From assembly GCA_914767715.1 (NCBI GenBank), contig OU612068.1:8618001-8682000 (forward strand): a stretch of DNA of 64,000 bases. The letters are read 5' to 3'. The notes below the pieces were generated by a model that did not search any database, was not told the DNA's origin, and saw only the letters and a program-made list of their open reading frames with translations. The stretch comes from Membranipora membranacea. Its lineage: Eukaryota > Bryozoa > Gymnolaemata > Cheilostomatida > Membraniporidae. Shown one piece after another: positions 1 through 64,000 of this stretch. Position numbers and translations under genes: made by a program. Each line of letters opens with the position of its first letter. The stretch's first letter is position 1.

Positions 1-147
1 TGTGCTCTATCATCCTCCTGGCTTGCGAAAAGACCAGAAAGATCATACATACAATATTTCCATGATACATCAACAGACCATCAAACGAACATAAGTCAGA
101 TTGACAGGAATTAAGTAGTGCACAATGGCCAGCATTTGTCTTGGCAG

Positions 148-263
148 CATAGATGCTATGCTGCTGCTGCTCTCGGGTTTAACAAGGGAATTGGTTGGGT
201 GGAGGACTTCCTGGAGGAAGTTTACGGCACAAGCACTGGGACACAATCAAAGCTATATTTCAG
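148..263 (+). CDS. Candidate internal exon, unrecognised
   Basis: An open frame is bounded by a plausible acceptor (ttggcag before 148) and donor (cag|gttagt at 263/264). It reads as ordinary protein, with RCYAAAALGFNKG near its start and a hydrophobic-acidic stretch after it. No start or stop is needed if it is internal. I do not recognise the family and see no partner exon nearby. The first 140 bases hold another short open frame ending at a TAA near 116, with no further support. The call rests only on frame and splice signals. Confidence 0.25.
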
Positions 264-984
264 GTTAGTTCTGATTTTTTTTTTAAACTTTGGCTGAGTG
301 ACAGTAAATAATGCTTATCAGAGAGCGCACAAATATAATTTTGGGTCTGAGTAATCTTAGATTTGAGCTGTGTTTTTGCATGCAGGCCTGGCAGACTTTG
401 GCTATTATGTGACTAGCCAAACCAGAAATTCATAGCTCTTTTGCTTTACTTCTCAATGAATGCTGAGAAAACATGTGGCGCTCATGCAGGCGAAAGAGAT
501 GACGCAGAAATGAATAGCACAGAAATACTCCTCAACGAAATCAAACAATAACAAGACGCAGACTAATTTGTGATCTTTCTTTGAAACACATTGGTACGAG
601 GGGCTGACACACATTGGTGTACACAGATTGATTCCTGCTGCTATTGTTTATTTTTGCTGTATAAGTGTGGATCAGCAGTTACACTGTGTGTTTTCTCCCT
701 CAATTATTGTTCAATTCCAGTCGCAATTCAGTTCCTTAAAAATTTGGGATAACCCCCTCTTTGATCAGGTGTGTACAACTTCCGATTGATTGTATTCAAG
801 AACAACTTTTTGAAGTACATCAAAAATTAACAACTTGCAAACCGATCCCCTCTTACTTGCACACAAATACTTCTTCGAGATTATTGCCTCTCTTCGTGTA
901 TTCCAAAAATTCCAGTTCACATACACTACAGATTTTATTTCATTAATTTTATACCACACAAATTTATATTACTTCATGTCCGCT

Positions 985-1210
985 TTCCAACTTGGCGGAT
1001 GAGTGGGTACCAGCCCAACATAGGATATGTTACACCGATTAATCAAAAAGAGATGGAGAGATTATGTAATTGTCATTTTCTAGAAGGGAACAGGATCTGG
1101 TGGGGATGGAGTGGCAGAGAGCAGCAGCTGTGGTTAAGGGAAAAGAGGAAGAAGGCACACAACAACTAGGAATGCACAGCAGGGGTATGAACAGCTAGAC
1201 AGAAACTGTT
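985..1210 (+). pseudogene. Broken copy of the tyrosine-motif tail exon
   Basis: The DNA matches the start of the intact tail exons at 8738 and 55966: the Gly-His-Gln-Pro-like start, the Gly/Ser-rich part, the KGKR-GRR basic patch and the GYEQL segment are recognisable. The acceptor AG is lost (tttccaact in place of tttccagct), single-base changes break the frame, and similarity stops near 1210, before the ITAM-like motif. It is the 3' remnant of a neighbouring gene unit. The block B equivalent at about 37600 is broken at a similar place, so the truncation predates the duplication. Confidence 0.75.
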
Positions 1211-1289
1211 TAAAGATAAGCAACTTCCACACTGATTCCGCTAGCTTCTTGCACACCCAATTCATCTATGATCTATGTCACCTCTTCGG

Positions 1290-1745
1290 TATCCAACTTC
1301 TGATGATCAGGAATATGTTCCAACCAGAAAAATGGGAATCAGAGCTACATAGCCCTCCTCCACTGGCCGAATTACCACAAAGTCTTGAGCAGGCAGCGAA
1401 TGCTTAAAAATACAAGGCATATAAGGGTGTGCTGTGGCTCACCAAAGAGTCAGCAAAAACAACAAACATCGTCAAATTGTTAGGAGTGACTGCCAAGAAT
1501 AGTAAGGGAAAACCACCAAATCTTTAAAGATAATAATGGATGTAAAAAAAAACTAAGGAATGCAACTATAACTCATTCTCTCCAAGGAGAGTGCTGAATG
1601 ATTTAATCGTAGTCAAAAATCTCGACCTTAGGACACCTCAAGTCGCATAACATGTGACTTGAGGTTATATTATTATAACTTTGTTCAACGCAATAACAGG
1701 CTGCTGAAAGCAGAAGTGTCCTCAATGACGTGGATTCAAAGAAAA
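1290..1745 (+). pseudogene. Unrecognised gene fragment (block A copy)
   Basis: The translated frames match those of the block B copy at 38060-38515: a Ser/Pro-rich acidic segment, then a WLTKES segment, a LGVTAK-SKGKPP-like segment and a KKTKECxYNSFSP segment. Copy A has several stops and frame changes after the SKGKPP part. The family is not recognised. It follows the broken tail exon in both blocks, so it probably belongs to the same original unit or to an element inserted before the duplication. Confidence 0.4.
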
Positions 1746-1849
1746 CAGATTTTCAACAGAAATAATTCCTATTAATTATTGATACAGTACTACAACTTTT
1801 CTCTTCCAATGTCATGATTGTCTTATTGTACAGATATGAAACTTGGAAG

Positions 1850-2216
1850 ATGACAAATGATGCCCTACGCGAACTCGAAGTCTTCCACCTAGACTGCTGT
1901 TGTCGGATTTTAAAGCTGTACTGGTGGCCAAAGACATCCAATGTGGAAGTGTGCACAGTGTCGACAGCACCCAGTGTCTCAGATGATTGAAGTGAGGAGA
2001 TGGCTTTACCTGGGGCACACTCTGAGAAGGCAGGGCTCAATCCCACACACAAGTTGGGGTTGTGCACCTGAAGGGATAAGAAGACCTGGGCTTGGAGAAT
2101 GGCAGCCCTTGAACAGTTGCAGACATTTGGCAGTGAAGCTGCAGAGATGGCGAAAGATCGGTCTAGATGGAGGGAGCAGGAGATGAATATACTAGCACAA
2201 TATTTCAGAAGGAACC
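1850..2216 (+). pseudogene. Non-LTR retrotransposon fragment, C-terminal end
   Basis: Translation gives the typical end of a LINE polyprotein. A CCCRILKLYWW segment is followed, in another frame, by a RRWLYLGHTLRR-like motif (the family's RRWRWLGHVLR signature). A PEGIRRPG segment comes next, and after one more frame change a TWAWRMAALEQL segment and a KDRSRWREQE ending. At least two frame changes break it. It lies in about 470 bp missing from block B at 38.54 kb, so it inserted into A after the duplication or was lost from B. The exact clade cannot be settled from this stub. Confidence 0.7.
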
Positions 2217-2259
2217 ATGCAACCTAAGAAGAAAGAAAGAAGACAGTATGTCACACTTT

Positions 2260-4395
2260 ACTCATTAATATTCCTCAAGTAATAATAATTATATTGCATC
2301 ATGTTTGGGCAGCAAGTTGTATTGAAGATGCAATTAGGAATTTTAAACTCAATGACACTCTGTCAACGCTACTATATATCACTACGTGACGGCTGATTGT
2401 AGGTTGTATAGAGTATCGATAAGTTGTGCTTCAACGGAGACTTAACAATGTCAATTAACAACTCTGATTTTATGGGATGTGATATAATAGAGACTCTATG
2501 ACCATTCCGGCGTTATAAAACAAACATGGAAACGCATAGATCTTGTGCTCTTTCTCAAAAAAATTGTCATTACATATTACGATTCATTGTTCTCTATACT
2601 CTTTTTTCATTTTCCGATATTTGCACAGTAATGAAAACTTGTTGACGCCTAAAGTGTATTTAACAATGATGAATTTAAAAAAAACTCAGTGAGGACTGAA
2701 AAGGGGCACCATTCTTTAAAGAGATAGGAGCGTAAACCCAGCAAGAGTTTGTTTGGTTTGATATACTTAATGTGACAATCACTCTGCATGTTGATAAGAG
2801 CAACCATACCAGATATGGTTCACGGCGATAACACGGTTCTCAGCTGCCTGTGTAGCAATGATAGAAGAAACGGGGAAGACATATTAGATAAAGATGCAGC
2901 GGAGATATCCTTTGTGGTGAAAAACTCCAGCTGTTACTCTCTGAGGATTTGGAGAAGAGTGATAGAGAATTGAAACTCATCGCCTGGATTGCCCTTGATA
3001 GTTGTGAACTACAGAGTTTTGTACTGGTAACAGCAATACATTAGCTTTCAGAGGGGTTCATTGATTAATAACATAAGCTGTTTGTGATATTAGATACTGA
3101 ATCTTCTCAGCAATCCTGCAGACGATGAGTAACCCAGCCGCTACTTTTTCAGCTACCCACACATACGACAAATCAAATAAAAGCCATAACTGCCATAATT
3201 TATATCCACCTTTATCAAATAGTAGGCACATGGGGATGGTGTCAAATTGTCAAATGCTTGTGTAGCTATGCAATCCATGTCAATATGAGGCTAGCATGTA
3301 TACTTGGCAGTATCAACAACCCAGAACTACTGATCTTAGACAAGGCAGATCTTTTGGGCACAGGCCAAGTTCAGATCCTGGGTCTCTGGTAACTCTCAAA
3401 CATTGCCAGAGACCCAAGTCTTGTAATAGACCTGCGCTTTTTCCTTGCAAGCCCAAGGCGGTTCACTTCTTGTGCATGTCCAGTGCGGTCTGAGAGAATT
3501 TTATGCCCCTAACCAAACGTCCAGTGGGGTTGGGGGAGAGTCAACCACAGACTGTCAGACATACATACTGTGTTGTTTGTATGGGGACCTCTACAACCAA
3601 CACAGCTTGTAAAGACTTGCTAGGGCCTGATTAACTTGTCTTACATAATATTGGTAGTCATATGATAATTAATGCATATATTATATATAATGATAGAAAA
3701 CATAATATATAAAATGATAGATTACTTATATTATATATATATATATATAGCAGTGACTGCAACACAGGTTTACTCCGAATCCTGCTGGGCCTCTGACAAT
3801 GTTTGCCTCCCCCTTTTGAGTCAAAAACCAAGGCGGGAGAGTCAAACTTAACTCAATCACTGCCAGCAAGGAGTTAGCTCCTTGTTGCCAGTGACCCAGG
3901 TTTTGAAGTGGTTCTGTGATAAGCCTGTTGTGACAAGCTTGACAAGACAGGCTAACCTGTGATGTGAATCTTAAGTTTAGCAAAGTTAGTAAGTAAGTTA
4001 AACTTAAAAGTAGGTGGACAGGACTGGACTGGAACCAGTCACTGTCAGGTATCTGAAACTATGATGTGCAGCATATACCAATTTGTAGTTTATTTATACT
4101 AGTTGCTCTTTGATAACACCAACCAACTGAATGTATCTATCTTTATGATACTCCTGTAACCTTGCTCCAGGTAGAGGCACAGCAGGCTTCTCAGATCACT
4201 TTGGGTCTTTCATACAATGAATGGCTTTCTGGAGTTCTTCTGCTGTTCTGCAATTATGCCAACACCAAAACTATTTTCATTTTGGAGAATTGTTAAATTC
4301 AACCCCATTGGATTGCTACATTCTTCTTGACCAATCACAAACTAAATTCCAATGCTGTTCAATGCAGGTAAATATTTACAATAGCACATTATACA
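2260..4395. other. Duplicated stretch without a convincing gene
   Basis: All of this has a counterpart at about 38.58-41.08 kb. It includes a TA-rich microsatellite near 3722-3750, small palindromes such as the one around 3868-3885 (caaggagttagctccttg), and a short inverted pair near 3918-3952 built on cctgtc/gacagg. Short open frames occur in both copies but the two copies keep different ones, so I do not call a gene. Confidence 0.5.
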
Positions 4396-4404
4396 GACAC
4401 AAAT

Positions 4405-4769
4405 CATACTGACTCTCGTGATCTGACTGGGCATGTAGATCACTGATAAACTAGGTTATCACTACCACAAAGAGAATGTCGTAAGGCTAAGTATGTATCC
4501 TGCGTGACTTGAATTTGCGCATGTGCAAGAACAATGAGTTTAGTCTGGGTTCTAATTGCAATTTTGGTCTAGGGAGAGAGGACACCCCCTGCATAAGTTG
4601 CCAGTCAAATTTAGCTAATAGTGACAATAGAAGATAACTCTTTCTAACAATTCCGCACGCATTTGAGAGTGTGCCACCAGAGCAGGTAGCCAATCAGATG
4701 GCTTCGGAATTCCGAGGCTCAATTTTGCAGAGATCAGCTCATGCCCAGAGCTGAGCATGCGCAGAATGG
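4405..4769. mobile_element. 365-bp non-autonomous DNA transposon (MITE) with 8-bp TSD
   Basis: A 365-bp insertion is absent from the matching place in block B (about 41.09 kb). It is bounded by a direct repeat acacaaat (4397-4404 and 4770-4777; the match extends one base further left as gacacaaat). The ends are weakly inverted (CATaCTG left, CATtCTG on the complement of the right end), and the right part holds gcatgcgcagaatg. The 8-bp target duplication and CA/TG ends suggest the hAT or P superfamily. It has no coding capacity. Confidence 0.75.
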
Positions 4770-4932
4770 ACACAAATTGCAGACAGATTTTTTTACCCTA
4801 GCTAGGAGTTGTTAACTCTTTTCGCACCCACAGGCAACTCCAAAACTATTTTTAGACAAATGATGATTAAGTTTCACTTAGTAGATGGTTATTCTTCCCG
4901 CCTCATATTTTTATATCCTTTCTCATTTACAG

Positions 4933-5125
4933 ATTTCCCTATGACACTGTTCTGAACAAACAAACAGAGACGCTTTACACTGACAATGCACCTATTTGGA
5001 CCATAGGAGTATGAATACTTGAGGAAATCGATGAAACTCAAACTACCCTACACCAGAACTTTTAAACAGTAGGTCAAAAAAGGTTATTTGCTCAATCGTC
5101 ATTGTCCAGATTGGGAGTGGAATGA
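4933..5125 (+). pseudogene. Decayed terminal exon (block A copy)
   Basis: This matches the intact exon at 48786-48960. After the acceptor (tttacag) the FPYDTVLNKQ start is kept, then a short insertion around 4989-5013 and a later TAG break the frame. The block B copy still reads to a stop. The site four to five tens of bases upstream (4904-4906, cat) is the unoccupied counterpart of the CACTA insertion site in B. Function unknown. Confidence 0.6.
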
Positions 5126-5317
5126 ATAAGTGATTAGAAACCCATCTCAGCAGTTGGTATTTTTTTCAAACCACTGCTTTAATATCTAACTGGATTTTGT
5201 AAACCAGGGTAAGTCGAGGCCCCGTTTAACATACAACCTCTACACATATCACAACTCACCTTCTCAGTTCTCCGCTTTCAACAGTTGATTACCCAAATGT
5301 TACAGTAGACATTCCCA

Positions 5318-5339
<22 letters not shown>

Positions 5340-5350
<11 letters not shown>

Positions 5351-6060
5351 AAGGTAGTTTTCCGACTTGTTGGAAAGTAGGAAGGGTGATTCCAAATTTC
5401 AGAAGCAGTGATGTTGGTGATCCATATAATAACAGACATATTACTTTGTTGCCTGTTATTTCTCAAATCTAAAGCATATAAAATGCAGAGCTAAAGCACT
5501 GGCAACAGATATGCAGACTGGATTTAGATCAAAACATTCATGTACTGATATAGTAAATATGTACATAGTACATACTATGATATATAGGATAGAGCAAAGG
5601 TAAAATTGTGGCGTTATTTATTCTTGATCTTAGAAAGGGGTTTGAATGCGGAGATCATGACATTCTACCTGAAAAGCTTAATTATACTGGTACGTGAATA
5701 TTTATTCGCTATACTCTATAATAAGAACAGTGTATGACAAATTCTAGAATTCCACCAAATCTTAACCAAAAATAAATATGCATAATGCGTAATACAGGAA
5801 TTATGTAAAGTCACAAACCTGTCAAAAGCGGTTTAGTGTACCCTCAAGGTTCTGTCATAGCTCCCACTCTATAATTAATGTTCTTCTCCAGTCAAATTCA
5901 TTCTGTGTTTGCATAGGGAGATGATCTCTCAATATCAATGCCCTTGAATCCAATTGCAATAAGGATTAGTCTATAATGAATCAAAGTAGAAATGGGATGT
6001 ACAGGCAGGATAACATCTCTGTCATTATTAACTGGATCATCTAGATCGCAAGTTGTGTTT
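5340..6060 (+). pseudogene. Reverse-transcriptase remnant of a non-LTR element (block A)
   Basis: Frames spread over this stretch show the order expected of a LINE reverse transcriptase. There is a NNRHITLLPVISQI segment (family: NYRPISLLPVLSK), then TGFRSKHSCTD, ILDLRKGFECGDHD (family: DLSKAFDTVDH) and YPQGSVIAPTL (family: VPQGSILGPLLF). Stops and frame changes are frequent, and the catalytic YADD region is not clear in this copy. Block B has a parallel remnant at 51905-52870, so the element was present before the duplication. Confidence 0.75.
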
Positions 6061-6525
6061 TATTTAAATAATTAGATTTACGCGCGTCATATATATTTTT
6101 CTCTGTCTTCTTGTGAAGACATTCGTGCAGATATACCAACAATCCTCCTAACAAAATACGTTATCAATATTTTCCTTTTTTTCCCCCAACTGTTCCCATA
6201 ATTTCTTTGGCATGTTATCAAAAACATCCTTCCAAGATGATAAATTTTAAAACAGCCGAATAGAAAGTGTATAATATATATCTTATATTTGATATGTATT
6301 TGATTTCACAAGTCTTGGTTAGTCTCTGCAATGTCAAACAACCATAAAGTTTTCTGAATGAAATGGTTTCTCATAAACTTGAACAGAGCATTGTTTGTGA
6401 ACGGCAATATTTTGTGGTGAATTGCTTCTCAAACTTGATTGGACAGAAGCGTTATGTATGACATCATCACTTTTGGTTTTAATATAGTAAATCATGAATT
6501 ATCACACAGGTAAGGTGTTTTTTGA
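6060..6525. other. Intergenic, duplicated
   Basis: No gene is visible. The last part carries one copy of a short dispersed motif ending in atgaattatcacacagg (also near 7890, 8065, 53230, 54405 and 54805) that marks repeated sub-blocks in both A and B. Confidence 0.4.
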
Positions 6526-6891
6526 AGGGCAACCAAGGTTTCGCAGCAATGCATTAATGGGTAGCAAATAATGTGCTGGGCAGCATCAGCTTTGTGCATT
6601 ACACGATGCAAAACTCAAAGTAGTTGCTGACTCTAAGCTGGGTAGCACTTCAGTTTAGGGGAGGTTCCAAGACTTTGCTGTAATCATTATAGAGCACAGG
6701 CTAAATAATAACAGGAACAGGAAACTGCTATGTTTAGCTGAGTTTGAGTGCCTGATGGAAGAAATGTTTCACAAGAATTCTGGCTGAATAACCATCCGAA
6801 TTATATTTTGTCTTTTTCCCCATGCAGAAGGTGAAATCTGCTATTAATCAATGGCCATCAATGAGAAGTTGTTTGAAACCTTGGTTGCCCT
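6526..6891. mobile_element. 366-bp TTAA MITE related to the 6.8-kb element at 30.76 kb
   Basis: The ends are inverted: AGGGCAACCAAGGTTTC on the left and its complement on the right. It is flanked by TTGA (6522-6525) and TTAA (6892-6895), that is, a TTAA duplication with one change. The block B counterpart has a single TTAA at 53255-53258 and no insert, giving the empty site. The terminal 17 bases equal those of the autonomous-looking element at 30764-37549, so this is its likely non-autonomous derivative. No coding sequence. Confidence 0.88.
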
Positions 6892-6895
6892 TTAA

Positions 6896-8440
6896 TGCTC
6901 ATCCACTTGCCTTTGTATTCAGACTTTCCTAACTTTCGATCTGAGTAAGCTGTAAGTAAACCAGCATCGGGTAAATAAAGTTCATATTATTATTATTTAG
7001 CCTTTTGAGCTCGTAATTCATGCTTCCAGTGTCATGTTCACTTTAGTAGTTAAAAAAGCCTGCCTGATAAATACAATATGTATGAAAATAATAATTACCA
7101 ATCAATTATAGTATTCAGAATTTCCTAACTATCTATGAGTGTACTATAAGCCGACAGTAGGGTGGATGGAGGTGGGGCAAAAGTCTGGAGGGCTCATACT
7201 AGATAGAGACTGAATTTATATTAAGTGTTATAAGATCATGATTTTGCCCAAATTTGAGAAATAAAATAACTCCTGCCTCCATTGTCATTTATGATTTAGT
7301 AGTTAGAAGTCTGCCTGATAATTTATGTTTGTTGAAAAGGTTCATAGTAAATATTTTATTTTTGTAATGGAGGAACGCCTTTTGAATAAAATACAGTGGT
7401 GAAATTTAACTCCAGATCTAGAACAGTATAGTTGACAGATCAGGGACTTACTCAGTTATACCATTCTGGTAATGCTTCTCAGGACAGACAATGGAGCCTT
7501 ATGTCTGTATCAGGTCTCAATACTTACTTTTACAAATGACAAGAATTAAACTCAGTTAGTAATTAATTCAAATGATGCTATTTGCTGGAATCTACATACA
7601 TTATTATATGATTCAAAATACAAAAGAGGAGAGGGAGGCCTTCATGAATAAAAGAAAAACTGTTCTCTGGTTATCCCCTGATTTTGGAACCTTTGCTGCT
7701 TTTCATCATCTCAGATTGATTCTAGAATGGATTGCCGAGCTTTCTGCTTTCTAATAAGTGCTCGGGAGCAACTGCTGCAATTTTTAATGGGTTTTGGTAC
7801 GAGTATTCTCACAATTTGTGTTTGAATGGCTTCTCCCATTCAATTAGAATGAAAGGTATAACTATGACATCATGTGTCAATTCAGATAATCATGAATTCT
7901 CACACAGGTAGGTTGGTGTTTCATAATGCTCATGCAATGGGGTTGTTTTGAGAGTTATAACTTTTTCAACAATTTGTTTTTGAATGGCTTCTATGATTTG
8001 ATTGGAATGATAGCGTATAACTATGACCTCATCATTAGTTTTTAGTGTCAGATTAGTTAATCATGAATTCTCACACAGGTAGGTTGGTGTCTTATAATGC
8101 TCGTGCAATAGGGTTATGTCAGGAGTTATCCTCCATTATAGGGGGTGCTGGTCAGATGAGACCATGAATTTACAATTGTTTATAGATGCCATCATTGGAG
8201 CGGATCACGCTTTTTGGTCTGACATCCAGGAAAATGATTAAAAAATTCCTAACTATCAATGAGTGTGCTGTAAACCAGCATTTTTTAGAGTTATATTTAG
8301 TCGTTTAGAGATCATGATGTTGCCCATATTTGAGGTGACTAATAACTAAGGCTTCAAGTGTCATGTTAATTTGGATTCAGAAGTCTGCCTGGAACAGATT
8401 TGACAACATCGATACATTAACTTTTATTGTAAATTTTGAG
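6896..8440. repeat. Degenerate repeats, no gene recognised
   Basis: Block B has matching sequence at 53.26-55.1 kb. Two sub-blocks end in atgaattctcacacaggtagg (near 7890 and 8065), each preceded by a related 'atgacatcat' stretch, giving a loose tandem pattern of about 175 bp with a more distant earlier copy near 6500. A 60-codon open frame at 7572-7754 is not kept open in B and is not called. Confidence 0.45.
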
Positions 8441-8449
8441 ATAATTGTA

Positions 8450-8565
8450 TCGATAATCTGTGTACTATAATTATGTCTTAACTGCTCTATCAGCAATCCT
8501 ACTATTTAGTGTCAAATGCAAAAATGATGATTACTATGCGTCTGATGATGCGGTGATGAGTCAAG
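8450..8565 (+). pseudogene. Transmembrane exon, truncated copy (block A)
   Basis: One frame reads a hydrophobic span YVLTALSAILLFSV followed at once by KCKNDDYYASDD, the membrane-spanning segment and juxtamembrane start seen in related copies at 15883, 25450 and 55125. In this copy the rest of the exon and its donor are gone: sequence corresponding to about 55217-55785 of block B is missing, so the frame runs into intron-like DNA and stops. The intact tail exon lies 170 bp downstream. I infer a single-pass membrane protein disabled here by deletion. Confidence 0.6.
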
Positions 8566-8737
8566 CGCAAATTATTAAAGTATATTAAAAACTAACAACT
8601 TGCACACTGTTACCTTATTATCGCATACAAATACTTCCTCTAAATTAGCTGTTTTCTTCCTGTTGCTAAGAAATTCCAGTTCACAAACGTGATTGATCTC
8701 ATACAACACATATTTGTAATACATGTGTATTTTCCAG

Positions 8738-9261
8738 CTGTGCGAATGAATGGGCACCAGCCCATCATGTGTTATGTGACAACAATGAATCGGGGAAAAG
8801 AGGGAGAGACTGTGGATTCTTCATATTATGGAAAGGAAGTAGGTTCTGGCAGGGAAGGAGTGACAGGGAGCGGCAGCTGTAGTAAAGGGAAAAGGGGAAG
8901 AAGGAACACAACGTCTAGAAATGCATCACAGGGATACGAGCAGCTGAACAGAAACTCAGCCGATGATTCATATGCACAACCGAAGACCAAATGGGCAAAC
9001 TCACACCAGATGAATTATGAACATTTGGCTCAGAATGATGACGTAGACTGTTACAACAAGCTCACTCAGAGAAACATTGCTAGACACAACAATGTTGTCC
9101 GTGAATTTTCCAATAGAAACAATCAATACTCTTCACACTTTTTATATCGACCTTCATCTACCCAAAACAGTGAGACCGCGGATGTTGATGAAAAAAGTCA
9201 CCCATTCATACTCGAAACACACAATTATATTACTCTACATCCATATTACAATATAGTATAG
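8738..9261 (+). CDS. Cytoplasmic tail exon with ITAM-like motif (block A copy)
   Basis: An open frame of about 173 codons follows a good acceptor (gtgtattttccag before 8738) and ends at TAG 9259-9261; AATAAA follows at 9267. Order: GHQP start, Gly/Ser-rich part, basic KGKRGRR patch, GYEQL, then NYEHL-x8-CYNKL, and finally NYITL and YYNIV at the end. YxxL-x8-YxxL fits the immunoreceptor tyrosine activation spacing (x6-12). The block B copy (55966-56474) is about 75-80 percent alike by eye, open over the same length, with the tyrosine sites kept. It is a 3' exon, not a whole gene: the upstream TM exon in this copy is truncated, so expression is uncertain. Resemblance to Alr-type allorecognition receptors is inference. 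Confidence 0.7.
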
Positions 9262-9299
9262 AGTTAATAAACATAATTTTCAATTTCGTATTTATGATT

Positions 9300-9730
9300 T
9301 GGCGAATATAAATGGATAACATAATCAATAGTTATATTATTAACATTGTGATTTGTTTACCAAGTGGTTATGATTGAATGAACATGAGGACAGATGTCGA
9401 GACAGTCATTATAGAAACAACCGGAAAAATAAAGAACAAAATGGTAACTATCTTTCGTATGAAGTATCTAAAGGAAAAATAACGGGAATATATTCAAGAA
9501 CTGGCTTTCCTGTAGTCTTTCCGTAATTGGTATTTAATCATCTGCGTATAAAGGATCTAATGATTTTGAATCAGCTAAGCAGTATCTCAAAGAAAGTGGT
9601 ACTGCAGTAAAATATATAAGCTTCCCTGAAATGACTTTCTCAAGCAAAACTTCAAGGAAGATACGAAAAGCATAGATTCCTTTAGTACCATGTCATTGAA
9701 GCTTCAGCATCTGCGCAACAAAGCGCAACA
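9300..9730. other. End of block A and junction
   Basis: The first about 150 bases still resemble block B after its tail exon (56.48-56.64 kb, including 'acatgaggacagatgtcgag'). Similarity then stops and the sequence changes to the LINE fragment that follows. No gene is visible. Confidence 0.5.
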
Positions 9731-9734
9731 AGAC

Positions 9735-10530
9735 ATGGGCAAGTACTCGTTGTCATCTATGTCCACAAATTTTAGATCAGATTAATAATCTAATCAACAG
9801 GGTAGATACCCTTGAAAACATTATTATAAAACAAAATGGTATAATATCAACTCTCAATACAGAGATGGAAGTCAACAAGGACCAAATAGTAGAAAGGAAT
9901 TCTTCCTTGATAAAAGAGGAATTCCTAAAACTCAATGAATCGACAGTTAGACTCTCTGAGAAAATAACTTCTTATGCTGACAAAGCAGCTGTGAAACCTA
10001 AGAGAAATGAGATTCATGGCAGAATTCCTAAGGATGTAGAGCAAAAGCACAAAATACCGTTTGAACCGAAAAAGTCATTAGTCATCTTTGACATACAACC
10101 CAAGGAAATACCAAACCTCAACATAGACAAAATAAGGTAGCAAATTTGCCGACGTCATGGTTCCACTAAAGTAGATTTAATCAATAGATAAAAATTTCAT
10201 TAAAATAAGTTATCTAAATGCAAGTTTTCAATTCAACTATCTAACAAATCAGACCTAAAGAAGATTGTTAAGAATGGGATGATCAACTTTTGGCGGTTCC
10301 AAAGCAAGGTTTACAATTCAACCTGTCACTCATGTTGCTGTTGTTAAATGAGTTCCTTTTCATATATCACCTGAAGACATAGTTATTGATGTCAATGCAG
10401 ATTGCAGATGTACATCAGCATACCGATTAACAACAGCAGACGGAAAGCCACTTCGGGCAGTAAAATTGCAATTTTTAAATGATATCGAAAAGAAAAGACT
10501 ATTCATAATGGCGTAGTATTTCGATACCAA
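9735..10530 (+). pseudogene. LINE ORF1-like fragment (coiled coil plus RRM-like part)
   Basis: A frame beginning with a CxxC-type RCHLCPQILDQINNLI segment runs into a heptad-like coiled coil (RVDTLENIIIKQ, then an open frame at 9865-10140 of 91 aa). Past the stop, several frames resemble the conserved part after the coiled coil in L2/CR1-type ORF1 proteins (VVRFHISPEDI-like, KPLRAVKLQFLNDIEKKRLF). Multiple stops make it a remnant. The assignment to a non-LTR ORF1 is from overall architecture rather than an exact match, and no reverse transcriptase follows. Confidence 0.5.
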
Positions 10531-10639
10531 TATAACATTTTACATCGGGACGAAGGATGTTGATTTACAATTAGACGCATTATCCAGTAAAATTACCACC
10601 TTCCACCAGCCCAAGCCAGAGGGAGCCCAGGGTTCACAT

Positions 10640-12297
10640 GCTTTGAAGAACTAACTAACAGCCAGTAACTATGGGATGATATGCAAAAGGAAAAAAAGAA
10701 CATTGCCCCATAAATCAGTATCCACCTTATTGTATCCAAAGTTTACAGGTAACGCAGCACCTGCAAATGGCCTGAGAGAGGAGCCGGAAACGGAGAGACA
10801 ATATTTGGAATGGCTTTGGTAGGAAGGTGCAAGTGAGGTCTCTGTTAGCCATCCTGGCCTTGTAGTAGTACTAAATCAGACAGAACTGGCAGCTTCCCCT
10901 GATAGCATTGTTTGCTGTAAGTCTGGAGTCTTCAACTTCCCATCCTGCTTTTCAGTAGAATACAAGAACGCAAAGAAGTTGGTAGACTGTAGTCTCACCG
11001 TAGATGATGCAATCAGGCTGAAGGTATAGGACTTTCCTCTGATAGTGAGTGAGGGAAAGTATGTACTAAAGCCTAGCCACCATACTTGCCAAGTCTCCCG
11101 ATTTAGGCGTGACCCTCCTCACCACTTTTTGTAAATCTCACTCTTTCCTCCAGATTTTAGAGAAAACAGCCCAATCGCAATTTTTTGATAGTTATCCAAA
11201 CACATGTTGTTGTTGACTAGTTACTGTTAAGGTCTTTGCACACAAAATTGAAAGGAATTATCAAATTAAACAATCCAAACAAATTTACCTGTTTTGTTAA
11301 GATTCAGCCTACTATCATAAATGACCAATAGCATCCTCTCATAACTCACAACACTGACTGTCATTGGTCAAAATATAAAGTAGCTAGTCAAGTGGATACA
11401 TTTAGTTTTCATTTCCTTTCAGATCACACATTTTTTAGTGATAATTTTGTACTGTCTAGTCTAGTTAAATTTAAGTGAAGGAAAATAGAAACCTAAAAAT
11501 TCCAAAGGTAGGTCCACTACAATTTAACAAAGCTCGGACCAAACACTTTGAAACATATTTAATGTTAGTCAAACAGGAATATAGTACCTTATCTGGATTC
11601 TCACTGTCTGTGACTGGGCACATTTTCAGATCTTGATGATGCATGGGCACTTGTAGCCTGTCTTGACAGGCAAGGGCCCCTGGGACTTACATGCCTCTAC
11701 TTTGCCAATGGGGTGTTTGATACTGGACATTGGCAATGTAAAGGCATGTATGTAAGAGTCCCAGGGGCCCATGGATTGATTGTAATTGTTTAAAGTGTAT
11801 TTCACCTCAGTTTGATATTTTAGTACTAGTACAAACATGAAATTATTTGGGGTCAAATATACCTTTTCAGCCCTTCCTAGTGGCTGGAAACGGTCTCAGA
11901 GCTTCTGCAGACGGGGCTCCACCCCATACCCCGCTGGGGGGCTCACACTGCCCCCAAACCCCCAGGTGGATGACTCGGGTGCTTCGCACCCTCGAAGCAC
12001 CACGTTGCGGTGCAGTATCGCCGTAAAATGGAATCTCCCTATTTTGTATTTAGATTACTTGGCAAGTATGCTAGCCACACTTACTACCACCAGGTTCAGG
12101 GAGTGATGGCAGCAACACAGATCTCACATGCAGCATTTGTTATCAGGGGGGGGGCTTGGATATTTTAACGTTATGGTGTACAAACTTAGAAAATTTTATT
12201 TTGAAGCACTCTTACCCGAATTATCTCATCCTGTCATGAAAGACTGTGGTCAGGGTAGACCTTATTTTGTTTCATGGCCTTTCACTCACTTTAAATA
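10640..12297 (+). pseudogene. YqaJ-type nuclease pseudogene interrupted by a MITE
   Basis: The translation follows the YqaJ/lambda-exonuclease-like family in order: LTASNYGMICKRK, then HPGLVVVLN, ELAASPDSIVC (the SPD motif), SVEYKNAKKL (the E-x-K motif), LKPSH|TYYHQVQGVMAAT, SHAAFVIR, and KLRKFYFEALLPEL near the end. Stops and a frame change at a G-run (about 12147-12154) disable it. A 990-bp MITE sits exactly between the His of LKPSH and TYYHQ; removing it with one copy of its 8-bp target repeat restores the reading frame there. Such nucleases occur in phages, large DNA viruses and, as multicopy families, in cnidarian and other invertebrate genomes. Confidence 0.85.
11081..12070. mobile_element. 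990-bp MITE, copy 1, with 8-bp TSD
   Basis: The ends are perfect 14-bp inverted repeats (CATACTTGCCAAGT ... ACTTGGCAAGTATG). It is flanked by a perfect 8-bp repeat ctagccac (11073-11080, 12071-12078). The right third has several small GC-rich hairpins (around 11915-12025). A near-identical copy lies at 49871-50858 with a different target repeat. The 8-bp target duplication with CA...TG ends fits the P or hAT superfamily; no transposase is encoded, and the open frames inside are not conserved between copies. Confidence 0.92.
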
Positions 12298-12299
12298 GA

Positions 12300-12800
12300 A
12301 AGTGGTTTCCCTGTACATATTATAGAGTATTTTTATGTTTTGTGTTTATTATTTGTAAATAAGTTATTAGGTAAGTTTTCTAAATATAGTTTCACTCTTT
12401 TGCAATGTCAGATAATTTATGTCATACATAAGAGGTAGTTCCTTTGGCGACTATATGATGAAAAAGAGCAGGCTGCACGACACTGATGAATGACAATAAT
12501 TATGTGCTATAACCCAATGACGAAATACATGTTTGGCACAATTATGGCAGTTTTGATAAATTATTCAGGACCTAAATACAGAAGCCTTTATTCAAGCTAT
12601 TCCATGCATGTAAGTTTGAAATCAATACTACGGTAAAGACAACCATCCACAATAGTCAATACAATGATCTAATTCATTATGTGCATTGGGACTATTCTGT
12701 TGTGAGGCATTCACACTAGAAAAGGATTGCGCATCGTCTGCGCCAGGTGACGCAGCGCTGCTGCCAAGTAGGCTGCCAACTATTTATGGCAGTATATGTA
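12300..12800. other. Junction, no gene seen
   Basis: AT-rich sequence between the end of the nuclease pseudogene and the start of block C1. A 60-codon open frame at 12686-12868 has no support from the C2 copy. Confidence 0.4.
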
Positions 12801-13179
12801 TAAGTTTCAACAACAGAACAGGTAAAACTGAACTTCTATACATGAAGAATGAGACTAATATTTCATAATCTATATCACAATATTGTCAAGATCAATACCA
12901 CACAATTAAGGTCACTCTTTTATTTTGCTCTCCCTTATATAAAATATGACTAATTTCCACATCGTACATAAATCATGATTATGCCTTACAGCACAATACG
13001 CACATCAGGTCAGGTTATGTAAAACTTAAAACGGTGGAATTGGAATAACAGTACGCCATTATCTATCGAGAAAGAGGAAGTACTATCCAATTGAATGGAA
13101 AGCCGCCATCATGTAAGAATCTTGCTAATATGGAAACGATTATTCCAATCGTACAGGAAAATCAATCGGAGCAAAAGCT

Positions 13180-13978
13180 TCTAAATTGGATGACATCTGC
13201 GGACCTGGCTGCGGGGTAAGAGGTAAAATGGACTTCCCCGATGAACAAAGACTAGCTATTTTTTATTCTTTCTGGAAGAAGGGCTGGCAGAAACATCCCC
13301 AGTACTATTCAAAGACCATCTTGGCAACCTCTACGAATCAGAAGCGACTATTATTCAAAGCTAAACTTTCAAAATCAATTCAGTACTCAATGCAAAATAG
13401 TGACGGTGAACTGCTCAGGGAAATGTATTTACACTTCCGCGTATTGCCGTTCATCAGCTTTCTATAAGCGCAAACTAAACACGTGCAACCTAGCTGCTCA
13501 GGTGATCGGAATAAGAAATTATATTGTGCTGTATGACATGGAGCTATAAGTGGTCACTTGGGCAATGACATCATTTAGTGCAATCACTTTGTTGCTGATG
13601 AAGAAAACCAACACCCCGCCAATCCTCTGGTTTGACCCATGTGGGTCACAAAATCGAAACTCGTACATGAGCTATGCGTTGCAGCTCTTTATACAGCAAA
13701 CTCCTGCGATACTGACCATCACACAGCGATTCTGCGAGCCTGGACATAGCTCAATTATTGATGTGGATAACCTACATAGGGTCATCGAATGCCAGCTGCC
13801 AGATCAATTATTTTCACCGGTACCATTAATGCGAGAACAACTTATCAAACCATGTGGAATGCAAATGTTTGTCCACATCATGACATCAGAAGATTTTATT
13901 AATTTTGAAGAACAGGCTGAAATTAACACCTACCAGAACGCTAAATATGCATCAATGAAAGAGCAGGGATTGGGATAG
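13180..13978 (+). pseudogene. Uncharacterised transposase-like protein, copy C1
   Basis: Two open frames (13186-13467 and 13550-13978) cover a family known from many invertebrate genomes as multicopy uncharacterised proteins. The first begins MDDICGPGCG and has DEQRLAIFYSFW, like the family's Cys-containing N-terminal part. The second has FDPCGSQNRNSYMS (family: SDNCPGQNRN), then ITQRFCEPGHSS and DNLHRVIE (family: HKFLEPGHT...DSxHxxIE), and ends in EDFINFEEQAEINTY. The frame between them is broken. The acidic and His residues in these motifs look like a metal-dependent nuclease core, but that is inference. Confidence 0.65.
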
Positions 13979-14769
13979 ACAACTCACTGACACTCTGTCA
14001 ACACTCCGGCACAGCTGATCATATGTTAGCAATAGAATGGTTAGCGGCTGCCTGTGTAGCAAATGAAGATATTCTTAATGGATATGGACAGCAATCACTG
14101 TATTGGAAAAAAAGTACAGGATCTATCCGATGAAAATACCAGTCTCAGTAAAGAACACAAGATAAAAGATTGGCAATATCACGAGCATCCCTGCATATTC
14201 ATATGCTGCCGCTGCTGACACTCTGTCAACACTGATCATAGGTTGCAAAATAATGTTTACCAGCTGCCTATGTAGCAATGATGAGAAGAATTAGGTGAAC
14301 ATATTAATTGCTAAATTTTATGATGACAAACACAACCTTAAATTATTTATTAAAACTTTTAGAATGATTTCGGCTAAAGAATGCCAATTCTATTGGATCA
14401 CTTTCTTTTAGATTTCTACATTTTTTATTGACTCAGTGACTTTTTTACCTCGCTATTATCTCCCCCTACTTCAAACTCAAAGGTAAACAGAGGTTTAAAT
14501 GGAAAAGCTACCCCTTGAATTTATATATTATATATTTATTTATTTATAGAGGTTTGTCAGGTTATAACAGAGGTTTTATACTATGCATCCTGTTCAAAAT
14601 TCTTGACTGTGATAAAATAATACTTCAAAACTAACATTACGATTGTTTCTTCTTTTAATAATCTACCTTTATCAAAAAGCTCATTGTGTAAAATTGCATC
14701 TTCAAATCAGGGATCATTCCAGTTATTATCATGATTTCAATTGTAGCATTACATTTATTTGTTCTCTAG

Positions 14770-14817
14770 AGCTCTGCAAATTTAGCCTCTACATCGTCTT
14801 ATGAAAACAAATTCTAA
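14770..14817 (+). CDS. 16-codon terminal exon, copy 1
   Basis: After an acceptor (gttctctag) the frame reads AGC TCT GCA AAT TTA GCC TCT ... TAT GAA AAC AAA TTC TAA, that is SSANLAS followed by a Ser-Tyr-Glu-Asn end. The same length, frame and stop recur at 15541, 24384 and 25174, which is unlikely unless it was coding. I infer the last coding exon of a duplicated gene. Its upstream exon is not identified. Confidence 0.45.
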   Translation, partial: SSANLASTSSYENKF

Positions 14818-14934
14818 GATATTATGATTTTTATCTTAAGATATTTGCCTTTTACAGTTTCCCGTGCAACCCTGCATAAAGAGAAAATATTTGAGGGGTC
14901 AATGCACACTTAATTAAGCATGAGCTTGCTGACC

Positions 14935-15360
14935 AGTGGCCTCATCCCAGACAAAAATGGGCAGGGTGAAAAGCCCTATCAGGTTATATTGAGTGCGAGG
15001 CCATTAAAGTAGACGGTTACAGCCAAGTCAGACTCATCTCACCTGGGCAATTCGCAGGTGAGAGCTATAGAGAAAGTGAATCTTAGAAAAGAGACATTCA
15101 GTTGCGCTAGAGTAAAAACAATTGAGTCACTTAAAATGTTGCTGGCAAAGGATGTCAAGTACCATTCCAGTATAATTGCACAGCAGTCGACCATGCTTGG
15201 ATATCAATTATCCAGGTGAATAATCTGGTCGGTTCAGCCGTAGAGTGTTCCTGTGGCAATCACCAAAATGTGTTCCGAACTGGTTGGCACCAGCTACCTG
15301 TGGGGCAGTGGAGGAGAACTGAATGCTTGGTTGTTTTGTGCCGCCAATCTGGGGCAAATG
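14935..15360 (+). pseudogene. Unknown conserved frame, copy C1
   Basis: This is the counterpart of the 149-residue open frame at 24537-24986. It keeps GEKPYQVILSARP, SDSSHLGNSQVRAIEK and the following segments almost unchanged, but a TAG (in the place of a Lys/Trp region) and a few indels break it. Cryptic splice-like sites (gcaggtgag near 15053-15061) occur at the same place in both copies. Family not recognised. Confidence 0.45.
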
Positions 15361-15540
15361 TTGTTTAAAACTCATAATTGTGATAAATTAATTTCTTAAA
15401 AATAAACATTGCAATTGTTTTTTCTTTCAATAATCTACCTTTATAAATAAGCTTGTTGAGCAATTTAATCGTTCAAATCAGGGATTATCCAATAATTATT
15501 TTTTAATTTGATTGTAACATTACATCATTTTGTTTTCTAG

Positions 15541-15588
15541 AGCTCTGCAAATTTAGCCTCTGCACAGTCCTATGATAACTACATCTAA
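15541..15588 (+). CDS. 16-codon terminal exon, copy 2
   Basis: Same structure as copy 1: acceptor ttttctag, then SSANLASAQSYDNYI and TAA. The Tyr-containing end (YDNYI) is the clearest tyrosine motif of the four. It lies 300 bp before the TM exon at 15883. Confidence 0.45.
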   Translation, partial: SSANLASAQSYDNYI

Positions 15589-15882
15589 GGTATTTTGTTT
15601 TTTAACTGACAGAATAGTTTGACATGTCTGGAAAAATACTATCAAATATATTATAGTTCCATTCAAAATTTATGGTTTTTGTGTCTTTAACCTTTTTTGG
15701 CACTTTGTGAAAAGAATGATCTATTATAATAAAAAGGACTGCCAATAAACATGTTGAAAACAATTTCATTGCAATACTTTATTTTATATGAATATTATTG
15801 TTATATTTATCTCAGTGACTTATGCTCCTTCGCTATTATCCTCTTACTTTCAACGTAATTTACGCTCCATTAATGATCTTGT

Positions 15883-16110
15883 TTGGAATGCAATGTCAAT
15901 GATTACTTTGCGACTATCTGTGTTCTAGCATTCTTAACCACGCTGTCAGGGAACCTGATATTTTGTTTAAAGTGCAAAAACAATATACGTGTGATGATGA
16001 ATAACAAAAGCAATCTCAACAAATGCATAGAAAACGGAAGAAACACTAAAAACAATCTAGAAGAAGACCCAGAACCTCAGCCTACAGACAGCAAAAGTCT
16101 GGAGGATTAG
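15883..16110 (+). CDS. Transmembrane exon of membrane-protein family, copy C1
   Basis: The open frame has a juxtamembrane NVNDYFAT part, a hydrophobic span (about residues 11-30, VLAFLTTLSGNLIFCL), then KCKNN, a basic/polar stretch and an acidic, Pro-rich end, stopping at TAG. The other copies (8450, 25450, 55125) share span, KCKN motif and downstream DNA. After the stop, similarity continues to an exon-like end with donor cttag|gtaggg at about 16242, the same place as donors in the other copies, so an earlier version read through into further tail exons. Here the frame was shortened by a 7-base loss relative to 55125 and stops early. Function unknown; a single-pass receptor is inferred. Confidence 0.5.
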   Translation: MECNVNDYFATICVLAFLTTLSGNLIFCLKCKNNIRVMMNNKSNLNKCIENGRNTKNNLEEDPEPQPTDSKSLED

Positions 16111-16249
16111 GGAGATCCGACGCAGCCTTGTGCGCTACTCAAACTGAACATCCTAAGCCACAAGGCAGCTCATGTTATATGAACAGAGCCTTGGGCCGCC
16201 ACAAAAACTGAGCTACATACTGATCTATCCTCCTGTCTTAGGTAGGGAT

Positions 16250-17990
16250 AAAACTTTCTATGAAAATCGTACAAATTTCTAAAACTCGTTTTTTTTTTCA
16301 TTTTCACCTTTATTGATGCAGGCCAGATGTAAATTTTCTATTGTTTCATTCTAACCTTTTTTGTTTTTGTTACTTTTACCCTTTTGGCACCATTTGGAAA
16401 TCACTACACTATGAAACGATAAGGACTGCGAATAAAACCGCTAAAAACAAATCTTTTGCCTCACAGTCTCAAATTTTTAGACTATATTTATTTATCTCAG
16501 TGACTTGCGCTACTTCGCTAATGTCACCCCTAAAAGGTGCAGCTATTATAAATTGCATCCCCTCTACACAGCAGCAGAGGAGAGAAAAGGGGCCAAAGTG
16601 GGAATATATATACAAACAGTTCCGACGTGCCGTGCAAGGTGGCCACCTTGACATGCACAGGGCATGTCAGCTGTTTGCATTGCTTGACATGTCATGTCAT
16701 GCTGGGACAATCAAAATTAAAAAATTGAAAACTGCCACTTTATTGGCATCGGCCATGGTATTTTGATGTTTTTATTTAAAAAACCGAAAACCTTGGCAAA
16801 AACCGTGAAAAAAAACAGTGTTTATGATTAACTAGAACTGATAAGATCAGAGACCACCGAAAAGGAGCAAAACTATTCGGCTCAGTTGGACAGATCGTAG
16901 CTTAGTTCACTCATGGTTCACTGGTCAGAGCGAACATATACACGATTCATTTGTCTGTATTCGGAGTTGCTCCCCTGTCCATTGGAGGAAAAACAGCTCC
17001 GAATTTAGGCAAATCGATCAATATTGATCTAGAGCAGCTGTGGGCAACCTGCGGCCTTTTTGCCAGTGCGGCCTAATGGGTAATATTTTGCGGCCTAATT
17101 GTGGCCTTATGCCTGTAAAACTTTTTATACATTAATTTTGATTCCCCTTTTTTATGTGGCGAACCAAGTATGCATAGCGCTCTGTAAGCTCAAGATTACT
17201 ATTACTCAAGATTACTATTACTAAAAAAAAAGGTTTGCAGCAAGCTTCTAGCTTTGAGATCTGATACAACAATGTTTATAGTACTGAGACAAAGCGCTGC
17301 CTGGTAAATAAATACAAAATATTGTGGCAAGCTTCTAACGATTAGATCTGAGATAACAATTAGTGTCCACTGCTGTTTTCCAAAAAATAGAGCAGCAAAC
17401 CTGATGAGGGACAAAACGGGAGGAAGGTGGTTTATATAAGCCGAAACTAGGTGACACTCATAGATTATGATAAATACAATGCGTATAAACTATGAGGCAT
17501 AGAGTGATAATGATGCGATAAAAAAATGAGTAAAATATAGCAGTGCCTGTGGTAAATGAAGAGCGAAGTGAAAATGTAATATAGTGCTGGCAAATTAGAG
17601 TATGATAGAGAATTTCCTGGTCCTTTTCAAGACTCTCTGATGTTATAATTGGAAAAGTGTACTCCCTACTGATTGTTTGCTTATAATCTAAATTGTCGTT
17701 TTGTCCTATGGTTCTACTTGGATGTTCAATAATAGATATTAGCAGTGTACAGTTTTAATGTGACAAACGCCACTTATAACTGAGTTTCAAACCCTATGAG
17801 ATCTGAAAATTAAAATGTTGATAGCTGCTTTCCAAAAAAAAAGTGCAGCAAACCTGGGAGATTCAATCCCACAGCGACATTTATCAAGAAGGTCTGTCTC
17901 GACGAGACGAGACAGTGTCTTGAGGGGAAAAGTCTCACAAGACTGAGACCAGGACCAGGACTTTGCCATCACTACAGAGCACTCAGCAAT
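16250..17990. other. Repeats between exon copies, no gene named
   Basis: Near 16420-16440 is a 'gcgaataaaac' 3'-end-like motif, also near 15746, 21229, 25386 and 25930, which looks like a repeated 3' UTR. An open frame at 16341-16766 is not supported by the C2 copy. Around 16950-16995 is a degenerate hairpin (cggagttgctcccc...) resembling the one at 32862-32901. Around 17330-17410 and 17800-17860 a short segment (gctgttttccaaaaaa...gcagcaaacctg) is repeated. Confidence 0.35.
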
Positions 17991-17999
17991 GCTGTCAAA

Positions 18000-18560
18000 G
18001 TTGGCCTATCATGAACTCATCATGCCTGAACAGAAAAATGATGTTAGTATTGAAAGATAGCAGCGATAGTGAACATGAAGCAATCAACAAGAAATATTGC
18101 TTTGAAGATGCAGAAAGCTAGGTAGATTGAAGAAGAATATCAGGACAAGCTTACTCAGAAATCAACCAGCATTCCCGATATTCCACCACAAATGACAAAA
18201 ATACATAGCATAGGACACCCTTAAATGCCTTTGGCATAATCAATGTATTGGAGAAAAAAAGTACAGGATCTATCCGATGAAAAAAAGCAGTCTCAAATAA
18301 GCTAAGGCTGATGAATATGCACAAAAAATGGCTATATGACCGGCTTCAAGAGCCGCCCTGCATAGTTTGTATGCTGGCACATCACAGAAAAACAACAACA
18401 TCCCCTGAGAGGCCGCAGATAAATTGGGCAAAGCAAGATCTCTACAAAAAATACGCAATAATGATGATGAACCATTATTACTGTCAAGGTCATTGTCATT
18501 GTAGTATAATAAAAAAGGCATTTCCCATTCCCCCTCTAAACCATTTTGTCAATTATATTC
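18000..18560 (+). pseudogene. Unrecognised gene fragment, copy C1
   Basis: This matches 26.58-27.22 kb. Conserved pieces are LKDSSDxEHEAINKKY, KLRLMNxHKK, LQxPPCIVxMLAH and INWAKQDLYKK-like segments. Several stops (for example after the EDAES segment) break it, whereas the C2 copy is more open. I do not recognise the family. The charge-rich N-terminal part and the later helix-like part look like a regulatory or DNA-binding protein, but no motif supports this firmly. Confidence 0.4.
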
Positions 18561-18610
18561 ATGTATTGTAATTATGTGGACTGAAGAGTAATTGGCTGGT
18601 GATAAGATAA

Positions 18611-18833
18611 GATAAGATTTATTTTAAAACCCACTACACCATTCCCACTACGAAAACCCACTACACCTTTGCAACAGGGCGAGAATCCGTATGCTATGGA
18701 TAGAGCAGTCAATAAAGAGATGAATAATGCTAACAACCGAATGAATTGCAAAGGTGAGCTAACCATCAAAGGAAATGCCCATGATTCTCAAATAGAGGTC
18801 ACTATTTCGGTTTCTCAGGAGCACCAATCGTAA
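18611..18833 (+). pseudogene. Possible extracellular-domain exon fragment
   Basis: An open frame ending at TAA (18831-18833) reads a Thr/Pro-rich stretch, then GENPYAMDRAVNKEMN, and finally CKGELTIKGNAHDSQIEVTI. The alternating end resembles the last strands of an extracellular beta-sandwich (Ig-like or similar). The C2 copy at 28.64-28.83 kb keeps LTIKGNAHD but is broken. There is no signal peptide or paired cysteine to identify the fold, so the domain type is unknown. Confidence 0.35.
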
Positions 18834-19076
18834 TTTATGAAAATCTTTATCATAATCCTAACAAAAAACATTCAAACTGAGCATACTGCATGTTTGTACC
18901 GTTTTAATCATCATCAATAATCATCAAATTGTATTTGTAAATTATATTTGCTGTATGGTTATAAATGTGAACTTATGAATTGTTCCCTTTTGTCTATTTG
19001 CAGATTGTCTGTAATACCCTCATCATACTAAGTACCAGAAAACTCATACTCATACTAGCGATTCAAGTCGCAACTG

Positions 19077-20273
19077 ATGGCAGACGCTAAGTCTCAACAG
19101 AATCAGGCTTAATGCCCAAAGTGCAAGAAGCACAATCCGAAGCATGGGTTCGGGTATTTTCCATTGTTGAAATGCTTTTTGAAGCATTGCGGGGAGTTCG
19201 GTCACTCCAAGGATAATTGTCCCAAAGTTTTGTGTTGGAATTGTGGTGGCCTCAGTCACTTTAGAGATAGCTGTGGCAATCCCAAAGTGAAGTTAATTGA
19301 AGTGTCGACCCCCAACGGCACGAAGTCATTTAAACCCAAGTCCCCGAGAAAAGCCCCCGCTGCCACAGCCCCCCGTCCTGCAGATTCAGGTTCAGAAGTC
19401 CCATTTGTTCCGTTGACCTCTCCCACGGTTCCAACCGCCACTATCCCGTCCCTTCTAGACTTGAAGACTTATTCCACTGTGCTTAAGCCTACCCCACAAG
19501 TCAAACGCCTCGCCCTGTCTTTAGTTGATACATCCAGCGAATCCCCGGCCCCTTCTAAAAAGATCGCACAAGATCTGGTCGAAGTATTTGATTCCTTTAA
19601 AGCTGATTTGGAATTGCGAGAAGGCCCGCTCGCAGAGCTTGACGCCAAGGAGGCACAGCTCGAGAAAATTTATAGAGCCAAAAGATGTCATTTAGAGGTG
19701 CGGCGCGCAGCCATCCTCAAGGCTCAAGCACAAGATAATGAGATGAGATCTGCCATGGCCAAGGCAGAAGAATTTATGAACTTTTTAAAATGCTCACTTA
19801 TGCCCAAACCTGTTGCGAGTTAACCGATCCCTGCAGAGTCATTTGAGCCGGTAGCTTCATCTCCGAAGCCAAGTTGCCCCAGTACCCCCGCCCAGGAATT
19901 AGCTCCCTCGAGCGCGTCAATTAACTCCCCGACCCCGGAAGTAGCCATTCCAGAGGCCCCTCCCCTTCCTGAGATCTTTGCAGGTAGAATTACCCAAAGA
20001 GAGTTTGTTGAGTCCGTGGAGCGAATGGATTGTCAAGATACCTCTTGGCATGAAATGAGTCAACCACTCAGTACCAGCCCAAGTACTAGACCAATTCCGT
20101 CAGCTTCCGCATCTCCCCGTTCCATGTTTAAGGCCTTAAAAGAGAAGCTTGACATTAAAGAGAAGCTGACAAACCTCAGGTCTAAGTCCATTGTCAAAAA
20201 GAAATTGGTGAAGGGGGAGGATAGTGAGGAAGACCTCCTACGGAAGGCAGACCGTCTTTGTGAGAATGATTAA
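19077..20273 (+). pseudogene. Gag-like frame with zinc knuckles, two in-frame stops
   Basis: One reading frame runs from an ATG at 19077 to TGA-free DNA ending in TAA at 20271, broken by TAA near 19110 and at 19821. The N-terminal third is Cys/His rich, with a canonical CCHC knuckle CWNCGGLSHFRDSC (CX2CX4HX4C) preceded by a variant (CX4CX4HX4C). A Pro/Ser/Ala-rich linker, a charged coiled-coil-like part (about codons 150-230) and a basic segment near the end follow. This matches the nucleocapsid part of a retroelement gag or a related nucleic-acid-binding protein. No protease, reverse transcriptase or integrase is visible. The frame is richer in G+C than its surroundings, which suggests separate origin. 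Confidence 0.6.
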
Positions 20274-20680
20274 TTACCACATTTACACCGTGGGGAAATT
20301 AAAGTGATTATGCTTGGAGAGCGCAGTTGTAAATTGTAAATTAAACCAATTGATATTTCTTGAGTGGATGGCATTTAAAGAATTGTAAATTGTCTCTTTA
20401 GTCTGTGGAATGGATTTGTCCAAATTGAATTAATTCTGCCTTGGAATTGTCTCCTCCCTGGCTGCGACAAGGAAAAGGAAAGGCATATGAGGTTATCCGA
20501 GATCTTAGCAGACTAGCACCTTATCGGAGTTGTACCATCTAAACCGAGAGTGCTGACAGACTATTAACCTTGACCTTGGACAGTCAACTCGAGATCTCGT
20601 CCTCTTTACAGTACATCTTTACAGGTGAGTAGACGTTCAAAATAAATCTCTCTCTTATATTTATATTGTATACTATATAC
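20274..20680. other. 3' sequence of the gag-like element
   Basis: This non-coding stretch is GC-richer than the region beyond about 20680 and ends near aataaatctctctc, a possible poly(A) signal at about 20641. It could be the untranslated end or one terminal repeat of the element. No second copy that would prove an LTR is present in the window. Confidence 0.35.
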
Positions 20681-20869
20681 TATATACCAAACCTCGCTAC
20701 GCCTAGCTTTACATGACTCACTTCATGTTTATCAGAAAGCTGCTCTAAGAATTATTGCAAATATTCTTTACCACCCAGCTCAATTATCAAATACTTTTTT
20801 CTTATATAATTAAGTTCTCTCTATGCCTACAGAATGCTGTATAACATCACACCTAGCTATATAATAAAG

Positions 20870-21245
20870 ATAATTTTCTTATTTTACCTCCTAATGTCAA
20901 ACTAAACATTGCAATTGCGTCATCTTTTAATAATCTTCCTTTGTCAATACGGTCACTGAGAAAAGTTACATACATCCTTTAAATCTGGAATATTCAAATA
21001 TCTTTTTTTGCAATTATAAAATTATCTTTTTATCTATAATACTATATTAGAAATATCATTATATTTTTTAGGAACTTTTTCTTCTGTAAGACAGTTAGTT
21101 ATGCAAATAATATATTTCCACTTTAACTTATCTTCGTTCTCAAGGTTTCTTTTTTTCCTTTTCATTATTTTTAAATTTTTGGCACTATTCGGAAAAAATT
21201 CCGCTACTAGAGTAGTACTGAAATAGATTGCCAATAAAAATATTA
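20870..21245. repeat. Partial copy of the 14.6/15.4/25.0-kb repeat
   Basis: The stretch 'aactaaacattgcaattgcgtcatcttttaataatc' and what follows matches 14.62-14.74, 15.39-15.52 and 25.04-25.15 kb. The later 'ttggcactattcgg...gattgccaataaaa' matches the 3'-end-like motif at 15.69 and 25.35 kb. The terminal exon and TM exon are missing here. Confidence 0.5.
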
Positions 21246-21560
21246 AAAAAAGAAAGAAACATTACCAAAAGTGTTGAGGGTCAGGGAAAATTAATGTTAA
21301 TCAGAAAACTTTGGCTCGACATTTTGACTTAGCATATTATTCCTTTGAACGATCAAATTAAAAAAAACGTTATACTTTTGAGTCCTGTTCAGACACACGG
21401 AATCTGAAATACCCCCTTCGCAGATATAGCCCAAGATAGGTTTGAGACAAAGCCACGTAGTTACTTTTTAACAAAAAATATGCCATGTGAAGGATTCAAT
21501 ACAGCGGAGGGTGTAGGGGGGTTAAGTTGTTTTATATTATAAAATCTGTTCTGCTTTATC
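21245..21560. repeat. Copy of non-coding segment at 56.65 kb
   Basis: Closely similar to 56645-56960, including 'ttttggctcgacattttg', 'gttatacttttgagtcctgttc' and 'attcaatacag'. The neighbourhood at 22.25-22.33 kb also resembles 57.37-57.44 kb, so the segment between was probably interrupted by the BED-finger insertion in this copy. No coding sequence. Confidence 0.65.
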
Positions 21561-22022
21561 ATTCACTTTTATGATGTTTTTGACATTTGACAACTAAATG
21601 GTCTGTAGTGTTGTATTCAGGGTCAAGTCAAAGGGTCGGGTTTCGGGTTTCTGTGGTCGGGTCATGTTAGGATTAAGTCAGGTCAGAGGTCTGCATCTTC
21701 ACGGGTCTCAACTTCATATTATGTATGTAGTAATGTCCTGTCTTGATAATGGGCTGATCATTTTTTTGGTTCGATATAGCTACCCGCACCAGGGTTATTG
21801 GTCACAGGTAAGTTAACCACAACCACAACTGGGCATGGTCTCGATTCGACAATGTATATGTTACATATTAGGTAATGGCACTTTAAATAATAAGCTCCCA
21901 GGGGTCGATTTATATGTGCAGGCGCATGCTTTCCTGCTGTGAATGAAGTTTGATTTGATGCTTTTGATCGTCTTCAGTTAAATACATAAGCTAGCTTTGT
22001 TTGGCAAAGACAAGACAGCTCA

Positions 22023-22184
22023 ATGAGTGCAGCAAACAGCAGCAAAAGAAAAACTAGTCAGGTGTGGGACTACTTCACAGCAGTAGATGGAAGTCAGGAA
22101 GTGCCATGTGTGAAGTGTGAAGTTAAATTGCAATACTCTCATGGATCCACTAGCAGCATGGGAAGACATCTTGAGAGGAAACAT
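22023..22184 (+). pseudogene. BED zinc-finger exon (transposon-derived)
   Basis: The ATG-initiated frame reads SQVWDYFTAV, then CVKCEVKL, STSSMGRHLERKH: the aromatic N-terminus, CxxC and H-x4-H of a BED finger. A donor (catg|gtatgg) lies directly after the last His. BED fingers of this form begin hAT-type transposases and their domesticated relatives. No catalytic hAT domain or dimerisation region follows within the window, so this is an isolated first exon or remnant. Confidence 0.75.
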
Positions 22185-23149
22185 GGTATGGTTCAATCGT
22201 GCTCGAAGTTAGGGAAATTTTAATGGCTAGGCTCATTTTCATTTTTGCTGGCTCAATACAACACCAATTGTTTGTTCGCCTCAGGACTTTTTATGTCAGT
22301 TATATGACAACCAATTTTAAAGGATTTTGCAAGGCATTGAACATCAGAAAAGGGAAAATACGGCCAATTATTGCGGTCATGACTGCTTGAAATGGTATTC
22401 ACTGCAATAGCGAGGGAAAGAGAAAAAAAAATGGAGTAGGCAAGGTGTGGTATTGTTAATTCACAGGAAATATGTAGAGAGCTTTTGATTTGTTGGAGCT
22501 GTAGAGTCTCCTTTATTTAGTAGATTGGTATGTCCGTGTAAAGGTATACTCCTACTAGTTAATCTACATTCCCAGCAACATTCTATGAATCATACAGACA
22601 TGATGATAAATCTGATATTCAGGTTATATCGCGTTAAGAGACGGAGCCTCTTCAATAAACTTAAACGTTAAACATGTTGGCTATCCCTGAAATTCGATTG
22701 TAGCCAATATTGCTTGTCATTCCTTTCCCAAAAAGGGCTGAAACCATCAAAATTGCCTCAATTTTTCAAAATTTTTATGGGGGAGGCTCCAGTAACACCA
22801 CTTATCCAACAACAGAACAGGTAAAACTAAACTTCTTTCTGTACATGAAGAATATAAATAATATTTCATAGTCTATATCACAATATCATCAAGATCGATA
22901 CTTCACAATTAAGGTCACCCTTTTATTTTGGTATCCCTTATATAAAATATGACAAAATCCCATGATGGTATATAAATCATGATTATGCGTTACAGTAAAA
23001 TACGCACATCAGGTCAGGTTATGTAAAACTTAAAACGGAAGAATTGGAATAATGTTTTAGAACACATGAAATAACAGTATGCAAATATCTATCAAGAAAG
23101 AGGAAGTACTATCATGAAAGAATCTTGCCAATATGGAAAATATTATACC

Positions 23150-23879
23150 AATCGTACAGGAAAATCTATCGGAGCGAAAGCTCCTTAATTGGATGACATC
23201 TGCGGACCTGGCTGCGGGGAAACAACCCCAGTACTACTCAAAGACCATCTACCTCTACGGATCAGAAGCGATTATTATTCAAAGCTAAACTTTCAAAATC
23301 AGTTCAGTACTTGATGCAAAATAGTGACGGTATACTGCTCAGAGAAATGTATTTGCACTTCTGGTATTGCCGTATCATCAGCTTTGTATAAGAGTAAACT
23401 AAACACATACAACCTAACTGCTCAGGTGCATCGGAATAAGAAATTCTTTTGTGCTGTGCATGAAGCTATAAGGGGTCGCTCAGGCAACGACATAGCTAGT
23501 GCCATCACTTTGTTGCTGACAAATATAGATGCAGAACACCCACACGCGGCCCATCCTCTGGTCTGACCCATGTTGGTCACAAAATCGAAATTCGCACATG
23601 AGCTATGCATTGCAGCTCTTTATACAGCAAACTCCTGCAATATTGACCATCACACAGCGATTCTGCGAGCCTGGACATATCTCAATTATTGATGAGGATA
23701 ACCTGCATAGGGTCATCGAATGCCAGCTGCCAGATCAATTATTTTCACCAGTATCATTAATGCGAGATCAACTTATCAAACCATGTGGAATGCAAATGTT
23801 TGTCCACAACATGAGATCAGAAGATTTCTTCAATTTTGAAGAACAGGCTGAAATTAACACCTACCAGAAAGCTAAATAA
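23150..23879 (+). pseudogene. Uncharacterised transposase-like protein, copy C2
   Basis: Same family as 13180-13978. Here the middle is preserved: KSKLNTYNLTAQ, then FFCAVHEAIRGRSGNDIASA and LLTNIDAEHP, followed after one frame change by LWSDPCWSQNRNSHMS, ITQRFCEPGHIS, DNLHRVIE and the EQAEINTYQKAK end. Together the two copies show an N-terminal Cys-rich part, a VxNLTxH-like strand, a GxxDIAS segment and the SDxxxxQNRN and EPGH/DxxHxxIE motifs in family order. Both copies are disabled. Confidence 0.65.
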
Positions 23880-24383
23880 GCATCAATGAAAGAGCAGGGA
23901 TTGGTATAGATGGACAACTCACTGACACTCGACTCTGACACACTTCGACACAGCTGATCATAGGTTAGCAATAGAATGGTTATCGGCTGCCTGTGTAGCA
24001 AGTGACAGATGCTCTTAATGGATATGGACAGCAATCACTGTATTGTAAAAAAAGTACAGGATCTATCCGATGAAAATACCAGTCTCAGTAAAGAACTCAG
24101 GGCGAAGAATACATGATAATATTATATATATATATATATATATATAATATATTTATCTATAGAGGTTTGTCTGGTTATTACAGAGGTTTTATACTATGCG
24201 ATCCTGTTCAAAATTCTTGACTGTGATAAAATAATAATTCAAAACTAACATTACGATTGTTTCTTCTTTTAATAATCTACCTTTATCAAAAAGCTCATTG
24301 TGTAAAATTGCATCTTCAAATTAGGGATCATTCCAATTATTGTCATGATTTCAATTGTAACTTTTCATTTATTTGTTCTCTAG

Positions 24384-24431
24384 AGCTCTGCAAATTTAGC
24401 CTCTGCATCGTCTTATGAAAAAAACATCTAA
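24384..24431 (+). CDS. 16-codon terminal exon, copy 3
   Basis: Acceptor ttctctag, then SSANLASASSYEKNI and TAA, the same length and stop as the C1 copies. It lies upstream of the 24537-24986 frame, as copy 1 lies upstream of its C1 counterpart. Confidence 0.45.
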   Translation, partial: SSANLASASSYEKNI

Positions 24432-24536
24432 GATTTTATGATTTTTATCTCACTGATATTTGTCTTTTACAAATTCCCGAGCAACCCTGCACGTAAAGAG
24501 AACATATTTGAGGGGCCAATGCACACTTAATTAAGC

Positions 24537-24986
24537 ATGAGCTTGCTGACCAGTTGTCTCATCCCAGTGACGGTCACTCCAGTCAAAGGTGAAAAGCCCT
24601 ATCAGGTTATATTGAGTGCGAGGCCGGAAAAGTGGACTGTTACAGCCCAGTCAGACTCATCTCACCTGGGAAACTCACAGGTGAGAGCTATAGAGAAAGT
24701 GAATCTCAGAAAAGAGACATTCAGATGCGCCAGAATAATAACAATTGACTCTATTAAAAAGTTGCTGGCGAAGGATGTCAAGTACCGTTCGAGTATAATT
24801 ACACAGCAGTCGACCAAGCTGGGCCAAGCTGGGATTATCGATCGCCCAAGTGAATTATATGTTCAGTTCAGCAGTAGAGTGGTCCAGTGGCAATTATCAA
24901 ATGTGTTACACAATTGTTGGCAGCAGCCACTGTGGGACAGTGGACGACAACTAGATGCATTGGAGTTTTCTGTTTTGTGTTATTAA
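24537..24986 (+). CDS. Open frame of 149 residues, unknown family
   Basis: From ATG 24537 the frame is open to TAA. Segments include GEKPYQVILSARPEKWTV, SDSSHLGNSQVRAIEKVN, KETFRCARIITIDSIKKLLA, and a VVQWQLSNVLHNCW part rich in Trp/Gln. The C1 copy (14935-15360) preserves the same frame over most of its length, with differences concentrated in third positions as far as I can judge, so it was probably coding when duplicated. The N-terminus is uncertain: an acceptor-like ctcatcccag at about 24567 could make this an internal exon start, and gtgagagc at 24681 a donor. No transmembrane segment or known motif. Confidence 0.4.
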   Translation: MSLLTSCLIPVTVTPVKGEKPYQVILSARPEKWTVTAQSDSSHLGNSQVRAIEKVNLRKETFRCARIITIDSIKKLLAKDVKYRSSIITQQSTKLGQAGIIDRPSELYVQFSSRVVQWQLSNVLHNCWQQPLWDSGRQLDALEFSVLCY

Positions 24987-25173
24987 TTTGGGGTAAATCT
25001 TGCTCAAAATTCTCAATTGTGATGATATTTATACCTTTTAACAGGACATTGCAATTGATTCTTGTTTGAATAATTTACCTTTATCAACAAGCTTGTTGAG
25101 CAAGTTACATCTTTCAGATCAGGGATTCCATAATATTTAAATCAACTGTAACATAATATTATTTTGTCTTTAA

Positions 25174-25221
25174 AGCTCTGCAAATTTCACCTGTGCACAG
25201 TCCTGTGATAGCAACATCTAA
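25174..25221 (+). pseudogene. 16-codon terminal exon, copy 4
   Basis: SSANFTCAQSCDSNI then TAA. The acceptor AG is replaced by AA (ctttaaagctct), and the Tyr of the end motif is now Cys, so this copy appears dead although length and stop are kept. Confidence 0.4.
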
Positions 25222-25449
25222 GTTATTTTGCTTTTTAGCTCTCAGATGTCTTTTACATGACTGATCTTCTGCTTGATAAATGCTATAAAATTTATCATTG
25301 TTTTCTTCTAATGTTTATGATTTTTTTATTTTGATATTTTTTTGACACTTTTTGAAAACATTTTAGTCTTGAAATAAGGAGTGCCAATAAATGTGTAAAA
25401 ACAATTCCAGTGCATTAATTTCTTTCAAATGTATACACTTTTTTATTTT

Positions 25450-25760
25450 ATCATTGGCTTATGCTCCTTGGCTATTTGCGCTCCATCAGTGATCATGTTT
25501 GGCAGACAAAAACAATGATTACTATGCGTCTGTTGATGAACCACAAAATTGAACTCATCCGACGCATAAAAAGTGTAAAAAAAAACAATCAAGGACCAGA
25601 AGATGAGGATCATCAGCCTACATACAGCATAAGTTTGAAGGATTTGGGAGACCTGAGGGAGCCTTGTCAGAAAGCAGCTCATTCTATCTAATGAACAGAG
25701 TGTTGTTGACGCCACAAAGACTGAGCTTCATTGTGATCAATCGTTTTGTTTTAGGTAAGG
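25450..25760 (+). pseudogene. Transmembrane/tail exon region, copy C2
   Basis: The DNA aligns with 15860-16242 and 55160-55446. One frame (25461-25691) reads TMITMRLLMNHK, RRIKSVKKNNQGPEDEDHQP and stops at TAA. In the membrane-spanning part the hydrophobic frame is lost. The KNNQGPEDE segment equals KKNQGAKEE of the 55-kb copy, so this frame is the shared tail frame. A donor (ttag|gtaagg at about 25753) is at the conserved place. A decayed copy. Confidence 0.5.
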
Positions 25761-26560
25761 ATTAACTTTTTATGAAATCATACAAATTGCTATGAAAACG
25801 TTTTTTTTTCAGTTCCACCACTTTTCATGCATGCCAGTTGTGAGTATACTACTGTTTCTATCTAACAATTTTTGTTTTTCTCATTTTTGGCACTATTTGG
25901 AAAACATTGCACTACCAAACAATACATACTGCCAATAAAATTGTTGTTAATAACGATTTCACTGCATCACTTTCTTTTTTCAAAAGGTAAGATTGGTGCA
26001 AACCACAATGACAATTGCAATACGGAACTCAATGCACTGTAAACAAATATTTTCTTAATTAAGTTTGTGAGCAACTTTCACTGTGTCACTGTTCTAACGT
26101 GTCTCTGTAGTTATTCTAATCCAATTCCTTAGTAATTCTAAGATTGGCTGTGACTTGAATGAGTCTCATCAGATAATTTCATGTTGCATGTCTGCTTACA
26201 GTCATTTCATAAGGTTGCAATCAGGACAATTTCCGTTTTCTCAACGAATTTCCTACGATTTATAAGTCAAATAATGTAGTTATTGGATATATACATAGAA
26301 CAAAAGATTTGATTAAAAGACAGAATATTTTATTGCTATACAGCTATCTATTAGTCAGACTTGGATTGAAAGGATTTTGTCATACATTATGGACCCGATA
26401 TCACGTCTAAATTAAAAACAACTGCATGCATGCAGAGAGCTGTATTTCTGCCAACCTGCCAATCTGCCATCACCAAAAAAAAGTTTTTACTCCACAACAG
26501 CAGCAAAAATTGGGGAAGCTGTTATGAAGGCTTGTCAAGAGGAACACCGTTCACAGAGCG
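25760..26560. other. AT-rich, no gene seen
   Basis: A second 3'-end-like motif (tgccaataaaattg near 25930) repeats the one at 25386. The rest, including a tgcatgcatgcag palindrome near 26423, shows no open frame or family similarity that I can support. Confidence 0.35.
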
Positions 26561-26579
26561 CTCAGCGATGCTGTAAAAG

Positions 26580-27223
26580 TCAGCCTATCATGAACTCATC
26601 ATGCCTGAACAGAAAAAAAAGAGGGTACATTGTAAGATAGCACCAATAGTGATCATAAGGCAATCAAGTAACTTTCAATGGAGGTTGAAGAAGAAAATCA
26701 AGACAAGCTTCCTCAGGAATCAACAAACCTTCCTGACATTCCACCATAAAATTAGAAGAAAGACCTTTGAATGCCTTGGGCAGAAGCAGAGTTCACAGAG
26801 GGCTCAGCAATGCTGTCAGGATCAGCCTATCGTGAACTCATCATACTTGAGCAGAAAAAAGCAGGTAGTATTGAAAGATAGCAGTGATGGTGAACATGAA
26901 GCAATCAACAAGAAATATCGTTTTGAAGATGTAGAAAGAAGAAGAATATCAAGACAAGCTCAGGAAATAAGTACAGAACTTATTATGATGAAAATACCAG
27001 TCTCATTAAAAAGCTAAGGCTGATGAATGCACACAAAAAACAGCAATACGACCAGCTTCAACAGCCTCCCTGCATAGTTCATATGCTGGCACATAACAGT
27101 AAAACAACAACATCTCCAGAGGGGCCGCAGTTAAATTGGGCACAGCAACATCTCTACATAAAAGACGCAAAAATGATGCACCTTTATTACCGTATAGGTC
27201 ATCGTCATTGTAGTAGATGGTGA
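26580..27223 (+). pseudogene. Unrecognised gene fragment, copy C2
   Basis: Open frames at 26601-27017 and 27023-27223 match the broken C1 copy at 18.0-18.56 kb. The first has a basic N-terminus, then VVLKDSSDGEHEAINKKY and a RRRISRQAQE helix; the second has LRLMNAHKKQQYDQL and PPCIVHMLAHNSK. A segment around 26585-26700 is repeated at 26820-26950, so there is a local duplication inside the frame, which C1 does not share. No family recognised. Confidence 0.4.
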
Positions 27224-27239
27224 AATCAGTGCCAATGAT

Positions 27240-27615
27240 GATGATATATTGCGAGAGATTAGAGGGCTTGATATCGACAAAGCCATTGAAAAAATCACCA
27301 CGAGGAGCACCAACTGCTCTACAAAGTTTGCATCCAGTTGTCGGATGAAAGAATGGTTGATTTTGCTCTCACAAAATGGCTTTTTGAGCTGTTTTGGAGT
27401 CTTCAGCCAGCAAAGTAATGCAACAGAGCAGCACTCTACCAAAAACAATAGGTGGTATCAAAGGAGTACGGTTATTTGTTGCAGACGACACATTTGTCTA
27501 TGATCAAAGGTTATCAATAGAATGGTCAGCAGGTGCCTATGTAGCAATGATGAGAAGAATTAGGAAAGACAAATTAGATTGAGATGCAGCGGAAATATCG
27601 AAATTTTGTGATGAC
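27240..27615 (+). pseudogene. Continuation of unrecognised fragment
   Basis: A frame with RGLDIDKAIEKITTRSTNC is followed by frame changes and a later EWSAGAYVAMMRRI segment. The last part (gcctatgtagcaatgatgagaagaattagg) recurs in decayed form at 2840, 14020, 14265, 23990 and 39545, showing that the unit was once present in all four blocks. Stop codons differ between copies. Confidence 0.35.
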
Positions 27616-28959
27616 AAACACTTTTAAGCTGATTCCCTTTTAGAACAAGAGAAAATCACGGGTAATTGGTCAAAAGTTTTGGTAACATGATAGACAGTTT
27701 GCTGAACCCTTTTTTATTGATTACCATTTTCAGTAAGATTTCTGCTAATAGAATTCAATAAAGGCCAATAAAAGTTGGAGGTTTGTGGTGCCATAGTAAA
27801 TGACCTATTGGATAAGTTTGTGCGTACACCAAATATACCTCAGGAATGGAAAACTGCGGCAGAAGGCTTTTCTTAGCAATGGGATTTCTCTTGTTGTATC
27901 GGTAAGTTATGTACAGAATCTTGTGAGACAGAGCTGTGATGATAAAAGACATGTAGATTTTTCTCAATGGTTCATGAATTGTGAAAAGAACCAGCCAAGA
28001 TCTACCAAGTAATCAGGATCCTTTTTTCTACCTCTTGTTGCACATCTGAGATTCTGATTTAACTATGACAGTTTCAAACCTAATCTTGAAACTTTAAAAC
28101 ATAGGCCTTTACAATGCCTAACATATCGATTATGTAGGTGCAAAAGATGGTAAGCACGTAGCCATATAATCTCCTTCTCCTTCTCTGCATATCATAATTG
28201 CAAGTCACGGAAAAGTTTGATGCTAATGGCTGTGTGCGACAGCACGTATAAGTACCTATATGTGGATGTGGGGAAACCTGGGAAGTGGTCGGATGGAGGG
28301 TTGTTCAATCAGTGCACGCTTGGTACAGGGTTGACTGATGGAGTGATGGGATTACCTGAACCATTATCAATAGAAGTTAGTTAGATTCCGTGGTTAGGAT
28401 AAAAATGCACTTAAACTCAGCACTGTCATGAGAGGCATACAATTCTAAAAACTACGATGGAATTGTGTGATTCTCGTAGAGCTAAAATTAATTTGAATCC
28501 ACCAATAATGTGTTCATAGCTAATACATCCGCTTAGGTGTGTTTAGACCATTGGATTATCTAAAAAGCTATCAAATATAGACAAGAGAACGATATAGTAG
28601 GAAATATCCGAGATAACACTGCAAAACTGACTTCTACCCTTCACAACAGGACGAGAATCGCGATCTTAAAATGTAGAAATGTCTGATGACATATTATAAC
28701 CGTATGCTATGGATAGAGCAAAGGCACTCAATCAAAATATAAAATTGCTAACAACCAATCGGATTGCAAAGAGAGCTAACTATCAAAGGGAATGCCCATG
28801 ATCCTCATTTAGTAGTTCACTACTGCTGTGCAATCTACGAGTATATTTACTTTATTATTTTTATATATAAATCAGTATATATATATGTAAATGCGATCAC
28901 ATCATGTATTGAACATTGCCGATATGGAGCAGATTTGTGTGACAACACGGATAAATCTG

Positions 28960-29107
28960 GTCTAGTGGTATGTACAAAAATAACGATGTAAAATACGAAA
29001 ACAGTGAAGAAGTCTACTTCACAATTAACTTCTATCACACAACCAATACCATATTTGGGAATCACACAATCACCTTAAAATGGAACATTGATTTTTTCAT
29101 GCATGTC
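28960..29107 (+). pseudogene. Possible extracellular-domain fragment
   Basis: A frame ending at TAG (29105-29107) reads YKNNDVKYENSEEVYFTI, NFYHTTNTIFGNHTITLKW and a short hydrophobic end. The strand-like alternation and two N-x-T sequons (NTT is not one; NHT is) suggest an extracellular beta-sandwich piece. It follows the LTIKGNAHD remnant at 28.79 kb. There are no conserved cysteines, so I cannot call Ig. Confidence 0.25.
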
Positions 29108-29204
29108 TAGCAAAATATCATGTCTGAGATCCCGTGCAGAAGTCTTATGAGTTGAATGACTATATTAGGTCAGCTGGCCAGGATACAGACAAAGACCCCT
29201 CAAA

Positions 29205-29695
29205 CTTAGTAAAAGCGCCTCCTGTACTCAAGGTTCAATGGCAAAGATGCAACAAGATACGAACATGATATGGAGGCGAAAATAGAGGAGAAGGTCAGGC
29301 TAAAGAATCCAGGGATCCAGATTGATCAACCCTCACTAACTGCTGATAGCCAAACTTTTTACTAGAATACAATGCTCCATATAGCCTCTTCAAATAAGAA
29401 AAGGCAGCCAGTGAGGCCGATTCTTTAACTCAATCTGACAACCCCAAACATAACAAAAGACACAACTACTTTTACATGATCCAAGGTCCTCTACACATTT
29501 TTCAACTCCCATAATGATTGCTAGTTGTTGCAGGCCATGACTTTGCTTTCATAAAGGTGCAACGAGAGGAAGATTATTTTAGAGAGAGAATGTTTGACAA
29601 ATTACAACACCATTGTTTTGGTGCAAATTTGCCTGAAATTGTATTTCCAATGAAACGCCGAGGTGGGTTAAGAAAGAGTTTGGTTTGTTGTAAGT
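29205..29695 (+). pseudogene. Second YqaJ-type nuclease pseudogene
   Basis: Segments in family order: RYEHDMEAKIEEKV, then NPGIQI with a degenerate SPD region (LTADSQ), EYNAPYSLF (family: EIKCPYS), HNYFYMIQGPLHIF (family: HNYYYQIQGQLHI), and after two stops HDFAFIKVQREEDYFRERM, NLPEIV. It is a different subfamily from the one at 10.64 kb: the E-x-K motif here lies in a CPYS context. Several stops and small deletions disable it. It lies between block C2 and block B. Confidence 0.75.
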
Positions 29696-30218
29696 GATGC
29701 ATTTATTTAGAAGAATTTTTTTACTTGAAACACAACCTCAAATAGTTAATCTAACCAAGTAATTTGTGTATATATACTTATGAGATGTAGATGTATGATC
29801 AATATTCAAATATTACTTATACTATAGTTATATATGCATTTTACATTGACTATGACTATGAAACTGACTGCAAATTCAAGACTTTTATTGTTATCTAACT
29901 TTCTAAATTTTGATAATGGTGTTATTTATACTAACTTAATTCTAATCAGAAAAATATTCCATCCTTTGCACATTTTTTATGATCACGCTTTTCTTTACTC
30001 ATATTATTTAGCTAATCTTCATTTCACTGTCACATGTTATCTATGAACATATAATTAGTAGAGACTATTTTTTCATTTATTTACACTATTTACACTTGCA
30101 TTCATACTATAGTAGGACTAGGGGAGGGCTGGGACTAGCAGTGTTTTTGATCATCAGGTTGGCTGCACTCAAAGATATAATCACAAAATAAATGATAATG
30201 ATCAAATATGTGATTTAG

Positions 30219-30656
30219 GTGCAAAAACACTCCTCGCATGACACGTTGCGGCATGCAGGATGCATGAATGTTTCCATTCATGAAAACTTTGAAATTTTTT
30301 TTTGTACACACATTAGTTGCTTATTACCTTTCCAACCATGTAAGTTTTATGAAAATTTGCCAAGGCAAATACTATACCTTAAGGTGGCATTATACGGCGA
30401 CATTTCACGCTCTAGTGTAGACAGTACATCAATCAAAATTCATTCACTGGCATTATCCATAATTATTTTAATCAGCATTGTTCAGAGTTATATATCCTTT
30501 TTCAAAGGAAACTCAACACCTAAAGTACTAATTTGGGCAATATCTGGATGCTACTTATTAACTTCATTGACCCCAGTTCATAATGAGTTTATATTCTTTT
30601 CATTTCATTCAGTTCTGGTCAAGCGCAAATTTTTTTTAAAGTACATTGTTGATTAA
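30219..30656 (+). CDS. Open frame with two hydrophobic segments, unknown
   Basis: The frame is open for 145 codons and has two membrane-like spans (about residues 77-96 and 105-122). Its 3' end overlaps the repeated 'ggtcaagcgcaaatt' sequence that follows the TM exons in other units. It may be a derived exon of the same membrane-protein family or chance. I see no close copy. Confidence 0.25.
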   Translation: MQKHSSHDTLRHAGCMNVSIHENFEIFFCTHISCLLPFQPCKFYENLPRQILYLKVALYGDISRSSVDSTSIKIHSLALSIIILISIVQSYISFFKGNSTPKVLIWAISGCYLLTSLTPVHNEFIFFSFHSVLVKRKFFLKYIVD

Positions 30657-31361
30657 AAACTTGCAAACCTATCCCTTCTTACTCGCACATAAATACTTCT
30701 TCTAGATTACCGCCATCGTGTATTAAAAAAATTCCAGTTTTTATGTCATTTTTTTATTATTAAAGGGCAACCAAGGTTTCACATAGCTCAGAAGCTAACT
30801 TATAATGCAGTATTACACCCTTATGACCCAGCTTTTGACCCAGAATAATCCAGATTGTACAATATCAGATGTTATTTATCCAATATACATACATTCCATA
30901 AATGTGATACAATAATTTATGTCAGAAAACAGGTGAAATATGAAGAGGTGTTTTACACATATGGCACACTGATTTCTGTCAGAGTCCATTAAATGATTAA
31001 TTGTGCATGTGCAGTGACCTGGAAAATGATAGGGAACGGCTAATAACGAGGATTAACGAGTAGTATCATATTGTTTATTATGCTGTGCTGGCTGCGCGTT
31101 AAATTTATCGAATACAGATTGGCTGTTTCCGGTTTCCTGCTTGAGCTTGTGGATCTTAGTCTAATATTGGGATGTATGGTAAGTATGAGCACCCCTGATA
31201 TGAAAATAAGTCAGAATATCTCGGTATAACTTTCTTTCCTCGTGTGTATCTGAAAGTTTGAGACTGTGGTGGAATTAGTTTTCCTAACATTATCCTTTGA
31301 AAAGTTGAATAGTACACCATTTATCTACTTTGTTTCGTATCTGCTAAGTTGCATTTTTACC

Positions 31362-32174
31362 ATGCATGAGTGTGATGATGGGATGGAAGTTGATGGTACT
31401 AGTTGTGAGCCTGCCAATATGATTGATAATGATGACATTGATTGTGGTGAGAGTGAATGTGCTGATCAGCATGCTGTTGTTGCTGAATCTATGAGAGGTG
31501 AAGGGAGTAGTAGTAGTGGACCCAGACCTTATTCATTTGCCCCTGTGAAGGCCTGTTCTGGGAAATATATGGCACTTTCAACCCCAACCTTGTCCCAGGG
31601 AGTTTTATTTGCCCTGGCTGAAGAAGAGGAGGATGAGGGTGATGACAGTGATAGTAGTAGTAGTAGTAGTAGTAGTAGTAGCAGCAGTACAACAACATCT
31701 TTCAATACCAGTGTAAATCTCATGGATGGCCCAATAAATATGCCTGGTTGTCTGTGTGGTCGATGCCTATGTATGGAGAAAGAATGTGAGAATGTGTGTT
31801 GCCTGCAAGAAAACTTTGATGGTGTTATATTTAGGAATGGATTTGTGCCTGGCCCTGATTCTTGTGTGTGTATGTCTGTGGAGATCCAACACATTCTTGA
31901 CCCCATCACGCTTGGCCTGGCATGGCAGCGTCAGCAGATGTTGAAAGGCTTGAAGGACCAACTGTCATTTAGAGTTATTAAGAACCGAGAGTACCGCCAC
32001 CATGCTTACGTTAGTTATGTGCAGCTGGTCCATGGGTTGATAGGTAAAAGACACCGTAAAGTGATTCCATCATGTGTGGTCAACTATATTAGGCAGTTGT
32101 GGCCAGACCCTAATGGGCGATACGTTGGATTCCGTGCACCTGAACAGGTAGAGGCAATTCAATCGATTGAATGA
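31362..32174 (+). CDS. P2X7 C-terminal (ballast) domain protein
   Basis: 270 aa from ATG 31362; the frame is open further upstream, but that part is hydrophobic and this Met precedes the acidic, Cys-containing N-terminus. Residues about 87-120 are an acidic tract and a serine run encoded by an (AGT)n microsatellite. From about residue 135 the P2X7 intracellular-domain pattern follows: CLCGRCLCM, ENVCCLQE, a long spacer, AWQRQQ, YRHHAYVSYVQLVHG, KRHRKVIPSCVVNYIRQLW, PDPNGRYVGF. In mammalian P2X7 this zinc- and guanine-nucleotide-binding domain is a channel tail; stand-alone forms are common in invertebrates. There is no channel part here. It lies inside the TTAA transposon, so it is probably cargo or an accessory protein. 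The stop codon lies in the first unit of a minisatellite. Confidence 0.85.
   Translation: MHECDDGMEVDGTSCEPANMIDNDDIDCGESECADQHAVVAESMRGEGSSSSGPRPYSFAPVKACSGKYMALSTPTLSQGVLFALAEEEEDEGDDSDSSSSSSSSSSSSTTTSFNTSVNLMDGPINMPGCLCGRCLCMEKECENVCCLQENFDGVIFRNGFVPGPDSCVCMSVEIQHILDPITLGLAWQRQQMLKGLKDQLSFRVIKNREYRHHAYVSYVQLVHGLIGKRHRKVIPSCVVNYIRQLWPDPNGRYVGFRAPEQVEAIQSIE
31653..31684 (+). repeat. (AGT)n microsatellite coding for serine
   Basis: About ten AGT triplets, ending in AGC AGC AGT, lie in frame in the P2X7-domain gene and encode most of its serine run. Length change in triplets would leave the frame intact. Confidence 0.9.
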
Positions 32175-32521
32175 TCATGTGATTGATATGAAGTGAGAGA
32201 GTGGCTGTTGTTCTGATTTTATATATATAAATGTATGTATATACGTTGATGATGGAAACAATTGAATGATCATCTGATTGACATGAAATGTGAAAGTGAC
32301 TGTTGTTCTGAGTTTATATATATAAATGTATGTATATACGTTGATGATGGAAACGATTGAATGATCATCTGATTGACATGAAATGTGTAAGTGACTGTTG
32401 TTCTGAGTTTATATATATATAAATGTATGTATATACGTTGATGATGGAAACGATTGAATGATCATCTGATTGACATGAATTGAGTGAGTGGCTCGTTTAT
32501 ATAAATATATGTACATACGTT
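32166..32521. repeat. Minisatellite, 95-97 bp unit, about 3.7 copies
   Basis: Units begin with attgaatgatcat at 32166, 32261, 32356 and 32453 and each carries 'atatacgttgatgatggaaac' near its end (the last unit is degenerate). The array starts inside the last codons of the P2X7-domain gene and lies between the 3' ends of the two convergent genes of the transposon. Confidence 0.95.
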
Positions 32522-32840
32522 GTATTAACTAACAAGGAAAAATGTATAACAAAAATTTATGTTCATAGTTATTTGTTGTGTTAACGTTGTAGATTATGGA
32601 AACAAATCAGGCAAAAAACCAGTCTACAAATCAGGTCATGGTGTGAAGTCAGAATCTGGACATATACTTCTCCTTAAGTTCTGCCAAAGATGGTTTCACT
32701 GCTGCTTTCGAGATCTTGGTAGAAGGTATCTAAAACATACATAATTTAATAATAGTAATACTTAATTTGAGACGATTGATAGGTTATCAGACTATTATTA
32801 TTGGTGTATCGACAACCCCCTTGGCATAAAAGTCACTTAT

Positions 32841-35800
32841 TCAGTTCAAAACGCTATTTTCAGAGTTGCTCCCCCATTGACCAGAGTGGGGGCAACTCTG
32901 AATGTAGGCTTTATCTAATGTTGATTTCTCTCTGCACGCTCGGTTGAGACAAAAATAAGATGATAGCATTAAATAACCACATACCACTGAACAATTTTTG
33001 GTGTGCTCCGATGCTGTAGCCATGATCCTTGCCCTGATCCTCTCTCTGAAACTGTATGTCCTTTGTACATATACCTTCCTTAGCCTGTAAGCCTTTGAGG
33101 CCTTCGACCAGGTCATCCTCATCACTGGATCTCCATTCTCATCTGTAAATTATAACAAATTCAATATATTGACCTTGATGTGTTATTGAAAATGCAATTT
33201 ACAAGAATTCTCTGGGAGCTTATTTTGTTATCTGAGCAGTCATGATATCAGTTTGATGACATACCTTTCTTCACATCTCGGTTACAATTCTCGTTATGAT
33301 CCAGAATAGCCAATTGAACACGGCCATTGTATGCTGAGGGCTCGTAATCAATTCTTTTGGATGCATAACTCAGCAACAAGCTGTGGAGGACTTCTAGTAC
33401 TCCTGTATGCTGGCCATGTGCCGTCTGCCTTAACTGACTCAGAAAGTTGGCATTAGAGATATGGCTCAGCAGAACTCTGTGAGCAGGACCATCTTTTTCA
33501 AGCCATGCAATACTCCTGTCAGCGTCCCTAAAAAAGTTTCATGATGAATGAGCAATTTGGTAAAGCTGATGCAGTGAACGCGCTATGATATTGAAATTGT
33601 TATGAAAATTATTCTTTGCTTTTTTTTATAGGTTGTGAAGAATGATGGAGCATTATTGTATACTGATGATGGCAGCAACAGAATGGATTGCGCTCAATGG
33701 ATTATAGACCTTAACCAAACGCTACTACGTATGAATTCTCAGCTTAATCGTGAAATACCTAGATATGGTGTCATGGAGACACTTCTTAAACTTTGTGTTG
33801 AATGGAAATCCACTATGGACATCAATGACGTGAAAGGCGACACTTGTGAACATTTCGACCAATAACTCAGCATCACCCCCGCAGTTTGCAGCCGACCACC
33901 AGAGGTGATTAGTGATCTCCGGGATTCAGGGTAGCAATTTTCTCCCTTCCTATATCACAGAAAACAAAACGGATTATGTACCTGAAAATAACACAAACGC
34001 GGACTAAACCATACATCCCCAGGTACGGACTGATGCTATGCTCTGGACCCTTTTATTTTCTTTCTATCATCCCTGTTACTCGCTATCTGAAATATGAAAA
34101 CAAGATTTGCTGACTGCTCTGTTACTGTTACTTGATTTATCATTAATAATATAAATTTGATGATGTCCTTCAAACTCTCAATGTCACCTTTGTTTTGCAC
34201 TTTCTGTTCAGGTTTTTAGTAATGTTTTTGGCCATATGCCAAACATCAAGCCCGTGCAATATATTTGGTTCATTTTTTCTCATGTGAGCCCGGATTGAAA
34301 TTGAGCCATCAGTGGTGATGCTCTTCAGTTTAGCTCCCAGGTCAGTCTTGGCTTCGGTGACAAGCTCCACAAAAGCCTCCTTCTCAGCCATGGTGCTGGA
34401 GCTGGTTTCAGCGCACTGCTTAGTCAAGTTGTAGGCCACTTCTCCAGTACGCTTTAGAATTAATATAAGATCTATGTGAAAACTATGATTGTTGGAAATT
34501 CAGACTTCTAGGTTGTCGAGAAATTGTCGTTGCCAATTTGCAGCTTGTCGAAACTTCCCATCATAAATGGTAATTGTGCAGAAAGTTTCCATCGGCCAGA
34601 CATGTTTACCATGGAGTCAATATAAGCTAGAGGTTAGCGATGACTTAATGTTAGCTAGCTCAAGGCTAACTCTTACTAACTAATGTTGGCTAACTTTTCC
34701 CTCTGTCAATACTTTTCCCCTCTATGCTAGTCTAAGTGCTCAGACTCCAAGGCGCAGGGAGTTACTTGCGCAAGTAACTCCCTGCGCCTTGGAGTCTGAG
34801 CACTTAGACTACCTCTATGCAGTAAATAGTGGTAAATGCATGCAAGCTGTTTTGAACCAGTGATAAGTCACTACTTACTCCATCAACCATAGTGTAGGTG
34901 CAATAGCGAGCACAGTGTCCTGGGGAATCATATCTCCCGTCGCCTGCCAACACAATATCACCTGAAAATAAAGTGTTCAATTAAAAAATTTATTCAGCAA
35001 GCAGTTTATCCATAACATGACATATTCCAGTTCAGCATTGTGTCAACAACCACTACCTACTTATCTCCCAAGTTAATATGACTGCTGTACCTTTCAGTTT
35101 GAGGTTTTCTTTAACTTTTCCGATTACTTCATTAAACTCGGCAGAAACAGCCGGCAGCACAACATTCTTCTGGTAGTCGTGATAAGTTGATGAGCTCAGA
35201 AATTGGATGTTCTCATCCTCCATGAACTTTGAAATCCCTGTATATGATTGGCCGCTGCAAAATCAAGAGGAATGTGGACCTATTGGACTGGCTTCTTATG
35301 ACCACACTGGATTTGTACGAATTAGAAGGAATTTAGAAGTCTTTCCTTAGCGTAGATTGCTATTACCAGGGACAAGCTTTGTCCTAAATTCACTAAGGCT
35401 AGTAGATTTTTAATTTCTCAGTTATATACCATAGGGAATTTTGTAATGGATCATGTCAAATAAACATACGTGAGGAATATGGAGCTAGAGATGTCCACAT
35501 TCCCCATAGCTTTTCTTCCTAACGCAGGCTGAGAGTGCCACGTCCGCTGATACAAGCACTTGGTACATCTAGTCCATACGATCAGCATGCTGCCCTTATG
35601 TTCACTAAAACCATACTTGAGGGTGCTGTTACATCTGTCACATTTAATCTGTTGAAAGTCAAACATTATCTTTTATCAGCTGGAATTTTAAAATTCAAGT
35701 GTGCGCATTCCGCTCTTCTCTGACATGTGAATTCGAACGCTTGAGAAGTTGCCTTTCCCTTCACATTAATACTTGTAATAATAATCAATATCAATCTTAA

Positions 35801-37221
35801 TCAAGACTTACCAAGTTAAATAGCTCAGCTATAGCAGACTGGTAAATAATATGCTTTCGTGTGGGATCTATCTCCTGTACGGAGCTTTCGAAAGAATCTG
35901 CTTCGTCTTCAGCGTAACCTGAAGGTGTATAGCTGCTGTCCTCAGGGTCCAACACTGGATAACAATACAGAAGCAGAAAATGTATGCAAGTTTTTTTCTG
36001 TGTTATTGAACTCCAGCATCCCTCGGATATTACTCCATCCTGTTCAAAGCTTGAGCTCTAGACTATCTAACTCAACTCAAAACTTTACTTTTTCTGCTCA
36101 GTGAACTTTCAACTTCCAGAAATGGCTGATACATGTATTACCAGTAACATATCAATATATTTGTTTAGCTGGAGAAGAAAATTCTATTACCATCATCAGA
36201 AACATCCACATCTGAAGCCTCAGAGTACACAAATCCCATGGCAGCATCAGTTGGGGCATAGTTTTCCTGCAATATGAATAACAGTTATTCAGCTGTAGAT
36301 TTTCCAGTCTTGACTTATTTTCGGTCAGCCTAGCAGAGCTAAGGACACATCCATAAATTCTAATATGCATCGTTTACATTTGAATATAGCAACAGAGCGC
36401 TGTTTGGATAGTAAATATTACTATAACCGTCACAAAACAGAAACATGTCATCATTAAATAGTTCACTCATCTACCTTAGCAGGCATCTCTTGCTCCTCCA
36501 TCAAGGTCCTGAGATGCTTGGGGCCAGGCTCTACAGGGGTTGAGTGCATGAACTCAGGTTTGGTATACTGCAAAACATAGATGAACTAATTGTTGCTGCG
36601 GCTTCTTGAATTATCTTGTGTGTTAAAATGGTCATCAGTACATGGTGTGTTTTCAATCATCAGCTACTCATGAAGGGAACAGGGGTGAAGTAAACTTGCT
36701 GATGAATTGTGAGTTGGTCACTCCTTTAGGATTTTGTCTATGGAACTTGAAAAACAACTGAGTCAAGATGATGTTATGTTTTACGCAGGAGTTATGGCCT
36801 AGTATGCATGGTTTTTTAACCTCACCTTTACACTATCAGTCTGTGTGTCAGCTGTACGCATATCCAACACAGTTTGAGTAGACATACTGTTTGCTGTTAT
36901 CTCATCTGTTTGAGTTGACATGTCTTTTTGTCCTGAAAATTGTTGAGGGACAACCCCATGTCTTATGTGTTTTGCTAGAGAGCAACCCTTCTTTACAGTG
37001 TACACAAAATCTTGTTGATCAAAATGCAGGGAACATATTTTGAACCTAGTAAACCCTATATTGCAGAAGTTATGCAACTCAAAATCTAGGTACCATCCAC
37101 TTTGATGCAGATAAAGATGAGCTAGTTTTGCAGGTATAGAGTGGAATGTTATGTCTGAGCTAGATGTTGAGGATTTGCAGTGTTTGAAGAAACATGTCTT
37201 GGTTGAAGAGAATGCCATCAT
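32841..37221 (-). CDS. THAP-domain transposase of the TTAA element
   Basis: Minus-strand gene; exons by frame and GT-AG sites: 37221-36826, 36567-36475, 36266-36191, 35954-35812, 35648-35470, 35254-35091, 34961-34879, 34451-34188, about 33916-33759, 33537-33265, 33142-32985 (or on to a stop at 32841). Exon 1 is a THAP finger: CFFKHC, FHSIPA, a Trp and ICSLHF. Exon 5 has CDRCN...CTKC. Exons 7-9 carry the family core: GDGRYDSPGHCARY, SITTDG, GLDVWHMAKNI and NHLWWSAANCGGDAEL; exon 10 has HTGVLEVLHSLLLSYASKR and LAILDHNEN. This is the order of the multicopy invertebrate THAP/DDE-like proteins. Exon 8 may carry a one-base frame change near 34190, and the start of exon 9 has a weak acceptor, so the gene may be damaged. 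Acidic residues of the GDG and TTDG motifs are probable catalytic ones (inference). Confidence 0.82.
32862..32901. repeat. 40-bp hairpin
   Basis: cagagttgctcccccattg is followed by its imperfect complement (agtgggggcaactctg), with a few bases of loop. A related, more degenerate form is near 16955-16995. It overlaps the 3' end of the transposase gene and may act as a structured 3' signal or be a small inserted foldback. Confidence 0.7.
34729..34810. repeat. 82-bp perfect palindrome
   Basis: Two 41-base arms meet without spacer at 34769/34770 and are perfect complements over their whole length (centre ttgcgcaa). It lies in an intron of the THAP transposase gene. Adjacent bases outside the arms do not continue the symmetry. 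Confidence 0.97.
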
Positions 37222-37599
37222 TTATTGTTATTGCTAGAGGAATTACACATCAAATTTGCCGCGATCAATACTACTGGTATAATAGAATGATAAGTGATGC
37301 AAGGCATTCAGTAATCATAATGACTTTATATTGTTGTTGTCTGCATGCATTCAGTAAGTTCTCAGACTAACAGAAAAATCCGTAGTATTTCCAGGTCACT
37401 TTACAGCCTCAAACAAATGAAGATTATTTTTATTTCAAGAGCTCGTAACTCCAATTTATTAATTTAAATTTATCAAAAAAGTGATATCACAGTCATGATA
37501 GAGTACCTCAGTCATTATAAGCTCAATAGATTGAAACCATGGTTGCCCTTTAATATTAATTCATCTCCACTTCCCAGGTGTCTAGAGTGGATATTTTGT

Positions 37600-37810
37600 G
37601 GATATGTGGATATGTAACACCGATTTATCGGGAAAGAGATGGAGACATTATGTATTTGTCATATTAAAGATGGGATGTAGGAGCTGGTGGGGATAGAGTG
37701 TCAGGCAGTGGCAACTGTGGTCAAGGGAAAAGGGGAAGACGGCACACAACATCTAGGAATGCACAGCAGGGGTATGAACAGCTAAACAGAGAGTTTTTAA
37801 TAATTAGCGA
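37600..37810 (+). pseudogene. Broken tail exon (block B)
   Basis: Counterpart of 985-1210. A short frame reads SGSGNCGQGKRGRRHTTSRN and GYEQL, as in the intact tail exons, then diverges into the same downstream sequence as the block A copy (cttgcacactgattccg). The ITAM-like part is absent. Confidence 0.7.
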
Positions 37811-38059
37811 CTTGCACACTGATTCCGTATGCTTCTTGCACATTGAATTTATCTATTTTGATTTTTACATCATATATTATTCAAACTGTTAGTCTTTCTT
37901 CTTGTGAAAACATGATATGTTATACCAATCAATCATCTAAACATGATATGTTATTGTTTCTCCTTATTTTCCCCCATCTTTTGCTGTTATTAATTTGGCA
38001 TGTTATGATATTGTCAACCAAAAACAAAATAAGATAAATGATCTATGACACCTCTTTGA

Positions 38060-38515
38060 TATCCAACTTCTGATAATCCGGACAATGCGCCACCCAATAG
38101 CGACCAAGAAATGGAATCAGAGCTACATAGCCTTTCTCCACTGGCTGACTCACCACAAATCTTGAGCAGGCAGCGAATGCCTGAATATACTAGGCAAACA
38201 AAAGGGTGTGCTGTGGCTCACTAAAGAGTCAGCAGCACAATAACAAAAATAAGAAAATCATTAGGTGTGACTGCCAAAAAAAAGTAAGGGAAAACCACCA
38301 AATCTCTAGAAAAGTGGATGCCAAAAAAAACCAAGGAATGCAAATATAACTCATTCTCTCCAACGAGATTGCAGATAAAGGATTCAACAGTAGTAAAAAA
38401 TCTTGACCTTAAGACACCATATATAACCTTGTTCGACACGATAACAGGATGCAGAAGACAGAAGTTTCCTCGATGTTTTACATTCGAAGAAAAGAGATTT
38501 TTAACCTTGTAGATT
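38060..38515 (+). pseudogene. Unrecognised gene fragment (block B copy)
   Basis: Counterpart of 1290-1745 and better kept. A frame with PTSDNPDNAPPNSDQEME and SPLADSP is followed after a break by an open frame (38318-38512) reading MPKKTKECKYNSFSPTRLQ, then KNLDLKTPYITLFDTITG and a RCFTFEEKRF end before TAG. No family recognised. Confidence 0.4.
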
Positions 38516-38555
38516 TTTTTCAAACGAAATAATACAGTATTTCACACGTTGCTTA

Positions 38556-38578
38556 TATATATATATATATATATATAA
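38556..38578. repeat. (TA)n microsatellite
   Basis: A run of about eleven TA dinucleotides lies where block A has the 0.47-kb LINE fragment instead. Other TA runs are at 3728-3750, 5321-5346 and 24122-24148. Confidence 0.9.
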
Positions 38579-38839
38579 CAGTTATATTCACATCATGTCA
38601 TGGCAGCAAGTTGTATTGAAGATGTAATTCAGGATTTTTAACTCATTGACACTGTCAATATTACTATATTTCCCTTGGTAGCAGCTGAATGTAGGGTGTA
38701 CAGAGTATCAATTAGTTGCAATTGTGCTCCCACGGAATCTAACTAATGTATATTAACAACCATGATTTGATGGGATGTGATTGGAGATGGTATGACAATC
38801 TCGGCTTTATTGCTGGAGCTGTTATGATGGTCACCAAAC

Positions 38840-39370
38840 ATGACAACGCATAGATGTTCATCTTTACAAGCAGATCTCTCAGCAACCAATTTGTTGTTTT
38901 CTTTACTAATCTTTCATTTTCGACTACGTTCACAATAATAAAAACCTTTATACTGGTGTCGAAGTGCTATTTATCAAGGATCAATTTGAAAAAATAACCC
39001 TTTGGAAATAGCTATTTTAACTGTATCAGCAGTTTTATATGCGCTAATCATCCACCTCCTATTTGAGGTAGAAGCTGCACATGATGTAAGTTGACCTCTC
39101 CTTTTCCCATTTCTCCTATTGTGGAAACTTTCATATATTTCAACTGATCCTCGTGTTGAGACACGGAAGAACAATAGCAGCGCTTTCGTTTTATTTACCT
39201 ACTCACTAGGAAGGGTCAATGTCATCCAGTATTTTTACTGTATATTCTCTTTACATGTGGATCTCTCGGCAACTGATTCATCGTATTCTTTACTCGTTTT
39301 TCATTTTTCGTTATGTGCACAAAAATGAAAAACCTTTTTACTGGTGCCGAAGTGTTATTATTTTATCAAG
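38840..39370. repeat. Local tandem duplication
   Basis: The stretch 38840-39000 (tctctcagcaac...ctttcattttcg...aaaacctttatactggtgtcgaagtg) is repeated at 39240-39375. Block A has only one such segment (about 2580-2700). There is no gene. Confidence 0.6.
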
Positions 39371-41762
39371 GAACAATTTGAAAAATCAGTGAGGACTGAA
39401 AAGGGGCACCATTTCTAAGAGAGCTGGATGTGAAAAACCTGCAGGAATTTGTTTGATTTGATGTATCTCATGTGCCAATCAAAGTGTTTGTTAATCAGCG
39501 CAACGAACCCAGAGATGATTCACAACGACCGCACGGTTCGCAGATGCCTGTATAGCAATGATGAGAAGAATTGGGGAAGACATATTAGATTTAGTAGATA
39601 CAGCTGACATATTCTAATTTTGTGGTGAAAAACACTAGCTGTTACTATCTGAGGATTTAGAGAGGAGTGAGAGAGAATTGAATGTTGATCAATCCATTGC
39701 TTGGATTGTCCTTGATAATCATGAAATGCAATGTTCGGTACCTGTTAAGGCAATGCATTGGTTTTCGGAGATGTTCAATGATAACATAAGATGTTTGTAA
39801 CTTTAGATACTCAATCTTCTCAGCAATCCTGCAGTAGATGATTGAACAAGCCGCTACTTTATCGGCTACCCACACATACGACGAATCATGTAAAAGCCAT
39901 AACTGCCTTAATTGGCATCGCCCTTAATCAAATAATAGACACTTTGGGATGGTTTCAAATTATCAAATGCTGGTGTAGCTATGTAATCCATGTAAATATG
40001 AGGTTAGCATATATAATCATTGCCTTGGACAGTATCAACAACCCAGAACTACTGATCCTAGACAATGCAGATCTTTTGGGCACAGGACAACTCCAGAGCA
40101 AGAGTTCCTGGTAACTCTCAAACATTGCCACAGACCCCAGTTTTGTAATAGACCTGTGCTTTTTTTCTTGTAAGCCCAAGGCGGTTCACTTCTAGTGCAT
40201 GACCAGAGTGGTCTGAGAGAAAATTATGCCCCCAACCCCACGTCCACTGGGATGGGGGGAAGAGTCAACCACAGACTGCCCACCATACTGTGTTGTTTGT
40301 ATGGGGACCTCTACAACCAACACAACTGTAATGACTTGCTAGGGCCTGATTTACTTATAATATTGGTTTGGAAACATGGTAGTCCTATGAAAATGAATTT
40401 ATATATATGTAATGATGGACATTTTATATATATAAATGACAGTGTCTGCAACACAGGTTTACTCCCAAACCTGCTGGGTCTCTGGCAATGTATGTTAGCC
40501 TCCCCCTCTGTCTATCTAAGGAGGGACAGTCAAACATTGCCAGCAAGGAGTTAGCTCCTTGTTGTCAGAGGGTTTTGAAGTGTACAGGTATGTGATTAGC
40601 CTGTCATGATAAGCTTGTCAGGACAGGCTAACCTGTGATGTGAATTCTTAATTTTAGCAAAGTTAGTAAGTTAATTAATTAAAGTAGGTGGACTGGACTG
40701 GAATGGAGTCAATCAGTCAGGTATCTGAAACTATCTATGTGCATGTACCAATTTGTAGTTTATTTATACTAGTTGCTCTTTGATTACACCAACCAACTGA
40801 GTGTATTTATCTATATAATACTCCTGTAACCTTGCTCCAGGTAGAGGCACAGCAGGCTTCTCAGATTCTTTACTTTGGTTCCTTTGTCAGTTTGTGCAAA
40901 CAAAATCTTTCTTCTGCTGTTCTGCATTTATGCCACCAGCAAGACTATTTGCATTTTTGAGAATTGTTAAAATCAACCCCATTGGATTGCTACATTCTTC
41001 TTGACCAATCACAAACTAAATTCAAATGATTTTCAACATTTAATATAGGTAAATATTTACAATTGCAAATTATACAGACACAAATTGGTGACAGATTATT
41101 TTTACCCTACCTAGGAGTTGTCAACTCTTTTAGCACCTACAGGCAACTCCAAAACTATTTTTAGACAAATGATGATTAATTTTCACTTAATTGATGGTTA
41201 TTCATCCAACCTCATCACAGTGTTTCAACGACATTCTGCCCGCGCTTGCTAGATTTTGGAGTTGCCCTTCCACTATTGTACTGTAGGGCACATTATTGTG
41301 CGACAGATGATGCAGTATGTGGGAAGTCGCTGGTTTACTCATGATCTCATACAAATACATGCAATTGTTATTCAACAGTAGAAGCTACAAATATCTGAAT
41401 GCCGTTTTTTGTTCACTCTTTTGCTATGGTCGAGAGGAGAAATGTGAACATTGCTTAGAACCGGGTAGGTAGAAATACTCACATACTATATGTTTTAATG
41501 AGTTTAATGAATATAGTAGCACAAGCTGATGCCTTCTATGAAAATGATATTAAATATACAAAAAGTTTTTTACTAATCTTACAGTACACAAAATGCATGG
41601 CAGTATATTATAGTTCATTTACAAAAAGATTAATCAATGAATTTAGTCAAAACTGATCAGATTGAGCCTTCACTTGAACGCGCAAAAGACTATAACAATC
41701 AATCTATATACAGAATCGTTAAAAATGATAAAAGAAATCCTAAAAAGTATGACGTAACGATT

Positions 41763-44700
41763 TCAGTGACACTGCTTCTTGCGTAGAGGCAGGAGTATAT
41801 GAAGACGGTCTTTGGTGATGAGTTTGTATTTACAGACAAAGTTCATGGGTGACACATATATAGGTGTAGTAGATAAGGTGAGATAACAGGGACCAGCTTT
41901 AGCACTATCACCTGTTAATACCCGAGAGCCGAATACATTGACCTCTAATATCACATCTGCGCTGTTGATCAGCAGTACACTTTTCACCTTACAGTGTGTA
42001 TGATCTTCAATCTCAATAATATCGTCCCTCTTGACTGCTTCTTTCCACGGTAAAACCGCCGAAGTCACCCTCTCAAGGCGTATGATGTCTGTAGGGACCT
42101 GGAAAATAAGGACGGAATGGCATGAGCAAGTAAGGGGAGATGATTATAATCCTAGATTTAGAAAAAAACGGCACGCTTTGGTAGATGTTTGACAAAGTCC
42201 TATGTATAACACACATAGGCAATGATTGCTCGTAATATCACATGCCAATGCCACCTTCATTCGCTTTTCTCTACGCAATACACTAGTATGGTACTGTAAG
42301 TAATGTTAACAGGAATCAAACACAATTAGAAATATACTAAGTGTGCGTCTTGCCAGTTTTTATATCAAACCTCAAGCTGGCGCTACATATAGTAGAACAG
42401 CGGTTAACTGTGGTTAACTATGATTAACTCACTGTGCAACATTTAGCTTTTTTTATGGTTATGTCACGCAATATGCTAGGCATGTTACTGATTACTTTAT
42501 CAGTGTCTCTATCTAAACTTTTTGTTGGCTGATTTAAAAGATTCAAGTTTAAAACTCGGGCTATCACGATTCAACTGCAAGATAAATGATGATAATATAG
42601 ATGATCATCAACATACCTCCGTAAGTATATTTCGATAGCCTCCCTCAGAAGCTGAATGATTCTCATGGTGTTGTCTGACACTAAACCCTCGGCACCGTAC
42701 ACAGACCCCGTTATAATAAACTCAAGCCAGTCGTGGGCCGTAAACCACGAAAAGTTGAGTCTAAGTCTGCTGACAAGTCCTGATCTAAGTATACCTTCTA
42801 GTCTATCAGCCATCTTTGTAATGTCTATCAAACCATCTGAAGTGAATGTCTGAAATATACGCTTGGCAACCCCTGTAATTCAAAACATTATTCCCAGTAT
42901 ACTATTTAATATGGGATTATAGCTTGGCATTAAAGCGATAGTCACGGGAATCGGATATTCAATTTATCATTTGTATCACAAATCAATGTTTGAGTAGCCT
43001 AAGCATAATCAACAGAATTTTAACCGAATAAAATGTCTAAATATATATCATCGAGTTCATGCATGCATGGGTTTACCAGAAATTACAAAGTCTAACTTAC
43101 CTATTAGAAGGTTGTGCATGGGCTCAATAACATGATCTTTGACTGGGTCGTGGTAGTCTAGCTCATTGACTATACTGTATCTTACACCAGTGTCGGTCTC
43201 CAAGTTCTCCATCCTCGTCTTTTCCCCCCTTCTGTACATGTCCTGCAACCTTCTACCTACCTCCCTGTGCTCTCTGCCAGTTCTTTTCTCTCCAACTTTC
43301 AGAATATCTTCTGGTCTCTTACGTAGCTGTTGATGACATTTTGTACATCCCTGGAAAACAATATGAATGAAAACTATTCAACATCGTCACCAAGAGGTCA
43401 AAATAGTATTGGCAAATATTGGACTTGGTCGGGGATATGGCTGCGTAGCTCAACTGGTCACATCATGTACATTACGAGGAACGAGCCATAGCGAATTCGC
43501 ACATATGAATGGACTTTCACGAAACTAGTGAATACCACAAGTAAGGCCTGATATGAGCAGAGTTAATCACCGTATGTATATGCAGGTTTAGCAATCTAGA
43601 ACAATGGAAAAGTAGTAGAGCAAATAGGATTAAGTTTTGATAATACAACATCAACTTCTTATTATAATAGGGGCATAACTTAAGGAGACCAAACTATCCT
43701 TTTCCAGTCATTGACTGACTAATAAGCAAGAAATCCTACCTTGTTAGCATTGTGTGACAACCAGCCAAGGGTCTTTCGAAGTGCTGGCAGATCACAGGCC
43801 CAATTAAAAACCTTAGCTCTAACTCTCAACCCATCGATGACAATACCTCTTTCCAATAACTTTAGCTCGTCGACTAGTGGTCTAAGAATGTGATTCATCT
43901 GGGATGTCTTTGGTTCGGAGGGTCCTGGGATGTTTGCTAAAATAGTTAAATGTAAGCACTGCTGTGACGAACCAGTCAATGTCATAGTGTTGCATAACAT
44001 GTCATTCACTGCAAATTTTTCCGATTCTACCAGCCCGCTCTCTACTAGCAAACAAATAATATTTACTGGACTTCATTTTGTCCTGTCCATAATAATCATC
44101 AATAGAAATATGTGGCAGAGGATCGATTTATCTTTGCCTTTCTAACATAATGAAATGGCATGCAAATGTGACAATGAAGATACTGTTCTATAATGATTAC
44201 CGCCTGTATAGTCAGGTCAGGTGTCTGACTATCATGAACATATTGCTGTCTACCATTACATGGTTTCTATGCTTTGCAACTTCAAGCTGAACTGAACAAA
44301 TGATAATACAACAGTGCTTCGGCTGTTGATTGATTGTAATCTAGACGTATATAGCAACATGATCAGTGTGCTGAGAATTATGAGGAAATGAATCCTATTT
44401 CAGCTCACATGTTTTTAATTAACACGGGTTAAGATAGTGTTGAGCGTGCCGACTAACCTGCTTTACTGATCAAGCGCCTCCATGATTTGGGAATCTGCTC
44501 AGAGCTAGTACCATCTGCAAAGCTGTTGAAATATCGTACAGAGGCCCGATTCGAAAATCGTTCCTTGCAACTAGCGGCAACTATATCACGATAAAACTTG
44601 CTGTCAGGGTTGATCCCTGGTTGTGTTTCTGTAATGCTCATGATGCTCATATGTTCTAGTATGCTGTCGAGGTTTGGTATGACTAACAGACACAACTGCC

Positions 44701-45403
44701 ATAACTTATATACTAGTTCTAATCCAGTGTTTACAAGGAAATCCCATATTTATAACAGGTGAATGTTTCTTTCATCTATGGGTATTTTGGAGAGTAATTA
44801 AAAGCAAGTCTCCCGAGATAATTATCTTACTGTTTGGATGGATAGAGCAGTAATATTTTAATTGGACTTTTACTGGTAATCGATGAACTATGCATCAAAT
44901 AATTATAATCCTATGTAATGCTACCCTTGCTGTTTGGTGGGTGGAATGATAATCTTTTAACTAGACATACACAATAGAGCAATTAAACGTTATTAAGCTG
45001 GATAGAACCAGTGTTATTTCAATAAGTTCACTATTTGATGCCATCTCATCTCTTCCAGGTTCCAACAATGGCCAATTTTTAAGTTGCTTTATGTTAATTT
45101 TATACAACCCTTATGCCGTATCAAGAAGATGATCGGCAACAAATGTGTGTAGCCAGCATTCCTTTTAAATTAATGCAATCATACATGTAAGTAAGATAAG
45201 ATGTTCGAAAATTCGGCAGTTCTGCACTTAGGTGTATAACTCATCCGCCTATATCTTAAACACCTGCTGTTAGAGTTTGTCACTATAGTATAATTCTCGG
45301 GATGGGAGTCATCATCAGCTATTTTCTTGAAGTAGTCTGTGCATATGTCATTGAGGCGTGTCTCAATCGATGGGAGGCCAAGTTGGATCTGCTCTAGTTT
45401 TGA
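41763..45403 (-). CDS. CACTA transposase (tnp2-like), multi-exon
   Basis: Exons on the minus strand by frame and splice sites: 45403-45264, 44695-44458, 44044-43740, 43350-43101, 42872-42617, 42098-41763. The third exon has ANIPGPSEPKTSQMNHIL, RPLVDELKLLERG and ACDLPALRKTLGWLSHNANK; the fourth continues GCTKCHQQL and later GVRYS, DYHDPVKDHVIEPMHNLL; the fifth has NFSWFTAHDWLEFI. These are the signatures of the plant and animal CACTA transposase: GPxxPK, CDLPAxRK-x-GFxxH, GCxxC, DPxxxHxIDPMHNL, FTAxQW. Exons read without internal stops. The final GP...W.FxxER-type segment expected after the FTA region is not seen, so a portion may be missing or diverged. The N-terminal start is not located. 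Confidence 0.8.
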
Positions 45404-46023
45404 CTAATTGTTGTCTGTAAACTAGAGAAGACCAGGATGGTGCCGCGTATGTGATGATGGACAGTGTATATATATACAAATAGTTTTTTTCAAATTCCCA
45501 GCGCTGCAATAAACCTTCATCAGTATCTTCATATATATGCACATCATATATTGGTATTGTCTCATATGTCTGGACATTTTATAATGAGCACGAGCATCTT
45601 AATATGTTGCTTCTATTGACCGAATGACTTTATAAATTGCCCTAGTAAACTAGGTTATTGGAGGTGAAAGATTATAGCAACTACTGATCAACTGATCATA
45701 GCTGTAATCTGATAATTAGGGGATTTGTTAGCCTAGCCAGAACATTTCAGTCAGCAACACAACTTATGCAAGGATTAAATGCTCGGTACATACCAAGTCA
45801 ACCTAACTAGAAGATAAATAATAATCCTTATTAAACAATTGAAGTCAGTATCATCAAAGATATCAAAGCACTGATTAATAACTGTCTATTTAATGTTATT
45901 AAATAATTACTTAGCTATCATTTGGGTATTGTTTCAATATCTTTGAACTAGGCAAACGGGTATATATAATGGGAAATGAAACAAGTCTTGTCATACCAGT
46001 CCAAAAACTCTGCTACCTGAATC

Positions 46024-48350
46024 ATGCCAAGCTCCAGAAAACTCCTCCACACCGATGGATTTGCTGACAGTGGAAGTGACTCAGAATCTGAAATACTTCC
46101 TGTGACTACATCATCAGTTACTCGAATAGCCCTTTCTTCAACAAGGGATGATAATCAGCGTAAATTGCAGACTCCGAAGCCCTTCGTTCTATCAATAAAG
46201 GATCTGCTGTTTGAAAGTCCAAATCACAACCAGGTGCATCAATCTCAAACCACTCCAACAGCAGCCAATTTACCCAGTAGAGCTGCCGATGAACAAATCT
46301 CCACACCCAGTACAACTACAAACGAAAGACGGAGGTTGACGATCAACCTTTATAATTTATTGAAGAACAAGTACAACCTGGACAAGTGGTAAGTATACAT
46401 GATCATGACATAAATGCTATCACCTGTATTCCAAGGTATAGGCTATGTGCAAAACATGGATAGCGTGTTGAATGTGATAGGGGTATTCCTATTGCCCCCA
46501 ACTACAAAGCAGCATGCTATTCAATTGAGAACAATGGGGTGCACTATCCCTAACCACAGGCACTGCTGGTTTCATGTAATCATCAGAGCATTATAATTAA
46601 TCAACTAAGCCTCACATAGAATGAAAATAGATATTTGTCAGATCAAAAATTTCAGAACACCAACACAGACACAATTCAACATGTATCTGCGAACAATTTG
46701 AATTTTTGAAATTGGTCTATACATATGGATAGGGCCCATGTAAAACACTAGGTATGGTGACGATTTACTAGAAAATCGAAATTATTACATAGGTGAGATA
46801 TTGATGATTTATTGACCGAATTTATCATTCCACACATCATTCTTCTCCTCCGAACATTCTAAAGACATTGGTGTAAATTAGAAAGTTATCTGTGCACTGC
46901 GCAAGAAAGTTAAGGGATTATGTTTTGAATGCCTACTTGGTTATGTAATTGCTAGTAACAGATGTCAAAACCAGACAGTTCAAGTCAATTTGCCTTTTGT
47001 TCCCACTAGCCATGTTAGTATTCATGTTGGGATATAGGTGATCAAATTTATGTAATGATATTTTATTCAAACAAGAAAAGAAATTGCACTACATGTATTA
47101 TGAAAAAATGGGAAATAATTACTGTCTCTAAGACAAATACTTCATTACAAATGAGTTTCAGTGTTTGGCTGTAATGAGGTATCTTATTAAACTGCTACAG
47201 TGTCCATGCTAATTACCCTGCAACCAAGGTTGTTAGACGCCATTATCTTTCTTTGCCCTGTCTAGATAATTGTTGTTGGAAGAACCATTTTTGGGACATT
47301 TTTGTTTTTTTCAACACGCATTATAACTAGAACTTGGATATTTTAGTTACAGGGATGAGATTAATCAAGCAGTAGCTCAAGAGTATAGTGGCAAGCTTAT
47401 GGAGCTTTTGGATATAGACGCTAAAGAAACTAACAGAATCGCACACACCCGATTCAGAAATCTAAAAGGTATGAAGAACCGTTCGTCAGAGGCGAGAAGA
47501 AACAGTAACCGAGCTACACTAAAATCCGATGTAGGTATAGTTTTTTTCTTCATGCATCTCACATGGTTCTATGATTTTTGTTGATGTGTATGCATGTAAA
47601 TGTATGCATGTACTTTTTTCCATCATATTGGCAACAGTGAAAAAATAGGATTGGTAACAGTGCTCGGAGATTAACAATGTAGCAATTCAGCTAGTCATCA
47701 TTATTAAACTGAGAACATAGGTGTGACTTAGACCTATCATAGGCCCAACACTGGCTTTGTTTTAAAACTAAATCAGTGATGGGCTTGTCAAATGACTAGG
47801 TGTCACTAAAAAGAACATTTATTTATCATATTCGCAGAAGCTCAAGCGCAGAAAGACTAGGCTTATGAAAATAATTGGAGTGAAGGCAGTTATGGAGCTG
47901 CACCTCGATTCTGCCCTGATGAGCAGCGATGATGAAGCTGGTGTTAGCCATCCACCATTATGGAGATCACCGACTGCCACACAGCTCTTTAAACAGGTAA
48001 AAACAAGATATAAGACGTCAGTCTTCAACTATGCTAATGTCAATCACAACAGACCCTGGATATATTATATGTATATCAAATTCATTGTATATTGCCCAGA
48101 GAGCTTCTTGTTGGGACTTCATATATTGCTTTATAACGAAACAACAGCTTTGATCCATCGCCATCAACCCGATCATAATCTTCGAATTGTAAACAAATAT
48201 AAAATCCAATATTGGTTTTTCATGTTTCTGTAGGCTGACAGTTATACTCCTCCTAGAGGTAAACGAGTAGTTCGGACAGAAGGATCCTATAGCTCAAGGC
48301 CTCTCCCAGCAAAGCTGATAAACCACAGCCTCGTGCTACCTGACTGCTAA
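46024..48350 (+). CDS. Four-exon gene of the CACTA element, 272 aa, unknown function
   Basis: Exons 46024-46388, 47353-47530, 47838-47996 and 48234-48350 total 819 nt, exactly 272 codons plus stop, with GT-AG sites at each junction and no stop. The N-terminal third is Ser/Thr-rich and low in order (DSGSDSESE near residue 18), with a helix-like ending (RRLTINLYNLLKNKYNLDKW). The second exon is charged and helical (DEINQAVAQEYSGKLMELL, then RFRNLKGMKNRSSEARR). The third starts with a basic KLKRRKTRLMK patch, and the end has PPRGKRVV. It is transcribed away from the transposase. Plant CACTA elements have a second DNA-binding protein (TnpA type) in addition to the transposase; a similar role here is inference. 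The intact frame suggests recent activity or selection. Confidence 0.65.
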
Positions 48351-48785
48351 TGGCAGTCCATGCGTCATGTGTTTCTGAATATGTAATCGCTAATAAATAT
48401 AACTTACTGCAATAATTTTGCATCCTAATTTTGTAAGTGGTTGATTTTTCCACCATAGATATATTTATGTCAGCTCTCTTCAATCTATAGCACTTTTATA
48501 CTGTATCATTTCATGCTTATTCCATAATACAATTTGTTTTAATTTTCTTTCACTCTGTGAACCATCCACTATTACATGTTCATGTATATCAGTATTTTAA
48601 TAAAAGTCAAACCATGGATATATTAGCCATACCAAATAGTTATTATCTTCGGGTTGACAACTGAACTGGGCAACATTTACGATAGGAAAGGGCAACTCCA
48701 AAAGTTAGCAAGCCGAGATTCTGCCTACATGCGGGCAGAATGTCATTGAAACAGTGTGCATATTTTTATCATTTCTCATTTACAG

Positions 48786-48960
48786 ATTTCCCTATGACAC
48801 TGTGCTGAACAAACAAAGAGAGGCGCTTTACACTGACAATGAATACTTGAGGAAATCGATGAAACTCAAACTACCCTACACCAGAACTTTACAACAGCGA
48901 GTGAAAAGAAGTTATATGCCCACCACCATTGTCAAGATTGGGAGTGGAAAGATTAAGTGA
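48786..48960 (+). CDS. Terminal exon, intact copy (block B), unknown family
   Basis: After acceptor tttacag the frame reads FPYDTVLNKQREALYTDNEY, then RKSMKLKLPYTRTLQQR and a basic end, stopping at TGA 48958-48960. It starts 27 bases beyond the right end of the CACTA element, so that element lies in the intron before it. The block A copy is broken. The basic, helix-prone sequence gives no known motif, and I cannot identify the upstream exons. Confidence 0.45.
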
Positions 48961-49121
48961 TTAGCAACACATCTCAGCAGCTGGAGTTTTTATCAAACCG
49001 CTGCTTTAATATTCAACTGGATTTTGCAAACCAGGGTAGATCGAGGCCCAGTTTAACATACAACCTCTACACATATCACAACTCCACTTCTCAGTTCTCG
49101 GCTTTCGACAGTTGATTACCA

Positions 49122-50960
49122 TGGAGACAAATAAAAACAACTACAACACTGTGTACTGCTTCTGGTTGGTCAATCCAAAAATTAAAAAAAATACCTCATG
49201 GGTGACATCAGACATAAAGTTTGTTGGGCATGTTGAGCTAGGGGAAGCTGGTAAAGATACAGAAAATTAGCAACTAATGATCTGGTTTTCATGGTAGTAG
49301 GACGGAAGGTCCTAGTTAGTTTGCATTTTACTCCAGGACTGAATGCAGAAGCACTGACTGTCATCATCAAGCAGGCCATCTCAGCGTTGGGGGATATCGG
49401 CATCCAAGCAGTGGTGTTGGTAACAGATAGACCCAGAGCCAACTTATCTTTTCTTGAAAAGATGCATGGTTTCAAGCTAGACCAAGCACATAATGTTATT
49501 GTATTATGGAACCTCTAGGCCTGGTTGGGGGAATACATGAGTCACATAATGTGGCACACTGGAAAGATAAAGAGAACCTGGTGAAACTGCAGGTGAGATA
49601 AACAAATTTTTAAACCAAATCTTAAATGTAGATAGGTGACAAAAATAATGCCTTTTTTTTTTCTCATACTATTTCTGAAACTAAACACCTGCCTGCCTGC
49701 CTGATAATCAATAATTGGTAATTTTCTTCCTCATTTATTGTTGATGGGAGATTTTTAAGTTAATGAATGGTATGCCTGGATATTTTCAGGAGGCAGGCCA
49801 ACCTTATTCGGGAAACAAGCTGGCAAAGCAACATTGCAATTTAAAGCAGGACATGATGAAGGTTTGTCTGCATACTTGCCAAGTCTCCCGATTTAGGCGT
49901 GACCCTCCAGATTTTCACACCCACCTCCCACTTTTTGTAAATCTCACTATTTCCTCCAGATTTTAGAGAAAACAGTCCAATCGCTATTTTTTGATAGTTT
50001 TCCAAGCACATGTTGTTGTTGACTAGTTACTGTTAAGGTCTTTGCACACAAAATTGAAAGGAATTATCAAATAATACAATCCTAACAAATTTACCTGTTT
50101 TGTTAAAATTCAGCCTATTATTGTAAATGACCAATAGCATCCTCTCATAACTCACAACACTGACTGTCATTGGTCACAATATAAAGTAGCTAGTCAAATG
50201 CATACCTTTAGTTTTCATTTCCTTTCAGATCACACATTTTTTAGTATTAATTTTGTACTCACTGTCTACTCTAGTTTAATTTAAGGGAAGGAAAATAGAA
50301 ACCTAACAATTCCAAAGGTAGGTCCACTACAATTTAACAAATCTCGGACCAAAGACTTTGAAACATATCTAATGTTAGTCAAACAAAAATAAAGTAGCCT
50401 ACCTTATCTGGATTCTCCCTGCTGTGACTGAGCACATTTTCAGATCTTGATGATGCATGGGCACTTGTAGCCTGTCTTGACAGGCAAAGGCCCCTGGGAC
50501 TTATATGCCTCTACTTTGCCAATGGGGTGTTTGATACTGGACATTGACAATGTAAAGGCATGTATGTAATTGTTTGAAGTATTTCACTTCACCTCAGTTT
50601 GATATTTTAGTACTAGTACAAACATGAAATTATTTGGGGTCAAATATACCTTTTTAGCCCTTCCTAGTGGCTTGAAATGCTCTCAGAGCTTCTGCAGACG
50701 GGGCTCCGCCCCGTACCCCGTTGGGGGGCTCACACCGTCCCCCAAACCCCCAGGTGGGTGACTCGGGTGCTTCGCACCCTCGAAGCACCATGTTGTGGTG
50801 CAGTATCGCAGTAAAATGGAATCTCCCTATTTTGTATTTAGATTACTTGGCAAGTATGTTTGTCTGGCCGTGCAAGTGCTTAGTCAGTCCGTTGCCGATG
50901 CCCTAACAGCTATCTCTAAAATGTCAGCATACCCTCATTGCAAAGCCGTGTAAAGCACTG
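49122..50960 (+). pseudogene. P-element/THAP9-like transposase pseudogene
   Basis: Frames in order: DIKFVGHVELGEAGKDTEN, then after a one-base frame change LATNDLVFMVVGRK, VSLHFTPGLNAEAL, GIQAVVLVTDRP; then a separate frame SHNVAHWKDKENLVKLQ with donor cag|gtgaga; and an exon from 49789 with GNKLAKQHCNLKQDMMKVCL joined, across the MITE, to AVQVLSQSVADAL. These match the RNase H-like core and the following GTP-binding-insertion region of P-element and THAP9 transposases (AFxLxxGLxAExL, VxxDxxxxN, NKLxxxH, MKVxLAaQxLSxSVAdAL). The N-terminal THAP finger is missing, and a stop follows HCKAV. It is an insertion relative to block A, whose continuity breaks at about 49121. Confidence 0.85.
49871..50858. 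mobile_element. 990-bp MITE, copy 2, with 8-bp TSD
   Basis: Same ends and interior as the element at 11081-12070, at about 95 percent identity by eye. It is flanked by a perfect tttgtctg (49863-49870, 50859-50866). It interrupts the MKVCL|AVQVLS motif of the P-element-like pseudogene, and removal restores that frame. Confidence 0.93.
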
Positions 50961-51880
50961 CAGAGCTTTTGAGGGTGAGTAGAAGTTAGTATGCAATACC
51001 TGAAACTTTTTACTGGCATCACACTTACCTACTTGAGCTTACCAAATGGAGATTAAGCAGTGATATTGAGAGACCAAATGAAACTTCATCACATTTGTTT
51101 TATTGTTAACAGCTCTTTATACATCTCATTATATTTATTGTCACAAATGATTGAATCCTAGAGCGAGGGTGACCAAGCAGACCCAAGGTCATGGCCATAA
51201 ATTTCTTGAGGGGTGATCCACTTTCTTGTGAGAAATTTGAATGAAGTAACAAGGCAGTTGATGGGCAAGTGACAATAATGTAGCTAGTATTGGACGACTT
51301 TGATGAAGTGTTTATCAGAGTAATATACCTGGTTGCCGAGTTATTGACAAAGGCAGCCTGATCAGGAGCAACAACAATTAATGCAAGCAAATTCATCATT
51401 TTGAGGCATTATTTTGACTTTATAATTTATAATTTGAGGCAAATTATGATTTTGAGGCATACTTCTTTCTCCTAATCTACATTCATCATTCCATGATATC
51501 TAAATCCATTATTAGACTGAATTTGCCCAGATACCAATATAAGAGTTGTTTACAAACAAGGAAACATTGTAGTATGTTCTGATTTTATTAATTTACCTGC
51601 AGAAAAGAGAGTAAACACGGAAAGCCTGAGAAGAGGAGATATTAGCTGACTACACAGAGAGAGCGGAAACTTATGGCTTAACAAAATGCGGCTAGGTAAG
51701 ACTTTTTTGTAATATAGGCACGCCAGTTTTGAATATAATATAATAATGAAACTGCAATACACATCTGGAACAGTATAATCAGGGAGCCACTGATCGGTTA
51801 TAGTATTACTTAAGCAAAATATCTGATAGGAAAGCTTCAGGTTTAGATAGTTTGTATGAGAAGATGTTAAAGAAAACATT
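50961..51880. other. Rest of the insert, no gene named
   Basis: This stretch separates the P-like pseudogene from the resumption of block A similarity near 51885. Open frames of 97 and 111 codons on the minus strand (51106-51399, 51550-51885) do not match any family I know and are probably chance. Confidence 0.4.
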
Positions 51881-51904
51881 CCCATATATATATCAAAGAA
51901 ATTC

Positions 51905-52870
51905 TAGTTGACATGTTTGACCGTAAAAGGTAGTTTGCCGAATTGTTGGAAAGTAGGAAGTAGTAATGTTGGTGATCCAAATAATAACAGACCCATTACG
52001 TTGTTGCCTGTTATTTTTCAAATCTAAAACATGTAAATGCTGAGCTAAAGAACAGGCTACAGATCTGCAGACTGGATTTAGATCAAAACATTCATGTATA
52101 TACTGATATAGTACATACGATAATACACAGAATAGACCTAAGGTAAAATTGTGGCGTTATTTATTCTTGATTTTAGAAAGGGGTTTGACTCATTGACTGA
52201 TTTGAGATTATGAAATTCTACCTCAGAAGCTTAATTATACTGGTATATTGATTCGCTATACTCTATTATAAGAACAGTGTATGACAACTTCTAAAATTAC
52301 ACAAAATCTAAACAAATTAAACATGCAAATTATTATGCATTATAAAGCAATTATGCAAAGTCACAAACCTGTCAAAAGCGGTGTAGTGTACCCTCAAGGT
52401 TCTGTCATAGCTCCCACTCTATAATTAATTTTCTTCTCCAGTCGAATTCATTCTGTGTTTGCATACAAACATGACACAATATTTGATGGTAGTTCTCTCA
52501 ATTTTAATGCCCGAGAATCCAATTGCAATAATGATTAGTCTATAATAAATCAAAGTAGAAATGGTATGGTGATCAACCAGGAGAAGTCACATTTTTTCCA
52601 ATGACAAACTCTGCAAAATATCTTAAAACTCCACATCAATGGTGTGAATTCACAGAAAAAAACCATCTACCAAGCTTGTGGGCTTTGTTATCAACAAAAT
52701 ACTTACCTGGTCTGATCATATCGACCCTCTATATGATTAGGTTCATAAGAATGAAAATCTATTTAGGATGTGAGAGGCTTCCTGAATCAAAAATTTGCAA
52801 TACTTTTCTATTTCATTTTTGTTTTCTGCCATCATACATCTGGAACACAGAAACAGTGTTTTAGAATAAT
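51905..52870 (+). pseudogene. Reverse-transcriptase remnant of a non-LTR element (block B)
   Basis: Counterpart of 5340-6060. It has NNRPITLLPVI (closer to consensus than copy A), TGFRSKHSC, a YPQGSVIAPTL-like segment, then DTIFDGSSLNFNARES where the YADD box should be, and MVINQEKSHFFPMTNSAK, with a final open frame (52601-52864) that resembles the 'LGVxxDxxLTWxxHI' end of LINE reverse transcriptases (WALLSTKYLPGLIISTL). The catalytic Asp pair is not intact. Confidence 0.75.
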
Positions 52871-53564
52871 CATGTAGACATGGACCTTCCAAAAACTTTA
52901 ATTCCATTTTTAAATCTTTATGGTTCATTGCAGTTGCTTCAACTTCCACAGGTTTCTAGATACTCTACAGCAATTTTTGGTGATCAGATTTTACACATTC
53001 TGTCCTAGGTTTGTCTATAAAGACCTACCATTCTTACCAGTCTAAGTGAATCTCCGGAGTGTCACACAACCAAAAAGTTTTCTGAACGAAAAGGTTTCTC
53101 ATAAACTTGAACTGAGCATTTTTTGTGTGAATGGCGACATTTTGCGGTGAATTGCTTCTCAAACTTGATTGCACTGAGGCTATATGTATGACATCATCAT
53201 TTTTGGTTTTAATTTAGTTAACCATGAATTATCACACAGGTAAGTTGGTGTCTTTTAATGCTCATCCACTTGCCTTTGTATTCAGAATTTCCTAACTCTT
53301 GATCTGATTTGTGCTGTAAATGAACCAGCATTGGGTTAATAAAGTTCATTTTATTATTATATTATTATTTAGCTCATAATTCATTCTTCCTGTCATGTTT
53401 GCTTCAGTAGTTAAAAGCCTGCCCGATAAATACAAAGTGTATGAAAATAAAAATGACCAATCAACTATAGTAATCAGAATTTCCTAATTATCTATGAAAG
53501 TACTGTAAACCAGCACTGGTCGGAGACTAGAGTTATATTTAGTGTTTTAAGATCATGATGTTGC

Positions 53565-53975
53565 CTAGAATAAGTTTATTCCCTCTTTGGTAGCGGAGGG
53601 ATATTGCAAATGTTTGGTGTCTAAGTCGACATTGCGGAGAGGGGTACCCCTCGAGCTAGAGTACAGGTACTGGGACCCATAGTACTCAAGCCGCACCCTA
53701 TACCCTTGCCCGCCGAAAGTCCGACAACTCTTTTTAATGGAGAGGGGGATCTTTTTACTGCATGTGGGGTGTGCAAATATTTAGTCCCGTTCCGCAAGGA
53801 CCTGGCTAGAAACGACTGCCGGCACCGGGAATTGAACCTTGACCTCACTGATCACAAGTCCGCATCCTTAACTATCAGACCACTCCTGACTCCTGTTTGG
53901 TATAAAGGTGCCGCTATACCAAACATTGGCAATATCTCTCCACCACCGCAGAGGGAACAGAACAAACTTGTTCTA
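53565..53975. mobile_element. 411-bp TIR element containing a tRNA-like segment
   Basis: The two ends are imperfect inverted repeats of about 50 bp (left ctagaataagttt, then ccctctttggtagcggag; the complement of the right end ctagaacaagttt, then ccctctgcggtggtggag), both continuing to 'atattg...aatgtttggt'. Block A lacks it. It holds on the minus strand a tRNA-like segment (53818-53887). The target duplication is unclear (possibly within the ctag at each end). Confidence 0.75.
53818..53887 (-). ncRNA. tRNA-derived (SINE-like) segment
   Basis: On the minus strand there is a box-A-like TGGTCTGATAGTTAAGGA and, about 35 bases later, a box-B match GGTTCAATTCC followed by a pairing end. Spacing and the GGACTTG element after box A resemble tRNA-Ser. 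The acceptor stem is not well formed, so this is a tRNA-derived repeat rather than a working tRNA gene. Confidence 0.5.
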
Positions 53976-55120
53976 GATATTGTCAATATTTGTACTTACT
54001 ATTGTCAATGACAAGAATTAAACTCAGTTATTAAATAATTAATTAAACAGGTGCTATTTGCTGGAATCTACATGATTTTATTGTTATAATATATGATTCA
54101 AGATCCGATCAAGACGACGAGGAGGCCTTCATCAATGAAACTAAAACCGTTCTCTGGTTATTCCTCGATTTTGGAACTTTTGCTGCTTGTTGGAACTATT
54201 CATCAACCCAGATCGATTCTAGAATGGATTGCCGAGCTTTGCTTTTTTTTTATGTACTCAGAAGATACTTGAGATATGGTGCAACATTTTATGAGCTTTG
54301 GTACAAATATTCCAACATTTGTGTCTCAATAGCTACCATTTGATTCAAAATAGCTTATAACTATGACATCATCAATTTTAGTGACAATTTAGCTAATCAT
54401 GAATGCTCACACAGGTAGGCTGGTGTCTTTTAATGCTCGTCCTTTTGTCTTTTTATTCATAATTTTCTTACTATTTGCGGTTTTAAGTTGCTGGAATCTG
54501 CATATACATAATTTATGATCTTAAAGAGCGTGGGGGGGGGGGCGCAACATCAATAAAACTAAAACGGACCTGTGATTGTTCCATGATAATGGAGTTTTGG
54601 CTGCTTTATGGGACTGTCTCCCATAGATCAATTTTGGAATGGATTTTCAAGCTATGCTGTTTTTTACAAGTGCTTAGGAGAGAACTTTATGAGCTTCGGT
54701 ACAAGCTTTTCAACAATTTGTTTTTGAATGGCTTCCATGATTTGATCGGAGTTATAACGTGTAACTATGACCTCATCATCTTGAGTGTCAGATTAGATAA
54801 TTATGAATTCTCACACAGGTAGGTTGGTGTCTTGTAATGCTCTAACAACGGGGTTATGTCAGGAGTTATCCCTCATTATAAGGGGGCGCTGATCAGATGA
54901 GAACATGAATTGACAATAATGGTTTATATATGCTATCATTGGAGCAGATCACGCTTTTTGGTCTGACATCTAGAAAAATTATTGAAAATTGCTAACTTTC
55001 TATGAGTGTGCTGTTAACTAATAACTACGGCCTCAAGTGTCATTAATTTGTATTCAGAAGTCTGCCTTGAACAGATTTGACAATACCGATACGTTATCTT
55101 ATTTTGTAGATTTCGAGATA
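53976..55120. repeat. Block B repeats, no gene
   Basis: This matches 7500-8440 of block A. Two sub-blocks end in cacacaggtagg (near 54420 and 54820). A G-run (54531-54542) lies in the middle. The open frame at 54583-54822 has no matching frame in block A. Confidence 0.45.
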
Positions 55121-55124
55121 GTTG

Positions 55125-55446
55125 TATCGATAATCTGTGTACTATTAGTCTTGACTGCGCTATCAGCAATCCTACTATTTTGTATTTTGCAAAAACGATG
55201 AGTACTATGCGTGTGATGATGAAACATCTCATCAGACGCGTAGGAAACGAAAAAAAAAATCAAGGAGCAAAAGAAGAGGCTCGTCTTGTGCAGTCAGAGG
55301 GCGGATTTGTGCAGTCAGAGGGTGGATTTGTGCAGCCAGAGGGTGGAGTTATGCCAAAGGCACAAAGCAGTCAGTTAAGCTTCGTCGGACTCTTGCCGCC
55401 GCCCAGACGACCGAGCTATATTCTTATGACTCCTCCTGTAATAGGT
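55125..55446 (+). CDS. Transmembrane and juxtamembrane exon (block B)
   Basis: One frame reads the hydrophobic span LLVLTALSAILLFCIL and stops at TGA after QKR. A second frame, open from 55180, reads MRVMMKHLIRRVGNEKKN, then EEARLVQSEGGF with three tandem copies of a VQSEGGF-like 8-residue repeat, and ends in PPVI before donor ataggtacgg. Its phase (one leftover base) joins exactly to the tail exon at 55966, giving PPVI-A-VRMSGHQP. Relative to the 8450 copy, two bases are missing between span and KCKN motif, which explains the frame difference. Either this copy is dead, or splicing or another start bypasses the shift. The third frame (KNDEYYACDDETSHQTRRKRK) is also open and may be the older one. 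Confidence 0.5.
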
Positions 55447-55965
55447 ACGGATTAACTTTCTATGACCAAATTTCTGAATCATGTTACTTCAGTTTTACTT
55501 GTAGTTTGAGAAAATAGTACATTAAAATCTCATTTGAAGACAGGAAACAAAAGCTCCCAGTTTGTAGGCTAGTAATTTTTATCTCATCGCCTTGCAATCA
55601 ATACTGCATACTTTGGTTCCTGGTTTGTGTTGATAGTGTTATGGGGCTGCGCAACAGTGCCCTAATTCGTGTTACTTGAACAGTCACCATACTTAATTGT
55701 ACCTAAAACTTGCTAAATCTTACCTAGTACTTAATTTGATCATACCTAAATCACAATTAGAACATCCCCTGATGATTCAGTTCTGGTCAAGCACAAATTA
55801 AAGTATATTGATAGCTTACAACTTGCAAGCTGTTCCCTTCTTACTTCCTTTAAATTAGCTGTTTTCTTCCTGTAATATACAAAAATTCCAGTTTACAAAC
55901 AAATCGATTTTAAGTCATTAAACCCATACAACACATATTTATAATACAGCATATACATTTTCCAG

Positions 55966-56474
55966 CTGTGCGGATGAGTGGGCACCAGCCAATCATGGGA
56001 TATGTTACACCTATTATTCGGGGAGAGAATGTCGATTCATTGTATTATGGAAAGGATTCTGGAGGGGAAGGTGTGGCAGGGAGCGGCAGCTGTGGCAAGG
56101 GGAAACGGGGAAGAAGGCGCACAACATCTAGACATGCATCGCAGGGATACGAGCAGCTAAACAGGAACTCAGCCGATGATTCGTATGCACAACCGAAGCA
56201 CAAATGGGCAAACTCACCTCAGATAAATTATGAAAGTTTGGCACAGAACGATGACGGTGACTGTTACAACAAGCTCATTCAGGGAAACATCGCTAGACAT
56301 AACAATGTTGTGCACAAATTTTCCGATAGAAGCAGTCAATGTCCTTCCTATTTTTCATACCAACCTTCATCCACCCAAAATAGTGACACAGAGGATGTAG
56401 ATGGAGAAAGTCACCCAGTCATAGACAAAACACACAATTATATTACTGTACATCCATATTACAATGTAGTATAG
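55966..56474 (+). CDS. Cytoplasmic tail exon with ITAM-like motif (block B copy)
   Basis: Acceptor acattttccag; the frame is open for 168 codons from the GTG at 55968 to TAG. Positions counted from there: basic KGKRGRR about 44-50, YEQL 61-64, YAQP 73-76, YESL 88-91, YNKL 100-103 (exactly eight residues between the two), YITV 158-161 and YYNVV at the C-terminus. The tyrosine sites equal those of the block A copy, while spacer residues vary, as expected of a signalling tail under selection. No Ig, kinase or other domain is in this exon. AATAAA-like sequence lies at about 56525. The full gene would need upstream extracellular exons, not found. Confidence 0.7.
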
Positions 56475-56644
56475 AAAATACATAATCATACTACATATTC
56501 AGTTTCATATTTATTGTTTCGTCAAAATAAATGGATATCATATTCCATAGTTATATAATTAACATTGTGAGTTTTTTACCGAGTGATGATAATTAAATGG
56601 ACATGAGGACAGATGTCGAGGCAGTCTTTATAGAAACAAGCAAT

Positions 56645-57450
56645 ACAAATATGTTGAGAGTCAGGGAAATATAAATGCAAATCAGAAAATTTTGGCTCGA
56701 CATTTTGCCTTAGCCTATACCTTTGAACGATTAAATTAAGAAACCGTTATACTTTTGAGTCCTGTTCGGACTCACGGAATCTGAAATGACCCCTTTGCAC
56801 AGATAGCACAAGATTAGATTGAGACAAGGCAGCTTAGTTAAGTCACAAGAAAAACTATGCCAAATGATGTGAACGATTCAATACAGTGGAGGGGGAAAGG
56901 GGGGTCAACTTGATTTAGGTTATAGAATCTGTTCCGTTTTATCAATCACCTTTGTAATGTTTTGGACAGGAGAAGGTTCCCCCATATAAAGTTTACAATT
57001 TAATCAGACAGTTTGACATCGTTAAATCGTTTAATTTAGCCAGAAAGTAATAATAGGCCCACTGTCTTCTGTTTCCCTTCTACTGGGTATTTGTGTATTG
57101 ATCCTTAAAATTATCCACCAACTTGTATCTTGTCTCACGCATACTGGTAATTAGGAAACCTTCTTCCGGGTCAATGTTCCATGGAACCCCGCATCCCTCA
57201 CATTGGGAACAACCGTACATTTATACTTTTAAAATTTGTCAGATTTTACATCTGAACTTGACATCTGCACATTGACTATAAATGATTTCTTTGATATAAA
57301 AAAAACCAGATTACTTCATTCATAGGTGGAGAGATGAAATTTGCCATATAAGGATGTGATATTTAATCTGCAACTTAGTTACAACTAAATTGGTTTGTTC
57401 ACCTCAAAACTTTTTATTTCAGTATCGTGACAACAAATTGTAAATGTTCA
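56645..57450. repeat. Copy of the 21.25-22.33-kb segment
   Basis: 56645-56960 matches 21245-21560, and 57370-57440 matches 22250-22330, including 'ttcgcctca/ttcacctcaaaactttttat'. The centre differs. Non-coding. Confidence 0.6.
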
Positions 57451-58600
57451 TTTATTTGCTTGACTCACACATTTGATAGAAAAATGAAGGTAGCCATCAA
57501 TATTAGGGAATGCGAGGTAGTAGATAGTCATCTTCACACAATACTTATTTACACAGCTCTTCCATAGAACTTGTGAAAAGGATCGAACAAGGTAAGAAAA
57601 ATAAAAGTATTTGTGTTAAAGATTGCAGTACTCAACTACCTGCAAAAATACTCTCTGGGACTATGACGCCTCAGAATTTTACATTGAGTTAATTGAGACC
57701 TCTGACTAAATGACTAGAATGCACAAACACCTTAAAACATAGCTTCAGACATAAAATTACACCCTGCCAGGCACTATTTTGATATCACCTGAAAATCACT
57801 ATGAAACAAGATTCCATAATAATTATTGAATTATTACCTGTTGTTGTTGTTATCACAAGGGAAATGATAAAATTTACAATAAACATTCAAAAACATGGTC
57901 GTGGTCATTGAGTGATCTTAAGTGACTTTTTAGAGGAGACTATGGAGCATAAATTCAGGTTGGTAACTAAAGTTTTAATTTTTCAAGATTAAAATGATTT
58001 GGGCAGTCAGTTCAGGGATGGTGGGATAGTCTAATTCAATACAGTCAGTTGTGTCAGCTGTCTACTAAATTTATCAGGTCATACAACTTCCAAGAAGCTT
58101 TCATCTTTTATTACCCTGTCTTGACAAGCACTGTTCAGTGCGGTGAACGAAGCTTGTCAAGACAGGCTCATCCTCTATATAGATGACTATTTTTGATTGA
58201 ACATTGGTATTTTTCATTAATGTGCTGCCTTATTGCAGACTATGTTTTCAATTAAGACGGAGTTCTAATCATCCACTTGTATATTTCATTTTGTATCATT
58301 TTTTCCCTAAACATTTTTCATTTACCGTTGAACTGCCAAAATACTCAATATTTACCCTATAATCTAGTGTCAGATCAGTATACTTCTGCTACTAGGTAAT
58401 CATATGTAACTCATATAAACCTGTCACAATGGTGGTGGTACCTGCGGCTCATCTGATAGGCTGCCCTCCCCCTCTCGTTCCCTCTAAGCAGCATCAGTCA
58501 TCATGTAAAATTGTGCACTTGATAATTTTGCGACACAATGGTCATTTATTTTGTAGGTTGTGTAAGCTTGTGTGAAGCGATCCCTCACTCTATTAGCAAT
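57450..58600. other. AT-rich, no gene; one hairpin
   Basis: No open frame of note. At 58115-58166 two 15-base arms (cctgtcttgacaagc and its complement) flank a 22-base loop. Related short forms occur near 3918-3952, 11654-11672 and 40595-40630, so it may be a minute foldback repeat. Confidence 0.5.
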
Positions 58601-58639
58601 TTGACTACCAGGATGGGAATTAATCCATCCTGTGGCCAC

Positions 58640-61600
58640 GGTGGGACGGGTATCAATTACGATGCAATTTAGCAGACATTTAGCTGAACTTTAATCAGAT
58701 TCTAGCAGCAACTTATCCGTGTTTCAATCAGCCAATAAATTGATATGCGTGAGAGAGAGAGAGAGAGAGAGAGAGATTTATTAAGTGTGTTTGTCACTGC
58801 AGATTGATTATACTTTGATGGGAGGTTATTGATACCAATTAATCAATTGGCAATTGGCACTTCTCTCTCTTACCTAGAAACCATGACGCAACAGCTTGAA
58901 GCGTCGCAGTTCATAATCAGCCATGCCAGCACGTGAGGGCGTAGTCACTAGGTCCCTGGTATCCTGCAACTGGTATTTAAGACCTAAACTAGTTGAAATA
59001 AATAGATCAATTGTGGTGACGCCACTCGAGAGCGCAGAGCAATCCCAGCTGTGTTGAGAGATCTTTTCCATCCTTGCGGTCTGCTTTAGCCAATCTAGGG
59101 GCAATGGGTTCTCTCTGAGCAGCCATGTCCTGCATGCCCGGAGTCACTCTGAGCAGCAAGGGCAGGTTGAGATTAGGATTTAGCCAGCTTTAGCAGCCAC
59201 TTTCTATGTTCCAATTCGCCACTACTGTAACTCAGCCGAGTAGATTGATATTCATTGTGGAGAAATCTTACGCTATCACTGAACACAACAGTGTTAATCT
59301 GTCTGTGACTTTTACTTGTCTATTTGTCACTGCAGCTTGATTATTCTTTGATAGGTATTTATTTATATAATTATTCAATTAGCATATATTACATATGAGT
59401 GATAGCCTTGATACAGAACAGAACAGCTAAGAAACTATGAGGCCACAGGTTGCAGCGTCGAGGTTCAAGATCAGCCAAGGAGCAGTAACGCAATTAAGTG
59501 ATTCTGTGTCAAATTGCCATGGCCAAAATGCCATTGGGACAAAATGCCAGTGACATAATGCCGTAGGTCGGGTACCCAATTAAGTTCGTAGAAACTGGGT
59601 AGTAGTAACTGGGTCCCTGGTCTCCAAACTAGGTAATCTAAATAAATCGGCGCCCATTCTGTATTGTTTTAAGGCCACTCATGTGCTGTCTGCTTTATCC
59701 CATCTAAGGGAATGGGTTCTCTGAGCAGCTGGGGCAGGTTTCAAGTAAAACTTAGCGGACATTTAGCCGAGTTTTAGCCAGATTCAGCAGGCACTTATCA
59801 AAGCTCCAATTATCCCCTTGCTGTAACTCAGCCAAGTAGATTGATATTCATTGTGGAGTATTCTTACCCTAATGCCGAACGCAATGGAGTTCATGTGTCC
59901 ATTTATGTTTATTTGGTCACTGCGGATTGATTCACTTTGATGCGTCGTTATTTATATTACTTATCAATATATTGCATGTGGGTGAGTAATAGCCACTTGA
60001 TACAGAACAGCCATGACATGGCTAAACATCAGATAAATCTATGTTAAATGTATGCTAGTAGAAACCTAAATTAATGAGTGGCTTTGTTCTTTGCTAATTA
60101 TTAGCAGCGAATGTACAGCTAAACGCCAGCTAAGTCTGTAATTGAACCACTCCCCCTGGTGTCCTGCATGCCGAGGTTCTCTGAGCAGTCGTTGTCCTAC
60201 ATGCCTGTAATCTCAGTGGTGGGCGTGGTGCATCTTCCCTGTAACTCCCGCTGGCGGTAGGACCACAGCAGCTGGTGAGCTAGTGCCTCGGCTATGGGAA
60301 TATCCCTTTTCTGCTGGCTCCATCTCCACCTTGCTTTCCTCAAATACCAGAGCCCCAGACCTTCCTGGCAGCCCGCCGAACAGGCAAGGACAGCTCATCT
60401 ACAGTGGTGACCTGAAACTTCTCTCCTTTTTCTAGAAACAATGACACCACAGGTTGAAGCGCCGAGGTTCACAATCAGCCAAGGAGCAAAAACGGTCAAA
60501 CTTCACTTGAAGCTGACTATCAGGACATTAAATTGGCAACAATACTAATGACCTGCTCTATCTGTAAAACTGTATTGAAAGTGAGCCTTTCCTTTTTCTT
60601 TTATTCAATTATCAATCCATAAAACACAAAAATGAATACTCTAATTAAGAGGGATATAATTACTAGTATTTCAGGAATAACTTTCCATCGGTTACTTCTA
60701 GCAAGCTAAAAAACTGAAAATACTGAGCTAAGTGCACAGCTATCTTTACATGACCTTTGGTAATCATTGGTCTTGGGCAGGTTTCAAGTAAAACTTAGCG
60801 GACATTTATCGGAGTTTTAGCAAGATTCAGCAGGCACTTTATCAAAGTTCCAATTATCCTCTTGCTGTAACTCAGCCAAGTACATTGATATTCATTGTTG
60901 AGAATTCTTACCCTATTGGCGAACACAATGGAGTTCATGTGTCTATTTGGTCACAGCAGATTGATTTCACTTTGATGCGTCGTTATTTATATTATTTATC
61001 AATATTATATCAATTTAATCGAGGTCGCAGTAACTTGGCCGTAGTAACTGGGTCCCTGGTCTCCTGCTGCTGGCTTTTAAGAACCAAACCAGGTGAACTA
61101 AATAAATCAGCATCCATTCTGTATTGTTGTGACACCACTCATGTGCGCTAAGCAAACAACGCTGTTTTGTGAGATGTTTTCCATCCTTACTGTCTGCTGC
61201 AGCAATCTAAGGAAATGGGTTCTCTCTGAGCAGCAGGTATCCTGCATGCCCAGACTCTCTCTGAGCAGTTTGGGCAGGTTTCAATTAGGATTCAGCAAAC
61301 ATTTAGCCGAGTGTTAGCCAGATTCAACAACCACTTATCAATACTCAAATTAGCCCCTGCTGTAACTCAGCCAAGTAAAATCAATATTCATTGTGGAGAA
61401 ATCTCACACTATCACTGTACACAATGGAGTTTATGTGTCTGTGATTTTTCATGTCAATTGGTCACTGCAGATTGATTAAACTTTGATGCCATGACTTATT
61501 AACCAACTTATCCCAGAGGTTCTCTGATTAGCCGATTTCCTGCATGCCCGTGTTCTCCATGGTATGCGTGGTGCATCTTCCTTGTAACACCGCTAGCGGT

Positions 61601-62090
61601 AGGATCACAGCAGCTAGTGATCTAGTGCCTCGGCTATGGGATATTCCTTTTCTGCTTGCTCCAACTCCACCTTGCTTTCCTCAAATACCAGAGCCCCCAC
61701 ATTCCTGGCAGGCTGCCTAACAAGCTAGGACAGCTCTTCTACGGCGGTCTCAGAAACTATGACGCCACAGGTTGAAGCATCGTGGCTCGGAATCAGCCGA
61801 GGATCAAAAACGGTCAAACTTCACTTGAAGCTGACTATCAGGACATTAAATTGGCAACAATACTAATGACCTGCTCTATCTGTAAAACTGTATTGAAAGT
61901 GAGCCTTTCTTTTTTCTTTTATTTATTTATCAATCCATAAAACACAAAAATGAATACTCTAATTAAGAGGGATATAATTATTAGTATTTCAGGAATAACT
62001 TACTATCGGTTACTTCTAGTAAGCTACAAAACTGAAAATACTGAGCTAAGTACAGAGCTATCTTTACATGACATTTGGTAATCATTGGGC
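58640..62090. repeat. Degenerate tandem repeat cluster, non-coding
   Basis: A module of roughly 0.5-0.6 kb recurs near 58.66, 59.16, 59.74, 60.78 and 61.27 kb: 'ttagcagacatttagccgagttttagccagattcagcag', then 'ctgtaactcagccaagtagattgatattcattgtggag', then 'tttggtcactgcagattgatt'. A larger unit is nearly identical between 60176-60775 and 61540-62080, including 'ggtcaaacttcacttgaagctgactatcagg'. Open frames within it (60213-60398 minus, 60885-61151 plus) are not conserved between units. A (GA)n run sits at 58751-58775. Confidence 0.85.
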
Positions 62091-62448
62091 TTGTGTGTAC
62101 CATAAGTGCAGGCAGATATTTACATTTTTTACCAACTGTATGATTGATTTACTATAATCACTAAAATCATTACACTATAAATATAAGTCCATAACTTTTT
62201 CAGTTCAGTTTATGTAAGAGTAATCACATTGATATGTGTATGTACTACATGGAAAACTATTGACTATTAAACTATTATTTTATAGAAATGTACATAGAAT
62301 GGCTCGGCACTTCAGCTGCCTGCTTGATATCCGAGTACATATGCTATGATGATCTTGATATCACCTCAGCACAATTCGCAGACCATGTAATTTATATAAT
62401 ACCATAATGATGCTCAGAGCCTTTATAACCCATTAAATCGTACCCTAT

Positions 62449-62637
62449 AAGAGAGAGGGGAATATCAACATACCAAAGGACGGGTCACAAAATACTGCAA
62501 AGCCCTAATGCATACCGATATCAACCTCAATCCTTTCAAAACAATTCGCATTATACATAAACTGATTCGAGAAGGTTCAGCCCACGAAGTCGAGTATAAA
62601 GGTGTACACGTTGAGCTTGGAGTTATGTCCTTTAAGT
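62449..62637 (+). CDS. Short open frame, possible terminal exon
   Basis: Between a TAA at about 62446 and TGA at 62635-62637 one frame reads YQRTGHKYCKALMHTDINL, then IRIIHKLIREGSAHEVEY and a GVHVELGVMSF end. An acceptor-like ag (ataag) lies at its start. Composition is protein-like, but there is no second copy or known motif. Confidence 0.25.
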
Positions 62638-62639
62638 GA

Positions 62640-64000
62640 ACGGGGACTCAACTACTGCTATTACTAAATAATTTGGTAAACTAAAAATTGCAATACAATC
62701 GATAGGCCAGGGTGGGATGAATAAAGAATGTGTTTCTTCTGCCATTGATTATGACAGTATTGTTGATTGGACTTACATGATCCTATATTGTCAGTCTTAA
62801 TCAGTACATTGTGACATTTTGTCTTTCGACTTAGTTAGTTATTTAACACAAATCTTGACATGATAGTCACTGCCCATTTTTTGACTCATTAGGAACAGGA
62901 CATGAGCATTCCTTTAAAGTCAATGAATTCACACAGCTCCATATGCCCTGTCATAAAAGTCACTCTTCATACACCAGACCATATACAATAGTTGTCAGAA
63001 CATTTATGATGGTTCATTCTTTGGTCAAAAATATATTTAGACAATCTTGTTGATAGCAAAATCAGGTTTCAGGTGAAACTCGATTCTGGCAGGGAAACGG
63101 CTTTATATGTAGAGAGGCAGGATGTTTGTGTTACATTCCTTTCACTAAGTCAGAGGTCTCAAACACAAAAATAAACTAAAAAAAAATTATGAAATCTGTC
63201 AAGATTGCTCGACTCTTGATACCCTCACCCATTAATGTAACTATCAGATGGAGAGAGTTGCTGGCTTATCCAGAAATTTGGCGCATCCAGAATCGTCGAG
63301 CTGAATTTTGTTGAAGCGTCCAAGAATGGCACAAAGCATCTGAGAACTATGGTGATTCACCTGAAAAAGAAAATAAAAGCCACTTTTATTGATAAAGAAT
63401 CACATCAGTCAAGTGCAGTGTAAGTCACTCCAGGGGACCAAAGAAATTGTTTCCAATTATGATCTTGTTTTACTCGGGGAATTTTCAACGGAGTGGGGCG
63501 TATTCCAGGGGTTTGACAGACAGACTTTATTTTCAACAAAAAGAATCATTCTATTTGCTGTATTGTGCTATGTGAGTGGTAATACAAATAAAACTGAATA
63601 GGGAGTTAATTTCTTCCTTAGTCAGAGAAGACAACTTCAAATTACAGTTACAACTTTGAATTAACAGGGTCTAAAAGCCATTGGCTGAGCTCGGACCACA
63701 TTCAGGTGTCTGAATTGACAGGGATTTCTGTATTTACAGGAGTCAAATTAACCAGCTTACACTGCATAATAAGCAAGACCGTTTTGTATCCCCAATTAAT
63801 GTGCATTTAAACTTTCTCCCGTAAGAAAAAGTGTTGCTAAAGATCTGAAACATTAAACAGAGAGACTGTGTTACACAAATCATTGCGATGCGAATGATTG
63901 TCTTACGTCATGTTTCAGTCTCGCTTGATAAACCCCTCTCTCCCTTCACCTTGTAAGTTTAGTACAATTAGGTTGCTAGTAGCTGTCAGCTCTGCTTTAG
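62640..64000. other. No feature recognised
   Basis: AT-rich sequence. Short open frames (for example 63389-63601) lack splice context, repeats or family motifs. I see no RNA gene. Confidence 0.4.

What the first reader, a model, noticed from the sequence alone, without database searches (positions are those of the whole stretch)
30764..37549. Intact-ended TTAA transposon carrying a P2X7-ballast-domain gene with a THAP transposase
Inverted ends (AGGGCAACCAWGGTTTCA) and TTAA on both sides define a 6.8-kb element that encodes a THAP/DDE-like protein and, convergently, a stand-alone P2X7 C-terminal domain protein. THAP plus TTAA is the Kolobok combination. A ballast-domain protein as transposon cargo or accessory factor would explain why such stand-alone domains are so numerous in invertebrate genomes, and is not a standard part of Kolobok as I know it.
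Basis: partly seen in the sequence, partly recalled or inferred. Interest (0 to 1): 0.85.

Follow-up and report, generated by a model that had tools for sequence, protein, structure and literature searches.

The report
Kolobok transposon with its KolX gene
This is a jumping gene of a known kind (a Kolobok DNA transposon) that carries, beside its transposase, a second gene related to the inner tail of the animal ATP receptor P2X7; that pairing was published in 2022, so the element is a good new example and not a new kind of system.

Summary
Window 30764-37549 is one 6,786-bp element with 18-bp inverted ends and TTAA on both sides. It encodes a 12-exon THAP/DDE transposase (minus strand) and, convergently, a P2X7-ballast (P2RX7_C) protein. 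Two other full copies (6,788 bp, 98-99% identical, different flanks, TTAA both sides) carry both genes. The ballast gene is not chance cargo: 36 of 67 ballast loci found lie within 8 kb of a Kolobok transposase match, all 36 convergent, in six families by my assignment. Ballast and transposase distances correlate across eight families (Mantel r 0.79; 5 of 40,320 permutations).

The claimed novelty fails. Kojima & Bao (2022) reported that the Kol0 lineage encodes KolX, that KolX resembles the P2X7 ballast, and that P2X7 arose by fusion with it. The window transposase has an in-frame stop; an open copy exists. Not found in print: two related Kolobok families whose KolX lost most zinc cysteines but kept the C-terminal core, and co-inheritance within one genome. 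KolX is best read as a co-inherited accessory factor of unknown biochemistry. Against this, 39 of 75 transposase loci had no KolX nearby.

The parts
30760..30763 (.). TTAA target-site duplication, left
30764..30781 (+). left terminal inverted repeat AGGGCAACCAAGGTTTCA
31362..32174 (+). KolX gene, single open frame of 270 codons plus stop from its first ATG, P2RX7_C (ballast) domain; frame open from 31254
   Evidence: profile match to P2X7 structures; no stop in the three full copies
32164..32479 (.). 95-bp tandem repeat, 3.3 copies, from the last codons of KolX into the gap between the two genes
32649..37221 (-). Kolobok transposase gene: 12 modelled exons, all introns GT-AG, 696 codons; N-terminal THAP domain (exon 1, 37221-36826), first-D exon 34961-34879, second-D/DVWH exon 34451-34188, zinc-finger-like exon 33949-33759, last-acid exon 33527-33265
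   Evidence: exon model, checked on other copies; THAP PF05485
33926..33928 (-). in-frame TGA stop in transposase exon 9 of the window copy; copies without it exist
34719..34820 (.). nested 84-bp perfect palindrome (34728-34811) with 9-bp flanking repeat CCTCTATGC, in transposase intron 7; absent from four older copies
   Evidence: absence in copies C1, C2, C9 and C4:3.89M; 378 genome-wide hits of its 35-mer arm
37532..37549 (-). right terminal inverted repeat AGGGCAACCATGGTTTCA
37550..37553 (.). TTAA target-site duplication, right

Best explanation
The element is a Kolobok-superfamily DNA transposon of the KolX-bearing (Kol0-type) kind. Shown: TTAA target sites, AG termini, a THAP/DDD-E transposase with the DxxH signature, a convergent KolX gene with a P2X7-like ballast domain, and mobility of the whole 6.8-kb unit (three full copies with different flanks). 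Shown: KolX and transposase occur together in several families of this genome, convergent in every pair found, and their divergence is correlated. Inferred: transposase binds the 18-bp ends through THAP, cuts there and integrates at TTAA; KolX is a second protein of the same element, kept because it helps transposition or its regulation (for example a zinc-binding partner or cofactor of the transposase), later reused by hosts in Nanor and in P2X7 (the last step is Kojima & Bao's claim). The window copy needs transposase made elsewhere, because its own gene has a stop. Identity is near certain; the accessory role is about 65% likely; its biochemistry is open.
For: TTAA and inverted ends on three full copies with different flanks, 6786/6788/6788 bp. 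THAP and P2RX7_C over Pfam cut-offs. 12-exon transposase model, all introns GT-AG, with every splice site kept in the two other full copies, one of them without a stop. A four-sequence KolX profile matches P2X7 structures 9e3q, 6u9v, 8tr5, 9e3m over the ballast region, best E 4.9e-9, seven cysteines aligned. Census: 36 of 67 merged KolX loci within 8 kb of a Kolobok transposase match, 36 of 36 convergent. Three of seven further loci read at length had a divergent, convergent transposase that the search missed. Mantel r 0.79, 5 of 40,320 permutations. Published description of KolX.
Against: KolX is not universal: 39 of 75 Kolobok-like transposase loci had no KolX match within 8 kb. Of the 31 KolX loci without a transposase match, four of the seven sampled showed none within about 5 kb on the expected side, and two more (L036, L038) none within 1.5 kb either side. 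Differences among the three young copies are too few to show purifying selection on KolX (3-4 nonsynonymous against 0-1 synonymous; pN/pS 1.05, 0.79, and undefined for the third pair); for transposase pN/pS was 0.40-0.50. The DxxH piece scores weakly and below cut-off against Pfam Mutator (E 2.2e-4) and DDE_Tnp_ISL3 (E 0.0067), no Kolobok model being listed. No function was measured. The transposase was not placed on a tree with Repbase Kol0 references.
Confidence: 0.82

Rival explanations
1. KolX is a host-directed factor of the element (for instance against silencing or for timing in the germ line or early embryo), not a part of the transposition reaction.
For: 39 of 75 transposase loci had no KolX match within 8 kb. 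Nanor, a relative, is a zygotic gene of the zebrafish midblastula transition, for which a role in transcription was hypothesised (passages of PMC7016195). Two families dropped most zinc cysteines and still pair with transposase.
Against: The pairing and correlated divergence with transposase fit a direct partnership as well or better. No host target is known to me.
Confidence: 0.25
2. The ballast gene is chance cargo or a nested insertion in one Kolobok copy.
For: Nearly all sequences with the same 18-bp ends (1,256 exact hits) cannot carry KolX: only 11 loci with coding remains of this family were found, two of them with transposase remains and no KolX (broken or rearranged on the KolX side).
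Against: The short same-ended elements lack the transposase too: 8 of 8 fetched TIR loci (1.5 kb each side, two overlapping) gave no blastn match to the element at E 1e-5. All 3 full copies carry both genes. The same convergent pair recurs in five other families by my assignment, and TTAA-bordered ends of their own were read for three of those (B, C, D).
Confidence: 0.03
3. The element is a piggyBac transposon, which also uses TTAA and of which a few carry a KolX-like protein.
For: TTAA target; Kojima & Bao mention piggyBac families with a KolX-like C-terminal part lacking most cysteines.
Against: THAP domain, DVWH signature and zinc-finger-like exon, AG terminus. The Pfam scan of five transposase pieces listed no piggyBac family.
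Confidence: 0.01

Closest known systems
Kolobok Kol0 lineage with KolX (Kolobok-1_XT; Kojima & Bao 2022, PMC9587614)
   [quoted passage not shown] TTAA target; RR termini; KolX similar to the P2X7 C-terminal ballast.
   Different: This family has its own 18-bp ends and sequence. I did not compare it with the Repbase entries, which are not held. Two related families in this genome have a KolX without most zinc cysteines.
Xenopus Kolobok elements (XKol; PMC6004289, passages seen)
   Same: THAP (C2CH), DDE and H2CH motifs; TTAA flanks; AG ends; related short non-autonomous elements (T2-MITE). Full-length elements listed there run 6,763-13,907 bp.
   Different: The main text has 0 occurrences of KolX and of P2X7.
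P2X7 receptor cytoplasmic ballast and Nanor (Rump et al. 2020, PMC7016195, passages and section 11)
   Same: Ballast domain with conserved zinc cysteines.
   Different: These are host genes: P2X7 has the domain fused to a channel, and Nanor is a short stand-alone protein.
KolobokP / KolobokE / KolobokD / KolobokH
   Same: Kolobok lineages with an accessory protein beside the transposase.
   Different: Their accessories are nucleases or a helicase. KolobokP also has long terminal direct repeats; none is among the 20 largest direct-repeat families shown for this region.

Membership tests
Kolobok superfamily | TTAA target-site duplication | tested here: met
   TTAA on both sides of all three full copies
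Kolobok superfamily | termini 5'-RR ... YY-3' | tested here: met
   AG...CT in this family. A sister family (L024/L025) starts TTAA-AC, an apparent exception read at one end only
Kolobok superfamily | DDD/E transposase with C/DxxH between second D and last acid | tested here: met
   TTDG...DVWH in exon 8 and a conserved E in exon 10 across five families; acid positions assigned by eye
Kolobok superfamily | zinc finger downstream of C/DxxH | tested here: inconclusive
   Exon 9 NHLWWSAANC...HV...H reads like it and recurs in family B; not scored against a model
Kolobok superfamily | THAP DNA-binding domain | tested here: met
   PF05485 E 5.3e-6, 27.6 bits against cut-off 23.9
Kol0 lineage | encodes KolX | tested here: met
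   P2RX7_C over cut-off; profile match to P2X7 ballast
Kol0 lineage | transposase groups with Kol0 families in a tree | not tested
   Repbase reference sequences are not held
P2X7 ballast domain | seven zinc cysteines | tested here: met
   CxCxxC, CC, C and PxC present in the window KolX and aligned with P2X7 in the profile match; not met in the family D and G proteins aligned (P0005, L081)
P2X7 ballast domain | same three-dimensional fold | tested here: inconclusive
   AlphaFold2 model from 7 sequences had mean pLDDT 33, too poor to search
piggyBac | piggyBac DDE transposase | tested here: not met
   No piggyBac family listed for the five transposase pieces scanned; the transposase is THAP/DVWH type
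KolobokP | long terminal direct repeats of about 450 or 660 bp | tested here: not met
   No such repeat among the 20 largest direct-repeat families shown for window 30500-37800

The most novel reading that the evidence does not exclude
KolX is a co-evolving, near-obligate second protein of its Kolobok lineages. Its working part is the C-terminal core (RYHAYRxY...HGxLG...R..xPxC...IR...YxGF), not the zinc ballast, since two related families keep the core and the pairing after losing most zinc cysteines. The zinc ballast that gates P2X7 behaviour would then be the dispensable half of a transposition factor.
Probability: 0.3. Interest if true: 0.55.

Novelty: new member of a known kind. Interest (0 to 1): 0.3.

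Why it matters
It supports, in one genome and with full copies, the 2022 proposal that stand-alone ballast-domain genes of animals are parts of Kolobok transposons, and it gives a genome with many young and old KolX/transposase pairs in which the unknown role of KolX can be tested. It also cautions that ballast genes linked to the same neighbours in distant animals, as reported by Rump et al. 2020, may be a transposon keeping its own gene order and not ancestral synteny (inference; their markers were not identified here).

Tried and rejected
Chance cargo, nested insertion and piggyBac were considered and rejected (see rivals). A structure prediction of KolX gave mean pLDDT 33 and was not used; no fold search was run. 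A single-sequence PDB search of KolX ranked complement factor H-type chains above P2X7, all at E 0.058 or worse, with P2X7 at 0.54; I take those as weak cysteine-driven matches, and the four-sequence profile put P2X7 first, with factor H-related chains still at 0.007. Selection on KolX from the three young copies was uninformative. The protein database gave one relative of the window KolX, 95% identical, in a JGI metagenome, and 11 with the profile. Rfam had no match in the window at gathering thresholds. As a check on the transposase queries, six TIR loci without KolX gave no match. The host species was not identified.
Full report
What is there. Window 30764-37549 is a single 6,786-bp element. 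Its ends are AGGGCAACCAAGGTTTCA and, inverted, AGGGCAACCATGGTTTCA, each bordered by TTAA. The plus strand carries one open frame (31254-32174, first ATG at 31362) that matches Pfam P2RX7_C at E 1.9e-11. The minus strand carries a transposase gene. I modelled it as 12 exons from 37221 down to 32649, with every intron GT-AG and one reading frame of 696 codons. Exon 1 is a THAP domain (PF05485, E 5.3e-6), exon 7 holds GDGRYDSPG (taken as the first acid), exon 8 holds TTDG and DVWH, exon 9 a zinc-finger-like stretch and exon 10 the last acid. The assignments of the acids are by eye. The exon 8 piece scores only weakly, below cut-off, against Pfam Mutator and DDE_Tnp_ISL3. In the window copy one codon of exon 9 (33926-33928) is TGA. 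An exon-by-exon comparison showed one copy (C5) open throughout under this model and one (C3) with an insertion bearing a stop in exon 1.

It moves as a unit. With the same ends there are two more full copies, at C5:12306750-12313537 and C3:27086179-27092966, both 6,788 bp, 98.9% and 98.3% identical to the window copy by blastn, with different flanks and TTAA on both sides. All three carry both genes, and none has a stop in KolX. Protein searches found 11 loci of this family: nine with KolX remains and nine with the second-D exon, seven loci having both. Apart from the three full copies they lack one or both ends, or were not followed to both ends. Of the two transposase-only loci, the one on C4 at 3.89 Mb stops matching before KolX and the one on C1 at 26.22 Mb is rearranged on the KolX side; neither is a KolX-free full element.

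The short elements. The 18-mer has 1,256 exact hits (639 and 617 by strand) against 0 for the reversed control. Among the 100 places listed there are 11 inward-facing pairs 359-1,020 bp apart, start to start. Eight fetched loci (1.5 kb each side, two overlapping) and the 366-bp element at window 6526-6891 gave no blastn match to the element at E 1e-5, a threshold that the 18-bp ends alone do not reach; the window one shares the ends. Those nine lack the transposase as well, so their lack of the ballast gene does not bear on the pairing. The other ends were not read.

Is the ballast gene part of the element kind? I merged the ballast-domain hits and the transposase hits (hits that cover only its N-terminal part were left out, because they do not hold the ballast domain). 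This gave 67 KolX loci and 75 transposase loci. 36 KolX loci had a transposase match within 8 kb, and 36 of 36 were convergent. The 36 are not independent. By sequence they fall, in my assignment, into six families (A, the window's, 7; B 2; C 2; E 2; D 13; G 8) and two single loci. Families B, C and D have their own TTAA-bordered ends (TTAA-AGGAACAATACAC, TTAA-ACCGACTGTTCAC, TTAA-AGTAGATCACAAC), read on one side only, as the point where copies stop matching. Of the 31 KolX loci without a match I fetched seven at 5-6 kb. Three (L078, L079, L080) have a more divergent Kolobok transposase, DSWH or DDWH type, again convergent. Four (L082-L085) showed none within about 5 kb on the expected side; L082 is a copy of the L078 family with the transposase side missing. 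Of the other 24, two are broken family A copies, one (L034) is a family D copy with a THAP-like piece on the opposite strand but no other transposase match in 1.5 kb, two (L036, L038) gave no transposase match within 1.5 kb either side, and 19 were not followed up. Against the pairing: 39 of the 75 transposase loci had no KolX match within 8 kb, so Kolobok transposases without a detectable KolX are common here; the literature also knows lineages with transposase alone.

Co-inheritance. For eight families (A, B, C, E, G, and those of L078, L079, L080) I compared identity distances of the second-D/DxxH peptide with those of the KolX core. The Mantel correlation was 0.79, with 5 of 40,320 exact permutations as high. 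Among A, B, C and E alone it was 0.81 (the best of 24). Short peptides and my choice of segments limit this test; family D was left out because its transposase was only partly in hand, and the G peptide joins two exon pieces. The simplest reading is that KolX and transposase have descended together since before these families split.

What KolX looks like. A profile of four KolX proteins finds P2X7 structures first (9e3q_A, E 4.9e-9, residues 449-591; 6u9v, 8tr5, 9e3m follow), with CxCxxC, CC, C and PxC aligned, i.e. seven cysteines, the number that Kojima & Bao give for the zinc sites. Several relatives share an N-terminal PTPYxFAPTK motif. In the proteins of families D and G that I aligned (L028, L081) the CxCxxC and CC cysteines are gone and the C-terminal core remains; D is over the Pfam cut-off, G just under it (36.1 and 23.0 bits against 23.5). 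Kojima & Bao report such cysteine loss for piggyBac proteins. G is Kolobok by similarity of its transposase to that of the window element, and D by similarity to G; their THAP-like matches are below the curated cut-off.

Prior knowledge. Kojima & Bao 2022 (PMC9587614; outline, search passages and sections 10, 12 and 16 read) state that the originally reported Kol0 group encodes transposase plus KolX, that KolX is similar to residues 476-595 of human P2X7, that the ballast-like proteins of diverse animals are part of Kolobok families, and that P2X7 and probably Nanor derive from KolX. In the paper library KolX occurs in that paper alone, and Kolobok with P2X7 in it and one review with one unrelated mention of each. 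Rump et al. 2020 (PMC7016195; passages and section 11 read) had described the domain across animals, with 0 occurrences of words beginning with transpos in the main text, and reported two linked markers as ancestral synteny, which may be transposon self-linkage (my inference, untested). I did not see the supplementary files of either paper. That the cysteine-poor Kolobok KolX and the co-inheritance test are not in print rests only.

How it most likely works. General knowledge of cut-and-paste elements, with the TTAA duplication reported for Kolobok, gives the frame: transposase cuts at the ends and inserts at TTAA. Inferred: the THAP domain reads the ends, and KolX assists or regulates. The convergent arrangement, the open KolX frames in young copies, and the correlated divergence argue for a kept function. 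Its absence from other Kolobok loci argues that this function is special to these lineages or replaceable.

Verdict. Real, well bounded and correctly read as Kolobok, but of a kind already described. The remaining interest lies in the unknown role of KolX.

Noticed in passing
window 34728-34811: 84-bp perfect palindrome with a 9-bp flanking repeat CCTCTATGC, in transposase intron 7. Present in the three young full copies, absent from copies C1, C2, C9 and C4:3.89M. Its 35-mer arm has 378 exact genome hits, control 0: a palindromic short element.
   Followed up: partly
window 6526-6891: 366-bp element with the same 18-bp ends (one mismatch at the left end; left flank TTGA, right flank TTAA) and no other match to the large element.
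   Followed up: partly
L026, L027, L028, L034 (family D) and L081 (family G): Kolobok families whose KolX, as read in these loci, lacks the CxCxxC and CC zinc cysteines but keeps the C-terminal core.
   Followed up: partly
genome G000, one search places such as C11:11765994-11766389: Many loci match only parts of the first 135 or so residues of the family C KolX, at up to 94% identity, without the ballast domain: perhaps internally deleted elements that keep the KolX start.
   Followed up: no
L024 795 / L025 792: Family C begins TTAA-ACCGACTGT, which does not fit the 5'-RR rule for Kolobok ends.
   Followed up: no
window 19113-19823: 236-codon open frame with a weak CCHC zinc-knuckle match (E 0.0059, below cut-off) and a weak Drc1-Sld2 match (E 0.00085, below cut-off); gag-like in look, not followed further.
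   Followed up: no
window 32164-32479: 95-bp tandem repeat, 3.3 copies, overlapping the last codons of KolX; repeats are also seen in other copies of the element.
   Followed up: no
L082-L085: KolX loci with no transposase found within about 5 kb on the expected side: broken elements or candidates for host-domesticated genes.
   Followed up: partly
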